A stretch of 64,000 nucleotides of DNA from Phycomyces blakesleeanus NRRL 1555(-) (lineage: Eukaryota; Mucoromycota; Mucoromycetes; Mucorales; Phycomycetaceae): assembly GCF_001638985.1 (NCBI RefSeq), contig NW_017265156.1, positions 248,001-312,000 on the forward strand, written 5' to 3'. A model generated the notes under the pieces. It was given only the letters and a program-made list of their open reading frames with translations. It searched no databases and had not been told where the DNA came from. Below are positions 1 through 64,000 of the stretch, piece by piece (the first letter of the stretch is position 1; every line of letters starts with the position of its first letter). Made by a program: the position numbers and the translations under genes.

Positions 1-3000
1 GAATGTCTTGGCTGAAGAAACATATCACTATTTCATGAATAATATTTTTGAAAGTAATTAGATTTACTGATTGAATATCTGCATGTTTGTCTGTCTACCT
101 ACCTGCCTGCCTGCCTGTATGTGCCCCTGTCTGCATGTATGTCTACATCCCTGTCTGTCTTTTTAATTGATTTATTGACCTATTGATCTATTGATTTAAT
201 GGTAGATTTGTCGATTGGTTGTTTGATTGACTAGCTTACAGGGAATATTTTTTTTATTATCTCCCCACAATTTAAGGAAAAAATAAATGCTTGTACTCCG
301 GAGTCTGATAGTCTATGTATGCCTATCTTTCTTTTCCTTTAGATGATAAACAAGAGGTCTATTTTATTTTCTAATATAAAGAGAGTTGGATATTGAGCAC
401 TATACTCTAATTGCTTTAATGGGCCTGTAAATGTATCCAATCTTGGTTGTATGATCAAAAGAAAAATTAGGTACAAAAAATACATGTATTATTACTATCA
501 TTATCAGTATCAAGATATATAATATATAATATATTCGCTAAACGGATCAATTTCACAAGCGAGCTGTCGTGATGATGCTTTTTTTTGGTCAATGTACAGA
601 TTATTTATAATATGATAGAATAATAAGTATCTGTTAAAATATATATATATATAAAACACACTGTGTAGATCTGATATCAAAAAAAAAAGTATTATAAAAT
701 TATAATTTCTTTATATAATATACATTTAAATATCCTTTTTTAGAACAAACAAACTGTAACAACAAAGAAACCATCGCACACGGCTCCACAATCACCTATT
801 TCAATAGAACGGCAACGGGTAAAATACATCAGAATCCCACAAATCTATACATATAAAAAAATATAGTAAAAAAGAAAAAACCCTTAATAAATAAACATGG
901 AAACTTTATCTATTTTACCTATCTAGCTACAGAATATACACATAAATTATTCGACTGTGTGAGAAAAGAGAGTGAATGATACAATGATATCTAATATAAT
1001 ACAATGTGCAAAGTTTTGGATCAATTAATAATCATTAAAGTATAAGACATTCGTTAAAGATGTAAATTTATTCGTACCAAAAACATAAAAAGAAAATTTA
1101 CATATGTAGGTATGCACGAACCCACTTTAATTTGATATATACATACACAATTATATATTCACAATATTCGATAATATTTTCAAGACATTAGATAAGACCT
1201 AACTACATTCACAAATTTGATTTATTTGAGTATCATTTATTAAAATAATAAGAAGAATAAATAGAGAAAATCTATGTAATAATAGTAACAATAGCATTTA
1301 GAAAAATGATCCTTTTTATTTCAATTTTATTTTTTATCTTGATATATATGTACATTGCCTAATTGAAGATAAATGATCTTAATATACTAATAAACCAATG
1401 AAGTATAGGGCAGAAAAAAAAACAGACTAGAGATAATTATATATCTATATATATTGATCTATCGAATCTTGGGAGTGGCTAAGAAAAAAATATATTTGCG
1501 GTCGAGGGACAAGAGAAATTTTGATAATGACGTTTTGGAAGCAAGTGCTTAGTATGAGGCATTTGAGAGTGTTGATTGAAGTAACCAATTATTGGTTGTT
1601 CTACCTAGATCTTATTGTGGTATTTGTGGAACTTATTGCTTTGATTTATATGGATATCTATATATTGTCCATTCGATCTCTGGAAAAGTACAGACTCCCT
1701 GGCAATAAATACTTACAATAAAACCCCATACCAATTTAAACAGATATCTTTATCAAGATATTTGCTTTGTACTCCAGAATTGGGAGTATATGTATGTTTT
1801 TAAAATATAAAGTAAAGTCAAAAGAAGTCGCGCTTTAGAAGGTTTAAAGAAGTTTAATGCTTATATTGTTTATAAAACCGCCTTTTCATTGGGGAGTTTC
1901 GACTCCGTTAACCCCATATATAAACCCCAAAAAAAGTCATATAGGTCTTGTAGAATTCTAGCTCTTATACAAACAGGCTCATAGTAATGATCCTCATAAC
2001 TTCTATATTCTGTTAAATTAAAAATATAAGGCTGCTTTAAACCCATCTTAGTCCATATACTTTCCATTAACAACACGCCTTGGAAAGCATATTATATATA
2101 CATATATCTGGATTTTTGAAAAGACAGAAAACATGCTTATTAAAAGATATTTGATTATGCTGGCTTTCCGATGTGCAATATATTAGAGAACTTCTTCCTT
2201 AAGTCGGATGTCATTTCTATTAAGGCTCATCTTCATCATTATACCCACCCGATACTCAGCTTATTTCGTACAAGAATTGATCTTAGGCCCTGCCCCAAAA
2301 AGTGTTTCAAATTCATGTCACACATAATACTGAATATGGGTACTATTTAGACATTGTGACCGGGGATCAAGATTTGAAGCCCAAGATCAACCTTTGGCTT
2401 GAGGAAGAAGTTATCTAATGACTCAAATAACTGCCAACTATAAAAAAAACGTATTCAGCATTCAATAAATAGGGGAGAATTGAAACTGAAAAGCGGAAAG
2501 GAAGAAAAGAAAAAGAAACACAAAAAGACACTGATTATCTAAAGTGATCTGTCAAGAATAAACCCTTTGAATAATTATCTTTTTATTTTTCATAATTCTT
2601 ACACGGCCTGGATATTTCGATAGTTAAAATAAGAGCATTAAATAGGTATTCTTGTTATAAAGAGACTGTATCCATGTCGCTTAAGTAATGGGGATTCTCA
2701 GTTCAGTTATTTTACACTATGTAAATATATATTGAAGCTGCAATACCCCAGCTACTGCACACATATATATGTAGAACTTTGCTTGTTGGGGAAACCATTG
2801 CACTTTTAAAGATTGTTGGATCTATTATTGGAATCAATATTTTATCTACTAAAAGGATCATTTTGATCCAAATGTCAATTGTATCTATATATATATACAA
2901 GACTATGTATTAAAATTATATCAGGTAAACTTTATCTAAGGATATAAGTGACGTGATGTGCCACATTATGATCCACATTTTAAAGGATGGCTGATGCTTT

Positions 3001-3709
3001 ATTGCTTAAATAAGTATTAGAATATCATATTTTTCTTTATCAGAGCCAAGAGCCATAGAATTCTATTTTTGTTTTGCTCTTGCTACTTTGCAAAGTTGTG
3101 TAAACCGTAATTAGAGACTGTTCAGTACCTAACTGGCCGATGGGAGATAAATATATATCAAGAGATATATATATTTCAAAATTACAATTGAGCATTAAAC
3201 ATGAACCTGTATATATATATATATATATGTGCATATATAAGCATTCGAATCAATACATATGGTGTACCCCATTTGAAATATTTACATTGTGAATTGTGAA
3301 TCGGAGCATTTTGTCTTCTTGTCTTTTTGAAATATACATATATTAGTACTTTCCTTAGAACAGCCGGAAGGTGCCCAATGTTTCATTTCGAGAGTCTTAA
3401 ATATACATGGATACATTGATGCTTGGAATCTATAAACACAGGTGATCCAGCTCTTCCTGACTAGTTACATTCCTCCCCAAAATCATTATTGACCGTCTTT
3501 TCCCTTTCATTTCCTTATACTTTTATGGTGAAGAAGTCGATCAGTCAATAAAATTTCTACTCTTTAAAAAAATTTACACACACGCAACTAGCCCTATTAT
3601 TTATTGCAAGACTATAAAGCTTTGACTCGACACTACAGATAATCATATTTTCGAATATTCAGATGTCTTTATATATGTAATTATTAAACAATTTATATTT
3701 TCTCTTTTT
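1..3709. other. AT-rich spacer, no supported gene
   Basis: About 3.7 kb of AT-rich sequence with short TA tracts and homopolymers. Open frames here are short (up to 68 codons), lack recognisable motifs and are not joined by convincing splice sites. A 68-codon minus-strand frame at 1870-2076 has a less AT-driven composition than its surroundings and could be an old transposon scrap, but no family was recognised. Confidence 0.6.
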
Positions 3710-4138
3710 TTAATTTCTTTTTTGGTTCACCAGTGTAGATTCTTTAATTAACTTAGAGGGTGTAGAATAGCGCACACCCATTCTGTCCAGAGCCTTGCTA
3801 ATAGTTTTATTACTGACCGATTTTCCTGTTTCCTCCTTTAGATTCTGGGCCAATTCTGCCAGAATTTTTTGGTGATCTTTCTTGATAATTGAGAGAAGAA
3901 AGGGCTCTTTTCTGGGTGTGAGAAGCCTGGGTCTTCCTGGGCAGCTTTTGTACTCTACGAACCCTGTTGTCTCATATTTTGTTACAAGGCGGCTAATTGT
4001 ACGTGTAGGGATGTCGAGGTTAGTTGAAATGCCGGCATCAACCATTCCGGCTCGATGAAGCTCTAAAATCAGCTCTTTCTGTGTGTCAGAAAGTCTCTTG
4101 TGCAATAGATGATGGTAAGGGTTTTGAATATTAGACAT
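3710..4138 (-). pseudogene. Truncated Tc1/mariner transposase, N-terminal DNA-binding half only
   Basis: An open frame of 142 codons from an ATG at 4138 aligns with the N-terminal part of the intact transposase at 12.45 kb: a first helix-turn-helix (ISTNLDIPTRTISRLVTKYE), the linker motif GRPRLLTPR, and a second helix-turn-helix ending near KALDRMGV. It stops at about residue 135 of the family's roughly 350. No DDE/D catalytic region follows on the minus strand; only AT-rich DNA is present. The frame remains open 13 codons upstream of the chosen Met. This is most simply a 3'-deleted transposon copy. An intact DNA-binding half without a catalytic domain could also be a domesticated protein, but nothing here proves expression. 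Sequence divergence from the 12.45 kb copy shows it is a different subfamily. Confidence 0.7.
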
Positions 4139-4589
4139 TAAGTGTAAAGGTTTTGATTGAACTAAACAAGAAATCAAAAGAAAGGAAGAAAGCTACGAGA
4201 GGTGTATCATAAATAGAATGTATTAGAGTTGGAATGAATAAAATATAGGTTCTTATTATAAGTTTATATAGTCACGATAAAAAACTTTTCGACCTCTGAT
4301 CCCAAGAAGCTCATAAGAAATCAAGTCATATCTTTAATACTTAACTTCTCACCAGTAATAATAGCTATAAAAAACATTTAAACGTAAAATACAAGATTAT
4401 AGGCATGTTTATTATTGATATATATATATATATATACGTGTGTGTGTGTGGTATACTTTCCCTTAGCATCAATCGCACCATGTCATTGATGTTTCATGTT
4501 GCCTGTCAAACATTATGTAAATACAGCCCTTATCCTCTCCCACTCTCTTTGTATGACAATATTCAAACCATCTACGTTATTTATTTTGG

Positions 4590-5432
4590 GCTTTTTATAA
4601 ACTCATACATCTCTAAAGATCCCACTAAAGTTTCCCAATGAGATCTTATTTGAGCTTTGAGCTCCCCAATAGTCAAAGCCTCCGGATCTCATGGTCGTCT
4701 TTCCAACACCTCGAATAAGAGATGACATGGCAGCTGTCATTATCTTTTTTTTTGGAATACAAAGTGCCTGTTTTGTCCCTGTAAAAGATTTTGGAATCAA
4801 GAAAGGAAATTCTGGACCAAAGTGTTTACATTGCTATCTAGGAACACTAGAAGCCAAGAACCACCAGTCCAGAAACATCTTTAGATCACCACATTAGCCT
4901 TCTTCCACTTGGTTTCGTCAATAATATTATTTCCTTTGACACTTTCTACAACTCTTCTGATTAGATTTGGATTCTTCAACATTACATTCGACTACAGTTC
5001 TTAATTCATCGGACCATGCAAGACCTCTCCATTGGTGTTCAGTCCAATTGACATTCTCACAAGCTCAATCAAATCTTATTTTCTTGTGTCCTTATTCCTT
5101 CTCAGCAATTATTTTTCTAGTTTTTTCTGACTCTTTTCTTCGGTATGGGGATCCCGTTTCATCTACTCTTTTAATGATGTACCTGACAGTGAACAGATTC
5201 ATTTCAACTATCAATGAAATCTAGGCTGGACCGAAATCTGCTAAATTCACGTACATTATGCATCATCATTTGTAAGAATCACTTTCCTTATATGAGTTGC
5301 AAGTGGTTTCTGATGGTGTGTCTTGTATGTTGGCTTCGTTTTAATAAAATGGAGAAAAAGTAATGATTTTACTTTGATTTTTTTTAGCCCTTTTTTTGCG
5401 GGGGTCTAAAAGTTTTTGGCTGTGGGTGTATA
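4590..5432 (-). pseudogene. Decayed Tc1/mariner element with frameshifts and stops
   Basis: Reading the minus strand in changing frames gives ordered Tc1 transposase fragments: a helix-turn-helix piece with RYIIKRVDETGSPYRRKE (about 5126-5200), a catalytic-core piece WRGLAWSDE (about 5015-5045) where the first catalytic Asp normally lies in the SDE motif, a piece GGSWLLVFLDSNVNTL (about 4840-4890) like the family's GPLVFLDGN segment, and a C-terminal piece ending ELKAQIRSHWETL (about 4600-4660). Several stops and frameshifts separate them. The sequence at about 5399-5432 resembles a Tc1 terminal end (TACACCCACAGCC start on the minus strand, flanked by TA). No matching right end was found. It is non-functional. 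Confidence 0.6.
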
Positions 5433-6398
5433 CGCATAAGATGTACTAGAATTTAGCCTGTTATTACTGTTACTTATTATTAAGATTTCTCCTTACTATT
5501 ATCAACATTAATAATAATAATAATAATAATAATAGTAGTAGTAGTAATGCTGCTCACAATCATTAAAATTAGAGTCATGACAGCAACATCATAATAATGT
5601 ATTTTGAAATAAGAAAAAGAAAGTTTTATTATTATTATTGCTATTGAAATCCTGCTAATGGGCATTATGAGGGGATATGATTTTACTAGCTTTCTGGCTT
5701 TCTGGCGTTCGGCCTTCTGGCGTTCGGCCTTCTGGCCTTCTGGCTTTCGGCTTTCTGGCTTGCTTGATTTATAGCTGAATTGCTGGCTTGCTGAATTGCT
5801 GGCTTGCTGGCTTGCTTGCTTTATAGCTGGCTTTTTGTTTGGAGAGTAAAATAGACACTGGATTTGAAATGAAAATGGTGTTTGAAGTTTAATCAGACGG
5901 TACATACACACACGACGCACACACACACACACAGAGAGAGAGATCTTGTTTGTTTGTTATTGGATAGGTTGGCTTGAATTGTGGAATTCTTGGATATCCC
6001 CGCCAGTGCCTTGTATAGTACAACCGTAATAGTGCCATTTGTATGAGAAGCGTAAAGTGTGTTTGAAGTGCGTGTATGTGGAGTGCGTGAAGAAGATTAA
6101 AGAAAGAAAGAAAGAAGATGCAGCTTGATCATTCAACTACACTAGTGAATTGGATATGCCAGACAGGAAAATAACGGTATATATATATATATATATATAG
6201 GCAGTAATAACATTAACAGATAAAATAAAAAGAAAAGAATAATAAGGATAAAGATAAGAATACGAGTAAAAGTAAATAGTAAGAATAGTAATAATGATAT
6301 ATAAAGAGAGGGATAGATAAAAGATTGAGAGGTTTGTGAGTAAGTGGAGGGTAAATTATATGCGGGTGTGTGTGTGTGTGTGTATGTGTGTGTTAATT
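5433..6398. other. Spacer with simple and tandem repeats
   Basis: No gene is supported. The stretch holds a (TAA)n/(TAG)n run near 5510-5546, a diverged tandem array near 5688-5830, a (CA)n/(GA)n run near 5907-5941, a TA run near 6180-6200 and a GT run near 6365-6393. A 150-codon minus-strand frame across 5480-5932 owes its length to the repeat array (Ser/Gln/Lys-rich) and is not believed. Confidence 0.6.
5688..5830. repeat. Diverged GGCTTTCTGGC / GGCTTGCTG tandem array
   Basis: Short units built on GGCTTTCTGGC, GGCGTTCGGCC and GGCTTGCTGAATTGCT repeat head to tail, with decreasing similarity along the array. It is a simple minisatellite in non-coding DNA. Confidence 0.7.
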
Positions 6399-6965
6399 CT
6401 AGAGAAAACTGTCATCTTTTGCTCTGACGGGGGTTTTGTATGCTGCAGTTGCACAGGCAAAAGTCAGTGAATCTGTGCGATCTTTGGAGTCCAGAAGTTC
6501 AGTTGGGTTGGATAGGGAGCGCGTCAATCTTGCTTTCTTGGTCTGTGCGGATCGTGCGCCAGGAGATTGAATGTAGACACGCTTTTCGATTATGTCACGC
6601 TGGGTCATCCGAGGAGTTGGTATCTGATCGACTATCTGTTTCTGGCGTTGTTTCCACATTCCCTCTACATCTGGAAGAGCGTTTTTCTCCCATCCATTTT
6701 TTAACTTGAAACGAGCAAATCCAAGTCTAGTCTTTAAGATTTCTAGGTGCTAATAAACAAAAGGTAAATTACGCATTATATATACATATATATACATATA
6801 TATGCTTACTTTGATAACATCATAATTATCACAATCTTCTAGAGGATGCTTGAGTTTATGGTGATTTGTAGTTATGGTGATATCGATTAAAGGGGGACTG
6901 TCATGTGCGGGAAGATGATGTTCTGATAGATGGCAATTGTTGGTATTTAAATTGGTGTGATACAT
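6399..6965 (-). CDS. Whi5/Nrm1-family G1/S transcriptional repressor (two exons, 168 aa)
   Basis: Exons 6965-6810 (52 codons) and 6749-6399 (116 codons plus stop), intron 59 bp, GTAAGC donor and TTAG acceptor, phase 0. The second exon opens with LKTRLGFARFKLKNGW followed by an acidic/aromatic tail. That is the short conserved motif by which Whi5 and Nrm1 proteins bind SBF/MBF-type complexes (Whi5 family, Pfam PF08528). Known members repress G1/S genes until phosphorylated by cyclin-CDK. The rest is charged and low in complexity, with several SP/TP sites (IQSPGAR, IPTPRM, KTPVR) that could be CDK targets. At 168 aa it fits the small members of the family. No neighbour is functionally linked. 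The motif is clear; whether it acts on SBF or MBF is inference. Confidence 0.75.
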
Positions 6966-8557
6966 GGTAGTAAATCAAAAATATTTATATATATATAAAT
7001 ATATAAATGTGTATAAAATATATTTATATATAAAAAATAAACAAAAGAGAGAGAGAGAGAAAAAAAGAAAATTATTGAAAGCAGTAATTACAAGAAGCTT
7101 AAAAGAAGAAAGGAAAAAAAAAAGGGAAAAATAATAATAATAATAATAATAATATTTATACGTATTTTTTATTCAATAAAATAAAATAAAATAAAATAAA
7201 ATAAAATACATATATATTTTGTACATTTTTATATACATAAAATAAATGTACCATTAATTTCATATATATATTTCTCTTTCTTCACACATGTAATTTTTTT
7301 TTAATTTTTTTTAATTTTTGTATTTTTTTTTTGCAAGCATAATTTATCAGTGATTTTTAAGCGCGTGTATCTAAAATAAAGAAAAATTTTTTTTTTATTT
7401 TTTTTTTAAAAAAAAAGCGTGCCTGAACCCCTTTTTGTTAGGGAAAAAAAAGAAAAAAAAAGAAAAAGAAAGAGGAAATTGAAGCGCGAAAATTACGCGC
7501 TCCGGAGTTTTAATAGTTTCTTCAACACGCATTTCGCGCGTGGATTAACTTTTTTTTCTTTAATTATTTTTTTTTATATAGATTTATATAGACTTATATA
7601 GACTTATATAAATTCTATAAAAATAAAATAAAATAAAAAATAATGATGAAACGCGCACATCTAAAATAAGTAAAGAAATGATACTTATTAAATATATACT
7701 ATATATGTATATAATTGAATATATGAAAGTATTATACACTTATTATTGAGACTAAAAATATTGATAACAATGTTTAAATACACAATAAATATGTTGTCAT
7801 GGTTATGGTTGCCATAGTTATGGTTGCCATAGTTATGGTTACCATGGTTATGGTTACCATGGTTATGGTTACCATGGTTATGTTGTGTATTGAGTAAAGA
7901 ATGGAATAAAGAAAAGGTATATTTATTTCATTTCATTTGATGTAGTGACTAATGTAGATGAACATCATTAGATCAACTACTTTAATACTTTTTTTATATT
8001 TTTTATTTTTATTTTCAAAACCAAAAATAAAAGATAGATAGAGGGAGGGAGGGAGAAAGGGAGAGGGAAAAAGTTTGTGTAATACAACTACAGGGACCTG
8101 GTTTGCTTGATTGGTTGGTTTGTCGATTGTGTGTAGCTTATAAGCAAAAATATACATGTATTATAATGTTTATAATACAAGAATATAAAATATACAGATC
8201 TCATCTTTATCTGTCTATCTGTCTTTCTCTTCCAAGATATATTATATATTTTATTACTTGATTTGATTTTGGAATCCTTATAATTTTTTTTTGGGTATTA
8301 AAGGCAATAATAATATAAATAAATAAACAAAAAAGCTGTTTAATGTAGTTGATGTACATATTTTTTACATTATAATATATATTTGTATATGTGGGTGTGG
8401 ATATTTTGTTTCAAATATTGAAATCTTCTTATATATATATATTATTTATTTATTCTGAAGCAATACCTAAAGTAAGATTTAACAACAACAACAAAAAAAA
8501 GGTTAATCAATCAATCAAAAACACATCAAATCAAATCAAATCAAATTAAATTATAAA
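6966..8557. other. Spacer between Whi5-like and Pmp3-like genes
   Basis: Very AT-rich, with (ATA)n near 7133-7155, (AAAAT)n near 7183-7208, long T and A runs around 7290-7420, and a 15-bp minisatellite listed separately. No gene is supported. The upstream part holds the Whi5-like promoter, where a run of A and GA repeats lies about 60-110 bp before the ATG. Confidence 0.6.
7798..7882. repeat. 15-bp minisatellite, about 5.7 copies
   Basis: Units of CATGGTTATGGTTAC or its variants (CATAGTTATGGTTGC) are repeated head to tail five full times plus 10 bp. Because each unit joins GGTTAC to CATGG, the array carries repeated GGTTACC and CCATGG palindromes. Confidence 0.9.
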
Positions 8558-8922
8558 TTATAATTTACCATTATCATGAGTAGCACCATAAACAACTCTG
8601 GTAGGTTCATCAGAGGGAACTGGCTGGTAACCTAATCCTCCCTGCTCAAGATCCTCAAAGGTGTCGTTGTACTTGTGAATGATGTAGAAACCATGAATAA
8701 TACCAGGAACTACACATACACATACACATAAATATAGATGTAGATATATAGATATAGGCTCATATTCATCTTTGTCATATTTCTTTACTTACGGGCACCA
8801 AAAATAAACAAGCAGATATTGATCAAGAAATCAACTCCGCATCCACGCTTGATGAGCACTGCGAGGGGTGAGAAGAAAAAGGCGACCACAAATAGAGCAA
8901 TATCTCTGGTAGAATAAGTCAT
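8558..8922 (-). CDS. PMP3: Pmp3/Sna-family plasma membrane proteolipid (two exons, 93 aa)
   Basis: Exons 8922-8793 and 8709-8558 (130 + 152 nt), intron 83 bp with GTAAGT donor and TAG acceptor, splitting a Leu codon. The protein has the two hydrophobic segments of the family (about residues 8-23 and 29-52), a Cys-containing loop (KRGCGVDFLINICL), and the segment PGIIHGFYIIHKYND. Family members are small membrane proteolipids that affect membrane potential and cation tolerance. It is longer than the roughly 55-aa yeast Pmp3 because of a hydrophilic C-terminal tail ending GATHDNGKL, as in fungal Sna-type paralogues. The ATG at 8922 is chosen because the segment starting MTYSTRD matches the family's start; the frame is open further upstream but unlike the family. 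Confidence 0.9.
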
Positions 8923-9537
8923 CTTTACAAAATAATAAGAAAGAGAGAGATAAAGAGAAAAGGGAAATGGAAAATAGGAAAAGGGAAAAGGGAAATGAGA
9001 AAAATATATGTATAAAGTCCCTTGTAATTTAATTTTTTTTGTATCTTTCTTCAATTGTCTCTTTATATATATAATTAGATATTGTAATCTTTCTCAAGTC
9101 TGACAAAGTGAAGTGACTTCATTCCTGACCCGGTTCATTCCCTTCTTCTTATGCTTCTTTTTCCTTTGCTTCCCTTTTTATATAATTGGATGTGCACTTG
9201 CGGGGGTGTATATAGTGTACTATAAAATAATAATAATAGTACTTTTACCTTTATTTCTTCCTTTGTGCTGCTAATAATTTATGCCAGTGGGCGGCATGAA
9301 TATATATAAATAAATATAAAAAAAGACAATGTCCGTGCGAGATTTATTTATATTTTTTTATAGCCATCACAGCCTATTTTGAATTTATTATATAAGTATA
9401 TAAAAGTAAAATTATTACAGGCTTAATTTAATATAATATAAGGTATATTCAATACGTTAGGTACACAAGTAAAGACAACATGTAGTTAAATTATTACACA
9501 TATGGATAATGAAGAGGACAAATGATTATAATTATAT
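8923..9537. other. Spacer and Pmp3 promoter region
   Basis: Purine-rich leader (GAGA and GGGAAA runs) directly upstream of the proteolipid gene on the minus strand, then AT-rich DNA. No gene is seen. Confidence 0.5.
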
Positions 9538-10392
9538 TCATTCTCCTTCTTCTTCAGAATCTCTTTCAATCGAATCAAATCGCTTCTTTTTTCGTGACCC
9601 ATCAATTAGTTTCAGTTTACGCTTCTTGTCTTTACGCATCGATAATGATTCAGAACTATAGGTTGATCTATCGTCCTGACTAGACTCTTGATCTTTCTCG
9701 TCAGCCAAAGCAAGTGCCTTGAAAAGTTTTTATTTTTACTATTAGTATCAATATCATAAGAAATAAACCAATCAATTGATGCTTTACCTTTTGGTAAGTA
9801 GAAGATGAAAGGGAAAATAATCGATCAAGCTCTGTGTGTTTTTGCTTCTTCTTGTCTACACGATTACTAAGGTATCCATCAAACCCACGGATAATATTTC
9901 CTGTGTTCTGTGTGTCTTCCAAGTAAGAGCCTTCAAAAAGGTAAATATGCGTTTCTAGATTGACCTTTTCTGACATTAATATATATATATACATATATAC
10001 ATATGTACATACATATATATAATATTATGAAACCTTTTTCTCCTTTTCAAAATAACAGACAGTACTAAATACAGTTATATATTTACATATACATATATAG
10101 AAATTTATTACTCACTAGATTTGCATCTACTTGTTTCTTGCGACCAAGAAGATCCTGTAATTCCATCTTTGCATCTTCATACTTTTGTCTAGTCATCTGA
10201 GATGAGTCCGATGTTCCTGATTCTACTTTCTGACCGAATTGCTAATGCCATTTTGCGAACATCAATTATTAATCAATTATTTATTTATTTATTTATTTGA
10301 TTAATTACTTAATTAATCAATTAATTAAGGGACGTGCGTAGTGTTTGTGAGCTTACTTTGGCTTCACTTTCTTTTATTGCTGTATCTGACAT
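9538..10392 (-). CDS. EAF6: Eaf6, subunit of NuA4/MYST histone acetyltransferase complexes (four exons, 172 aa)
   Basis: Exons 10392-10357, 10241-10116, 9964-9788 and 9717-9538; 12 + 42 + 59 + 59 codons, all introns in phase 0. The core IYLFEGSYLEDTQ followed by GNIIRGFDGYLSNR is diagnostic for Eaf6/MEAF6, a small structural subunit of NuA4 and related acetyltransferase complexes. A predicted coiled-coil helix (YEDAKMELQDLLGRKKQVD) precedes it, as in the family. The C-terminal exon is basic (MRKDKKRKLKLIDGSRKKKR), a likely nuclear localisation signal. The exon 3 acceptor must be the AG of AAAAG at 9965, because the upstream CAG puts a stop in frame. That acceptor is weak and worth checking. 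Confidence 0.93.
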
Positions 10393-10620
10393 TGGGTTTA
10401 AAGGATACGTATATGTATATTCATATATAATTATTCTTTATGTACATATGTATATATGTGTATTGGAAAAAATGGAATTGAAAGGAAAAGAGGAAGAAGA
10501 ATAACAGGAGAAAGCAAGAAGTAGATAGGTATGTTACCTATCAACCACAAATACCTGTGACTTGGTTGGACGTATATGTTACGTCTCCCTACCCCTCGCC
10601 CTCTCCTATTTCTTTTCATT

Positions 10621-10654
<34 letters not shown>

Positions 10655-10861
10655 GTATGTGTACACATGAGATTGCTAATGTAGATAGTAAAGCTAACGA
10701 GCACTAAATAGTATTGGCGATAAATTCTTATGCAATTTATGAAGCTTTGAATATCAAGCATATAAAAAAATGTGTATATGTATATGTATGTGATTGCGCA
10801 TGTTTGTGTTTGTAAATGTGTTTGTGTATGCGTATATATAAATGGATATATATATTGTATT
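10393..10861. other. Spacer with TA and CA tracts
   Basis: Contains (CA)n and (TA)n around 10621-10654 and AT-rich DNA. No gene is seen. A long minus-strand frame crossing into 10606-11130 is a shadow of the next gene. Confidence 0.5.
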
Positions 10862-11661
10862 TTATGATCTTCTTTGGCGGTCTCTCCAGAGGTGACTAAC
10901 CCTTGCGATAGATGCCCAGTTTCCATGACACCTGGTAAAGTCCATACCAGCATCTTTAAGCATGCTTGCATGTCTATTGCAAAACATCTCCTTATCCTCT
11001 TTTGGTATAGATCCCCAGCTGGGGCGAGAGCCAAGTGCTTGTACAGAAGGAAGTGCAGCCATCTCATTGCATATGAACTTTGTACAGATGTGAAGTGTTG
11101 ATTTCTCTGTTTTGGTAACTTCAATGCCAAGATCTTGGCTAATCATTCTGTAGACGTGTTTGAGAGTGATGTCTCGGATATTTGACACAGGTCTACAGAT
11201 AGGTCCACTAGAAATCTATTTGAATAAATACATATATACATTTATACATACATATATTTATATTTATATATATATTCATATTTTATATATATATAGTAGA
11301 ATTTATTTGAATGTATCATATTGAAGTAAGTTGATTTAAAGAATAATTAAATAAAATCAAAAGGTTATATATATACACTCACATCTATTAATATTTATTA
11401 CTATTATTATAGCTGGCTTACATTTAGAACTATATTCTCATTGTCATCGTCGCGGTCATTGGTGTTGGTATTGAGGTTAATCTCGACTTTGGTATCGACA
11501 GATGAAGAAGTACTTTGGGCTGGTAGTAACTCTCTGTTGGCCAATTCATCCCTTAGTTTAATAATTTCCCTTCTCATATCTTCTTGACCTGATTTCAAAG
11601 CAAGTATCTCATTCTGCATTGAATGGAGTAAAGGGATAATGGTTTTGTCTCTTCTGCTCAT
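10862..11661 (-). CDS. Unknown two-exon protein with conserved-looking C-terminal domain (197 aa)
   Basis: Exons 11661-11422 (80 codons) and 11215-10862 (117 codons plus stop), intron 206 bp, GTAAGC donor and ATAG acceptor, phase 0. Exon 1 encodes a heptad-like helix (about residues 10-45, LHSMQNEILALKSG... REIIKLRDEL), then a Ser/Asn/Asp-rich linker. Exon 2 encodes a compact domain rich in Trp, Cys and His: SNIRDITLKHVYRMISQ at the start, CTKFICNEMAALPSVQ in the middle, and a basic end HLWRDRQRRS. I do not recognise the family. A coiled coil followed by a basic compact domain would suit a DNA- or protein-binding factor, but that is only a guess. The 5' leader is CAG/CAA-rich. Confidence 0.65.
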
Positions 11662-12337
11662 TTTGTATTTTTCTGTTTGTGTGTATTTGAGTTTATTTTG
11701 TTGCTGCTGCTGTACTTGTGATTTCGATTGTGATTGTTGTCACTGCTGTTGTATAAAGAAGAAAAGAAAGAAGAAGAAGAAGAATAGAACAATAATATAG
11801 TACGGCTGGTAAATTTTGTCCGTTTTGAAAAAATACTAGTCGCCTTCAGAAAAATAAACGGCGCTAGCTAAAAAATAAAAAATGAGTTTCGTTTTTGAAA
11901 AATTAAATTGTCGTATTCGGTCAAGTCAAATGGCCATTTCTTTGGGCTAATTGACGTCTATGGTGTAAAAGCTTTCTTCCTTTCTTTTACAAAGATGGAT
12001 ACGAAAATGCTTAGAATAAATACGAAGAGCGAGTTTTTGGTTCAATAGAAGGTGTGTTGACTTAAATTACTGATTCCAATATACTTCTTGAAACCATAAC
12101 AAACCAAAAGAGAAAGAACCTACCTTGGATGGTATTTATTATTATCTTTTATCGATCTCTACAAATATACCAATGTTAGAGAAAAATAAATAAATAATAT
12201 TACTGTAATTATAATGCTTACATTTATATCATATGGCTGCTAGTATTACAGAAGAAGACTATTCCTGATGCTCTCAAAAATATAATTCTGACACTTTCTT
12301 TTTTACTGAGTGGGTATCGGAAAAATAAGAAATAAAA
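11662..12337. other. Spacer between unknown gene and Tc1 element
   Basis: Holds the CAG-rich leader of the minus-strand gene and AT-rich DNA up to the transposon. No further gene is seen. Confidence 0.5.
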
Positions 12338-12339
12338 TA

Positions 12340-12363
12340 CAGTCTGAGAAAGAAATGTTTCGC
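12340..12363 (+). repeat. Left terminal inverted repeat of the Tc1 element
   Basis: Starts CAGT next to a TA dinucleotide and contains AAAGAAATGTTTCGC, which is repeated inverted at the other end. About 19 of 24 positions match the right repeat. Confidence 0.88.
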
Positions 12364-12451
12364 ACCCTGGCGCGCTATTTGCACCTTTGCTTTATAACCT
12401 ATATTTTATATTTTTCAACGTCTTAAAAAACTAATTAACAAATCTACCATA

Positions 12452-13513
12452 ATGCCAAACACACAAAAGAATAACTCTCGTGGGCCCTATAATGTGCTTT
12501 CAGATTTGACGAAAGGAAAGATCCTTGGACTTCAACTTGATGGAAATAATGTTGCCAGCATTTCAGCCAAGCTGAATGTACCCAAATCAACAGTTCGATA
12601 TTTTTTAAAGAGATATAAAGAAAGAGGAACTGCCGATAACAGAAAGTCTTCTGGAAGACCACAGATCCTCACACCTAGAGACAAAAGACGTATTGTCTCG
12701 AATCTCAAAAAAGATAGGTGGTCAACGTTGGATGATCTTGTTGATGATGCTAGTGCTGACACGGGAAAGAATGTCAGCAAGGTTACCATGCGTAAAGCTT
12801 TGCACAGCATGGACTATTTTTGCCGTAAACCTGTGTCAAAGCATTTTCTTACCAAGGCACACATTGCCAAACGCCGAGCTTGGTACAAAACCGTGAAAGA
12901 CTGGAATAAACAGTGGGAAACAGCTATCTGGAGTGACGAGTCGTCATTTGTGCTGTATAAGAAAAATTCAAGCAGAAAACTCTGGCGCAAAACTGGTGAG
13001 AGGTTTGATACGGATCACTTTGTCCCAAAGGTGCAAGGAAATGGTGGATCGGTTATGGTCTGGGGGTGTATCTGGTCAGGAGGACTTAGTCCACTTGTTT
13101 TCGTAGATGAAAACATGGATGGTCCAAGATATGTAGAAGTTCTTCGAGACCATTTTCTTCCATTCTTGCATGCTCTTCCTGTACCTAGCAGCGGGAGCTA
13201 CAAGTTTCAGGAAGATAATGCCAAGGCGCATAAATCAAAAGTTGCAGGAAAGTTCAAGAAAAAACATGGTATTGATGTTTTGCAATGGCCACCCAACAGC
13301 CCTGACCTTAGCCCCATTGAGAATATATGGGGAATCATTGATCACAGAATCAGAGCAAGACGCCCCAGACCAAATTCTCTGAATGAGCTGAAGGCTGCTT
13401 TGTTGGAAGAGTGGAACAAAATATCAGCAAAAACTTGTAGAAGATGCTGCTTGAATATGCCAAATCGATTGGCCTTACTTAAGAAAAAGAAATTTAAGCG
13501 AATCCGCTATTAA
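12452..13513 (+). CDS. Tc1/mariner transposase, DD34E type, intact (353 aa)
   Basis: This enzyme excises and reinserts the element by cut-and-paste at TA dinucleotides. The N-terminus has paired helix-turn-helix DNA-binding domains (about residues 15-62 and 75-125) joined by a GRPQILTPR linker, the GRPR-like hook of the family. The catalytic triad is visible: Asp162 in IWSDESSF, Asp255 in FQEDNAKAH, and Glu290 in SPDLSPIENIWG. There are 34 residues between the second Asp and the Glu, which makes it DD34E. The WGCIWSGGLSPLVFVD segment is also typical. There is no intron, stop or frameshift. The ATG lies 112 bp inside the left end. All catalytic residues are present, so activity is plausible but unproven. 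Confidence 0.96.
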   Translation: MPNTQKNNSRGPYNVLSDLTKGKILGLQLDGNNVASISAKLNVPKSTVRYFLKRYKERGTADNRKSSGRPQILTPRDKRRIVSNLKKDRWSTLDDLVDDASADTGKNVSKVTMRKALHSMDYFCRKPVSKHFLTKAHIAKRRAWYKTVKDWNKQWETAIWSDESSFVLYKKNSSRKLWRKTGERFDTDHFVPKVQGNGGSVMVWGCIWSGGLSPLVFVDENMDGPRYVEVLRDHFLPFLHALPVPSSGSYKFQEDNAKAHKSKVAGKFKKKHGIDVLQWPPNSPDLSPIENIWGIIDHRIRARRPRPNSLNELKAALLEEWNKISAKTCRRCCLNMPNRLALLKKKKFKRIRY

Positions 13514-13661
13514 AACTGTATCTTTTTTTTTACATTATTAATATATATGTCTTTCACTTTTATTGTTCCAAGTATTATATTTCAATACGTATTGTATATC
13601 TTTAGAAAGGGATTTGAAGTTGTGATATCTTCTTTACCATTCATGGCGGATGTCAAAATGG

Positions 13662-13685
13662 GCGAAACATTTCTTTTCGGTACTG
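13662..13685 (-). repeat. Right terminal inverted repeat of the Tc1 element
   Basis: Reverse complement begins CAGTACCG and contains the same AAAGAAATGTTTCGC core as the left end. The flanking TA follows at 13686-13687. Confidence 0.88.
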
Positions 13686-13961
13686 TATAATACGCTAACA
13701 TGGAGCTTCATTTAACGTCAGGATTTTATATATCCATACACACATAGAGCATGTATTCTTTATTACCAACACCAGCAGTTAAGAATACAGAATTCTAAAA
13801 TCATATAAATAATAGTCAATTACTTTAAATCCAGTCGTCAAACCTTAACTGTAAATGAAAGGTATTAGTGACTAAAGTAGTCTTGAAACAAAACAAAACA
13901 AAAAAAAACGGAAAATATTTTGTATACCGTCTTTGAGTATCTTCTTTTTCTTCTTTTAATT

Positions 13962-15507
13962 ATGAATGATAATTTGGAGCGTCAAGGACTACTCGAAAAT
14001 GACCGCACTAGTGAAGATAGCGTGGGTCTAACCCTACCTAAACCAGCCGACGACGAATGGACTCGACTGAAGAATCTCATGAGACCATTGTCAGCAGTGA
14101 TTTACATGAGTATTCTAGTAGGATTGAATGACGGAAATCTTGGAATGGTCATTCCCCAATTCAAAAAATTCTATAATATTCCGGACGAAGCAGTCGCTAC
14201 TCTTTTCTTGTACTGCTCCGGAGGATTTCTATTGAGCGCATCAGTTAATGGATATTTGGTCAAGACTATTGGACAGCGTGCAACACTTTATCTCGGATCC
14301 GTTACTGTTCTGTTGGCATATGTATTAATTATGCAAGGCTTTCCGTTCCAATATCTCGGAATACTTATGGTACTTCAAGGAGCAGGAGTTGCCCTGATAG
14401 ATTCAGCCATGAATGTAATTACAGCCAATGTACCCTATGCAACTGTCATGCTTAATGTTCTTCATGGTAAGTCAAGAAAAGGATATTTAATATATATTTA
14501 TATATATATTAATATATTTTATATAGCTGTCTATGGCTTGGGTGCAATGGTTAGTCCAATTGTGGGTACATGGATTATAGCACACGATATGTCATGGAAA
14601 GGCAGTTACGTGTTCCTGATAGGTGCAGCCATCATAAACCTGGTTCTGATCACTGTCGGTTTCTACAAAGTACCAATGGAAGAAGAAAAAACAGAAGACA
14701 CAGAAGAAGGTCCGATTAAAGAAGCTCTTTTGCACAAGATGACATTAACAGGTGCATTCTACATTCTCATTTACGTTGGACTCGAGGTTACTTTGGGCAG
14801 CTGGGGATACATTTTCTTGACCGAAGGAAGAGGTGGAAACCCTGTACCGATGGGGCATGTTATGTCCGGCTATTGGCTTGGCTTGGCTACCGGGAGAATT
14901 GTCCTTGGTTACATTGCCAGCAAATACGGAGAGAAGTACATCATTACTCTCTCCACCATTCTGACCGCTGTTCTATTGGTTGTGCTTGGTTACTTTAAAG
15001 ACATTGCCTTGGATGCTACTGGTATATAGAGATATTAAATACATACGTCAAGCTAAACTAATCCTAATCGACTTTTTTTTTATTTTCGTTCTAGTCTTGA
15101 TTATTATTGGATTTTTGCTCGGACCAATGTTTCCCACTACGATCGCTTTAGCTTCCAAGGTGTTACCAAGATGGATGCATGCTTCCGCTATTGGTTTTAT
15201 GGCAAGGTAATACAGGTCTTTGTGTGATAAAACGGAAATGAATCCTGTATTGATCTGTCTGTTATGTTGTTTATGTTGTTTATGCTGATGTTTATTCTGT
15301 TGCCTATTCTATTGCTGTTGTTTCAGCCTTGGTGCTGGCGGTGCTGCATTCTTCCCCTTTATTACTGGTCAAATATCTGGGTCGTACGGAATTCTTTCGC
15401 TGCCTTTGACGTGCCTCGCAATGGCCTTTGTGATGCAATTTCTTTGGGTGTTTGTACCCTCCGATCGGCCAATGTTTCCTTGTCTTCAAAGGCCACATGA
15501 TACCTAG
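13962..15507 (+). CDS. Major facilitator superfamily transporter, fucose permease/BSC6-like (four exons, 430 aa)
   Basis: Exons 13962-14466, 14527-15021, 15095-15206 and 15327-15507; introns 60, 73 and 120 bp with GTAAGT, GTATAT and GTAATA donors. A hydrophilic N-terminus of about 45 residues precedes roughly 12 membrane segments. The segment GLNDGNLGMVIPQFKKFY in TM1, the phrase LNVLHAVYGLGAMVSPIVGT in the first half, and FLLGPMFPTTIALASKVLP in the second half resemble the FucP/BSC6 group of fungal MFS proteins. The substrate cannot be told from sequence. The ATG is chosen because it is the first Met before the family-like N-terminus. The next gene starts 129 bp downstream on the same strand. 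Confidence 0.88.
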
Positions 15508-15636
15508 AAATGTCATGGATACACAAATAAGAAAACTCTCTCAAGTGAACAAGTCATTCATTATTCTTCTCTCTCTTTCTTTTTTTATATTTCATTTTAT
15601 ATATTTTGCTTTGCTTTTTCTTTTGTTTTCTGTTTT

Positions 15637-18378
15637 ATGTTGGTTATTTGGTTTATAATATACATCTTCTGTGTGCCTGCTTATGCATACAGCACAATTA
15701 TCGATGTCCTGTCAAAAGATCCTCGGTTTACTCTTCTTCTCTTACATCTTCAAAGAAATCGACTGGTGCCTCTAGTAAACAATCTCCAGGCAGGAACTCT
15801 ATTTGCACCAGAAAACGATGCCTTTAAAGTCTACACAGGGACAATCACTCGGAATAAGCTTCTTTATCACATATTGCCTACTCGCTTCTTAACAGAAGAT
15901 TTCTATCACGGACAGTTGCTCGAAAGTCGTTATGTCCGCCCGCAATTCCTGGGTGTGAATGAGACTGGCCAACAACTAAAGATCACCACAAGATCTAATC
16001 TCCAAGACATTGCGATGTTTGTTAACCAAGCACAGATCATCGAAAATGACATTCCTGTAAACCAAAAAACTGTCATTCAGGCTGTCAATTGCATCCTTGA
16101 ACCACCCCCGATGCTAAGTAAGATCTTATTAGTAATTTGCTAACAAACATTAACTTACTTATATATATATGTGTGTGTGTGCGTGTGCGTATGCTCAGGT
16201 GAACAAGCAGAGTATCACAACCCAGAGTATGCCAAACTATTGGGCAGGATAGGCCTTTTCGATCTCTTGAAAGAAGCACGACCCTTTACGTTGTTTGTGA
16301 CACCTCGCGATGTGCTTTCAATGTTTAATTTCATAGAAACATGCTATATTCTTTCATCTTATGGCCAAACCGACCTTCAGAATCTATTAAACTATACTCT
16401 TGTCAATGGTGTTATTTACTCAAACCAGTTTAAAGGCGTAGCTGAATGTAAGCCATTATCTCCTCCTTTTTATTTTTACATAGATACATAGATACATAGA
16501 TATATAGATGCAGACATATATATATATAAGAGAAAAAAAAAAGAACCAGAATTTCCTCAAGACCGCTTATTAATGAGCACAGACGTAACATTATCCGGGG
16601 AAAATATTGTTGTCGACGCACGTATAACCGACAGTATCACTGTTAATGGCATTCCCGTAACTCAAACGGATGTCATTGCTGCCAATGGTAGGACACTTAA
16701 TTTAAATAAGTATATATCTTTGTATACTTATAATATTTTGTAGGGGTAATTCATATTGTAGAAAACGTCATGATGCCTTCAAATATTGTGCTTGACACTC
16801 GAAAATATCTATATGGCATGAATGCTACTAAAATGGCATCGTTGTTGGACAGCCGAGGGTTGGGTCGTTACATGGATTTAGGAGGTTACACATTTTATAC
16901 CATTCTGGCACCTGCAAATGACGCTATATTTGAAGATGATATTCCAATAAGCACCCAAAAAGACTGGCTCCGTTACCACATTCTGAAAGGCTTGTGGTAT
17001 CCAGAAAAGCTAGAAGACGGAATGTTGATACAGTCGGAATCCACTCCTCCTCAACTCGACGGGAATCCAATCCGACTACCGGTTCACATTGATCAACGCG
17101 CGGCTCCTGATGACAAAAGTGTTTATGAAATGGGAACTTCCATTAGGTTTGGTCAGTCGCGAGTTCTTGGAGATCCGGGTAATTTTTCTTTGCTTAAATT
17201 AATTGGTGTAGATACATACATTATTCGATATTCTAACCAGCCATTCTTTTTTTTCGGCTTTGATTATCCTAGTTGCCATTGGAAGAAGTCTGGTTTATCC
17301 TGTGTCCGAGCCACTGGATCTCCCTGGAAATTTGCTAACGAGTCTTGTGGTAGATCTCGAGGTATCCACCTTTATCACGATGCTTTTCATCTCTGGTGTT
17401 GTCAAGGAATTTGAGGCTGCCAGAGGAATTACTTTGTTTGTACCTACCAATGCCGCATTCCATCGCCTCGGACTCACGGCAAAGTACCTTGTCCACCCGT
17501 CCGCAAAAGCCCAGCTCCAGAGCGTACTGCGGTACCATGCAGCGCAGTCTTTGGTGTACCATAAAGATATGATGCAGCCTTCGTTGGATATCATGACTCT
17601 CAACAATATCTTTTTGCGTGTTCAAAACACCCTCAGCAACATCACGGTCGGATCTCCTGACGGGGACTGCGAATCTGGTCTGGTGGACACTACGAACCTT
17701 TTGGTGTCCAACGGTGTAATTCACAAAATGGACCGTGTCTTGATTCCACACACTGTACATATCACTCACGATCACATCTTGCTCGGCGTCGGTGCAACGG
17801 CAATGCAGGCACTTTTGCGCCGCAGTAAAGTAGAGCTTCAGAGAGACTGGATTTTGCTGGCACCCACCAACCGAGCATTTGCACGAATCGACTTTGAAGC
17901 CATTCTTAACAACGACGAAGAACGCGACAAGCTTGTCAAGATGCATATCATCCCCGCAGTCTGGCAGACCAAGACACCTTACGACGAAAACCGAGACCAA
18001 GTTATCGGGATTGCATCCGACGAAGAAGGTGATGGAGAATACCCAACTTTGCTGTCAGACTTTGACCGAGTAGTGATCGGCAATTCCGGAAATGGAGAAC
18101 GTACTGTGAAAGTTAGAGGGTGGCGTCCTGGAGTACATGCCCATGTTCTAGGTGTAGGACATGTTCAGTTTGGAAGAGGAGCTGTGGTTGAAGTGGATAC
18201 GATTCTTGTGCCTATCGAGCGTGGTTATTGGGGCCTTCCGATCGAATGGTCTAATGCTTTGGTCGGTACTTCAGTTTCTGGATTAGTTGTGATTACAGGA
18301 CTTTGCGTGTGTCTTGGGCGCAAATTGTACAAAAGGCGTAGACTGGGATATGAAACAATTCCTGAACCACCCACATAA
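15637..18378 (+). CDS. Secreted/membrane-anchored fasciclin (FAS1) protein with five FAS1-like domains (about 814 aa)
   Basis: Exons 15637-16117, 16199-16447, (16514 or 16531)-16687, 16744-17178 and 17273-18378. The first 17 residues are a signal peptide ending AYA. Five FAS1-like units follow, recognisable by paired motifs such as GTLFAPENDAF, FTLFVTPRD, YTILAPANDAIF, ITLFVPTNAAFHRLG and WILLAPTNRAFARID, each followed by a YHIL or similar histidine motif and a late NGVIH/VDTILVP motif. A transmembrane segment (about residues 770-790) and a basic tail KLYKRRRLGYETIPEPPT close the protein, so it is a type I membrane protein. FAS1 domains act in cell adhesion. The exon 2/3 junction is unclear: the obvious CAG acceptor at 16549 with the GTAAGC donor creates a stop. 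Two in-frame alternatives exist (donor 16448 with acceptor 16513, or donor 16438 with acceptor 16530). Confidence 0.85.
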
Positions 18379-19631
18379 TCTCTGCTTTTCACTTTCATTG
18401 TTACTGCTCTTCTTGCTATTTTTCTGTGTTTGTGTTTGTACAAACATGTATATTCTACTCTTAAAACATACGATGATCCGGATTTGCACTTGTTTATCTA
18501 GACGTACAAACAGCCAGACACATGTACATACATGTACATAATTGCCAATACCACTTCTTCTTTTTCATGAAATAAATACATAAATATAAGTAAAGCTTAT
18601 CTAATTTCTTAGTCAAATGGACATTGCTTAATATATTCGTGTCAATGATTCATCTTTACGTCACATAATATCCTAAATAACCAACACTTGGTTGTTTCAA
18701 TGATTACAATTATGCTTTCTTCTTTTTATATTGACGAGGAATATGCATAAAGGTTTGAAAAAATAATATCACCCGTATCAGGTAAAGAACCTGATAAAAT
18801 AGTGCAATACTTGAGTCTCGATCACTGGCGGAAGAGGATCATATACAAATCCACCAGAGATCTTTTATGATCCAAAAGAATAAAGATAATGTCTTGCCGA
18901 ATAATCAAAATTACTGAACTGATCACAGTGCAACTTGGCAGGTGTGACATACATAGCAATGTAAATATGCTCAGCTCCCCTTTCCGAGAGAATAGAACGA
19001 GAATAATATACTATGTAAGAGAAAAGGTAAAAAGATTCATGTTAAATATCAATTTTAATCAGAAACACCCATAGTAAGCAAATTAATAATTATTATCGCT
19101 GATTCTAGGGAGCCGACGTTTCTCCTTTAAAAAAAAAGTCTTTTAAAAAATTTGGTTTATAGATTGATATATTTCTTGAAATAAAATTCATACCAGGCAT
19201 ACTGAAATAGAAGCTATATATATATATATAGCGACTCTAAAACAATCGCCTCTATTTTTTATTTCTTTCAAGTGATCTATTATGTAGTACTAAAAAACAA
19301 TTCAAAGAAATTTTATGCTGTAAGCAATAGTATCTCCCAAAGTGGTGTGCTATTTGTAAGGAATCTAGAGCCAAAAAAAAAGTAAAATGAAGTGAAGGGG
19401 AAGGGGATCAAGTACAAAATTAAGACAGCGCCCTAAATTCACGAATGGATATCGCGATGTTGCCTATACCACATTATTTTTCATGCCGCTTCACAGGCAC
19501 ACGAAGGCTAGTGACTTGTTAGCCTTGTAGAAGGCTTAGCTTCCCAGTTCTAACATATCCCTCTCACTCTCTATCTTTCTTTTAATTACATCTGATTCCG
19601 CATAGATTAATCAAGCATAAACGATCGAATT
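18379..19631. other. Spacer, no gene seen
   Basis: About 1.25 kb of AT-rich DNA between two plus-strand genes. It carries the 3' end of the fasciclin gene and the promoter of the L1-fold gene. A TA run near 19215-19231 is the only repeat noted. Confidence 0.5.
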
Positions 19632-20779
19632 ATGAGTTTAGTCATTAATGAAAGCAAAGTAAAAATATCTCCATGGAATCTTTAGATTATTGTACTTTTT
19701 ATTTAAGACGATGCGATTTTTTATATTCTTTTTTCTTTTTGCCTAACATGACTACCGCTCTTTAGGCAAAAAAAGCAGTAAAAGCACTTTTCAAGCATGA
19801 GTTAGCCAAAAACCAAGACAGTATAAGAAATGTATGGCTTACAATCAATGTATTTGAGCCAGTCGATCAGAGCAAGAGCAATCCAACTCGCATGTATGTC
19901 TAAACGATGTTATATTATATATTCTTTAAAAAAAAGCTTTTGCATAAATAAATAATTGCTTAAAATATGTTTTTATGATATGGCTATTATATGTTATACT
20001 TAGTCTTTTGAAACACTCGATCCAAGCACCTGGTACACAGCGTTGTCTTTTTACAAAGGACCCTACAAAGCCTGTCAAAGACTTGCTGATTTCAAAACAC
20101 ATCAAGGGAATTCACAAGGTTATTGGCCTCACAAAACTGAAAAAAGATTACCCAACCCCAGAAAAGAGAAAACTGTTGATGGAACAGTATGGTGAGTTTG
20201 TGGCCGATCTGCGTGTGATGGATAAAATGCCAAAATTGCTCGGAAAAGACGTATACAAGAAGAGAAGGTACATACATATGATACTTAATAACAGTAATAA
20301 CATGCATATATTAGATATTTTAAAAAAAATCTGACACTTTTATTTTTTAACTTTAATTTTCTGTAATATACTTTATTAGAGAACCACTACCCCTGGATTT
20401 GAAGAAAAAGGATATTCAAAAGGAGGTTATCCGAGCGGTGAAATCAACTTTCATGGATTTTCATACTGGTTCTTGCTAGTTAGTATAATACCATATGCAT
20501 AATTATTTTTTTTTTAAAAAAAATTACCATTGTTCCTAAAATACTGATATCCATTTTTTTATTAGTTCAGTAAAGATTGCCTCAACCATGCTGAACGAGA
20601 CACAAGCCTTAGAGAACCTTTTGGGATGCATATCGAATATTGTTAAAGAAACAGAGGGTGGAGCAGAAAACATTCGATCTCTAATGATCAAAACCGCCGA
20701 TTCCCTGAGCTTACCTGTGTATGAAGCAGAAGAAGAAGAGGGAGTAGTTTATGAAGATACTGACGAAGAAGACGAATAA
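19632..20779 (+). CDS. L1-fold ribosome biogenesis protein, Utp30/Cic1/RSL1D1 family (five exons, 243 aa)
   Basis: Exons 19632-19658, 19766-19893, 20004-20267, 20380-20478 and 20566-20779. The protein matches the ribosomal L1-like family used in nucleolar ribosome assembly: an N-terminal helix AVKALFKHELAK, an early strand VWLTINVFEP, the motif RCLFTKDPTKPVKDLL, the lid region LRVMDKMPKLLGKDVYKKRR, and the closing strand GSCYSVKIA as in L1 proteins. The acidic tail (EAEEEEG ... DTDEEDE) is usual for nucleolar members. It is shorter than Cic1 and closer in size to Utp30. Exon 1 encodes only nine residues; that start was chosen because it is the only in-phase ATG with a donor just upstream of exon 2. 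Confidence 0.85.
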
Positions 20780-21104
20780 ACGAATAGACATCTAGACAAA
20801 TATCACTCGCTTTTCTCTTTTTTTTTACCATTCAAAATACTCATAAGAATTATAACCTCAAAAAAAATTGCATTTTGTATTTATATTTATATTTATATTT
20901 GAATTTATATGGGGATTTCCAAGATGTAGGGTTCTTGTGTTTATAACATGTTTGTTCGTTTATTATTAACAATAACAGATTATAAATAGGATGTTAAGAA
21001 AAGAAGGAGGAGGAAGAGGAAGGAGGAGAGAAATAAAAGCGAGAATGAAAGGAAGAGTGAGAGAAAAGGGATATAAAAAAATGTGTAGGGTATGAATTGA
21101 AGAC
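20780..21104. other. Convergent 3' spacer with TTTATA repeats
   Basis: Lies between the convergent L1-fold and WDR91 genes. It holds a run of ATTTAT units near 20877-20907 and a GGAGGAAGA purine run near 21000-21035, probably 3' untranslated sequence of both genes. Confidence 0.5.
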
Positions 21105-24100
21105 TTATACTTTGATCAAATTGGTTACCTTGACACTTCCATCCATGTTGCCCAAGAGACAAGCATTTGATGAATTTGTCCAATCCACGGCTGTAATTTT
21201 TTGATACGCGGGTTGCTGTCCAAATTGAAGAGCTGTTTGCCCATCCGATACTTGGTAGATGCTACCCTGTGTGGTTCCTGAGTTCGTAGATCCGGCAAAT
21301 GAACTGTTTGTGCTGTAGTTGTTACGTTCCGATCTCATAGAAAAGATCGAGGAAGTTGACGATGATGGTCGAGGAGAGTTTGATGTACGTCTACCATAGG
21401 CTGATGATGCACACAGTACATAATCTGTATCCGCACTAAATGCTACCATTTGTGATCGCGGTGAGAACGAGAGTAAAGATTGGGTGACGCTATCATCAAG
21501 AGTAATCATCGGAAGACGCCCGGATCTGTTCGAAGATATCGAAAGTCGAGAAAGGGAAGAAGTGGAAGGATTTGACTTTGGCCGGGGTGGTAAAATATTG
21601 GTGGCAGGAAGAATTGGAGATGCAGCAATAGTGGCGGTAATGGATTGTAGAGAAGTAGGAGGTAAGGCTGTAGAGGAAGGTGAGGTGACAAATGGGTCGG
21701 TGTGGATTGCTGTTTTGTGAGAGCTGAAGGCTGCCGGTGGAGGAAATCCTTGTAAAGAAGAATTACACAGACTATCACCGGGTTTATGAATTGACCATTG
21801 AGATAGCTATGTTATATATGTATGTATGTGAGCATTTGAAGACTATTATTGTTTCAAACTCTTTTATGTTATATTATATTATGTTACCTGTCCACTATGG
21901 TCTACAGTGTATATTGAATTTTCGTCAAAACTAAACTGTGCCATGCATGCTGGTTGCCCTGACGCTGTCTTCCACTCCATGATTGATTTCATACTTCGCA
22001 CATCTACACTGTAATTATTAGTGGCCGTTTTGCTTTGTTATCTTTACATTAGAACTTGCCAAATATTCTCATAAATCCATCATTATCGCCAGCGACTAGC
22101 ATTTGACCGTTATGATTGAGTTTGATGGTATTGATATCTGCGCATGTCTCATTGGAATCCAATCGGAAAGTGCCCTGAATAAATTGATGCGTGCAATGAA
22201 CGATTGTATTTAGTTAAATGTGGTGTCTTGAGGGGTTATTACAAAGCTTACGATTGCAGCCATGGTTTTCATGCTCCATGCAACAAGTACACCATCTCGT
22301 GTATCATCCGCAGATGCTTTGCTTCCTGAGCCCGCACAAACAAACATGGGTTCTACTGGACTGCAGGATAGCTGAGTAACCCTAAGGATCCCAACACACA
22401 TATGTAATATATATATATACAATTAGAAAAAGCTTTTAATAGTGTTATATTGAGCCATCAATCTTACCATGGGTACTTTTCATCCATTGTAAATTCCTGG
22501 ACCACGGACTTATTTTCGATGTTATACACTCTAATTTGACCAATGTCTGTACCTAAAAAGAGCTACAATAAAGATCAATAATTTTTTTTTTGGATCCGTA
22601 GAGCACAACTTACAAAGCGGTCCGATCTTGCCTCCCACTCCATGGATAGAATATTTGAAGTATTATTGTTGACCTTGAGTGGATTGAAAGATTGTCCTTT
22701 GTAGCTCCAAATACTGCACATAATCATATATCAATAAGAAAAAGAAACGAACATAGCTATAGAATTTATTAAAATAAATCCCTACCGAACAATATTGTCC
22801 ATATCACAGCTAGCGATGAGATTTCCTTCTGTCGAAAATTTTGCGTGGGTAATCGCAGAAGCATGTTCAGAGAATTCTTCCTAATACCTCAGTTAGTTAA
22901 TCCCTTATATTATATCTTATTTGTGCATTCCTATTGTTGTCGCCTTTATTTTTGGAGGCACTTACCTGGCTCACAATCACAAATGGCTCTTCATCTCCCA
23001 TTGAATGGACTTTGTCTACAGTATCACGGAGTTCTGCTACAGTTTCTGTGATAACTCCTTTTGGTACTGTCTTTTCATTCTTTTTCTCTTGTGAGCCTAC
23101 TTTGGCTTTTGCCCCATTGGCTTTTGCGTCAGTTGTCATCGATGCTGCCCGACGGCGGATCAACGTAATTCCATCGGTCATCTCTCGTCGTGTCTCTGCT
23201 ACCTATCCAAACCAATGTCAAAACAAGTTTTCTTTTTCTTTCTTTCTTTCTTTCATCTTATTTTATTTTGATATATATATATATATATATATTAGTTAGC
23301 ATACTTCATGCTTCAATTTTGCTATTTCGTTTTCTCGCGCATCTACCGTTGCCTTTAAATTATCGACCGAACTTTTTAAGCTTTCTATTTCAGTCTGCTG
23401 AGCCTTGCGTTGGATTCGCTCAATATTAAAAGACAAAAGACTCGGAAGGGCTATTTAATTAGGTAATGGACAGTTAGGCTATTGTTTTACCGAAACTGAT
23501 GAACTTGGCAATATAATCCTATTTAATTTTGCTCTAGAATTCCAACTTACGCATGTTTTGAAATGTGGTTGCTAGAAAGTTGTGTAGAGAAATTGTATAA
23601 TTTTCTACCCACTGTTTCGAGAAAAATGTCTCGAATGTGGGATCTGTAGCTGGCTGTTTTACATAAGGTAAAGCTAGTATAGATATATAAAAGAGCAGTG
23701 ATAGTGATGTTTAGTACGTCGATCCATTTTATCAAAAGATATCTCTCCAATATATCACACCCATTCTCCATTTATGTTGCTGTTACTAATATTTCCCCAA
23801 CCAGAAAAGAGACTCAAATCTTACCAAACCATTGTGACCACTCTGGTTTTCCATGTAAATCTGGGCCATATGTATCAAAGAACTCGATCACCTTGTCCTT
23901 TTTCTTGTGTTGCATGGCTAACACAGTATGCAATAAAGATGTGATGCGATGCGATGCGATATGGTGCAATACGGCAAGGTCAGGTAAGGTCAGGTAAGGT
24001 TTATAATTCAATAGAATGCAATAGAATACAATACAGTTGAGTACGATCCGATAATCCAATGACAAAATGTTCTTCTTTTGTTGCCCTCTATAGAAAATAA

Positions 24101-24867
24101 TATCACCCGACCCGTCCAAACTCAGAAATTAAATTTACCGTGTACCAAATAATGCCGCAAAAGACAAAGCTCAAACTTCTTGACGGTTCTCTGAAAACGA
24201 CTATCGAGCCGAGAAAAGAAGCGTACGTCGAGATATCGATAGTATTCGAGCATATAGACAACATCCCCATGGATAACATATCCAATTAATTCCTCTACAA
24301 TTTTATCCACCTAGAATATGTAATATAAAGACAAGAATAATTCAAAGAATAACCCCCCACCACCACCACCACCAAAAACAAGAACAAGAACAATAGGAGG
24401 ATAAGGAATAATATCAGACATCGATATATATTGTTTCTATGGTTATTGTATTTGTTTCGTCTCTTTTGGGTTGCGACACCCCAGGGGTAAAAAAAAAAAG
24501 AGCGAAAGAGAAAATCCCTTTTTCCCCCCCACCCAGTTGAAAAAAAAAAGGAAAAAGAAACCAAGTAATTGGTTCATTTAATAAGAATTTACCTGAAACC
24601 CTTTATCTTTGTCGAGACGACTTTCTGTTTCAAGTGCCCGGAATGTGTTTGTAAATCCTCTAAACTAATCCGATGCGTAGAGTCAAGCGAGTGAGAGAAT
24701 AGATGAGAAATGCTGTTCTCATTACTGAGTATCGAGTTGTTTGCTTGCTAAGAAGAACGACCGTCGTGCGAGACACACACACATATAAAAGAGTGTGTGT
24801 GGTAGGTGGGCTTGCTTACCAAGAGATACTCCTTGACAAGTTCATCCACTTGGACTAACGAATTCAT
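21105..24867 (-). CDS. WDR91: WDR91 homologue, endosomal Rab7/PI3-kinase regulator (14 exons, 747 aa)
   Basis: Exons, 5' to 3': 24867-24820, 24664-24593, 24310-24139, 23917-23825, 23673-23551, 23450-23305, 23202-22966, 22880-22786, 22713-22614, 22562-22468, 22381-22252, 22174-22060, 22003-21888, 21806-21105. The start VDELVKEYLLFRGFTNTFRA, then DKDKGFQVDKIVEEL and SKQWVENYTISLHNFL, are closely like animal WDR91. There that region (LisH/CTLH-like helices) binds partners in early-to-late endosome conversion with WDR81 and Rab7. A coiled coil follows (about residues 175-230), then a WD40 propeller (about 300-747). The last exon contains a long Ser/Pro/Asn-rich loop inside the propeller. Predicted length is close to the roughly 750 aa of the animal protein. 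Intron 12 uses a GC donor (GGCAAGT), the only reading that restores the RIFDVRSMKS blade motif. Confidence 0.9.
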
Positions 24868-26840
24868 AATATGTGGATTTTACAACGTAGTTTTTTTTCT
24901 TCTTCCAACGCCCGCAGGATTTTTTAGGAGTAATAGGAGCCCCTCTCTCTCCCCTCCCTCCTTCCTCCTTCCTTCGCCCGTTCTTTGCTTTTCGCAGTCA
25001 CACGAAAGATGATTTTGGTTTGGTTTAAAGGCAGAATCCGACATCCTTAAGAAGCCTAAAGGAGAAACAAGTTCCATTTTTATACATTTTACATTGAATG
25101 CTTAGAGCTCATAAGACTATATAACATGTACCTTTTATAAAGTTAATAAAATATGTACCTACATCTGAAACCTCATTCCATTTAGACAAAAAAAAAGAAG
25201 TAATATAAAGACACAATTTGATTTCTCATTCTACCAATCGATTTAATATCCAAAATTTTCTACAACAGAAAAGTAGAGCCTTTATAATTATATTGATAAT
25301 CTAAGGTGCTGTTGCATAGTGTGTATTCACACACATACATACATATTTACATCTGGCGTAACTAAGGCTCTACTAGTATTTAGAATGAATTTATCTATAA
25401 TCAAAAGTATTATTGAAATTCAATAAAAAAAACACATATATTGAATTGTTCTTGCATGCAAGTACTTAATTATCCTTGCTTTCTCCTCTTCCTTCTAAAC
25501 CCCTCCCCCCAAGCAATCCGAGTAATAGATTGAAACATACACTTTGTAGCCTTTACAAAAGGATATATTTGAGCGTTTTTTATGTGCTTGATATTGATAT
25601 TGATATTGATATTGTGATGGGCAAACATGGCCGTTTTCAAGGACATGGTGAGTTAGCTCTCAGGAACTTGAAAACTAACAGTTACATACTCTATGACAAC
25701 ATTAACCAAATTTCACAAAAATACGAAAGGAACAAGAGGCCAACACAGTGCGACAATAATTATGTTAGACCTTTAAATTATCGTTGAAAGTAAACAGGCG
25801 GGTATGGGAACTCAAAATTTACTGTAGTGTTAAAATTAAATCAAGAGGCTACAATAATTATAAGGAAAGTTTACAAATTATACCAAGTATATATAAAGAG
25901 CAGGACAATCAACAATAAATAAATAAGTAAATAAAACACACCCACAATGAATGAGATGCGCAAAGGAAGTTTGAGGATAAAGAACTGCTTCCCCAAACTA
26001 AAGGGTTTGAGTTTTTGTCATTCATTTATGTTAGATATATATTGGTAAGAAAACTACAAGAAAATTCTGGCCAAATGGTGAGATGAGTTTTCAGTTCAAA
26101 AACCTCATCATAGAAACAAGGTCAAGAAAGTGTATACTTCTTTTATACATTGTCAGTTGTCGCACTAGCTTCCTCTAAAATATAGTCGGAAGGAGGCCAG
26201 ATAATTGAGGGGGCCTTCCCTTTTTTTCTTTCTTTAAGTAGTACTCGGCTCAAATTTGAAATTTGAATCTTGTTGAGGATGTTTTATAGAATCTTAAGTG
26301 AACTAAGAGTGAATATTGAAACAACAACAACAAAAGGAATTACATGACTTGAAGTCTTTTACAAAACAAAGATATGAAATAATTGTAATTGTAATCGAAC
26401 TTGGATCAAGCTTTACAAGGTATATCCCAAACTGTTCTCAATGGTTTCTAAAGATGTGTACACTCTTGTTTTGCCTTTATTTATTTATTTATTTTGCTTT
26501 TAAAAATCTATAGATTCTCAGTAATACGCATATGGTATTTTCAATTATATATTAGAAAGTATAAAAGCTTCTTGCTTGTCACCAACTGGATGAGTAGCTG
26601 TATGTTTTTTTTTACATGTTGAGTATATGCCATGCTTTTTTTAATAGAATTTTTATTCTCGGAAGATGAAAACTTTTTTGTTTTTGTTTTGTTTTGTTTT
26701 TCGGTGGGAGTGTATAAAACTAAGCGTAGGAAAGGGAGGAGGATTTCAAGAACATGTCATTTTTTTATATCTTCTTCTTCTTCATCATCTTTATCTTCTT
26801 CATCTGTTTTTTTTTCTTTTAGGAGAGAGGATAACATGGT
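24868..26840. other. Spacer between WDR91 and the RRM gene
   Basis: About 2 kb, AT-rich, with a short (ATTGAT)n run near 25591-25616. The first 150 bp hold the WDR91 promoter and leader. Open frames here are short, low-complexity and without family motifs. The last 200 bp (CTTCTT/CATCATC pyrimidine runs) are the 3' untranslated part of the next minus-strand gene. Confidence 0.5.
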
Positions 26841-28506
26841 TTATATGTTAGGAGTACCGGAATTGTATTGGTCGTATAAGTTTTGCTGCTGTTGATTCCA
26901 TTGGGCATGTGTAGCTTGTTGAGCTCCATGTCCATGAGTATTGAGGTTTTCTAGAGAATTAGATCCACCAACTGCAGCGTGTGAGAAAGCATAACCATTG
27001 GTTATCTGCTGAGGAAATCCAGATCCACCACCGTGTCTGGGATGAGCTCTACCAGAGTACTGCTGCTGCTGCTGTTGGTGCTGCTGTCGGTGTTGGTGGA
27101 GATGTTGGTTGTTACCGTTGTTGTTGTAATGTCCTACACCACCACTGCCCATAGCACCCATGGCTCCAGGGTTATTAGCGTGCCAGTTGGCCTGAGCCTG
27201 ATATCCTCCGTTGTTAGAGTTTACTGCTACTCCGTTCCCATTAACAGGGCTAGAAGCAACACCTGCCTGTGCGGGAGCAGCATTGGCATGGCCATATGCT
27301 TGCCATCCAGGTTGAGGGCGATCCTTTCCCCATGAAAGCTATACATATACATGCATATATATATATATATATATATTTAGCAAAGTGATAATAATAAGAA
27401 TAAGAATAGGATATATATATATATTATACATCATTTATTTGCCTTCTTACCTTGGCTTGTCGACCATTAATGCTCATATTCTGCAATTGCACGAGGGCAT
27501 TGGCGGCATTCTCGTGGGTGTTCATCCTAATCAAGTTCAATCCTTCAAAATTAGCCAAAACCACCCACTTTCTCTTTCCTATCCCTCCCTCTATCTCTCC
27601 CTATTCACACTGTTTATATATATATATTACTCCATACTTGACAAAGGCAAATCCACGCTCTGCCTGGAGCTTTACTTCGACTACATAGCCAAATCTCTCG
27701 AAATATTGCATCAAATCAGCCTCTACAATAGATCATCGTAATAACAGAAAAAAATAGTTAGCAAATGGATGGCTTCCACGATATATATGTATATGCTTAC
27801 GAGAGGTAGTAGGAGGCAAATTTCCTACATAAACAGTGGTAACATAAGCAGGTGTCTGCTGTACGACAACTTCATAAGGCAACTGCTGTCCAGGTTGGGG
27901 TGGTGGTGTGGCAGTCTGACCTGTATTCATTTACACATACGTACATACACATACACACAAGCACGCGTGCGCAAAGTAAAATAAAGTAAAAGTAAAATAA
28001 TAATGGATGAGCCATGATGTTAAAGGTATACGGTGTAAAGTAAACCATGTACCTTTTTGTGTGGCCCAGTTGCACCGAATAGCGCGAGCTCCGAGCCATT
28101 CTCCGTTCATTGTTGCAATAGCCTGCTCAGCATCTGTCTTGTCACGGAATGCAACAAAGCCAAATCCTCTTGAGTTACCAGAGACAGCATCCCACATAAC
28201 ATGCGCGTCACTTTGTAGATTACGACCATTAGCTTATCAAAAACTGTACTTTCATATACACCACGCACCACAGCACTGCTTCCGAGTAATGAAGAAAATA
28301 TATATTAAAAAAACACTTACGACATTGTGGTGAAGGCAGAGAATGCTTTAGAGAGCATTTCGTCGTTGATGTCAGGGGACAAGTCACCGACAAACACATG
28401 GAAGTGGCTAGCAGTATCTTCCTTGACTTGAGTTCCTTGGCCTGGCTGAGCCCAGTTTACTTTGATTTCCTAAATCACCAAAAGGCAAACGTATTAGAGG
28501 AGGTCT

Positions 28507-28546
<40 letters not shown>

Positions 28547-29285
28547 TCATTGTTTTCTTTTCTTTTTTGATTTTTAAAGAGTAATCTAAACTTTTATCTC
28601 GCCCCAACTTTACATAATTGAATATCTTGCGTCTGTTCATTTGCAGCAAGGCAGCCTCGGCCACAGTACGGTCAGCAAACTCCACAAAGCCATAGTTGAC
28701 AGCACCCTAGAAAAAGTATTATAAAAAGTATATATATTTAAGTACTTGATAATAATAAAAATAATAACACTAAGGTTAAGACCTTTAACACTTACGTAAG
28801 GACCATGGCGTCTCATCTATCAGATACAAAAGCACACGTACAAATATACACGGAAAAAAAGATAGTCAGAAATAAACAAGCAAAATAATCATTAGTCAAT
28901 GAAAATAAAAAGGTATTGAAAGTAAGACATACTACTTTAAAGAAGAAAGAAAAAAAAACATTTATTACTATTCATACCGTCATAATCTTTACGCTGGTAA
29001 CTGGTCCGATGGTAGAGAATATTTCATTCAACATGCCATCTGTCACTCTGAATATTATTATTTTTAAAAAAAAACAAAAAAAAAAACAAAAAATAAAAAG
29101 GTGAGAAAAAAAAGAGGTCGAATTTGATGTCGATTGGATGATGTCGTGTTGGAAAAAAAACAATCCTGGTGATTGTGTATTTTGACCATCTTTGAGACTT
29201 ACCTTTGATCAAGATTACCGACGTAAATGGTCAATGCAGGGTTGCTAGTGACCACAGCTTCTCCATTAGTAGTAGGTGTCGACAT
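26841..29285 (-). CDS. Three-RRM RNA-binding protein, TIA1/Pub1/Nam8 type (ten exons, 450 aa)
   Basis: Exons, 5' to 3': 29285-29203, 29047-28978, 28826-28806, 28706-28614, 28469-28321, 28210-28053, 27920-27801, 27722-27638, 27526-27451, 27338-26841. RRM1 starts [10 protein letters not shown] and has NYGFVEF; RRM2 starts [12 protein letters not shown] and has [12 protein letters not shown]3 starts [13 protein letters not shown] and has RGFAFVKM. These are the RNP2 and RNP1 signatures in order. The C-terminus is Gln/Asn/Gly/His-rich, the prion-like region typical of stress-granule proteins in the TIA1/Pub1 family. Members bind U-rich RNA and act in splicing, mRNA stability and stress granules. 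Exon 3 is only 21 nt and lies in a loop of RRM1. A (TTTC)n tract sits in intron 4. Confidence 0.92.
28508..28548. repeat. (TTTC)n microsatellite in intron of the RRM gene
   Basis: About ten TTTC units. On the coding (minus) strand this is GAAA-rich. It lies between exons 4 and 5 of the TIA1-type gene. Confidence 0.9.
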
Positions 29286-32200
29286 TAGAGCAAGTAAAGG
29301 TGTTCTCCAATAAAATGTGTCTGTAGACAAGAATATAGAGAAAAAACCAAGTCACTGAAAAAGGGAAAAAAGGCAATCGAAATCGAGATGGAAAAAAAGG
29401 GGGGGTGGGAGAGAGGGAGGGTGAGTCTATAAAGTACTTGTTAAAACTGAGCTTATACCATTATGGTTAAGAATATATGGTAATGAAAAATAAGCGCATG
29501 TATGCCGAGTATATATACGGACACACACACACACACACACATACATACATACACACATATATATATATAGTTACATAGATACATAGATACATAGATACAT
29601 AGATACCCTTACACTTTGTCTTGTTATCAGAATATCCTTATAAGATTTATCTTCCAACTGAGATAACAAAGTAACAAGACCGAAAATAAAACTTGTATGA
29701 TAAAGAGTATGTTCGTGAATGGGCTTCTGTTGAAACATGTCTCTTTTCTCTAAAGCAAAAAATCTTTTAGCGCCTCAAGGAAGATCTAAATCTCGGTTAA
29801 ACCTCATTATTCCCAATACAACATCTTACAGTACTATTGACCTCTTTACTTTCTTAATTTAATTGAGTTGATTTGAGTTGATTTGAGTTGAGTTGAGTTA
29901 AGTTGACCTGTGCAACACTTTCTCCCTTCCTTCTCTTTCTCTATTATTATCTCTGTTACTTAAATAAACGTAAAAAAAATGAATGGGGCTTCTCCTTCTT
30001 CCCTCTTCTTTACCGAATATGTTTCTCTTCAGAATAAAGATAATAAACTCCTATTTCTCGCTTTGTAATAATACTGTTAAAAAGTAGATGTACATTTCAT
30101 TTAATGTCACTGGTTTCTTGGATTCGAACCAATCACTGGTTATATATATCTATATATATATTTAAGAGGTTGATCTTTGTACGCCAAATACATATATATT
30201 TCTTCTCTTGGTCATTTTATTGAATATGTTATTATTTAGCTGTATATGTATGTATGTGTTCTCTTTTCTTTCTTTCTTTCTTTTTTAAAAAAATACACAC
30301 TGTATATTAAATCCAACAACCTGTTTTTTTTTGCATACGCTGTGTAAGGATACAACCATAATATTCTTTAGGTCTTTAAGGAGATTTGATGCTTTGTAAG
30401 GATGCCTTTTTAAAGCTGTGAAACTCCCTGTAGACTTTCATATTTAATACAATACAGGGCATTAAGGATGCCAAAGGAAAGCCGAAAAGAAGAAATAAAG
30501 AAAGAACGAAAGGAATAAAAGGATCTAGTATTCATAACCTCCTTCTTGAACCCTGATAGATGATATATCAGTCTTTAAGGTTTTATATACACGCGCCCAA
30601 AGAATATTGACAAATGTTCTATATACAAGAAATAGTACGAGGTGTAATGCACCTATTGATCTGCTTGAAGAAGAAAAATTGATATTTGATAGTTACACTT
30701 TTTATCGAAGGTGCACAAATACTGAGGACAATAATACATCTGTAAAGTTAACTTCTAAGGCTCTGTGTATCTACACTGGTTACCAGTAGCCTATACTTAT
30801 GGTACATAGTACTTAGTATATTTCTTCTTCTTCTTTATCTCCTCTTCCTCCTTTTTTTTTACGTCGGTTCACTTTGGTTAATAAACGCAGTCAAGATTTC
30901 TTGTGTAGCCATAAGAAGGTACTTTAATATTTAGCTTTGTATTGTATTGTTATAGTGTAATTTATATGTAGATTTAAGAAGCACAGGAAATTAATCAATT
31001 ATAAAGTAACCAGGTACATGGTGCGATTCCGAGGTAATATAATTCTTCATTTAAACTATATTTTATTTTATTTTATTTTCTTTATTTTTGAGATTTGAGT
31101 AAAGTCAAGTTTTCATTCCAATTCTCATATTTTTTTTGAATACCAATTTTACGTCAATAATACAAACTTGCGATCAATGACTGACTAAACTGGATCATAA
31201 AAGGGTTCAATTTAAGCTTTTTACTAACCCCCAAAATACAGTATAAGCTTATATATCACCAGATGGTCTTACTATCATTATTTATTTATTTACTTATATA
31301 AAAACAACAGCTTATTAAACAAAGAAGTCTCATGTCCCATATTATTTTTATTTGCTTTTAATATTTTACTTGGTACAGCTCCCATGCTTATAACCAATGT
31401 GTGACTTGATTTGATACAAGTCATTGTCATGGAGGCACAAAAAGAAATAGAGGAGGGAAGAATAGATGAAGTCGTTGTGAAAAGACTGAATCACAAGAAG
31501 ATTTTTATAGTACACTCTCCGAATTTCTGTGGGGATAATTCCTTTTACGCACACATACAAACGCACCTTCTCAATTGATTAGAGTGAGTGATGAGGTTAC
31601 CTCCTATTTACTCTCGAATATTCGATATTAATATATAATACGATAAAATACAATGCAATGGCTTGGTTTGGCTTTGGTTTGATTCATATATATAAGTATT
31701 CTTATCTGTTAAAGAAGTTTCAAGAACAGAACATTACATGCCTCTTAATGTGCAAGTTAGTATGTATGTAATATTGAGTTGGTTCTAAAAAACAAATTAT
31801 AGTAAATAGTATATACTACATACAACTCCATGATATATGTCAATTAGTCCCTTTTAAATCTACTTAAATTTTGCGTGGATTTTCAATAAAGGAAACTTTT
31901 TTGTATACCAACTTGGCTGTCCACTCTATAATTTTCTCTTTTTCATAACTAGCATTTGACTTGGAAAATCTAGCCATACTATGCAGTAATGTTGACTTGT
32001 GATGAGCAATTAACTATCAAAGAAGTTCAAATCTTCTAATATATGTATGCATGCATGTGTGCATATATGTATATTCTGATGCACTGCAAGCTAAACTTTA
32101 ATAAACTACTATATATTCAGAAATAATGATGATAATATTATTAATAATAATACAAAAAATAAAGCTAAATTTTCCTCTGTGAGCTTCAAAATCGCTAGCG

Positions 32201-32381
32201 TATCCACGATGAGACGTCCCTTTTGTTACAAGATATAAAGATTTCTTTTGAGTTTTTTTTTAAAAAGAATATAAAGATAATATAAAGTATTATACAGAGC
32301 GTCACTACTGGTCAAGAAGTGGAGGAGAGCCACATTCACACACTCATTCAAACATTCAGACATTTACACACATAGTTCAAA
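29286..32381. other. Spacer with microsatellites
   Basis: About 3.1 kb. The promoter of the RRM gene lies at the left. Repeats: (AC)n at 29521-29540, (ACATAGAT)n at 29573-29605 and a GAGTT run at 29870-29900. Elsewhere AT-rich; open frames up to 66 codons lack motifs. A GGATTCGAACC string at 30119-30129 resembles a reversed tRNA T-arm but no tRNA could be folded around it. Confidence 0.55.
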
Positions 32382-34167
32382 TCAAGTATAATGATTAGCT
32401 TTCTCTGCAGTCGGGGAGGGCATTTCCATTGGTGGCCATGGGAAGTCGGACCCAAACTCGGAACCCATAGACTGGGTTGATTCGTATTTGTTCATATCTT
32501 TAAGCTTTGGTTCGTAAGAAGTACGCTTCTTAGTTCCGTACGAAGATATAGAGGAAGCCACTCTGGATGGCATGTCTTCTGCTTCTTGAATAGAGTATAT
32601 ACTGTGGCGGTCGTGGAAGGGATCGTCAGTTGCTCCGAGAGGTGCCGAAAGTGGCCGGTTAAAGGTCTTTGCTGCATACGTATTATTATTGCTTCTACTA
32701 CCATGAGCGGGCGGAGACAACATATCTTTGTCGTTAGGAGTAGGTGACACCATGCGCTTCTTTGGTCTTAGGGGCATTGTTTTGGATCGAGCAAGGCTAG
32801 AGTCATTTGTAGGGTGATCTCTGTCTTTGGTTAGAATGGCTCGGACAGATCCACTTCGTTGAAGGGATGACGCTGGTGAATTGGTCGAATTTTGTGAATT
32901 GGACTCAATACTCTTGATCGTATTCACTCGCATAACCTGGGGTTTCTTGTACACAATCTTGGCAGCCTGAGACATGGTTGCCATTCTTATAGGTATATTC
33001 TGACCAGAATGGACAGAACTGCATCGGCTTTCGTCGTCATCATCTGCATAAGGGTCATCGAAATCCTCATTTTGTACATAAAGTGAATTTCTATCTTGAT
33101 TTGGATGGCCTTGGCGGGAACGATGATCGGTCGGTGTGGGAGATTGGGGTTGAGATTGGGGTTGAGATTGACCTTCGGTCTGCTGATTATGGTCGGTACC
33201 CGGAGTGTCTGTTTCTCCTGCATTTGGTACAATACGCTCATGAACAATTACCAGTCTATCTGCACGAGAGAAGGGAACTGCTCGTGTGTAGGTTGATACA
33301 GTTTCTTGAGAGACTCTAGGCTATTGTATTAAGGTAAAGATATGTATATAAATTAAAAATCGAAACAGTTAGACACAATAAAGTCTATCAAAGAATAGAC
33401 TCAAAAAGAAAGAAAAAAAAATTTAAGAAAAAAGATATCAATATTCTTTACCTTTGGTTCTCTTTCATTTGACTGATCATAACGCGGTAGGTTAGGGCTC
33501 TGGAAAGCAAATCCTAGTCTATTTTGATTCCGTCTGTGGCGAAGGAAAGCAAACCCAATGCCAGCAAAGAGTAATGCACCGCCCACAAGACCACCAACGA
33601 GACCACCAATCAAGGGTCCATTGTTGCTATTACCATTATTACTATTGTTACTAGCTTTATTGCCATTATCGCTTAAGGTAGTGACATTTGCAGCAGTTGG
33701 ACTCTGGCCGAGAACAGCTCGTTGGACACACGTGGGTTGTGGACAGACACCACATTTAATCATGGTCCCGATAATACAAGCCTCGGAAGAAGAACATAAT
33801 GGGTTGCAAAGAGTTGCACAGTTTGAAGGGGTACAGCCAGAAGAAGTGGGTACGATAGTAGTAGTAGTAGTAGGTGTAGAGATTGATGTACTATTAGCTA
33901 CATATATACACATATATAAATATTAAGATAGGAGGGAGGATTTGGAGAGGCTTAGTAAGTTTCAATTCTATCAACCAACAACCAAAAATATAAAATATAA
34001 AATATATATATATATATATAAAATAAAGTAGATTTTATTGATAGATAGATATGTGTTTGTGTTTGTGTGTGTATGTGTGTACCTGGTGGAGCAGCATGTG
34101 TTGATGGTAATGAAACTATTGTAATTAGAGCAGCAAGTATAATAGCAGATTGCCATTGTATTCTCAT
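32382..34167 (-). CDS. OPY2: Opy2-like single-pass membrane protein (three exons, 489 aa)
   Basis: Exons 34167-34083, 33897-33452 and 33320-32382. A signal peptide (residues 1 to about 25, ending THA) is followed by a Thr/Ser stalk and an eight-cysteine module, CTPSNCATLCNPLC and then CIIGTMIKCGVCPQPTC. That resembles the extracellular Opy2 domain (Pfam PF09463). A Gly-rich transmembrane helix (GGLVGGLVGGALLFAGIGFA) and a juxtamembrane RHRRNQNR follow. The long cytosolic tail of about 350 residues is Ser/Pro-rich with several SP sites. In yeast, Opy2 anchors Ste50 at the membrane for HOG and invasive-growth MAPK signalling. The overall layout fits, but the tail shows no motif I can prove binds Ste50, so the function is inferred. 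Confidence 0.72.
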
Positions 34168-34341
34168 TGTGATTTTGTTGGTGTAAATCGAGAGGGAAAA
34201 ATAATAATAATTAAGAGAAATAGTAGTAGAATGACGATGAGATCATTTAGCAAATGAGATGCTTAAACTACATTTGATAATAATAATAATAATAATACTA
34301 ATAATACTAATAATATTAATATTAATAATTAATAAAATAAA

Positions 34342-34376
<35 letters not shown>

Positions 34377-35591
34377 GTATGTATGTATGTATGTATGTAT
34401 GTATATTATTATTATTTTTAAAGCACTAAAAAAATAATATGAGCGACAAAGAAACGCTTCACAGTAATAAAACTGCTGCGAATTAACTGTCGTACATTCG
34501 TCGTACACAGTCCATGGTTAAGGAAGAAAGGTAATCAAAACAGCCAGAGGACACGTTAGATACCCTATTTTTCGTGTTCCTCGACCAACTTCCAACGCAT
34601 GGGTATATATTATATTATATTATATTATATATTTATTTATTTAATAAGAAGCCTTTTGTATTTTGTGAACACAATGTGTACTTGCCTACAAATACATGGA
34701 TATACATTATATATTGATAATAAAAGATACACGCCTTTTTTCTTATTCCAGGTAAGAGAGTATGGAGATAATTTAAGTATATATACACTTTAGGATATTT
34801 TAAGTCTAATGATTTGTTGAGAAACCTCTTTAAAAAGCTTAGTTTAGCTTAGTTTAGCTTAGCTTAAGCTTAAGCTTAATGAGAATAGTAATGTAGGACC
34901 ATTCATAGGCGCACACGCTCATACACATACATACTCTAGAGATACACACATGCTCACTTGCCAACACACTAAATGTGTATATATATATATAGGGTGATTG
35001 GGAAGGGTCTGACCATGTGTTCTACTGGTCTGTGCCTATCTTGTAGAGAAGCCTATTTTTCTTTTATACGATTTTCTTAGCAAGAAAGAAATCATATTAT
35101 ATACATATAAAGTGTGTATTTTTGTGGGTTTATTACTGAGGATAAAAAGACTGGATACACAAGTAATTATAAATGGAAAAATATAAATTGTTAAATGATT
35201 ACAATGGAGAGGAATTCCAAAACAATATGAGCTCAAAAAGCAATCCTTTTGTTTGTTGTTGTTTTTAGTCTGTAAGAATCGAAAATATTGAGGCTTTTTA
35301 GCCAAGAAACCCATTGTCAGTGCTTGGTTGATTTGAGCTATTTAATTTAAATGAATTAGCACATATCAATAATGACACCAACAATGACAGTAATAATGAT
35401 AGTAATAGTAATGATAATAATAGTAGTAGTAGTATATTTTTATATTGTAGATATAATGAAAAAGGACAAAGAACAAAGGGAAAGGAAGACTTGAGATGAA
35501 TTAAAGGGCTTTAATTATACAACAGTAGCAGCAAGAACAATAAAATAAAGATAAAGATAAAAATAAAAAAGAAGATGATTTGGACCTTATA
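34168..35591. other. Spacer with (TAA)n, (TA)n and (TATG)n tracts
   Basis: Repeats at 34277-34333 (TAA/TTA variants), 34343-34373 (TA) and 34375-34405 (ATGT). The rest is AT-rich DNA with no supported gene. It includes the Opy2-like promoter. Confidence 0.55.
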
Positions 35592-37223
35592 TTATTGACA
35601 TATGTCCTCTCTCCGGAGTGAGTTTTGTGCAGAAAATGCGGCTTCTTTTTTCTCCATTTCTTTTGTCTTTTCAACAAACGTACGTTTTGATTCTTGCTTG
35701 GCGGTCTTTGATGAAAACGGAACGACAAACACATGTTTCAAGAACCAGCTGACCTTTCCAATCGGTTTCTTACTAGACTCTACTTCCTGGACAGCTATCA
35801 CTCTGCGGCGGACAGGGGGAGGCGGCGGCGGTGGGGGTTGTGTCGATCGAGCAAAGAAATGGTGATTTTTTGGAGGTTCAGGTTCAGGATGAACAAGCAC
35901 CTTGGGTAACACAGAGAGATCTACATATCAATGAAATCTTGCGATTTAATATATATGTACTTGTGTATTCATGTACCCCAATGTTCGAGTACTCATATAC
36001 TCATATACTAATATATTCATATACTCATGCACGTATATATATATATATATATATATATGAAGTTGTAATTATATATTGATTTCTATTTTTATTTTTATTT
36101 TATTCTTACCTTGTGCAAGTGTTTCAAGAAGTCCTTTGTCAAGCTGATCAAGTATATGGTGTGTACGCAACTGGTCAACATGAGATGCCATAAAAGCCAA
36201 AATTGTGTCCTTGGCAACCTGCAGGATCTCCTTCACACGTTCTCCATGTTGGACAGCGTGTCGGCACATGAGCTGGCGAACGATACCAGTGTAAAAGACA
36301 GCCGTGTTGTTTTCATTCATCTCGTTAGAAAGTGTTTTTGTGAGCAGATAAGACAAAAATTCGGGTGTGTAGGAGATTCCGTCAACACAGGACAACAGAC
36401 TCGGATATTCTGAACAATAAAAGTAAAAATGACTGGCAATTGTGCGGGTGACAATACTGTGAGCAGCCTGGAGAGTCGTGTGAAGAGGCTGACTCCAGCT
36501 AACATTTGGATCGTTTTTCTGAAGTGCCTGGAGGCCTACAAAGCAGCCATAGAGAGACTCGATTGCATTTCCCTTGTTGATTCGTTCCAGGATCTGTTGG
36601 TTGAAATAATCGTGGACCTCGGGTGCGTTCTTGAGTTGATCGGCTAGTTCGGGACTGGTGTAAAATGTCTGGAGGGTTTTGTCGGGGTCATGCGTCATGA
36701 CTTTAATCGCAGCCTGGGCTATTTGAATCATCTGCTGGTCGTCTTCTTGGTATTGGACTTGCGCTCGCGAAATCTCAAGGATCTGAGGTACATTTGTCTG
36801 GCAAGACTCGCAATAACAGTTGAATTGATGTCCAAGAGCCCTTATCCGGTCCGCCACCAAACTACAGAGCAATTGCATTCCAAGGTAATCTGCAGCGGAG
36901 TAGATATCTCCAAGTAGTGGTGGCGTGTTTGCCACCAGCTCGGCAGTGTACATATAATGAAGAATACCATCAAGAGCTGAGACAGTAAATATACCTCTGG
37001 GAAGGAATACAATCGTTGCTCTGGACTCTCTGAATTCACTCTCAAACATAGAGCTAAAGTAAGGTGAATGTTTAGCTAAGACAGCTTTGTGACAAGACCA
37101 CCGAGTCCGTTCTCCGCTCTCTAGTTGTATATCAGTCTTTGCTGCGGTTGATGAACGATGATCTGGCCCCATTGCGACAATCACATTAGGTGGTGCATCT
37201 TCAAAGACAAAACGTTCTGTCAT
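35592..37223 (-). CDS. BTB/POZ-domain protein (two exons, 480 aa)
   Basis: Exons 37223-36110 and 35920-35592, intron 189 bp, phase 1. The BTB fold lies at about residues 40-135: WSCHKAVLAKHSPYFSSMFE is the classical BTB signature, followed by DGILHYMYTAEL and AADYLGMQLL. A helical region (BACK-like, about 140-370) and a Pro-rich stretch with PPPPPPPPVRRR near the C-terminus follow. BTB proteins dimerise and many recruit Cullin-3; no Kelch or MATH partner domain is present, so the partner is unknown. The ATG at 37223 is the first ATG of the frame. A TA-rich intron precedes the last exon. Confidence 0.88.
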
Positions 37224-37522
37224 TTTAGTGAGCAATATGTTTAAAAAAATTTAAGAAAAATGTATATATATAAAAAAAAAAGAAGTTAAGGAGCAGTAAG
37301 AAGAATACGTTTCACACACAACACACGCGATAAAATATACATTTAAAGCATACACGCTTAGAAGAAACCGCGCCACTTTTTGACTCTATTGGTTATACGC
37401 TCTATTTGGCATATTTTGTTTTCTTTTTCTGTTTATTTAATCGTGAATTATTATTTTATTTGATTTTATTTTATACTATTTTATAATATTATATATTTAT
37501 ATATTTATATATTTATATCTTT

Positions 37523-39630
37523 TTAGTTACGGTGTCTTCTATAATACCACCATGCTATGCCCGCCACTGTCAATACAGAACTGAGGGCCAATACGATAGA
37601 CAAAACGTTGCTGTCGGTCTCGGTGTCTTTAGCTTTACGAACAGCTCTTCTCTTCTTACGGCGCGGCTTGCTATTGAGTTCCACAGGCTTGGTTTTGGTT
37701 GTTTCTGGAATAGCATCCCAATCCATCACTGGACTGACACCCTCAGGTACCACGAGCTTTCCAGTCGGATCCAGTTTACCTGCACGACCGAACCACTTGC
37801 CAGCTTCGAACAAATCCTGCTCGACACCCATACTATTGGCATACAGAATACCAAGGTTGTAACATGCCTGTGCGTGACCCAGTACACCAGCCTCTTGCCA
37901 GTATCGAATGGCCAGCTGAGGGTCTGATTCGACAGTAGTGACCGAATGCACTTGTTCACCAGCTGGTGAAGATCCATAAAGATACATAAGACCTGTCTGG
38001 AAAGCCGCACTGCAAAAGTATCTTTCGTCTCTGGTGTGTGGAGCATGGTTACGTAAAGCTGATTTGGGGATCTTTCCATCCAACACACCAAAATCAATAT
38101 CAATTTTAGGGGACGTAATGGCCATACAGCGGTTGAAGTATGCCAGTGCATCAACATAGCTCTTTTCTACACCGGCTTCTGTTGATCCAGATCCGTATGT
38201 ACTTCCGACAATATAACAGGCAAGGGGGTCAGGTCCACTGCTGCTGTTGGCACCGACAGCTTGCTCAGGCATATCGGCTGCTCTCTTGTACCACTCGAAT
38301 GCCTTGACCGGATCGCGAGGTACTGAGTGGGTTGTCTTACCACTACCAACTACCTCACTATCAGCCTGGAGATTACTGTTAATGAAACTGAACTGAATTT
38401 ATTTTTCATCAATGCACATGCATGCCAAGCGCAAAAAAATAATAATCAACCAAAATATATGTATATATGTATGTGTATATTATATATATATGTATATATA
38501 TAAATACATATATACATACATATATACATACGTACATACATATACATATATATATATATTATTCTTACCTCATAAAGAGCAGCCACCTTGATCATAGCAC
38601 GTGTGTAATTACGTTGGGCTGCACTAAGATAAAAGTCCAATGCTTTCTACTCAAAACGCATCAGCGGTGTCCGCACCCACTTCCTCGGAAGGGAAAGTTG
38701 AGACCGTCTATTACCTCCATGTGTCCCATACGTGCTTCCAACCACACGCCAAGATGGAAGGCACTTGTAGGATCTAACTCCATTGTGTTGGGCTCTAAGC
38801 TTCCAGAAATCGGCACTGCCCATGTCAAACCCTCTTCTTCCTTCTCGAGGTGAAGTGTGAGAATACGATATTTAGTTGTTGGCTGGCAATGTGACTGCCC
38901 TTGCAGGGGAGGTGTCTCAATGTGGGGTGGGGTAGCCATAATTGGCGACGATGGCTGGGACACATCGGGGGAAGGTGATGATGAGCCGAGCGCAGCTGTC
39001 TGTTGAAGTAATTCTGCAAGGTTAGCAGCAGAATGGTCAAGGGTGCTTGATTCAGCAAGCGCCGGCGCTGGCAAAATCATGGAAGAGTTGGGCGAGTGGT
39101 TTGGCGAGGACATGAAGGCATACGAAGATGCAATTGAAAGTGAAGGTGATGTTGTCATTGATGACACGGGTGACATTGAGTTCTTTTCAATTTGCCACAA
39201 TGAGGCAAAATGGTTTACGGGAGCAAACAGTTTTCCCTGAATACCATCGAAATAGACGGGTTAATATGATGTGCGATAATATTAATAGCTATAATACTAA
39301 TAAAAATGGTAATAGCAGCAGTAACAGCAGTAGCAGTAGTAACAGTAACAGTAGTAGTAATAGTAATAACAAAAGTATTTAAGAATAAGAATTGTAATAG
39401 CTGTAGTGATAATAATATAAAGTATAATATAATATAATATAGGCTGCAAAATTCACCTGTATGACGGGAGGTTGCCCTTTCAGACCGGCCTTGACATATT
39501 GAGCCTTGATGACGATATCAAAGTCCTTCGAGTGGCATGTTTCGGGAACAAGGAAAGACAAAGTAACTTGGTCATCACTTTGGCTCCAGATGTAGGTGTT
39601 TGCCTGGAGCTGGTCATCTAAATCGCCCAT
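37523..39630 (-). CDS. CS-domain, Sel1-repeat, tail-anchored protein (four exons, 547 aa)
   Basis: Exons 39630-39457, 39236-38715, 38646-38569 and 38392-37523. The first 75 or so residues form a CS (p23/NudC-like) domain: YIWSQSDDQVTLSFLVPE, then DFDIVIKAQYVKAGLKGQ. A Ser/Pro-rich linker follows, and then Sel1-like repeats (TSAFHLGVWLEARMGHMEKA joined to LDFYLSAAQRNYTRAMIKVA, AFEWYKRAAD, FQTGLMYLYGS, AIRYWQEAGVLGHAQACYNL, GILYANSMGVEQDLFEAGKW). A basic segment RKKRRAVRKAK precedes one C-terminal transmembrane helix (VLSIVLALSSVLTVAGIAWW) with a YYRRHRN tail, so it is probably tail-anchored with its bulk in the cytosol. CS domains are chaperone-related and Sel1 repeats are scaffolds. A chaperone or ERAD-like adaptor role is inference. 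The 68-bp intron between exons 2 and 3 is required to complete a Sel1 unit. Confidence 0.85.
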
Positions 39631-40131
39631 GTCAGTTCGTTTGTTGTTTGTAAAGACAAGGTCCTTGTCATCGAAACCCGGTGATTTTTTTTTAATAAAA
39701 CCTGGTACCCCCCAAACTTCAAAGTGGCTTGTACAAAGTTATTATATATGTATATATATATACATATGGACAGTCAAGCTGAGAGGGAAGGGGGAAGAGG
39801 GGAGATGATACCTTGATTTCATAAAATGATCAAAAGGATTATGTAATGATAAAGCAGCCTAGACAGTCAGTGATTAATAAGTAATACACCTTTTGTTTAT
39901 TTTATTTTATTTTATTTTATTTTATTTTATTTTGGTATTGCTAATATTACAAAAAGAACATTTGAAGCACTATAAACAAACGGTGGCATATATACATGTG
40001 TATAAAAATAGTGCTGCACAAATCCAGCGCTGATTAGTTATAACCAAACTGGCTTTGCAAAGATTGACTGTCCTCCATAATAATCACATAATTGAGCCGA
40101 GGGTTTAAATATATTCAAAAAGGATGAATTT

Positions 40132-40162
<31 letters not shown>

Positions 40163-40781
40163 ATTTATTAAGATATCTTTTAAGTGGTGGCTATTTTGAA
40201 GACAGTAAAAATACAAGGCGTTGATTCTGCGGTATCTATGGTATCTGCTTTGATCTTTATATATTAAAGTTTTTTATTTAAGAAATCTATTTGGTATATA
40301 TGCAGGGGTAGTGCTGGGGGGTAGAAGAGAAGAGGGAGAGTGGGGGTTTTTTGTGTACAGTTCTTGTAGGATTTCAACAACTGTTTGGAATGAATTTTGG
40401 CTTTGCTTCCCAGAAATAGGTTCTGTTTCATTCCGCTCAGGTAACACATGCATTGGCCCTCGTATGCACAGCTACTTATCATCCGTCAGACTTGAATTCC
40501 CGAACTCCAATTGTCTATGTAATTTTGTAATTCTGTTCTAATGCATTTTAACCTCATTGGCTATATCCTTATTTGATGGCCATCAGTAAGTTTACACTGA
40601 AATCGCGAGAGGTAAACCTATTAATTTGACTTGTGAAAAAGAAGTTTTTTTTCTCTCTATTTAAATACTGGGTTTCCTAGGATTCGGGTAGCTTGAACTC
40701 TCTTTAAATTTATATTTTTAAAGAAGAAAGCCTCCACTTTCTTTTCTTTTTACTTTTACTTTCACATACTTCTTTTGTTTT
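39631..40781. other. Divergent promoter region with (TTTTA)n
   Basis: Between the minus-strand CS/Sel1 gene and the plus-strand Zn2Cys6 gene. Holds (TTTTA)n at about 39897-39935 and a TA run at 40138-40160. No gene is seen. A pyrimidine-rich leader (TTTCTTTTTACTTTTACTTT) precedes the Zn2Cys6 ATG. Confidence 0.55.
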
Positions 40782-43342
40782 ATGGACCGTACTCGAGATA
40801 TGCCTCCTTGCGCCCGTCTTAAAGTTGGGCACGCTTGCTACACATGCAGAACCAAGAAGATCAAAGTAATGTATATCAAATCAAATCCTAAATAAAGTAA
40901 AGAAAACCCCACATCATTAACTAACTCAACTATAATGGTTATCTTAGTGCGATGGAATTAAGCCATGTATGCAGGTAACTGAAGCCAAAATACAAAAAAA
41001 AACTGAATTATTGCTGATCTGTTGCGCGAAATAAATATATTTATTTTATTTAATAACTCATTGTATACATTCTTATTTATCTATTGTTTTTATTAAAATT
41101 CATAATATTGCTATTTCATTTGGAATCTTGATTTGATTCGATTTAATTTAATTTAATTTCGCTCAGTGCAAAGGTAAATAATATTTTGTATAATTATTTC
41201 CTAAAGAAGAATATTTAAAGTGAACTTTATTTAATATTTTGACTTGTAAAAAAAAAAGACTATTTGTAACCATGTTTCTCTCTCTCTCTCTCTTTAGCGC
41301 GTGGGCGTATTTGCGTGTTCAGTAAGGACGGCGTAATCGACGCTGGGTGTGAGGAAAGCGAAGAAGACAAAGACCATGAAATGGAAAATGAGGATTCAGA
41401 TTCCTTTCTTTTTTCAACAACTATGTCCACTGAACAAGAGCAAAAACAACAAGCGACAAAAAATTGTGAAACTATTACTAGCCACGAGATGGCGTTACGT
41501 GCCAAAGTTCTTCAAACGAAAGATCCAAATCATCCAAACTACACGTGTTTTTCCTCCCAAAATGCATCTAAAAGCCAAAATTCCGGCCATTTATCTCACA
41601 TAGACCTCTTTGGAGATTTCATCAAGTGGTCCACCGAACCTCTCCCTCCTTCAAAATACTGTGGTTCAACTACTATGCCTCCGGTTGATATCCAATTACG
41701 TCTGTTAGAGATTTTTTTCGCCGAATGCTGTGAACTATTGCCAATACTCCCAAAACAGCATTTTTACCAACAACTGAACTCCAAGGGCCCATTAATCACA
41801 CCTTTTCTTCTCAACACCTTATACATGAGTAGCTGTAGATTCGCTAAATGTCTCGGCGAAGGTTACACCCCCGAGCTATTTTACAACAGAGCCAGGCGAC
41901 TCTTGGATGATTTTATGGACATTCCACGAGTCAGTACTGTCATAGGTCTTGTCTTACTTTCAATTTATGAACCCGAACCTTCCTCGAACCAAAGCGCCAC
42001 TAATCACTGCCGTGCTTGGATGTACAGTGGAATGGCTAATCGTATGTGTCTCGAGCTGGGACTCAATTCAGAGAAGAACGTCGATGCAGACCTACCAAGC
42101 CAAGAGCTCGAAATGAGACGACGTGTTTTTTGGGGGTGCTTCTGTCTAGACAAATATCAAAGTTCCGCATGGCAAAGACCTTGGATGATCTGTGACACAG
42201 TCGCACAGGTATCTATGCCAAGACGTCTGGATGAGGAAGATGAAGACACCGCCAAATTTATTCAAGGGCTTGGCGTGAAAATAGATCTTACTCGTTTATG
42301 CGAAGCCGGTATCAAACTCAGGGCATCCATTGGGTCAATGGCGGGCCAAATAAGTAGTTTATCTTCAATCGAATCTCGGTTAAGAGACCAACGCTCCAAA
42401 ATGACCAATTGGTTAGACACGCTACCTCGATCTATGAAATGGACGGTTCCGCTTATAGTAAACAATAGAATGGCAACAACAGAAGACATTGACCAACTCA
42501 ACTTCAAAGGTTCCATTGTATCGGATCTCCACCTAGTGTACAATATCAACTTGCTAGACTGTCTGCTTTCCATGAAAGAAGATACTTTCATCCGCTACCA
42601 TCGATTCATTACTGCAGCACATCTAACTCATCTTGCTCGTCAGCTCACTTCACATCCAGCAAAAGTGATGAAGTTTGAAATGGTGGGACATGCGGCAATC
42701 ATGGCTATCAAAGTGTACACTTGTTACCTCTACGATGTTACCGTTGACATATCTAGAAAGGCTTGGTTGATGTACGACCAGTGTATTGCTGTTCTTTTTG
42801 AACTACAAAAATATGTAACAATTCCCAAATGTACTCAAGTTCTTGAACATTTCTTGCATTTCAAGCCAGGATTTACCCAAGCTACTCAGAATATTGTACC
42901 CGACACACTTTTTCCTGATAATAATATTGTATGGAATATCTCTCAAGAAAATATTGCTGACTTCTCGCGAGAATCCCTTCGACAATCAAGCAGCTGTCAG
43001 ACGAATTCGGTTAGAACATCAGAGTCTAACAATGAAAACGTGAGACGACCAGTATCGGAGCCTTGGGGGATAACCAGTTCAAACGCCCTCCAGAATACAC
43101 CAATCGTTCTATCTCAACAAAGCTCCCAAGAACATATTCCTATTAATTCTATTGGAACGGAAGGGGAAACTCATGCACTGTTCACTACCAATGCAACAAC
43201 ACTCCGCACACCGATTTATGGGACCCATTCAGAAATGTTGAATAACCAGTTGCCAATCTCTGTTCCCAACCTTTCATCTCCGTATTCACTCACACAAGTG
43301 TTAGATCCTATAGGAAGTTATACAAATTATTCACCAGTTTAA
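40782..43342 (+). CDS. Zn2Cys6 fungal transcription factor (four exons, 720 aa)
   Basis: Exons 40782-40865, 40948-40974 (27 nt), 41167-41173 (7 nt) and 41298-43342. The joined N-terminus gives C-x2-C-x6-C-x5-C-x2-C-x6-C at residues 19-45 (CYTCRTKKIKCDGIKPC, then MQCKARGRIC), a canonical Zn2Cys6 binuclear cluster. A short acidic linker follows (EESEEDKDHEMENEDSD). The fungal-specific transcription factor middle homology region is at about residues 160-460, with MRRRVFWGCFCLDKYQSSAW as its hallmark. The C-terminus is Ser/Asn/Gln-rich. The DNA site and target genes cannot be read from sequence. No other splicing solution I found restores all six cysteines, which supports the microexons. A (TC)n polypyrimidine run fills the end of the third intron. 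Confidence 0.92.
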
Positions 43343-43823
43343 ATATTAAGCCCTTATTATGGACAGCCTCACCCTCCTTCCTTTCCTTCATAAGCACATT
43401 TACATATATACGCAAAAATAATAATAATTAAGCAATTAGGCAAATTACATATACATATACATATACATAAACATAAGCATAAATCTCTTATTCATTCAAG
43501 CTACAATAAACAGAAAATATATGTTATTATTATATAACGAGTAAAAGTTGTGGGACTCCAAATTAACTATGGGAATTCTACTGTTGATCTTTCCCAATTG
43601 CATATAATAAATGTGTGGATAAATTAGGTAGTTAAAGAATAATAATTATTAACCGTAGGATTATTAACGGTGGTCCATTCGATATCTACAAAAAAAAACA
43701 AAGAAAAAACATTTCTAGGATCAATTGTTCTTGGGTATAGCTAAAAATAAGAAACCATTCACACTCGCCTAGACACTGTAACTGCATTTGCTTGAACCAT
43801 TTGCTTATCTAATTCAATCCTTT
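43343..43823. other. Convergent 3' spacer
   Basis: AT-rich DNA between the Zn2Cys6 and bZIP genes, with CATATA units near 43447-43470. No gene is seen. Confidence 0.5.
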
Positions 43824-44297
43824 CTAGTCCGGGTGTTCTGTTAAAGAATCGACGATGAGAAAATCTGGGTTGTAATCAGGCACAGCGCAAGGTTGCTCTA
43901 GGCCTACTAATACAAAAATACATACAAATGTATATATAACAAAATTCCAAACAATTAAAATGAAAAGAAAATAACATGATAGATATATGTGCACAAAAAA
44001 AAATCGGGTAATCATACTTTGCTGCAGATCAGTTAAGCAGGATCTCCAGTATTCATTTTCAATCATTGACAATGAAAGTTGTTGTTGAACATTGTAAAGT
44101 TCATTTGCCAAGTTGATGTAATTTTGTTCAGCATGATGTGCACGATTGATAGCTTCCTGATGAGATTTTTCGAGACTACTAATCTTGGCCTCGAGTTTCA
44201 ATAAGGCATTATCTCGTTGCCGAGAATAGTTTGCTTGGCGTGCACGAAATGCTGCCTGTGCAAGTCTGTTTTTATCTTTACGTTCTGTTGATAGCAT
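43824..44297 (-). CDS. Small bZIP transcription factor, Yap/Pap1-like basic region (two exons, about 119 aa)
   Basis: Exons 44297-44018 and 43903-43824 (or from 43906). The basic region RKDKNRLAQAAFRARQ has the N-x2-A-Q-x2-F-R pattern of AP-1/Pap1-type fungal bZIPs, followed by a coiled coil (about residues 25-85, LLKLEAKISSLEKSHQEA and onwards). Members bind DNA as dimers in stress and detoxification responses. The C-terminal cysteine-rich redox domain of Yap1 is absent; only one Cys is in the short tail. The acceptor is a TAGTAG tandem, so two isoforms differing by one codon are possible. The N-terminus is uncertain: the coding frame stays open about 15 codons upstream, so an additional 5' exon may exist. 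Confidence 0.78.
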   Translation of the reverse strand: MLSTERKDKNRLAQAAFRARQANYSRQRDNALLKLEAKISSLEKSHQEAINRAHHAEQNYINLANELYNVQQQLSLSMIENEYWRSCLTDLQQSMITRFFFVHIYLSCYFLFILIVWNFVIYTFVCIFVLVGLEQPCAVPDYNPDFLIVDSLTEHPD

Positions 44298-44309
44298 TGG
44301 GAATGTCAC

Positions 44310-45713
44310 AAAGTTGTGTTCTGCCGAATTATCCCGGTAACCAATAACAAAGAAAATATTCGGAAAATAAATAATTTATTCTTAGGCTTGAGTTTGGGCT
44401 TGTGCTCGGGTTTGAATAATTGCCCATAAATTATATTAATCCCCGTATAATTTCTCAACCCATTCATTTTAGACATACGTTCATATATGTGTATATGTAT
44501 ATATGTATTGGTGTATGCATATTCCATTTGTAAGGCTTATCTGCTTGTGGAAAAAAAATACGATTTTTACAGCAAAGTTTGTCAAATACAATAATAGAAA
44601 AATAAGCTTGTTTAATAAATTTATTTTCTAGCCTTTTTTTAAAAAAAAATGTGATAAAATTATAACCGCCTTGGCCTTGCCAAGAGTTGAAAATTATGTT
44701 TTTTTCCTCTCCTTGATTATTGATATATTCTTAAATCAAAGTGTAAGGATAAATCAAATCGGAAAGCTGTCTTACAATGCCAAGCGTGCAAGAAATCCGA
44801 CAAGTGGGTAATAGTGGGTATAATACACCTTTTATGTAGTTTTTACAATAACAGATATTGTCATATCTATATGTAAAAAGTAAAGGAGAATATTAATTAT
44901 AATAATAGACGTATCTTGAATTGATGAGTGAGCTCAGCATCAATATATCGCAGTTTAATTAATTTATTGGTAGCAAAAGGAACTTCTTTATTTATACAAT
45001 TAAAAAATGTGGAGATTTGTGAACAAATACAAAAGTCTATTTTATCCAGAATAAACACGACTAATATTCAAAGAAGATCAGCCAAACAAGTACATACATA
45101 TATTGGCAATAAGTGTATTTATCCCAAGGTATATTTTACTTTGAGTACGGCGATTATGTATATTTATAGGGGTTTCTATATAGTTAGCAATACCAAGACA
45201 TGCAAGAGTAATTCAAAATTTAAATATAACTTCTCACCATATTATTTACAATATCAGCACCTAAATTCTTATAATGTACAATATTAAATATGATTGTGGC
45301 TGATGGCTTAATAGGTTTAGATTTATTCTTCATGAATTGCTGCTTGTGTTTAATTTTTGTCCGTATAAATCTGTTATAATAAATTAAATATGCTTCGCCT
45401 ACCTGTTTTTTTTTCCATGTGCCTAGAGAACTTATTTGAATAAAAAGCGTACAAAAATATTTATATATATATATATTTAGGTATTAAAATTAAACTTATT
45501 AGTATTATATTCTAGCAAAATAATCTCAACTTCAATGTCTTTTGTAAGCAATAAAATAGTAATCCAATGTTCAACCATTATTCTCAAGCACCAATCTGCA
45601 TCATCAACTATACTTTAAAACACCGCAACTCGATCTGCATGTGCTCTCTTTTACTACCCACGGATGACAAAGCTCACAACCCGGAAACTTGTCTTTACAG
45701 ACACTTGGTTACA
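44310..45713. other. Divergent spacer upstream of MOCS1
   Basis: AT-rich. A short plus-strand stretch around 44740-44815 reads KCKDKSNRKAVLQCQACKKS, with paired Cys-x2-Cys-like spacing, and ends at a possible donor. It is too short to assign and may be an exon remnant. Nothing else is supported. Confidence 0.4.
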
Positions 45714-47228
45714 ATGACCAATATTTTACGTTCTGGTATTCAAAAGTCTCCATGGAAATTTCTCGCAAGCTGTTCAAAGGTAAATGGTAACCCAATGAAT
45801 TATGTCCAAAACCTAATCTACATGCGTTTTATCCCAAGACCAATCGCAATCTCCATGGGCTCATTCAGGTAATCTTTACCCAGACTTTTATGGACAAAAC
45901 GTATATAGCTAAAATCAATATCTTAATCACAGAATGCTCAAGAATATTTAAAACCTATATCAAGCCCACTTGTTGATACCTTTAACCGCAAACATAATTA
46001 TCTTCGCATATCTCTGACAGAGAAATGCAATCTAAGATGTAGGCTGTCTTGCTGCTGAGCATAATTTAAAAATTTACACCCACTTTCTGCGTAGGCACGT
46101 ATTGTATGCCAGCTGAAGGAGTACCATTGACTCCTAAGGAAAACCTCTTGACAACAGACGAGATTCTCAAACTAGCACGCTTATTTGTTAGTCAGGGCAC
46201 AACAAAGATTCGCCTCACTGGGGGTGAACCTACCGTGAGACCGGATTTACTCGAGATCATCCAAGGCCTCGGAGAACTCAAAAGCCAGGGACTTGAAAGT
46301 ATCGGAATGACTTCCAATGGAATCGCTCTCAAACGCAAACTACCTGCTCTTAAAAAAGCTGGACTCGACACTCTCAATATCAGTCTTGACACTCTCGACC
46401 GAGATATGTTTGGGATCATGACCCGAAGACAAGGCAAGTAAATATCTAAAATTTCTTTATCCAATTTGTGACAAATAAATAATAATAATAAAAGTGGTTA
46501 ACCCCAATAATTTTTATCAGGCTTCGACAAGGTGTTGGGAGCTATCGATGAGGCAGTTCGGATCAATGTAGAGAGAGTGAAGATAAACTGTGTCGTTATA
46601 CGCGGGACAAACGATGATCAGGTTCTCCATTTTGCTGGCTACACGAAAGACCATCCTGTTAACGTAAGATTTATAGAGTACATGCCTTTTGATGGTAAGT
46701 GTTTTTCTTGTCCTTTCTTTTTTTTATTAGACTTTATTGGGTTATATTAATATTTTATAGGAAATCGGTGGAAGAGTGAAAAAATGGTTCCGTATCGGGA
46801 ACTATTAACAAGGATTGAGTCGATCTATGGCAAGCTCACCAAGCTCACGGATGACAAGAACGATACGACAAAGGTGAGAAACCAAGACGAGCAGATTTCG
46901 GATCATTTTAAATAGTATCCTAAAATAAGCTTGGTGTTAGGCATACCAAGTCCCAGGATACCAAGGCAAACTAGGTTTCATTAGTTCGATGACAGACCAC
47001 TTTTGCGACACTTGCAATAGACTTCGAATCACAGCAGACGGGTCCATCAAAGTGTGTCTATTTGGTAATAGTGAAGTGTCCCTACGAGACCTTTTACGTC
47101 AGGATCAATCTGACGAGAAAATCGTACAAGTAATCGGTAATGCTGTCAGGCGGAAAAAGAGAAAACATGCAGGTATGTTTGAGCTCGCTAAACAAAAGAA
47201 CAGGCCGATGATCTTGATCGGAGGCTGA
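45714..47228 (+). CDS. MOCS1: MOCS1A, radical SAM GTP 3',8-cyclase for molybdopterin (six exons, 361 aa)
   Basis: Exons 45714-45779, 45933-46038, 46095-46433, 46521-46694, 46761-46873 and 46941-47228. MoaA-type enzymes turn GTP into the cyclic precursor of cyclic pyranopterin monophosphate. The N-terminal 4Fe-4S/SAM motif is EKCNLRCTYCMP (C-x3-C-x2-C), the SAM GGEP motif is [12 protein letters not shown], and the C-terminal 4Fe-4S site is [19 protein letters not shown] (C-x2-C-x13-C). The last exon ends [10 protein letters not shown], with the double glycine that is essential in MoaA/MOCS1A. The first exon is basic and Ser-rich, a possible mitochondrial presequence; its start is uncertain because other ATGs lie upstream in frame. 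Intron 3 has a GC donor (GGCAAGT), required by the MTRRQGFDKV reading. A retained or spliced intron links it to the next reading frame. Confidence 0.92.
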
Positions 47229-47412
47229 GAAAAGCCGTGTGGGCTTACTTTATATCCCTCTTTCGATTTCTTCGATTTTTATACACACCCACATGTATAT
47301 GTATATGTAAAGTATATACATATAAGTCACTATACTATTCATTTATATCTCGTTTTTTGTTTTGTTTTCATTATGTATTCTATCCCACCAAATATATATA
47401 CTTTTTTCTTAG
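47173..47412 (+). promoter_or_regulatory. Candidate alternative intron between MOCS1A and MOCS1B
   Basis: Donor GTATGT interrupts the codon after His-Ala (phase 1), and the acceptor TTCTTAG restores frame with the MoaC part. If the intron is retained, translation runs on through [17 protein letters not shown] and stops at 47226-47228, giving complete MOCS1A. If it is spliced, the GG tail is removed and a MOCS1A-MOCS1B fusion is made. Human MOCS1 uses exactly this type of choice. Transcript data are needed. Confidence 0.7.
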
Positions 47413-47969
47413 CAATCGCTTTATCTGTGGTGCCGTCCTTTCTTTTATCACCACTCCAAAGGCGTCATTATAGTTCTCAGAACCGCCTTACTCACACAGA
47501 CCCTAAAACAGGCGAAGCTCGTATGGTTGCTGTAGAAGGGAAGAAAGACAGTCAGAGAGAAGCAAGGGCAGTGGGAAGGATTGTGCTACCATCAGAAGCC
47601 TTTAAGCTACTCAAGAAGAATGAAATTCATACTCTTAAAGGAAATGTTCTTGTTGTTGCTCAGATTGCAGGCATTCAAGCTTCTAAGCAAACAAGTCAAC
47701 TCATCCCACTTTGCCATCCGCTTGCTCTAACATTCATCAATGTCAACCTTTGGCTCGATGATGAAAAGAGCAGCGTCGAATGTGAATCGACTGTTAGGAC
47801 AGTTGGAAAGACAGGTGTCGAAATGGAGGCTTTAATGGCAACAAGCACGGCCTTACTCACAGTCTATGATATGTGCAAGGCAGCATCAAAATATATGGTC
47901 ATTCAGGACATTCACGTCGTTTCGAAAGAAGGGGGCAAAAGTGGGTCATGGCAATGGGAAAATAAATGA
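47413..47969 (+). CDS. MOCS1: MOCS1B/MoaC domain, cyclic pyranopterin monophosphate synthase
   Basis: MoaC converts the MoaA product to cyclic pyranopterin monophosphate. The frame reads RLTHTDPKTGEARMVAVEG, then RIVLPSEAFKLLKKNEIHTL, KGNVLVVAQIAGIQASKQTS, LIPLCHPLALTFINVNLWLD and VGKTGVEMEALMATSTALLT, ending YDMCKAASKYMVIQDIHV. All are MoaC signatures, including the LCHPL and KTGVEMEAL motifs. It follows MOCS1A by 184 bp on the same strand. A GTATGT donor at 47173, just before the MOCS1A tail, and a TTAG acceptor at 47412 define a 240-bp intron that joins the two in phase, giving a 528-aa fusion without the terminal GG. Otherwise a start such as the in-frame ATG at 47373 would be needed on a bicistronic message. 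The 24 residues after the junction (AIALSVVPSFLL, then a RRHYSS stretch) form the linker. Confidence 0.9.
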
Positions 47970-48050
47970 TCAATCAAAAGCAGACATCATGACATAAATT
48001 TTATTGTCAATGAGAAAGAAAAATGCATATTTTTTTGATTTGTTTTTTGT

Positions 48051-48702
48051 CTACTCTTCGTCAGACTGGGCCTCGGCCTGAACCTCGGGCTTCTTCTCAT
48101 CACCGGTGGCACGGGCTAAAAAAATAAAGCGAATGAGAATCTTGCACTATATTTTTCTAACTTCTTTTTAACCATAAAAAGTGAGGTGCAATACTTACTG
48201 TAGATAACCTGGGCGTGGTGACGGGACAAAGGCTTGATCAAACCCTGAGCCTCGAGCTCACGGATGGCAATACGGGCCAAGGAACCGTTGAGTCTGAGAC
48301 GATCGACGAGGACGGACTGGGAGATAAGCTTGTAGGTGGGAACCTCCTTGAACAAACGTTCGTGGGTAGGCTTGTCGAGGACAACCAAGTTGTTGGACTT
48401 ATCCTTGACCTTCTTAGCAGACCACTTCTTCTTGGCCTTCTTTCCTCCGGAGGAAGAGGAGGGCTTGGCAGCGACGTCCTTCTTAGCCTGTTAGAAGAAT
48501 ATGAGTTTCTATGCCTCTTTATCAGGTTTTTTTAGGGTGGAGAAGGCAAAAAGGTGAAGACGAGTATCGCATCCATAAAAGCGGTATTGCATCTGTCCAT
48601 GTCAGATATCCATCCATGGTGTGTTTATGCTATTGTCTGGATTGTGCATCTTCCTCTTCCTCTTTGCCTTTTCTTCCTATGATTGGTGTCGATACTAACC
48701 AT
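48051..48702 (-). CDS. RPS25: Ribosomal protein eS25 (three exons, 118 aa)
   Basis: Exons 48702-48700 (ATG only), 48487-48199 and 48115-48051. The mature sequence starts AKKDVAAKPSSSSGGKKAKK, then KWSAKKVKDKSNNLVVLDK and ELEAQGLIKPLSRHHAQVIY, the wing and last helix of eS25. It is part of the 40S head and binds near the E site; it is needed for many IRES-driven translations. Length lies between yeast (108) and human (125). The C-terminal tail is acidic (EAQSDEE). The first exon is inferred: ATG followed at once by GTTAGT and joined to CAG/GCTAAG, the usual ribosomal-protein gene pattern. Only 81 bp separate its stop from that of MOCS1 on the opposite strand. Confidence 0.9.
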
Positions 48703-51700
48703 GATGATTTAGAGAGAGAGCAAGACACCCAACCGCCCGTGCAGCTATTCAAAAGCAGCGCTCCACTTCGGAGTCTTGTCCGGATACACGTCACGGAGGC
48801 TTACCCGGACCGCACTTTTTTCTATTCTCTTTTTTTTTTTCCTTGTCCGGGTCATCCACAATGATGAAGTAACTCAGGAGGAAGATTACATTTAGGTATT
48901 AAATATAAGGCGCCCTTTATTTATTCATTTTGTATAGAGACTTAGACCAAACATTCACTATACTAGCATTGAGTTTTTGTAAGAAATACTTGGACAATAT
49001 GTACATAGAAATACTTAAACTGCTATTTAATTGACCGCACATTACTGGACTGTATCTGGAATTTGTTAAGGAAAATAATATATATATATTCAGGAGGAGG
49101 CCTCCAGTAATTATACCACAAACAGACTATTTCTTGTTACTGTGGATCAAATTCATTTATTCTTAAATATTCATTTATTTACTCTATCAAGTTACTCATT
49201 TCAAATGAGCGAAAAATCAGGCAATAGTCAACTTTACAGCCTTAATTTTGTTTCTGACAATGTTGTATAGTGAATATATATATATATATATATGACTATT
49301 AAACCATGAATATCTAACTACTACCCTTATTACGAGGAAACGCACTCTTTCATCTGTTTCCCCACAAATTTGCGTCAGTAACTATGCAATCAAGATAGTC
49401 ATTTTATTTGTTGGATTTTGAGATTTATTGTGAATTATCTGGTGATTTCCATGCTCGTTTCTTCGGATTGTTTTATAGTAATGCATAATCGATCATTCAC
49501 ATCTTTTGCTTTACGCTATTCTTGATTGATTGATCGCCACATATTATTTAAGCATAGTATCCAAGAATACATGCAATGTACCAAATTTATATAAATAACA
49601 ATAAATAGATGTATCTGGCTCAAAGTATCTGAATATATAATGCAATAGCCCGGGTATCGCTATTGACACCAAACAGTACTCATCATCATAAATGTAGTGA
49701 AGATATTTAATCTTGGCAGTTTATCCTTACTATGGATAAACTGGATACTTAATATCTTGAAATTTTTTATTTCAAACAATCCGTTCCTCACCGACTTGCA
49801 TATTATATAGTTTAAAATTGGGAGAATATATTATTTTGTGAATGACCAAGGCGCAAACTAATCCGTAGATGCCTTTTGAAAGTATCATACTAATAGTGAT
49901 GTTTTTTTTGTTTGGTTTTTCAAAGAAAAGAATATGATTCTTGAGACTATGCTAAAATCATCAACCTTTTTCCCATGGTACCTTCACAATATTTTTATAA
50001 ATACATTACTAGAGTGAATTGATTGTGTTACATTTATAGAGAAAGAAAAGGGCAAGTTTTCTTCCAAACTCTAAAGGCTTATAGTTCAAAACATGCAAAG
50101 AGTGCATGACAGGTACTTGGGCAAACACAGATCGAGAGTTAAAATAAAAATTATTTTGACAAAGATAAAAAGATAGAAAGTTAATAAATAACCTCTCAGT
50201 ACATTTTATTGACACAACTACACACACCGCACCAACCTTTATCCTTCATTAAGTAAAAGTTTCTGGCTTTCAAGACCAAACAGGCGTTTTACCTGAAAAA
50301 GCTAACATGTATAAGATCATCATACAACGAATTTTGAAATAGTCTGCTCTTATGTTATTTCCTGTAATTGGCACACAAAAAGGTACAAATTATAGGGTTC
50401 GCCTTCTATCAAAGTCATATATCTTAGCCTGGCCTCATTCGGCTTGATTGGTGCCTTTGCGTCTAATTGATGTTCCATATTTTGGGAGGACACAGCCAAG
50501 TTCATATTAAATAAAATTATACAAGAATTTATCCTAATGAATATTTATTGGCAGAAATAAATCACTTATTCAAATCAAATAGCTTAGTACAACATCTAGA
50601 TTTCTTTCTTTATTTCTCTTTTTTAAACAATAAATAAATAAATAAAACTAAATATAAAAGACCCCTTGTGGAATCTAAACGGATAAACAAACAGGAATAG
50701 ATATCGTGATAGAGAATGATTCAAGTTGAGGATAAATGAAACAAATGTTGGCGCGATTTAATTTGAAAAAGACTTTGCTTGGTCCAATCAGATACCAAGA
50801 AAATGCCGCAAGCAGAAAGTGAGATATACAATACCAACACGAGAGAAAGAGAGAGAAAGAGAGATAGCGTGTGTGTGAACAGTTTGAATCTAGAGACATA
50901 CCTTTTTTATACATCTCATCTTACAAAGTACTGCTTTTTACTGAATAATATATTCATATATTTACACATTAATGCTTTTTTTTAAAAAAAAAAATAAAAA
51001 AAAATAAGCCTATTTTCAATAGGCTGTCATCCCGAGTAAATTTTCAGCAAAAAAGACAATCGATCAACAATATCTTAGTAGAGTTCATCACAGCTTAATC
51101 ATGTAGACAAAAGTCTTGAGAAAAAATAAGTAAATGCATATTATGGATTGCTCATGTCAGACAGAATTTCAAGTGCTGCTATAATTTATACAAAGAGCTC
51201 ATACGATAAGGCTTTATCTCTTTACAAAGATATAAAGATATATATATATATATATTACCAGTTCTCCTAGCACATTAGTATATCAAAGTCTAACCGCAAA
51301 GCATTGGTATGATATAATGTTTTTTATATCAAAAATAGATAACACTTTGATTGACATGGGAATACAAACTCCATCACAAACGATATACAGTAAAAATATG
51401 CTTAGAAAAACAGAAGTTTTAGGCATTATTCTAGGCATGCTTCTATTAAATAAAGAGGTATTTAAACGATAGATTCTTATACTTCCAATGAATTCTTTAT
51501 ACGATTATGTCAACTAACAGCAACAAACCTCTGGTTAGTGATGTATCCTGAAAAACAGCTATCAGTGACACTAGTAATCGTCTTCTTTTTTTTCTTTTTT
51601 TAATCTGTGGTTTTTTAAACCGGTTTACGTCGGGATAGGCTTGATATGTTTTGATGCTAACAACAGACAGCAAAGTATGACAATATTTTATTTTTCTTGT

Positions 51701-52182
51701 TATATTTTCTATTTTACAAGCTAAATTATCAGCGCATATTACTGAGATCAAGTAAACTTAAAATATAATATTTTAATGTAAGAGCTAAACCACAAATGTG
51801 TACGAGTTATGAAACCTGCACTCAAAGAGGATTTGTGTGTGTATTTGTGTGTGTGCACTAACAGGAATGGTATTATTTGTCTGGAGCTAGAGCTTAAAGA
51901 TATTTTAAAAGAAAACATGAAACCAAATAAATATTTTTGTATGTCAAATCCAATCTTCCGTTTAAAAGGAAACCCCCGTTGAATAAGAAATACACAAAAT
52001 AAAGAGCATTCTCTTTGGACCTAGTCTAAAATATCTCTGGAAATGAAACATGAATCCTAAATGCCAGCTTCATGAGTGCAGTGAGATTAATGCGCCAGTG
52101 GAAAGGCTCGTTTTAAAATCCTACGGGACTTTGGGACAATTTTGTATTTTCTAAACCATTTGTCGAGCTGACTTAAGCCGAG

Positions 52183-52217
52183 TCGAGTCAAGTCAAGTCG
52201 AGTCGAGTCGAGTCGAG
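52183..52217. repeat. (GAGTC/GTCGA)n pentanucleotide repeat
   Basis: Runs of AGTCG units with AGTCA variants, about seven copies, in non-coding DNA. Confidence 0.85.
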
Positions 52218-54255
52218 TTAGGCTGTATCCAACTATAGTAACTAAAGGCAACAATTGTCCACTAAGAAAAAAGAAGAAGAAAAATAAAAAGGTGATTGAC
52301 TTCACCTCTATAAACACAACATTGATTTGAAAACCCACTTGGTATGTTTATTTAATGCTTTCAATACATTTCTTAGGAGTACGTGTTGGCATATATGACA
52401 TGCCATTGTGAGCAAATAAATGCAAAGTTGGTTTCGATTTTTAATAAAGGGGTTCACAAGTCTTCCTGCATTTCCTAATTGTTAGTGTTTTGGATTAATA
52501 AAATATTAAATATATATATATGTTTGTTTGTATATTACAAATTCATTTCATACTTCAACTGCAACGTATACAAAAATTTGTGTCGCTATATCTCTTACAA
52601 TATAATTAAGATGTCAAAATACTTAAGACTATAATACGATTATCATTTTTCAATAATGTATATATTAAGCCCAGTCTAAATAAATGTATTATAAAATTAT
52701 TAATTATTTTTCTATCTTACTATGAGATACTTTCCATCGCTGTTGATGGAATATTCAAGCTGTTCGACCTTTTCACCATCTTAATATCCTGGTCTCCACT
52801 TGATTATAGCAGTATGAACGCTGTATTTATTTTCGTGATTTCCTTTTCCAGATTAACATCCTATGTATTTGGGCATTATATAACTGTTTTTTTTTGCTTT
52901 GTTTAAAATAAGAAATTTTAAATCGTAAAGAATACTCTATTGCGCACAGGCCGTGGCGCTTCAGATTATTATTTTAATATTTTCATACCTACTGTCAAAC
53001 CATAGTCTGTAAAGAAACAATATGTGTACTATTATATAAAAGGTTGCTAACAATTGGACCCAAAAGAAGGCTTATAGACCACACTAATTAGAGCGCCCGC
53101 CTGTTTGGATCTAATGAGAATTAAGCTCAAACTAGAAACTATGGACTTGTGTGTATGTATATTTGTCAAGGAAAACTACTCTAACGAAATAGACCCCCAG
53201 TATAATACACACGGCGGTATTCTAGGAGATATAAGAAATAAGTAAATAGATAAATAATAATAGAAAAAAAACAATAAAAGATAATGTTTTGATTTCTAGA
53301 TCACAGCTGTAGAATTAGCAGAGTGATTTAAGATTGTTTTTCGTCGAATGATTTCTTGAGAATAGTAAATCTACCAAAATGATCGTCGGCTGCTATTAAA
53401 GCTATCCATATCAGCATCAATCTCCAGCGCCAATGACTGTTTTTGTGTAAAAACAGATAGCTTACCGATCCAAGTTTATGGTTACTGGTGTCAAAACCCC
53501 GGCTTCTCCACGAAAAGGTACTGTGTTCAGAAAAAATGCACACATCTTACAGTTTTGCTTTGGTGCCCTTGTATTCTTATTATTATTATTTTAGAAAAAA
53601 AAGAACCCCGTTTATTGCTATTAGTATCAAAAGTTATTTATTTGTTTTCCAACTTATATTTGCTTCACAATAAATCAATAGTCTAGAGATTAGCTCTGTA
53701 ACAAAATATACTTGACCATGGGCTTACTCTTATTATTTAGGACTGAGCTCTGAATATACAGTATCATGTCGGGTGAGAACTAAAGATTTTTATAGGTTAG
53801 TTCCTATCCAAAAAAAAAAGCGTCTTTGCCACACGTCAATGGGTCAGAAGGGGAGTTTGTTCTTTTAAAGCGATTAAACCTTTACGCTTTCCCAAATTAT
53901 CCTTTCACAAAAGAAAAATTTGGGCTTGTAAAAAAAAAAAGCAAAAGAAGGTTTGTACAAAATATAATTGAATCGGCAACACAAGAAATATTAAAAGAAA
54001 GGTTCTTATTCCCTCATCATCTATTTGATGTGTGCTGCCACTGACAATCACACAAAGATTATTTGTATATAAGAACTTGCTATACGTTAAATATCTAAAA
54101 CTATTTTTACAATACAAATACGCCATGACAGGTTAATCAAAAGGAAGCAAAAAAAATGGAAGAGATTTAGATTTTAATTAAGTATAGGTATCTTGATAGT
54201 TTATTTATTTAAAGGTCTTTATTCCCAAATTGATTTATTCGATATTAATCACTTA

Positions 54256-54300
54256 TTATTGATTATTGATTATTGATTATTGATTATTGATTATTGATTC
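54256..54300. repeat. (TTATTGA)n heptanucleotide repeat
   Basis: Six near-perfect TTATTGA units followed by degenerate copies, in the gene desert. Confidence 0.9.
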
Positions 54301-55362
54301 TTGATAATTGATTATTATTCTTGTATTGCTTGCATTACCTATATTTCTTATATTGCCTGATATCTACCGTGGAAAATTCAGGCGACTTTTTATTCTTTTT
54401 AGTATCTTTTTAATAAAGATACGCGACAACAACGTGGCAAGTATCAATGCAATGGAAGGTGAATGGACAAATGAGAAACCTCTTTTTGATTAATCCTGCG
54501 TGGTGTGATTACAATTTCCCAAAGCCAAAAAAAAAGATAGAATAAGGTTTGGTCTTATCATATATTCACAACTGCCTGGACCTCCTTTCTGCCCATGTGA
54601 AATCCCTGTAGGGGATTGGTCGGAAAACATAAGAAGTTGAGTTGTCTTGGCTATCTTTAACCTTATCTGAGATTATATCACGGTTGGTTTCCATGCCAAC
54701 CAAAATTCTCTTTCTTCCCTCATGCAGACTCATTTATCACCATTCACAATGTACAACTATTATTATTATTTTCTCTTGACAATGTCACACTGGTGTTTAC
54801 GTTAGACGAAGAAAAAAAGTGTCGTTTTCTTCAGTAATCAAAAGCTTATTGGTTTGCGAAGCATTGGACCCTTGGTTGGAAGTATATAAAATACTTTTTT
54901 GACATGAGAATAATGGCATTGTATAGCCACATGCACCAAAAACAATATGAATTTTTGCTTTAGAATAAATAATAAAGATAGTAATAAAAATAAAACAAAA
55001 TAAAGCAAAACAAAGCAAAAAGTTTATTTGAATTGTCAATGGGAAATATCTATAGTGTGTTTTCCTTTTTTCTTAAAAAAAATAATAAAAAAAAAACTAT
55101 TATTATTTATTCAAAAATAAAATATACTAAAGAAAGGCTGTTTCGGTGCTGGCTATAAGAAATAACAACATTTGTATAACGATGCCAGCCCCTAGCGCAT
55201 CGGCCATCCTCGGGTGTTCATGTAGGACGACCGGAATGTGTTCCTTTTCACATTTTACTTGGTACATGATGAATAAAATAGGGTTGTGCGGAACAAGAGA
55301 ATGAGTTTATTATACAAAGCGAATGCAAAGGGGGAGTGATAAGGTTGAATAGGGTTAGAGTA

Positions 55363-57999
55363 TCAAAAATCATATACACTTTCAGTTTTGTAGACAACAC
55401 CATCGTCTCTAACCAATAGTAAAGGAAGAGATCGTCTGGATGAGTGTTCAGAATATTCAACAAAAGGATTATTAACAAGTTCTTCGGCTGGGGGTACAAT
55501 ACAAGAAAGAGTGTCTTTGTGATATTCGGTTTTGAGCTGGATATCAGCCAGCCAGACAGAAAGCTTGGCAGAGAGGCCCTCGCCTGAGAGAACCAGATTG
55601 TCAGAGGTATCAAGAGATCGACAAATCTTGTGAGTAAGTCTGGGGAAAGGAGTAACGGGCCGTAAGTCAGAAGAGTTTGCAAGAGGAGAAGGTGTCCAGA
55701 AGGTGTAAGTTGCACAATCAGTGCCAACAATAGTCCAAATTGCTGCGTCCGATACATCTTCTGTCCAACATCCACCATTAATGCCCTGAAGAGAGTCGGT
55801 TGATGGTCTTCTGCTCCCTGTCACAGATGATTGAGAAGCTCGGCGCTGAGTTGTGTCAGGTAGGGCATCATTGAGAGAGTTGACACGGCGACGGTTCTTT
55901 GCCGACATTGCAGATTGGAATTTGGCGGGCAAAGTAACAGGCTTGGTCACATCGCATGATACGCGTCTCTTTCGGACCACACGTCCGTTTTCTTGAGACA
56001 CTGCTGACGATAAAAGATCATATTCATATGGCCACGCTGGATCGGTTACAGGAAGAAGAGTACGAGGGGCAGTAGTGCGATGCATCCCGACCACTTCACT
56101 CAGACAGGCCAAGTAAGTAATAGGATCTGTACTTTGGGGTAGTGACCATTCAGGACAATTTTCGATAGGCGCCGTTTGGCGAAGAGGATCATGGACGATT
56201 TGAAAGGCTATCTTATGGAGCTGGGACACTGGATCTCCAAGCGCTTCATCGCCGCATTCGCCTCCTGATCCTAATGGTCGCGCTACTCGGTTTCCACCTT
56301 GAACAAGACTCCCGCGGTCTGCTTTACGGATTATCATTACTGGGCTAACAAGACCAGTTGTTGCGCATTGTAATACAATTGCTTGATTGTATAAAATAGC
56401 TGTTGGTTGATTTGTCTGAAGTTGAAGAGCAATGGCAGGCGGAGGAGGCATACCCGGTGTGTCTGGGGGAGGACGGTTGTTTGTTTCTTGAGTACGGGTT
56501 GTATCTGCAATCCAGATGATAAATGGATCCCAAGAACCTGTCCGGGCTACAAAGCATGCGCCAGTGACATCTTTTTCTCCTGCTGACACACCAAGATATT
56601 TGGTTGACACAGTTTGAGAACGGATACGGTTGAACAATGAAATGGGAGTTCCATGATGGATACACACTATGAGCGAGTATCATATCAATATCAAACGATT
56701 GGCTGGAGTAAAGTACTCACATTCCATATTACGAGCGCTTTGGCGCTTCTTGGATGGCTTGGATATGACTTTGATACTCTGACTGCAAAAATTGCCGAGA
56801 TTGAAGCCACTTGACAGTTGTATATTTACCTGGACCTCGACTCTCTTGCGTTTTTCGTCAACATCGCTGATGTGTAGATGTTTCGAGACACATTTACCCA
56901 ACATCGATGGGTCATCGGCGGCGATGGCAGCTCCCGCACCTTCTGCGTCTAGCATAGTTCCAGAAGAGTACCAGTCAAGTATGCCTGTCTGTGATGCCGC
57001 CTCACCAGACACATGCACTGTCAGCCGAGGAGGACTTGGAACACGACTATCTGCAGGTGCTTTGCAGTTGTGTGTCCACCAGTTTGGACCTTGCAAGATA
57101 GTTGATGGTGGTGGACATAGAAATCTCTTTTCAGTACCATAACTTTTCTGAGCTACCTTGCTTGTTAAAAGCATTGCAGTGTAGCAATTTTCGGGGCTGT
57201 TTTGTAGCAAATAATGTTGAATACTAGACTTCAGGGAATCTGATTGCTGAGCATAACTCATAGACTGAAGTGAGGGAATAGGAGGCGACGGTGATGTTGA
57301 TGGTGAAGATTGCATTGGTGGTGGGGTGAGGGCTTCTTGCTTTATTGAAGCATTAAGTACCCAGTGCGTCATTTCATCTACATCTGTAGGTACAAATGTT
57401 TGTGGTATGTAGCTGGAAATAGGATCATATAGACCAAGAGGATCTATGTTAAGGTTGAGTGGAAAGGTATCTTGAAAGGTGTCCTGGAAAGTGTCGTGTT
57501 CTTCTTCTTCTGAGTTGAGGGCATCAAGGAAATTCGGGGGAAAGAATACAGGCGTGCTAGGCCCAGGGGTAATCCGAGCGACGTCTGGGATAAGGGTGAG
57601 TGTGCGACGATGGACTGAATTTGGTCGTTCACGATGAGTGCCTTGGCTTGATGAAGACGACCAAGAGGAAGGTAGAGAAGAGCCAAACAGTTGACTGAGA
57701 TCAGGGTCCCACTGCTCTGGTGTAGTTGTCGTTGCAGGTTCCTGCTTGACAGGAAAAGAGTGATAATTGAGTTCACCTACAGCTACTGAGTGTCTTCGAG
57801 AGTGATCATTAGCTTGAGTGATATCTGTCATGGCACTGTCTTGGAGAATACCAGGCATGCCGAAGAGGTCAATGCTAGGTTGTTGTAAGCTGTTAGAGTC
57901 CATATAATCAGACCATGGTGTAAGATATTTTGGGTCATTAAATTCTTGCTTGCGTTTCCGAGAGGTATCGGTGAGTTCACAGTTGTTGAGCGTAGTCAT
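55363..57999 (-). CDS. CSL (RBP-J/Su(H)/LAG-1) family transcription factor, fungal type (two exons, 860 aa)
   Basis: Exons 57999-56721 and 56666-55363, intron 54 bp, phase 1. CSL proteins bind GTGGGAA-type sites. Residues 1 to about 280 are a disordered Ser/Thr/Pro/Gln-rich extension. The Rel-like N-terminal domain starts with KVAQKSYGTEKRFLCPPP, the CSL DNA-contact motif. The beta-trefoil domain carries LCIHHGTPISLFNRIRSQTV, the second signature. The C-terminal IPT-like domain includes WTIVGTDCATYTFW. Insertions of Ser/Pro/Gly-rich sequence split the trefoil, as in fungal class F1/F2 CSL proteins (Cbf11/Cbf12 in fission yeast, acting in lipid metabolism, adhesion and cell cycle). Fungi lack Notch, so this reflects the ancestral role of the family. 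The start is the first ATG with an open frame, and the long N-tail suggests the Cbf12-like class. Confidence 0.95.
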
Positions 58000-58842
58000 T
58001 CTGTACAGAGTTATCGCACAGCGATGAAGATTGAAATATTGAAAGAAAAGAAGGCTGGAAAAGGCGGGGCAATCTCACCGGTGGGCCAAACTCACCTTTT
58101 TTAAACACAAAGAAGCGTGACACAAAAACCTGTAGCAACCGGATTACATTGGCCAAATTACTTAAGATTCCGCCTCTCCTTATAGACACACCATACGCCA
58201 CCCCGCACTTTGCAGCCAGACCAATCAATATCACTCACGATGATTGAGAACATGGAAAGATGGGCGACGGGCAGAAAATGAATGGACGGGACATGTTTTA
58301 AAACAATCATTGACCTTACATACAAATACACTAATGATATTAAAGACGACCCTAAAAAAAATTCAATCATAATCCGATAAAGGTACTCTGCTTTCTCTTT
58401 TCTTTTGATTTTATAATAAAGAAAGAAGGGGATAGGGGGCTATTAGTAATATTTTCAGAAATTAAAAAAAAAACAATAATAAAAAAGAGCCTAAATGACT
58501 CTTGGCAGATTAACACTGACCTAAAGAAGTGTTGTGGTGCTCCAGTTCAGATTTCCTTTCTCAGATCGAACACAAGGCCATGTCAAGTGAGCATTGAACT
58601 GAAACGTACAACCAGTTCAGGTCTTGCTCTGTTAGGGCGCCGATTCTTTATTTTCAAGAAACCCATTCTTTTTCCCGTCTTTGATTTCGCATTTTTAGAA
58701 AAACTTGCGTCTAACAAGCCGCTCATTTGCTCTTTATTTATCTTTGTCACAAATATTTTTAACTCAAGATATATATATATTGTTCAAAAAGCTGTATGCC
58801 TTTTTTTTTATAAAAAAAAAAATCGAATTCTTAATTCACTAT
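58000..58842. other. Divergent promoter between CSL and KICS2 genes
   Basis: 843 bp. No GTGGGAA or TTCCCAC site was seen, so no CSL autoregulation is evident. A poly-A/poly-T tract directly precedes the KICS2 ATG. No other gene is supported. Short plus-strand frames at 58587 and 58705 lead into the KICS2 first exon but lack family similarity. Confidence 0.5.
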
Positions 58843-60667
58843 ATGGATTTATGCATCTCCAATCTAAAGGCACTTGGAGCCTTTGACTATGGTGCTGCAA
58901 ACAAACTCGTCACTCGTCCAATACGGATATACCCACCACTCAACACCATATTCTTTAAACTCATAACCTGCGAAACCCTCTACACTCAGTTATCTTATAT
59001 GAAGCCAAAATGGTTTACTAGAAAAGACACTGTAAGTTAGAATATTACAGGATGCATGCCTTGATTACCTAAATGTCTCATCGTCATTAGCTTCTTAACT
59101 CCCAATATGCTCATCTCGCAGACGAAATTACACGCGAGATTTCACTGATCGATTCAAATCCTTCAATTACTCAAGAAAGGGCGTCCGTAACCCTTTTACT
59201 ACAAAGCCTTAGTGAATTTTGTCGATGTCGCCAGTTGTTGATTAGCATGTATAACTATTTTTGCTTGCTTGTTTATTTATTTTAACGTTGAATATTTAAC
59301 TTTTATTTATTTTGTTTTATTTTATTCATTTAATTATTATTATTATTATTACTATTTAAAAAAGATATCATTCGATGGCAACTCAAACCACCCCCAGTGG
59401 TACAGAAGCCATGATCCAAGAACTCCTCCTTCTTAGTAACCTATGCACTGAATCATCACTACCAGATCATCTTTATATACTTGGGCTGGGCGTCGAAAAA
59501 GAAATCAATATCCTCCTTTCGTTGCTTAGAGCAAGAACAGCTATCGTCAATTATGCCTTTCAGGACGCATGTATATCTTTATTTGTTTGCAAACAAGATC
59601 TCAGTGACTGGAAATCCACCTGCGAAGAGCAGGATTTTTTGGAAGTGAGCATTTTTTTAGATAAAGGAAAAGGAAGAAAGAAAATGAAGGGTTTGTGTAA
59701 ATACCTTAAACTAATGCAAAGCTTGGGGGGAATGTTTCTTGTTTAATTTTTGGAGAAATCGCCAATGCATTGTGAACAATCGCGCGACGCAGCATCAACA
59801 TGGAGACTCTCAATTTTTGGCAACACATCGGAGGTAACTAAACCAAGAATTGCTTATTTGATATCTTAGTCTAAGTCAAGAAACAGGGAAAACAGAAGCA
59901 AGGACATGTATGGCCCCAAACTTTACGATGGCAAGCACGCTACCTCGACAATCTAGCCGCCAAAATGACACTATATTTTAGTACCATTCTAATATCCAAA
60001 GAAAGCATACTCACTGAAGATGATCCTGAAAAGGCTTTATGGAAAGGTCTCCAAGTAGATTACCATGATCAGTAAGCCACATTGAGAATACATTGTGTTA
60101 ATTTTGGTGTCGGATTGAACTAACAGCATTCTTGTCATCCCCCCTGTACCTCCCAGGATCTGCACGTTCCGAAGACGCTTCAATGCGTTTAGTATCAGCC
60201 TTGTGTATGAGGTCACATCAACACCTTTTCATCCTCAAGGTTATGTGTGTGCAGGCACGCCATATGAACCGCCCCAGGGTATCCACTCATTTCCATTTAT
60301 CTATTGTCATCCAAAGGTAAAATAATGATAATATATGCCATGTAAATCGTCTCGATCGCTTTTGCAGATCTTAATAAAGATATTCTCTATGTAGCAAGCG
60401 CCAAAAGACCACCTGCCAAACATTATATCAATCATTCAAGGATGTCGTCATAAACTAGGAGATCCAAAAGGAAGTCCAGTATACTTTTTTGATAACAGGA
60501 TTTCAAGCACCTACTACTTTATGCGTGTTGATGAACACGTTGTCTTGGTAATCATTTACCTCGACAAGCATCTCCACCGTGAACCGACTACCTCTGATTT
60601 TATGACTTCATTAGTCACATCACTTCGAGGATCCTCTGTCATAGGGGAACTTGTGCGGATGGAGTAA
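58843..60667 (+). CDS. KICS2: KICS2 (C12orf66-like) KICSTOR subunit homologue (seven exons, 452 aa)
   Basis: Exons 58843-59031, 59091-59248, 59365-59644, 59756-59833, 59881-60071, 60127-60316 and 60395-60667. In animals KICSTOR tethers GATOR1 to lysosomes for amino-acid control of mTORC1. Similarity to animal KICS2 runs end to end: N-terminal helix with CETLYTQLSYMKPKWFTRKD, then LGLGVEKEINILLSLLRARTA, TWRLSIFGNTSE, PQTLRWQARYLDNLAAKMTL, and a C-terminal domain containing VYFFDNRISSTYYFMRVDEH followed by VVLVIIYLDKHLHRE. Length matches the animal protein (about 445). The acceptors of exons 3 to 5 (AAAAAG, TTGGAG, TCAAG) are weak in sequence, but phase and homology agree at every junction. The start codon is the least certain point. 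The family assignment rests on remembered similarity and should be confirmed by profile search. Confidence 0.85.
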
Positions 60668-61025
60668 TTCAAATATCCTTGCGCCATTGGGACAAATCTG
60701 ATGTCGACTAGTACAAAATAATAGAAAAAGCATATCTGGTCCATGTTAAAATGAAGTTAGAGAGACAATGTAATTACACCTTGATTTGGCTAAGAAAAAT
60801 AAATACAAACATAAACATTATGAAAAAACTGAAAGCCAAAATGGCAAAAGATAGCAAACAGAACCAAGTTTGGAATCAAGAAGCTAAGAGCATCGATAAT
60901 TAGAGAATGCCAACCGCGTTTACTTGAAATCCAAAAAATAATAATCCAAGCTTGTATAAATACTTGGTTCCATCGTTTGCCAACCTACTTCATCTGCATT
61001 CTTATCTGTCTTTTATACCAACACA
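60668..61025 (+). other. Spacer and promoter of the repeat precursor
   Basis: 358 bp between two plus-strand genes. A clear TATA box lies 71 bp before the next ATG. The remainder is AT-rich with no gene. Confidence 0.55.
60955..60962 (+). promoter_or_regulatory. TATA box (TATAAATA) of the secreted repeat precursor
   Basis: A consensus TATAAATA sits 71 bp upstream of the ATG at 61026, preceded by a less AT-rich segment. A strong TATA box is unusual among genes in this window and is typical of highly or conditionally expressed fungal genes. Confidence 0.7.
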
Positions 61026-63551
61026 ATGCGCTTCTCTCTTGCTGCCATTGCGGTCCTTTCCCTCAGTAATCTCACATTCGCCCTTCCTTCATTCCCTGAA
61101 GAGGCTGCCAGTGCAAGTGCTTATGAAGTTGCCTCTGCCTCTGCCGCTGCTTATTCCCCAGCTTCAGCTTCCGTACAAGGATCCTATGCAAAGGTCGGAT
61201 CAAAGCGTAATATCATCGAATTCTTTAAGAATCTCATGTACTTTGAAGAGCCTACCGCTCTCGAATCATCGCTGGCCGAAGAGAATGTCTTAGAGGAAGT
61301 CTCTGAAGCATCTGCATCTGCTTACCAGTCTGCTTCCGCTTATGCTAAGCGTGGTTTCTTGAACGATCCTTTTGAGTTCTTCCCTGCTGAAGCTTCAGCT
61401 GCTTATGGAGCTATCCCCTTAGCTTCCGCCTCGCAAGCCGCAGGATCCATGGTTGCCTATGCCGAAGATTTCTCAGTAGCCACTAACACCGACTCTGTTC
61501 CTTTCGCTGCAAGCAATGACCAGATCTTGAACAAACGTGGAATAATCCTTAACTTCTTGGATAGTCTCTTTGATGATCTTTCACCCTCTTCTTCTTCGTC
61601 TTCCAGCGAACCTGCTCCATCTTCCGACAGCAGCCTTCTCAAGAAGCGTGGTATTTTCCTCGACATTTTGGAAGATCTCGTCGATGACCTTTCTCCCTCT
61701 TCGTCTTCTTCCTCAAGCGAGCCTGCTCCATCCTCTGACAACAGTCAGCCCAAGAAGCGTGGTATCTTCCTCGACATTTTGAATGATCTCGTTGACGACT
61801 TATCGCCCTCTTCGTCGTCGTCTTCCAGCGAACCTGCTCCATCTTCTGACAGCAGCCTCCTCAAGAAGCGTGGTATCTTCCTCGACATTTTGAATGATCT
61901 CGTTGACGATCTTTCACCCTCTTCTTCTTCGTCTTCCAGCGAGCCTGCCCCATCTTCTGACAATAGCCAGCCAAAGAAGCGTGGTATCTTCCTTGACATT
62001 TTGGGTGATATCGTTGATGATCTTTCCCCCTCTTCGTCGTCGTCTTCCAGCGAGCCTGCTCCATCTTCTGACAACAGCCAGCCAAAGAAGCGTGGTATCT
62101 TCCTCGACATTTTGAATGATCTCGTTGACGATCTTTCACCCTCTTCTTCTTCGTCTTCCAGCGAGCCTGCCCCATCTTCTGACAACAGCCAGCCAAAGAA
62201 GCGTGGTATCTTCCTCGACATTTTGGGTGATATCGTTGACGATCTTTCCCCCTCTTCGTCGTCGTCTTCCAGCGAGCCTGCTCCATCTTCTGACAACAGC
62301 CAGCCAAAGAAGCGTGGTATCTTCCTCGATGTTTTGGAAGATCTTGTTGACGACCTTTCTCCTTCGTCCTCATCTTCATCTGATTCCAGCGAGCCTTCCT
62401 CTTCCGAAGGTGGCCTTTTGAAGAAGCGTGATGCCCTCGAAGATTTCCTCCGCGAGTTCTTCAGTGATATCGATTTCGACTTCCCCACAGAAAGTGCTTC
62501 ATCCTCAAGCGATGAGAGCGCCGCTCCAACTGACGATAGCGCTTCTGCTCCTGCCGACGACAGTGCTCCTCCTCCTCCTCCTACCGATGACAGTGTTCCT
62601 CCCCCTGCTGATGACAGTGTTCCTCCCCCTGCCGATGACAGTGTTCCTCCCCCTGCCGATGACAGTGTTCCTCCTCCAGCCGATGACAGTGCCCCTGCCG
62701 CTGCTCCAGCTCTTAATAAGCGTGGTATTATCATTAACTTCTTGGATGAGCTCTTTGGTGAGGCCGCTCCCGAGGCTTCTGTCTCCGCCAGCGCATCAGC
62801 ATATTCTGTTGACAATGCTCGCTTTGAAAAGCGTGATTTCTTCATGGATGCTTTGGATGATATCATTAACGATGTCTTGCCAATTCCTTTGTCTTCTTCT
62901 GCTTCCGAGTCTGAGTCTGCTTCTCCAGCTTCCGCATCTCCAGCTTCCGCATCTGCTTACTATGCCGATGCCGTATACAAGCGTGATCTTTTTGAGCTTA
63001 TCGAAGATCTCTTTGAGGACGATTCTTCATCCTCCCAGTCCGAGTCTGCTTCTGCCTCTGAGCCTGAATCATCCGCCTCCGCATATGCTTACCCTGCTGA
63101 GGCCTATTACAAGCGTGAAATCATTGGTGACTTGATTGATGCTGTCACTGACGATAAGCCTTCAGATTCCTCTGAGGATGAGGAAGCCGATACCGAAGAG
63201 GCCCAGCCTGCTGAGGAAGACAACAGTGCTCCTGCTGAGGAAGAGGAGAGTGAAGCCCCTGCTGACTCTGCTTCAGAGTCTGCCTCCTCCCCTGCTACTG
63301 AGGCCTCCGAGGCCTTCGTCGACTATGGTGTTATGGAGGAGTCATACCAGGACAATTTGGACGCCCAAATGATGGCTGAGGATGTTGCTTATCTTGATAC
63401 CCTTCCCTCTATGAACTTTGAGAAGCGCGCCCATCACAACATGAACAGAATGGCTTCTGCTTCCGCCTCCGCTTCTGTTGCCTCTTTTGCCAGCGCTGCT
63501 TACGCTGACTCTGATGTGTACATGGAGGCTCTGGAGCGTATGAACTTTTAA
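61026..63551 (+). CDS. Secreted kexin-processed repeat precursor releasing acidic amphipathic peptides (841 aa, single exon)
   Basis: The first 20 residues are a signal peptide (MRFSLAAIAVLSLSNLTFA). The rest is cut into about 17 segments by 16 Lys-Arg sites, nearly all preceded by Asn, Glu, Tyr or Lys and followed by Gly, Asp, Asn or Glu, fitting Kex2 cleavage in the secretory pathway. Eight consecutive units of 37-38 residues (61539-62429) each start with a 14-residue amphipathic acidic helix such as GIFLDILNDLVDDL, followed by a Ser-rich EPAPSS linker and KKR. Further, diverged helices follow each later KR (ALEDFLREFF, IIINFLDELF, DFFMDALDDI, LFELIEDLFE, IIGDLIDAVT). A DDSVPPPA repeat lies in one linker. 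The architecture resembles fungal KEP genes (Ustilago Rep1, Candida Ece1), but the sequence is not one I recognise. Whether the peptides are signals, surface coats or membrane-active is unknown. Confidence 0.9.
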   Translation: MRFSLAAIAVLSLSNLTFALPSFPEEAASASAYEVASASAAAYSPASASVQGSYAKVGSKRNIIEFFKNLMYFEEPTALESSLAEENVLEEVSEASASAYQSASAYAKRGFLNDPFEFFPAEASAAYGAIPLASASQAAGSMVAYAEDFSVATNTDSVPFAASNDQILNKRGIILNFLDSLFDDLSPSSSSSSSEPAPSSDSSLLKKRGIFLDILEDLVDDLSPSSSSSSSEPAPSSDNSQPKKRGIFLDILNDLVDDLSPSSSSSSSEPAPSSDSSLLKKRGIFLDILNDLVDDLSPSSSSSSSEPAPSSDNSQPKKRGIFLDILGDIVDDLSPSSSSSSSEPAPSSDNSQPKKRGIFLDILNDLVDDLSPSSSSSSSEPAPSSDNSQPKKRGIFLDILGDIVDDLSPSSSSSSSEPAPSSDNSQPKKRGIFLDVLEDLVDDLSPSSSSSSDSSEPSSSEGGLLKKRDALEDFLREFFSDIDFDFPTESASSSSDESAAPTDDSASAPADDSAPPPPPTDDSVPPPADDSVPPPADDSVPPPADDSVPPPADDSAPAAAPALNKRGIIINFLDELFGEAAPEASVSASASAYSVDNARFEKRDFFMDALDDIINDVLPIPLSSSASESESASPASASPASASAYYADAVYKRDLFELIEDLFEDDSSSSQSESASASEPESSASAYAYPAEAYYKREIIGDLIDAVTDDKPSDSSEDEEADTEEAQPAEEDNSAPAEEEESEAPADSASESASSPATEASEAFVDYGVMEESYQDNLDAQMMAEDVAYLDTLPSMNFEKRAHHNMNRMASASASASVASFASAAYADSDVYMEALERMNF
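61539..62429 (+). repeat. Eight tandem coding repeats of 111-114 bp
   Basis: Unit starts are at 61539, 61650, 61761, 61872, 61983, 62094, 62205 and 62316. Units alternate between NDLVDDL and GDIVDDL types in the middle of the array; the pair 61872-62093 differs from the pair 62094-62315 at only about three bases, which indicates recent duplication of a 222-bp dimer. Confidence 0.92.
62583..62696 (+). repeat. 24-bp coding repeat (DDSVPPPA, about four copies)
   Basis: Four near-identical units encoding Asp-Asp-Ser-Val-Pro-Pro-Pro-Ala, flanked by diverged copies (DDSAPPPPP and DDSAPAAA). It lies within a long linker of the precursor and probably varies in copy number. Confidence 0.85.
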
Positions 63552-63681
63552 GTTCAAGCTTATATTACTTATCTAATTAAAAATTCGAATATTCCCTTGT
63601 TGCACCTTACTTGTTTTACATTGCACATATAATAAAATTGCTTTTTCTGAAAATATATCTCTTTAACTCTTATTGTTTTGC

Positions 63682-63719
<38 letters not shown>

Positions 63720-64000
63720 TTAAAAAAAGTATATGATTAAGTTTATTATCGTTTTTAAAAGCTGCCTATTTGAGAAACAAGATGTTCTATAAACCACATC
63801 TTGTACGCACATATCAATATATATAAACACACACGCACACGCACACACACACATGTATATATATCGATGCGTCTCTTATACGGGTTTAAGCTTTTGTATT
63901 TGTGTATATACATTACCGAGAAGTATGGATGTTAAATACTAATTTTTAATGATGCAAGAAAGGAGTTGGAAGAGATGGATTGGATTAAGATCTTGGTCGG
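63552..64000. other. 3' spacer at window end
   Basis: Holds the precursor's 3' end, a (TTA)n run at 63682-63719 and an (AC)n run near 63829-63852. No gene start is recognised before the window ends. Confidence 0.5.
63631..63636 (+). terminator. Polyadenylation signal AATAAA of the repeat precursor
   Basis: AATAAA lies 80 bp after the stop codon, followed by a T-rich stretch, as expected for a strong 3' end. Confidence 0.5.

Follow-up and report, generated by a model that had tools for sequence, protein, structure and literature searches.

What is made by a gene whose protein product is interrupted by Lys-Arg (KR) at 16 places, and what might the intervening segments do once released? The question is raised by a reading frame at positions 61026-63551 (+) of the window, the 64,000-nucleotide stretch of Phycomyces blakesleeanus NRRL 1555(-) DNA analysed here.

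Gene and precursor structure

The frame begins with the ATG at 61026 and reads without introns or internal stops (0) to a stop codon that ends at 63551. Its product is 841 aa long and contains 0 Cys and 0 Trp, and the G+C content of the gene is 0.507 compared with 0.363 for the window. A preliminary description of this DNA had proposed a secreted precursor with a TATA box, a signal peptide and 16 KR sites. Each has its counterpart in the sequence: TATAAA lies 71 nt before the ATG (a consensus match only), an apparent signal peptide is indicated by hydropathy and the -3,-1 rule, and KR was counted 16 times, compared with a mean of 0.68 and a maximum of 6 in 20,000 shuffles of the protein. The gene and the predicted division of its product are as follows:

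60955..60962, +: TATAAATA box; TATAAA start 71 nt upstream of the ATG (consensus match only)
61026..63551, +: predicted secreted multi-peptide precursor (KEP, see below); uninterrupted frame of 841 aa with 16 KR
61026..61082, +: apparent signal peptide MRFSLAAIAVLSLSNLTFA spanning residues 1-19, with a putative cut after T-F-A (from hydropathy and a -3,-1 scan)
61083..61208, +: Ala/Ser-rich N-terminal propeptide, residues 20-61, to the first KR
61209..61352, +: variant peptide 62-109; face slipped by one residue, SASAY motif in the linker
61353..61538, +: variant peptide 110-171, weak; core contains Pro
61539..61649, +: unit 172-208 with the variant core GIILNFLDSLFDDL; shares the 37-aa plan and the linker of the array
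61650..62429, +: seven units spanning residues 209-468, each with the core GIFLD[IV]L.D[LI]VDDL, Ser/Pro-rich tail and KKR, within the 111-bp tandem array
62430..62723, +: variant peptide 469-566, core DALEDFLREFFSDI followed by an Asp/Pro-rich linker of 24-bp repeats (VPPPADDS)
62724..62834, +: peptide 567-603, a variant with the core GIIINFLDELFGEA
62835..62984, +: peptide 604-653, a variant with the core DFFMDALDDIINDV
62985..63116, +: peptide 654-697, a variant with the core DLFELIEDLFEDD, its face slipped
63117..63428, +: peptide 698-801, a variant with the core EIIGDLIDAVTDD and a long acidic tail
63429..63548, +: Ser/Ala-rich C-terminal tail 802-841, downstream of the final KR; does not carry the family helix pattern
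63631..63636, +: AATAAA poly(A)-signal-like motif, 3' of the stop (consensus match only)

Residues 172-468 form eight consecutive units of 37-38 aa, each composed of an acidic 14-residue core, a Ser/Pro-rich tail and KKR, and Tandem Repeats Finder reported a 111-bp array of 7.2 copies. The flanking fragments carry diverged cores, and their linkers are variable and Ser/Ala- or Asp/Pro-rich. Since the unit pairs 283/357 (99% alike) and 320/394 (98%) are closer than the other pairs of these four (91-94%), a two-unit block appears to have been duplicated recently. Among the seven 111-nt units, pN/pS was 0.31 in the cores and 0.11 in linkers 15-34 (rough values from 21 pairs that are not independent), and the whole unit, tail included, therefore looks constrained; judged from the codons, the array tails look to be held as strictly as the cores or more so. 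A second tandem repeat within the precursor gene, of 24 bp, lies at 62573-62691 (+) and encodes the Asp/Pro-rich linker VPPPADDS.

Probable membership in the KEX2-processed repeat proteins

In the available portions of two surveys (PMC6339444; PMC7329392), KEX2-processed repeat proteins (KEPs) are defined by a signal peptide with no further membrane segment and by at least three similar repeats of at least 8 aa between KR, KK, RK or RR sites, none of them longer than 100 aa and together accounting for 15% or more of the protein. In the precursor, hydropathy together with a -3,-1 analysis gives an apparent signal peptide (a hydrophobic N-terminal core and a T-F-A site), where the definition itself relies on SignalP. 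Past residue 25 the highest 19-residue Kyte-Doolittle mean is 1.0, in keeping with no extra membrane segment; all eight units end in KKR, and they comprise 297 of the 841 residues (∼35%). From these features we regard the precursor as very probably a KEP, and the plan proposed earlier (signal peptide, repeats between Kex2 sites, Ser-rich linkers, copies together with variants) agrees with the published sequence definition.

KEPs have been reported in nearly all fungi, with an average of 9.15 in Mucoromycota strains, and 2560 of 7878 KEPs were without homologues (PMC7329392, available text). A KEP with no known relatives in Mucoromycota is therefore expected rather than surprising. The role of KEPs in Mucoromycotina is called open in the portion available of PMC6339444. 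Phycomyces is named in the main text of neither survey. Coprinopsis KEPs have been expressed in Pichia (PMC9769878, available text). What is distinctive here, as far as sequence can tell, is the predicted acidic head-and-tail amphiphile design; acidic amphipathic helices are a feature of the precursor that does not appear in the KEP descriptions in the available parts of these surveys (PMC6339444; PMC7329392).

Predicted acidic amphipathic helices after the KR sites

The preliminary description had also claimed a short helix after 14 or more of the KR sites, with hydrophobic residues on one face and Asp/Glu on the other. The count stands when read leniently (14 of 16 post-KR stretches) but falls to 11 of 16 when read strictly. 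In these 11 stretches, hydrophobic residues occupy all of positions 2, 3, 6, 7, 10, 11 and 14, a mask that each stretch would fit by chance with a probability of 0.0001-0.003 after shuffling of its own residues. By eye, the stretches from residues 62, 654 and 698 have a comparable face that has slipped by one residue, the stretch from 110 is weak and contains Pro, and the stretch from 802 (the C-terminal tail) does not fit. As a control, the mask was applied to ten other window frames, where it fitted 0 of 34 14-mers following KR or RR. Of all 3826 14-mers in those frames it fitted 11, and none of these combined two or more Asp/Glu with an absence of Lys/Arg.

Helical moments, named as a check in the preliminary description, bear the pattern out for the set as a whole. 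Over nine core types (the main family counted once, the C-terminal tail excluded) the moment averaged 0.289, where shuffled cores gave 0.153±0.026. The phase-coherent moment was 0.231 compared with 0.051±0.026; each value was reached by 0 of 5000 shuffles. The period is helical and best near 95 degrees, with a mean moment of 0.289 at 100 degrees versus 0.086 at 160 degrees (beta). Taken individually, cores 62, 110, 567 and 698 were not significantly amphipathic (p = 0.12, 0.26, 0.09 and 0.17, respectively), nor was the C-terminal tail (802; p = 0.11). Linker 14-mers of the precursor had a mean moment of 0.097 with a maximum of 0.353 (n = 402), and some linkers thus also score high. The net charge of all nine core types is negative (−2 to −7), as the acidic face described earlier had implied, and the predicted trimmed peptides of the eight 37-38 aa units carry net charges of −5 to −8.

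An AlphaFold2 model of one unit, based on an alignment of 12 window fragments, placed residues 2-14 in a helix with a mean pLDDT of 69.2, and the mean was 84 over residues 1-10. Modelled without an alignment, eight units in a row came out at low confidence (mean pLDDT 42); each unit formed one helix, and several of the helices extended into the Ser-rich linkers.

Predicted processing of the precursor

Kexin-like P-domain matches were found on contigs C8 and C4 of the genome. The gene on C4 (L004, G000:C4:2371664-2374846) also contains S8 subtilase domains, and its frame continues into a hydrophobic segment that was read as membrane-spanning; the gene on C8 (L003, G000:C8:572486-575659) is similar by eye. 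The genome thus holds two separate kexin-like genes, L003 on C8 and L004 on C4; yeast has a single kexin gene. S10 carboxypeptidases gave 23 exon-level matches in the genome.

These results bear on the possibility that the product is an uncut wall or extracellular-matrix protein, with its helices packed against each other in a single chain and the KR sites acting as polar breaks. Ser/Ala/Pro-rich linkers are typical of O-mannosylated wall proteins, and a single ORF with a long C-terminal tail would also suit such a protein. However, kexin-like genes are present, and the K(K)R motifs hold 24 of the 27 Lys and 16 of the 21 Arg residues of the precursor, a near confinement for which there would be no reason if the chain stayed whole. 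The KKR codons, moreover, are identical in 7/7 units. We therefore consider an uncut protein distinctly unlikely.

Comparison with known systems

The closest architecture to that of the precursor is found in Rep1 and Hum3 of Ustilago maydis. According to the sections available of the sources, Rep1 (652 aa) contains 12 amphipathic repeats, each 34-55 aa long and bounded by Kex2 sites (PMC4617103), and gives rise to peptides of 37 aa (PMC6339444), which form surface-active fibrils required for aerial hyphae (PMC4617103) and are amyloid-like (PMC4617103, PMC9769878). The precursor, with its 841 aa and units of 37-38 aa, follows a common plan, and it likewise places amphipathic repeats of some 35-55 aa between Kex2 sites. 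The likeness is one of plan only, because the Rep1 peptides are reported as amyloid-like whereas the period in the precursor is helical; fibrils would still be compatible with it. Hum3 (828 aa) has 17 amphipathic repeats of 31-36 aa, 14 of which are separated by Kex2 motifs, and is described as ending with a hydrophobin domain (PMC4617103, available text), unlike the precursor with its 0 Cys.

Membership of the precursor in the hydrophobins was rejected, as these have eight conserved cysteines. Searches of the genome for both hydrophobin families gave 0 matches, with controls likewise silent, so the absence of hydrophobins from this genome is not established; the search for UstYa (DUF3328, PF11807), the partner gene of ustiloxin-type RiPP precursors, also gave 0 matches and a silent control. 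In the available text of PMC6784888, hydrophobins are scarce in early-diverging fungi.

Ece1 of Candida likewise yields several peptides from one precursor, the active one an amphipathic helix (PMC8787473), and candidalysins are described as amphipathic, helical KEP peptides (PMC8787473, PMC9769878), in the portions of these papers available. The Phycomyces peptides might similarly be a set of secreted anionic membrane-active or antimicrobial variants directed against competitors, inserting once acid neutralises the Asp/Glu face. The wide hydrophobic face of the helices and the several diverged variants per precursor would fit such a role. Against it, lytic peptides of this kind are usually cationic, whereas the trimmed peptides are predicted to be strongly acidic; the cores are short (about 13 residues) and joined to a hydrophilic Ser/Pro tail, and the constraint on the linkers is at least that on the cores. 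No Ece1- or candidalysin-like sequence was found among the candidates scored in homology searches with the precursor as query. On balance, a membrane-active set seems unlikely.

A further alternative is that the gene delivers pheromone- or hormone-like signalling peptides in many copies, as the numerous near-identical copies per precursor, comparable to alpha-factor precursors, would allow; Mucoromycotina KEPs, moreover, have no known role in the available text of PMC6339444. Yet the same text gives apocarotenoids as the sexual pheromones of Mucoromycotina (PMC6339444), and strongly diverged variants in one precursor would be unusual for a single ligand. XA or XP, the STE13 dipeptides, follow KR at only 1 of 16 sites (DA, residue 469); a repeated STE13 spacer is thus lacking, and membership in the ascomycete alpha-pheromone precursors was rejected. 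A signalling role is thus very unlikely.

Copies and homologues

Searches of the 53.5-Mb genome with the whole, N-terminal and C-terminal protein as well as with the core pattern turned up the precursor gene a single time; these genome searches scored the best candidates only, and very diverged relatives could be missed. Nine of the 12 genome matches to the core pattern lie inside the precursor, and the other three, whose frames are 72, 9 and 96 aa long and contain 1, 1 and 2 KR, respectively, were dismissed. Among viral contigs there were 9 pattern matches, 0 of which were confirmed.

The peptide class was not one recognised in the preliminary description, and the protein searches gave the same picture within their reach: no homologue was found at E≤0.01 among 7983 candidates scored with the whole precursor, or at E≤0.1 among 7989 candidates scored with residues 566-841. 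This negative is weak because both candidate lists were limited in size and probably filled up with Ser/Pro-rich words and the precursor's own protein was likewise not returned from a database that includes P. blakesleeanus, P. nitens and Spinellus proteins. Pfam gave no family above cut-off; a match to DUF6604 was rejected as a low-complexity match (19.8 bits compared with a cut-off of 27). Among the papers listed in literature searches on Kex2, hydrophobins and repellents in Phycomyces and Mucorales, none dealt with the precursor gene.

A possible surface coat

The explanation that we prefer, with a probability of roughly 0.45 for the whole, is that the precursor is cut at its KR sites into acidic helical peptides that act as a surface-active coat of the wall. 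The precursor would enter the ER via its signal peptide, kexin would cut after every KR and a carboxypeptidase would presumably trim the trailing K/R. Up to 15 helix-bearing or variant peptides, mostly about 34 aa long, would then be secreted along with the C-terminal tail. A typical peptide would consist of an acidic amphipathic helix of ∼13 residues and a flexible Ser/Pro-rich tail, probably O-mannosylated. Such head-and-tail amphiphiles might gather at the wall-air interface with the acidic face toward the Mucorales wall, which is chitosan-rich and cationic (PMC5872309, PMC6433966, in the text available). With the hydrophobic face turned outward or packed on other helices, they could provide aerial hyphae or sporangiophores with a wetting-resistant coat, comparable to Rep1 in Ustilago.

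The codon usage of the gene is consistent with this picture. Its codon adaptation index (CAI) relative to five EF-1alpha frames was 0.288, compared with 0.083-0.157 for nine other window frames (taken from stop to stop, and thus possibly with non-coding ends) and 0.108±0.007, with a maximum of 0.131, for 1000 recodings of the precursor protein that drew on the codons of these nine frames; EF-1alpha itself scored 0.64-0.79. This bias suggests strong expression of the precursor gene, as would be expected of a coat component.

The step from peptides to surface-active coat is tentative, at somewhat less than even odds in our judgement. A coat is favoured because of the acidic helix with its hydrophilic tail, the codon bias, the Rep1/Hum3 plan, the few or no hydrophobins known from this lineage (PMC6784888) and the chitosan-rich wall. 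The acidity and hydrophilic tail predicted for the peptides speak for a coat or surfactant rather than for a cationic lytic peptide, and we infer an electrostatic tie to chitosan; however, acidic peptides could simply remain soluble. That Mucorales make their aerial structures waterproof or stiff by means of surfactants of this type, acidic alpha-helical peptides cut out by kexin and clamped electrostatically on the chitosan wall, is a long shot. If true, it would represent a third solution beside the hydrophobins (Cys-rich, beta) and the Ustilago repellents (amyloid-like).

Phycomyces is a classic model with giant aerial sporangiophores, and the water resistance of Mucorales surfaces is sparsely described in the literature that we found. 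Should the peptides form a coat, the gene would offer a peptide-level test of the wall-air interface in a hydrophobin-poor lineage. At a minimum, it appears to encode a well-defined KEP whose cargo of acidic helices is unusual, in a phylum for which the available text of PMC6339444 gives no KEP functions.

Neighbouring genes

The gene directly upstream of the precursor, at 59375-60666 (+), resembles the KICSTOR subunit C12orf66/KICS2; the PF09404 match on its frame 59375-59746 scored 20 bits, below the cut-off of 22, and the remainder was assigned by eye. A CSL-type transcription factor frame (LAG1 DNA-binding) lies at 56680-58074 (−). A neighbouring BTB gene matches a Phycomyces blakesleeanus protein with 100% identity over 96% and a P. 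nitens protein with 84%. Elsewhere in the window are a stop-free 371-aa frame for a Tc1/mariner-type transposase (DDE_3, HTH_Tnp_Tc3_2) at 12398-13513 (+), a frame with a Fasciclin domain, possibly a cell-surface adhesion protein, at 17212-18378 (+), and a MoaC frame (PF01967, 171 bits) at 47229-47969 (+).
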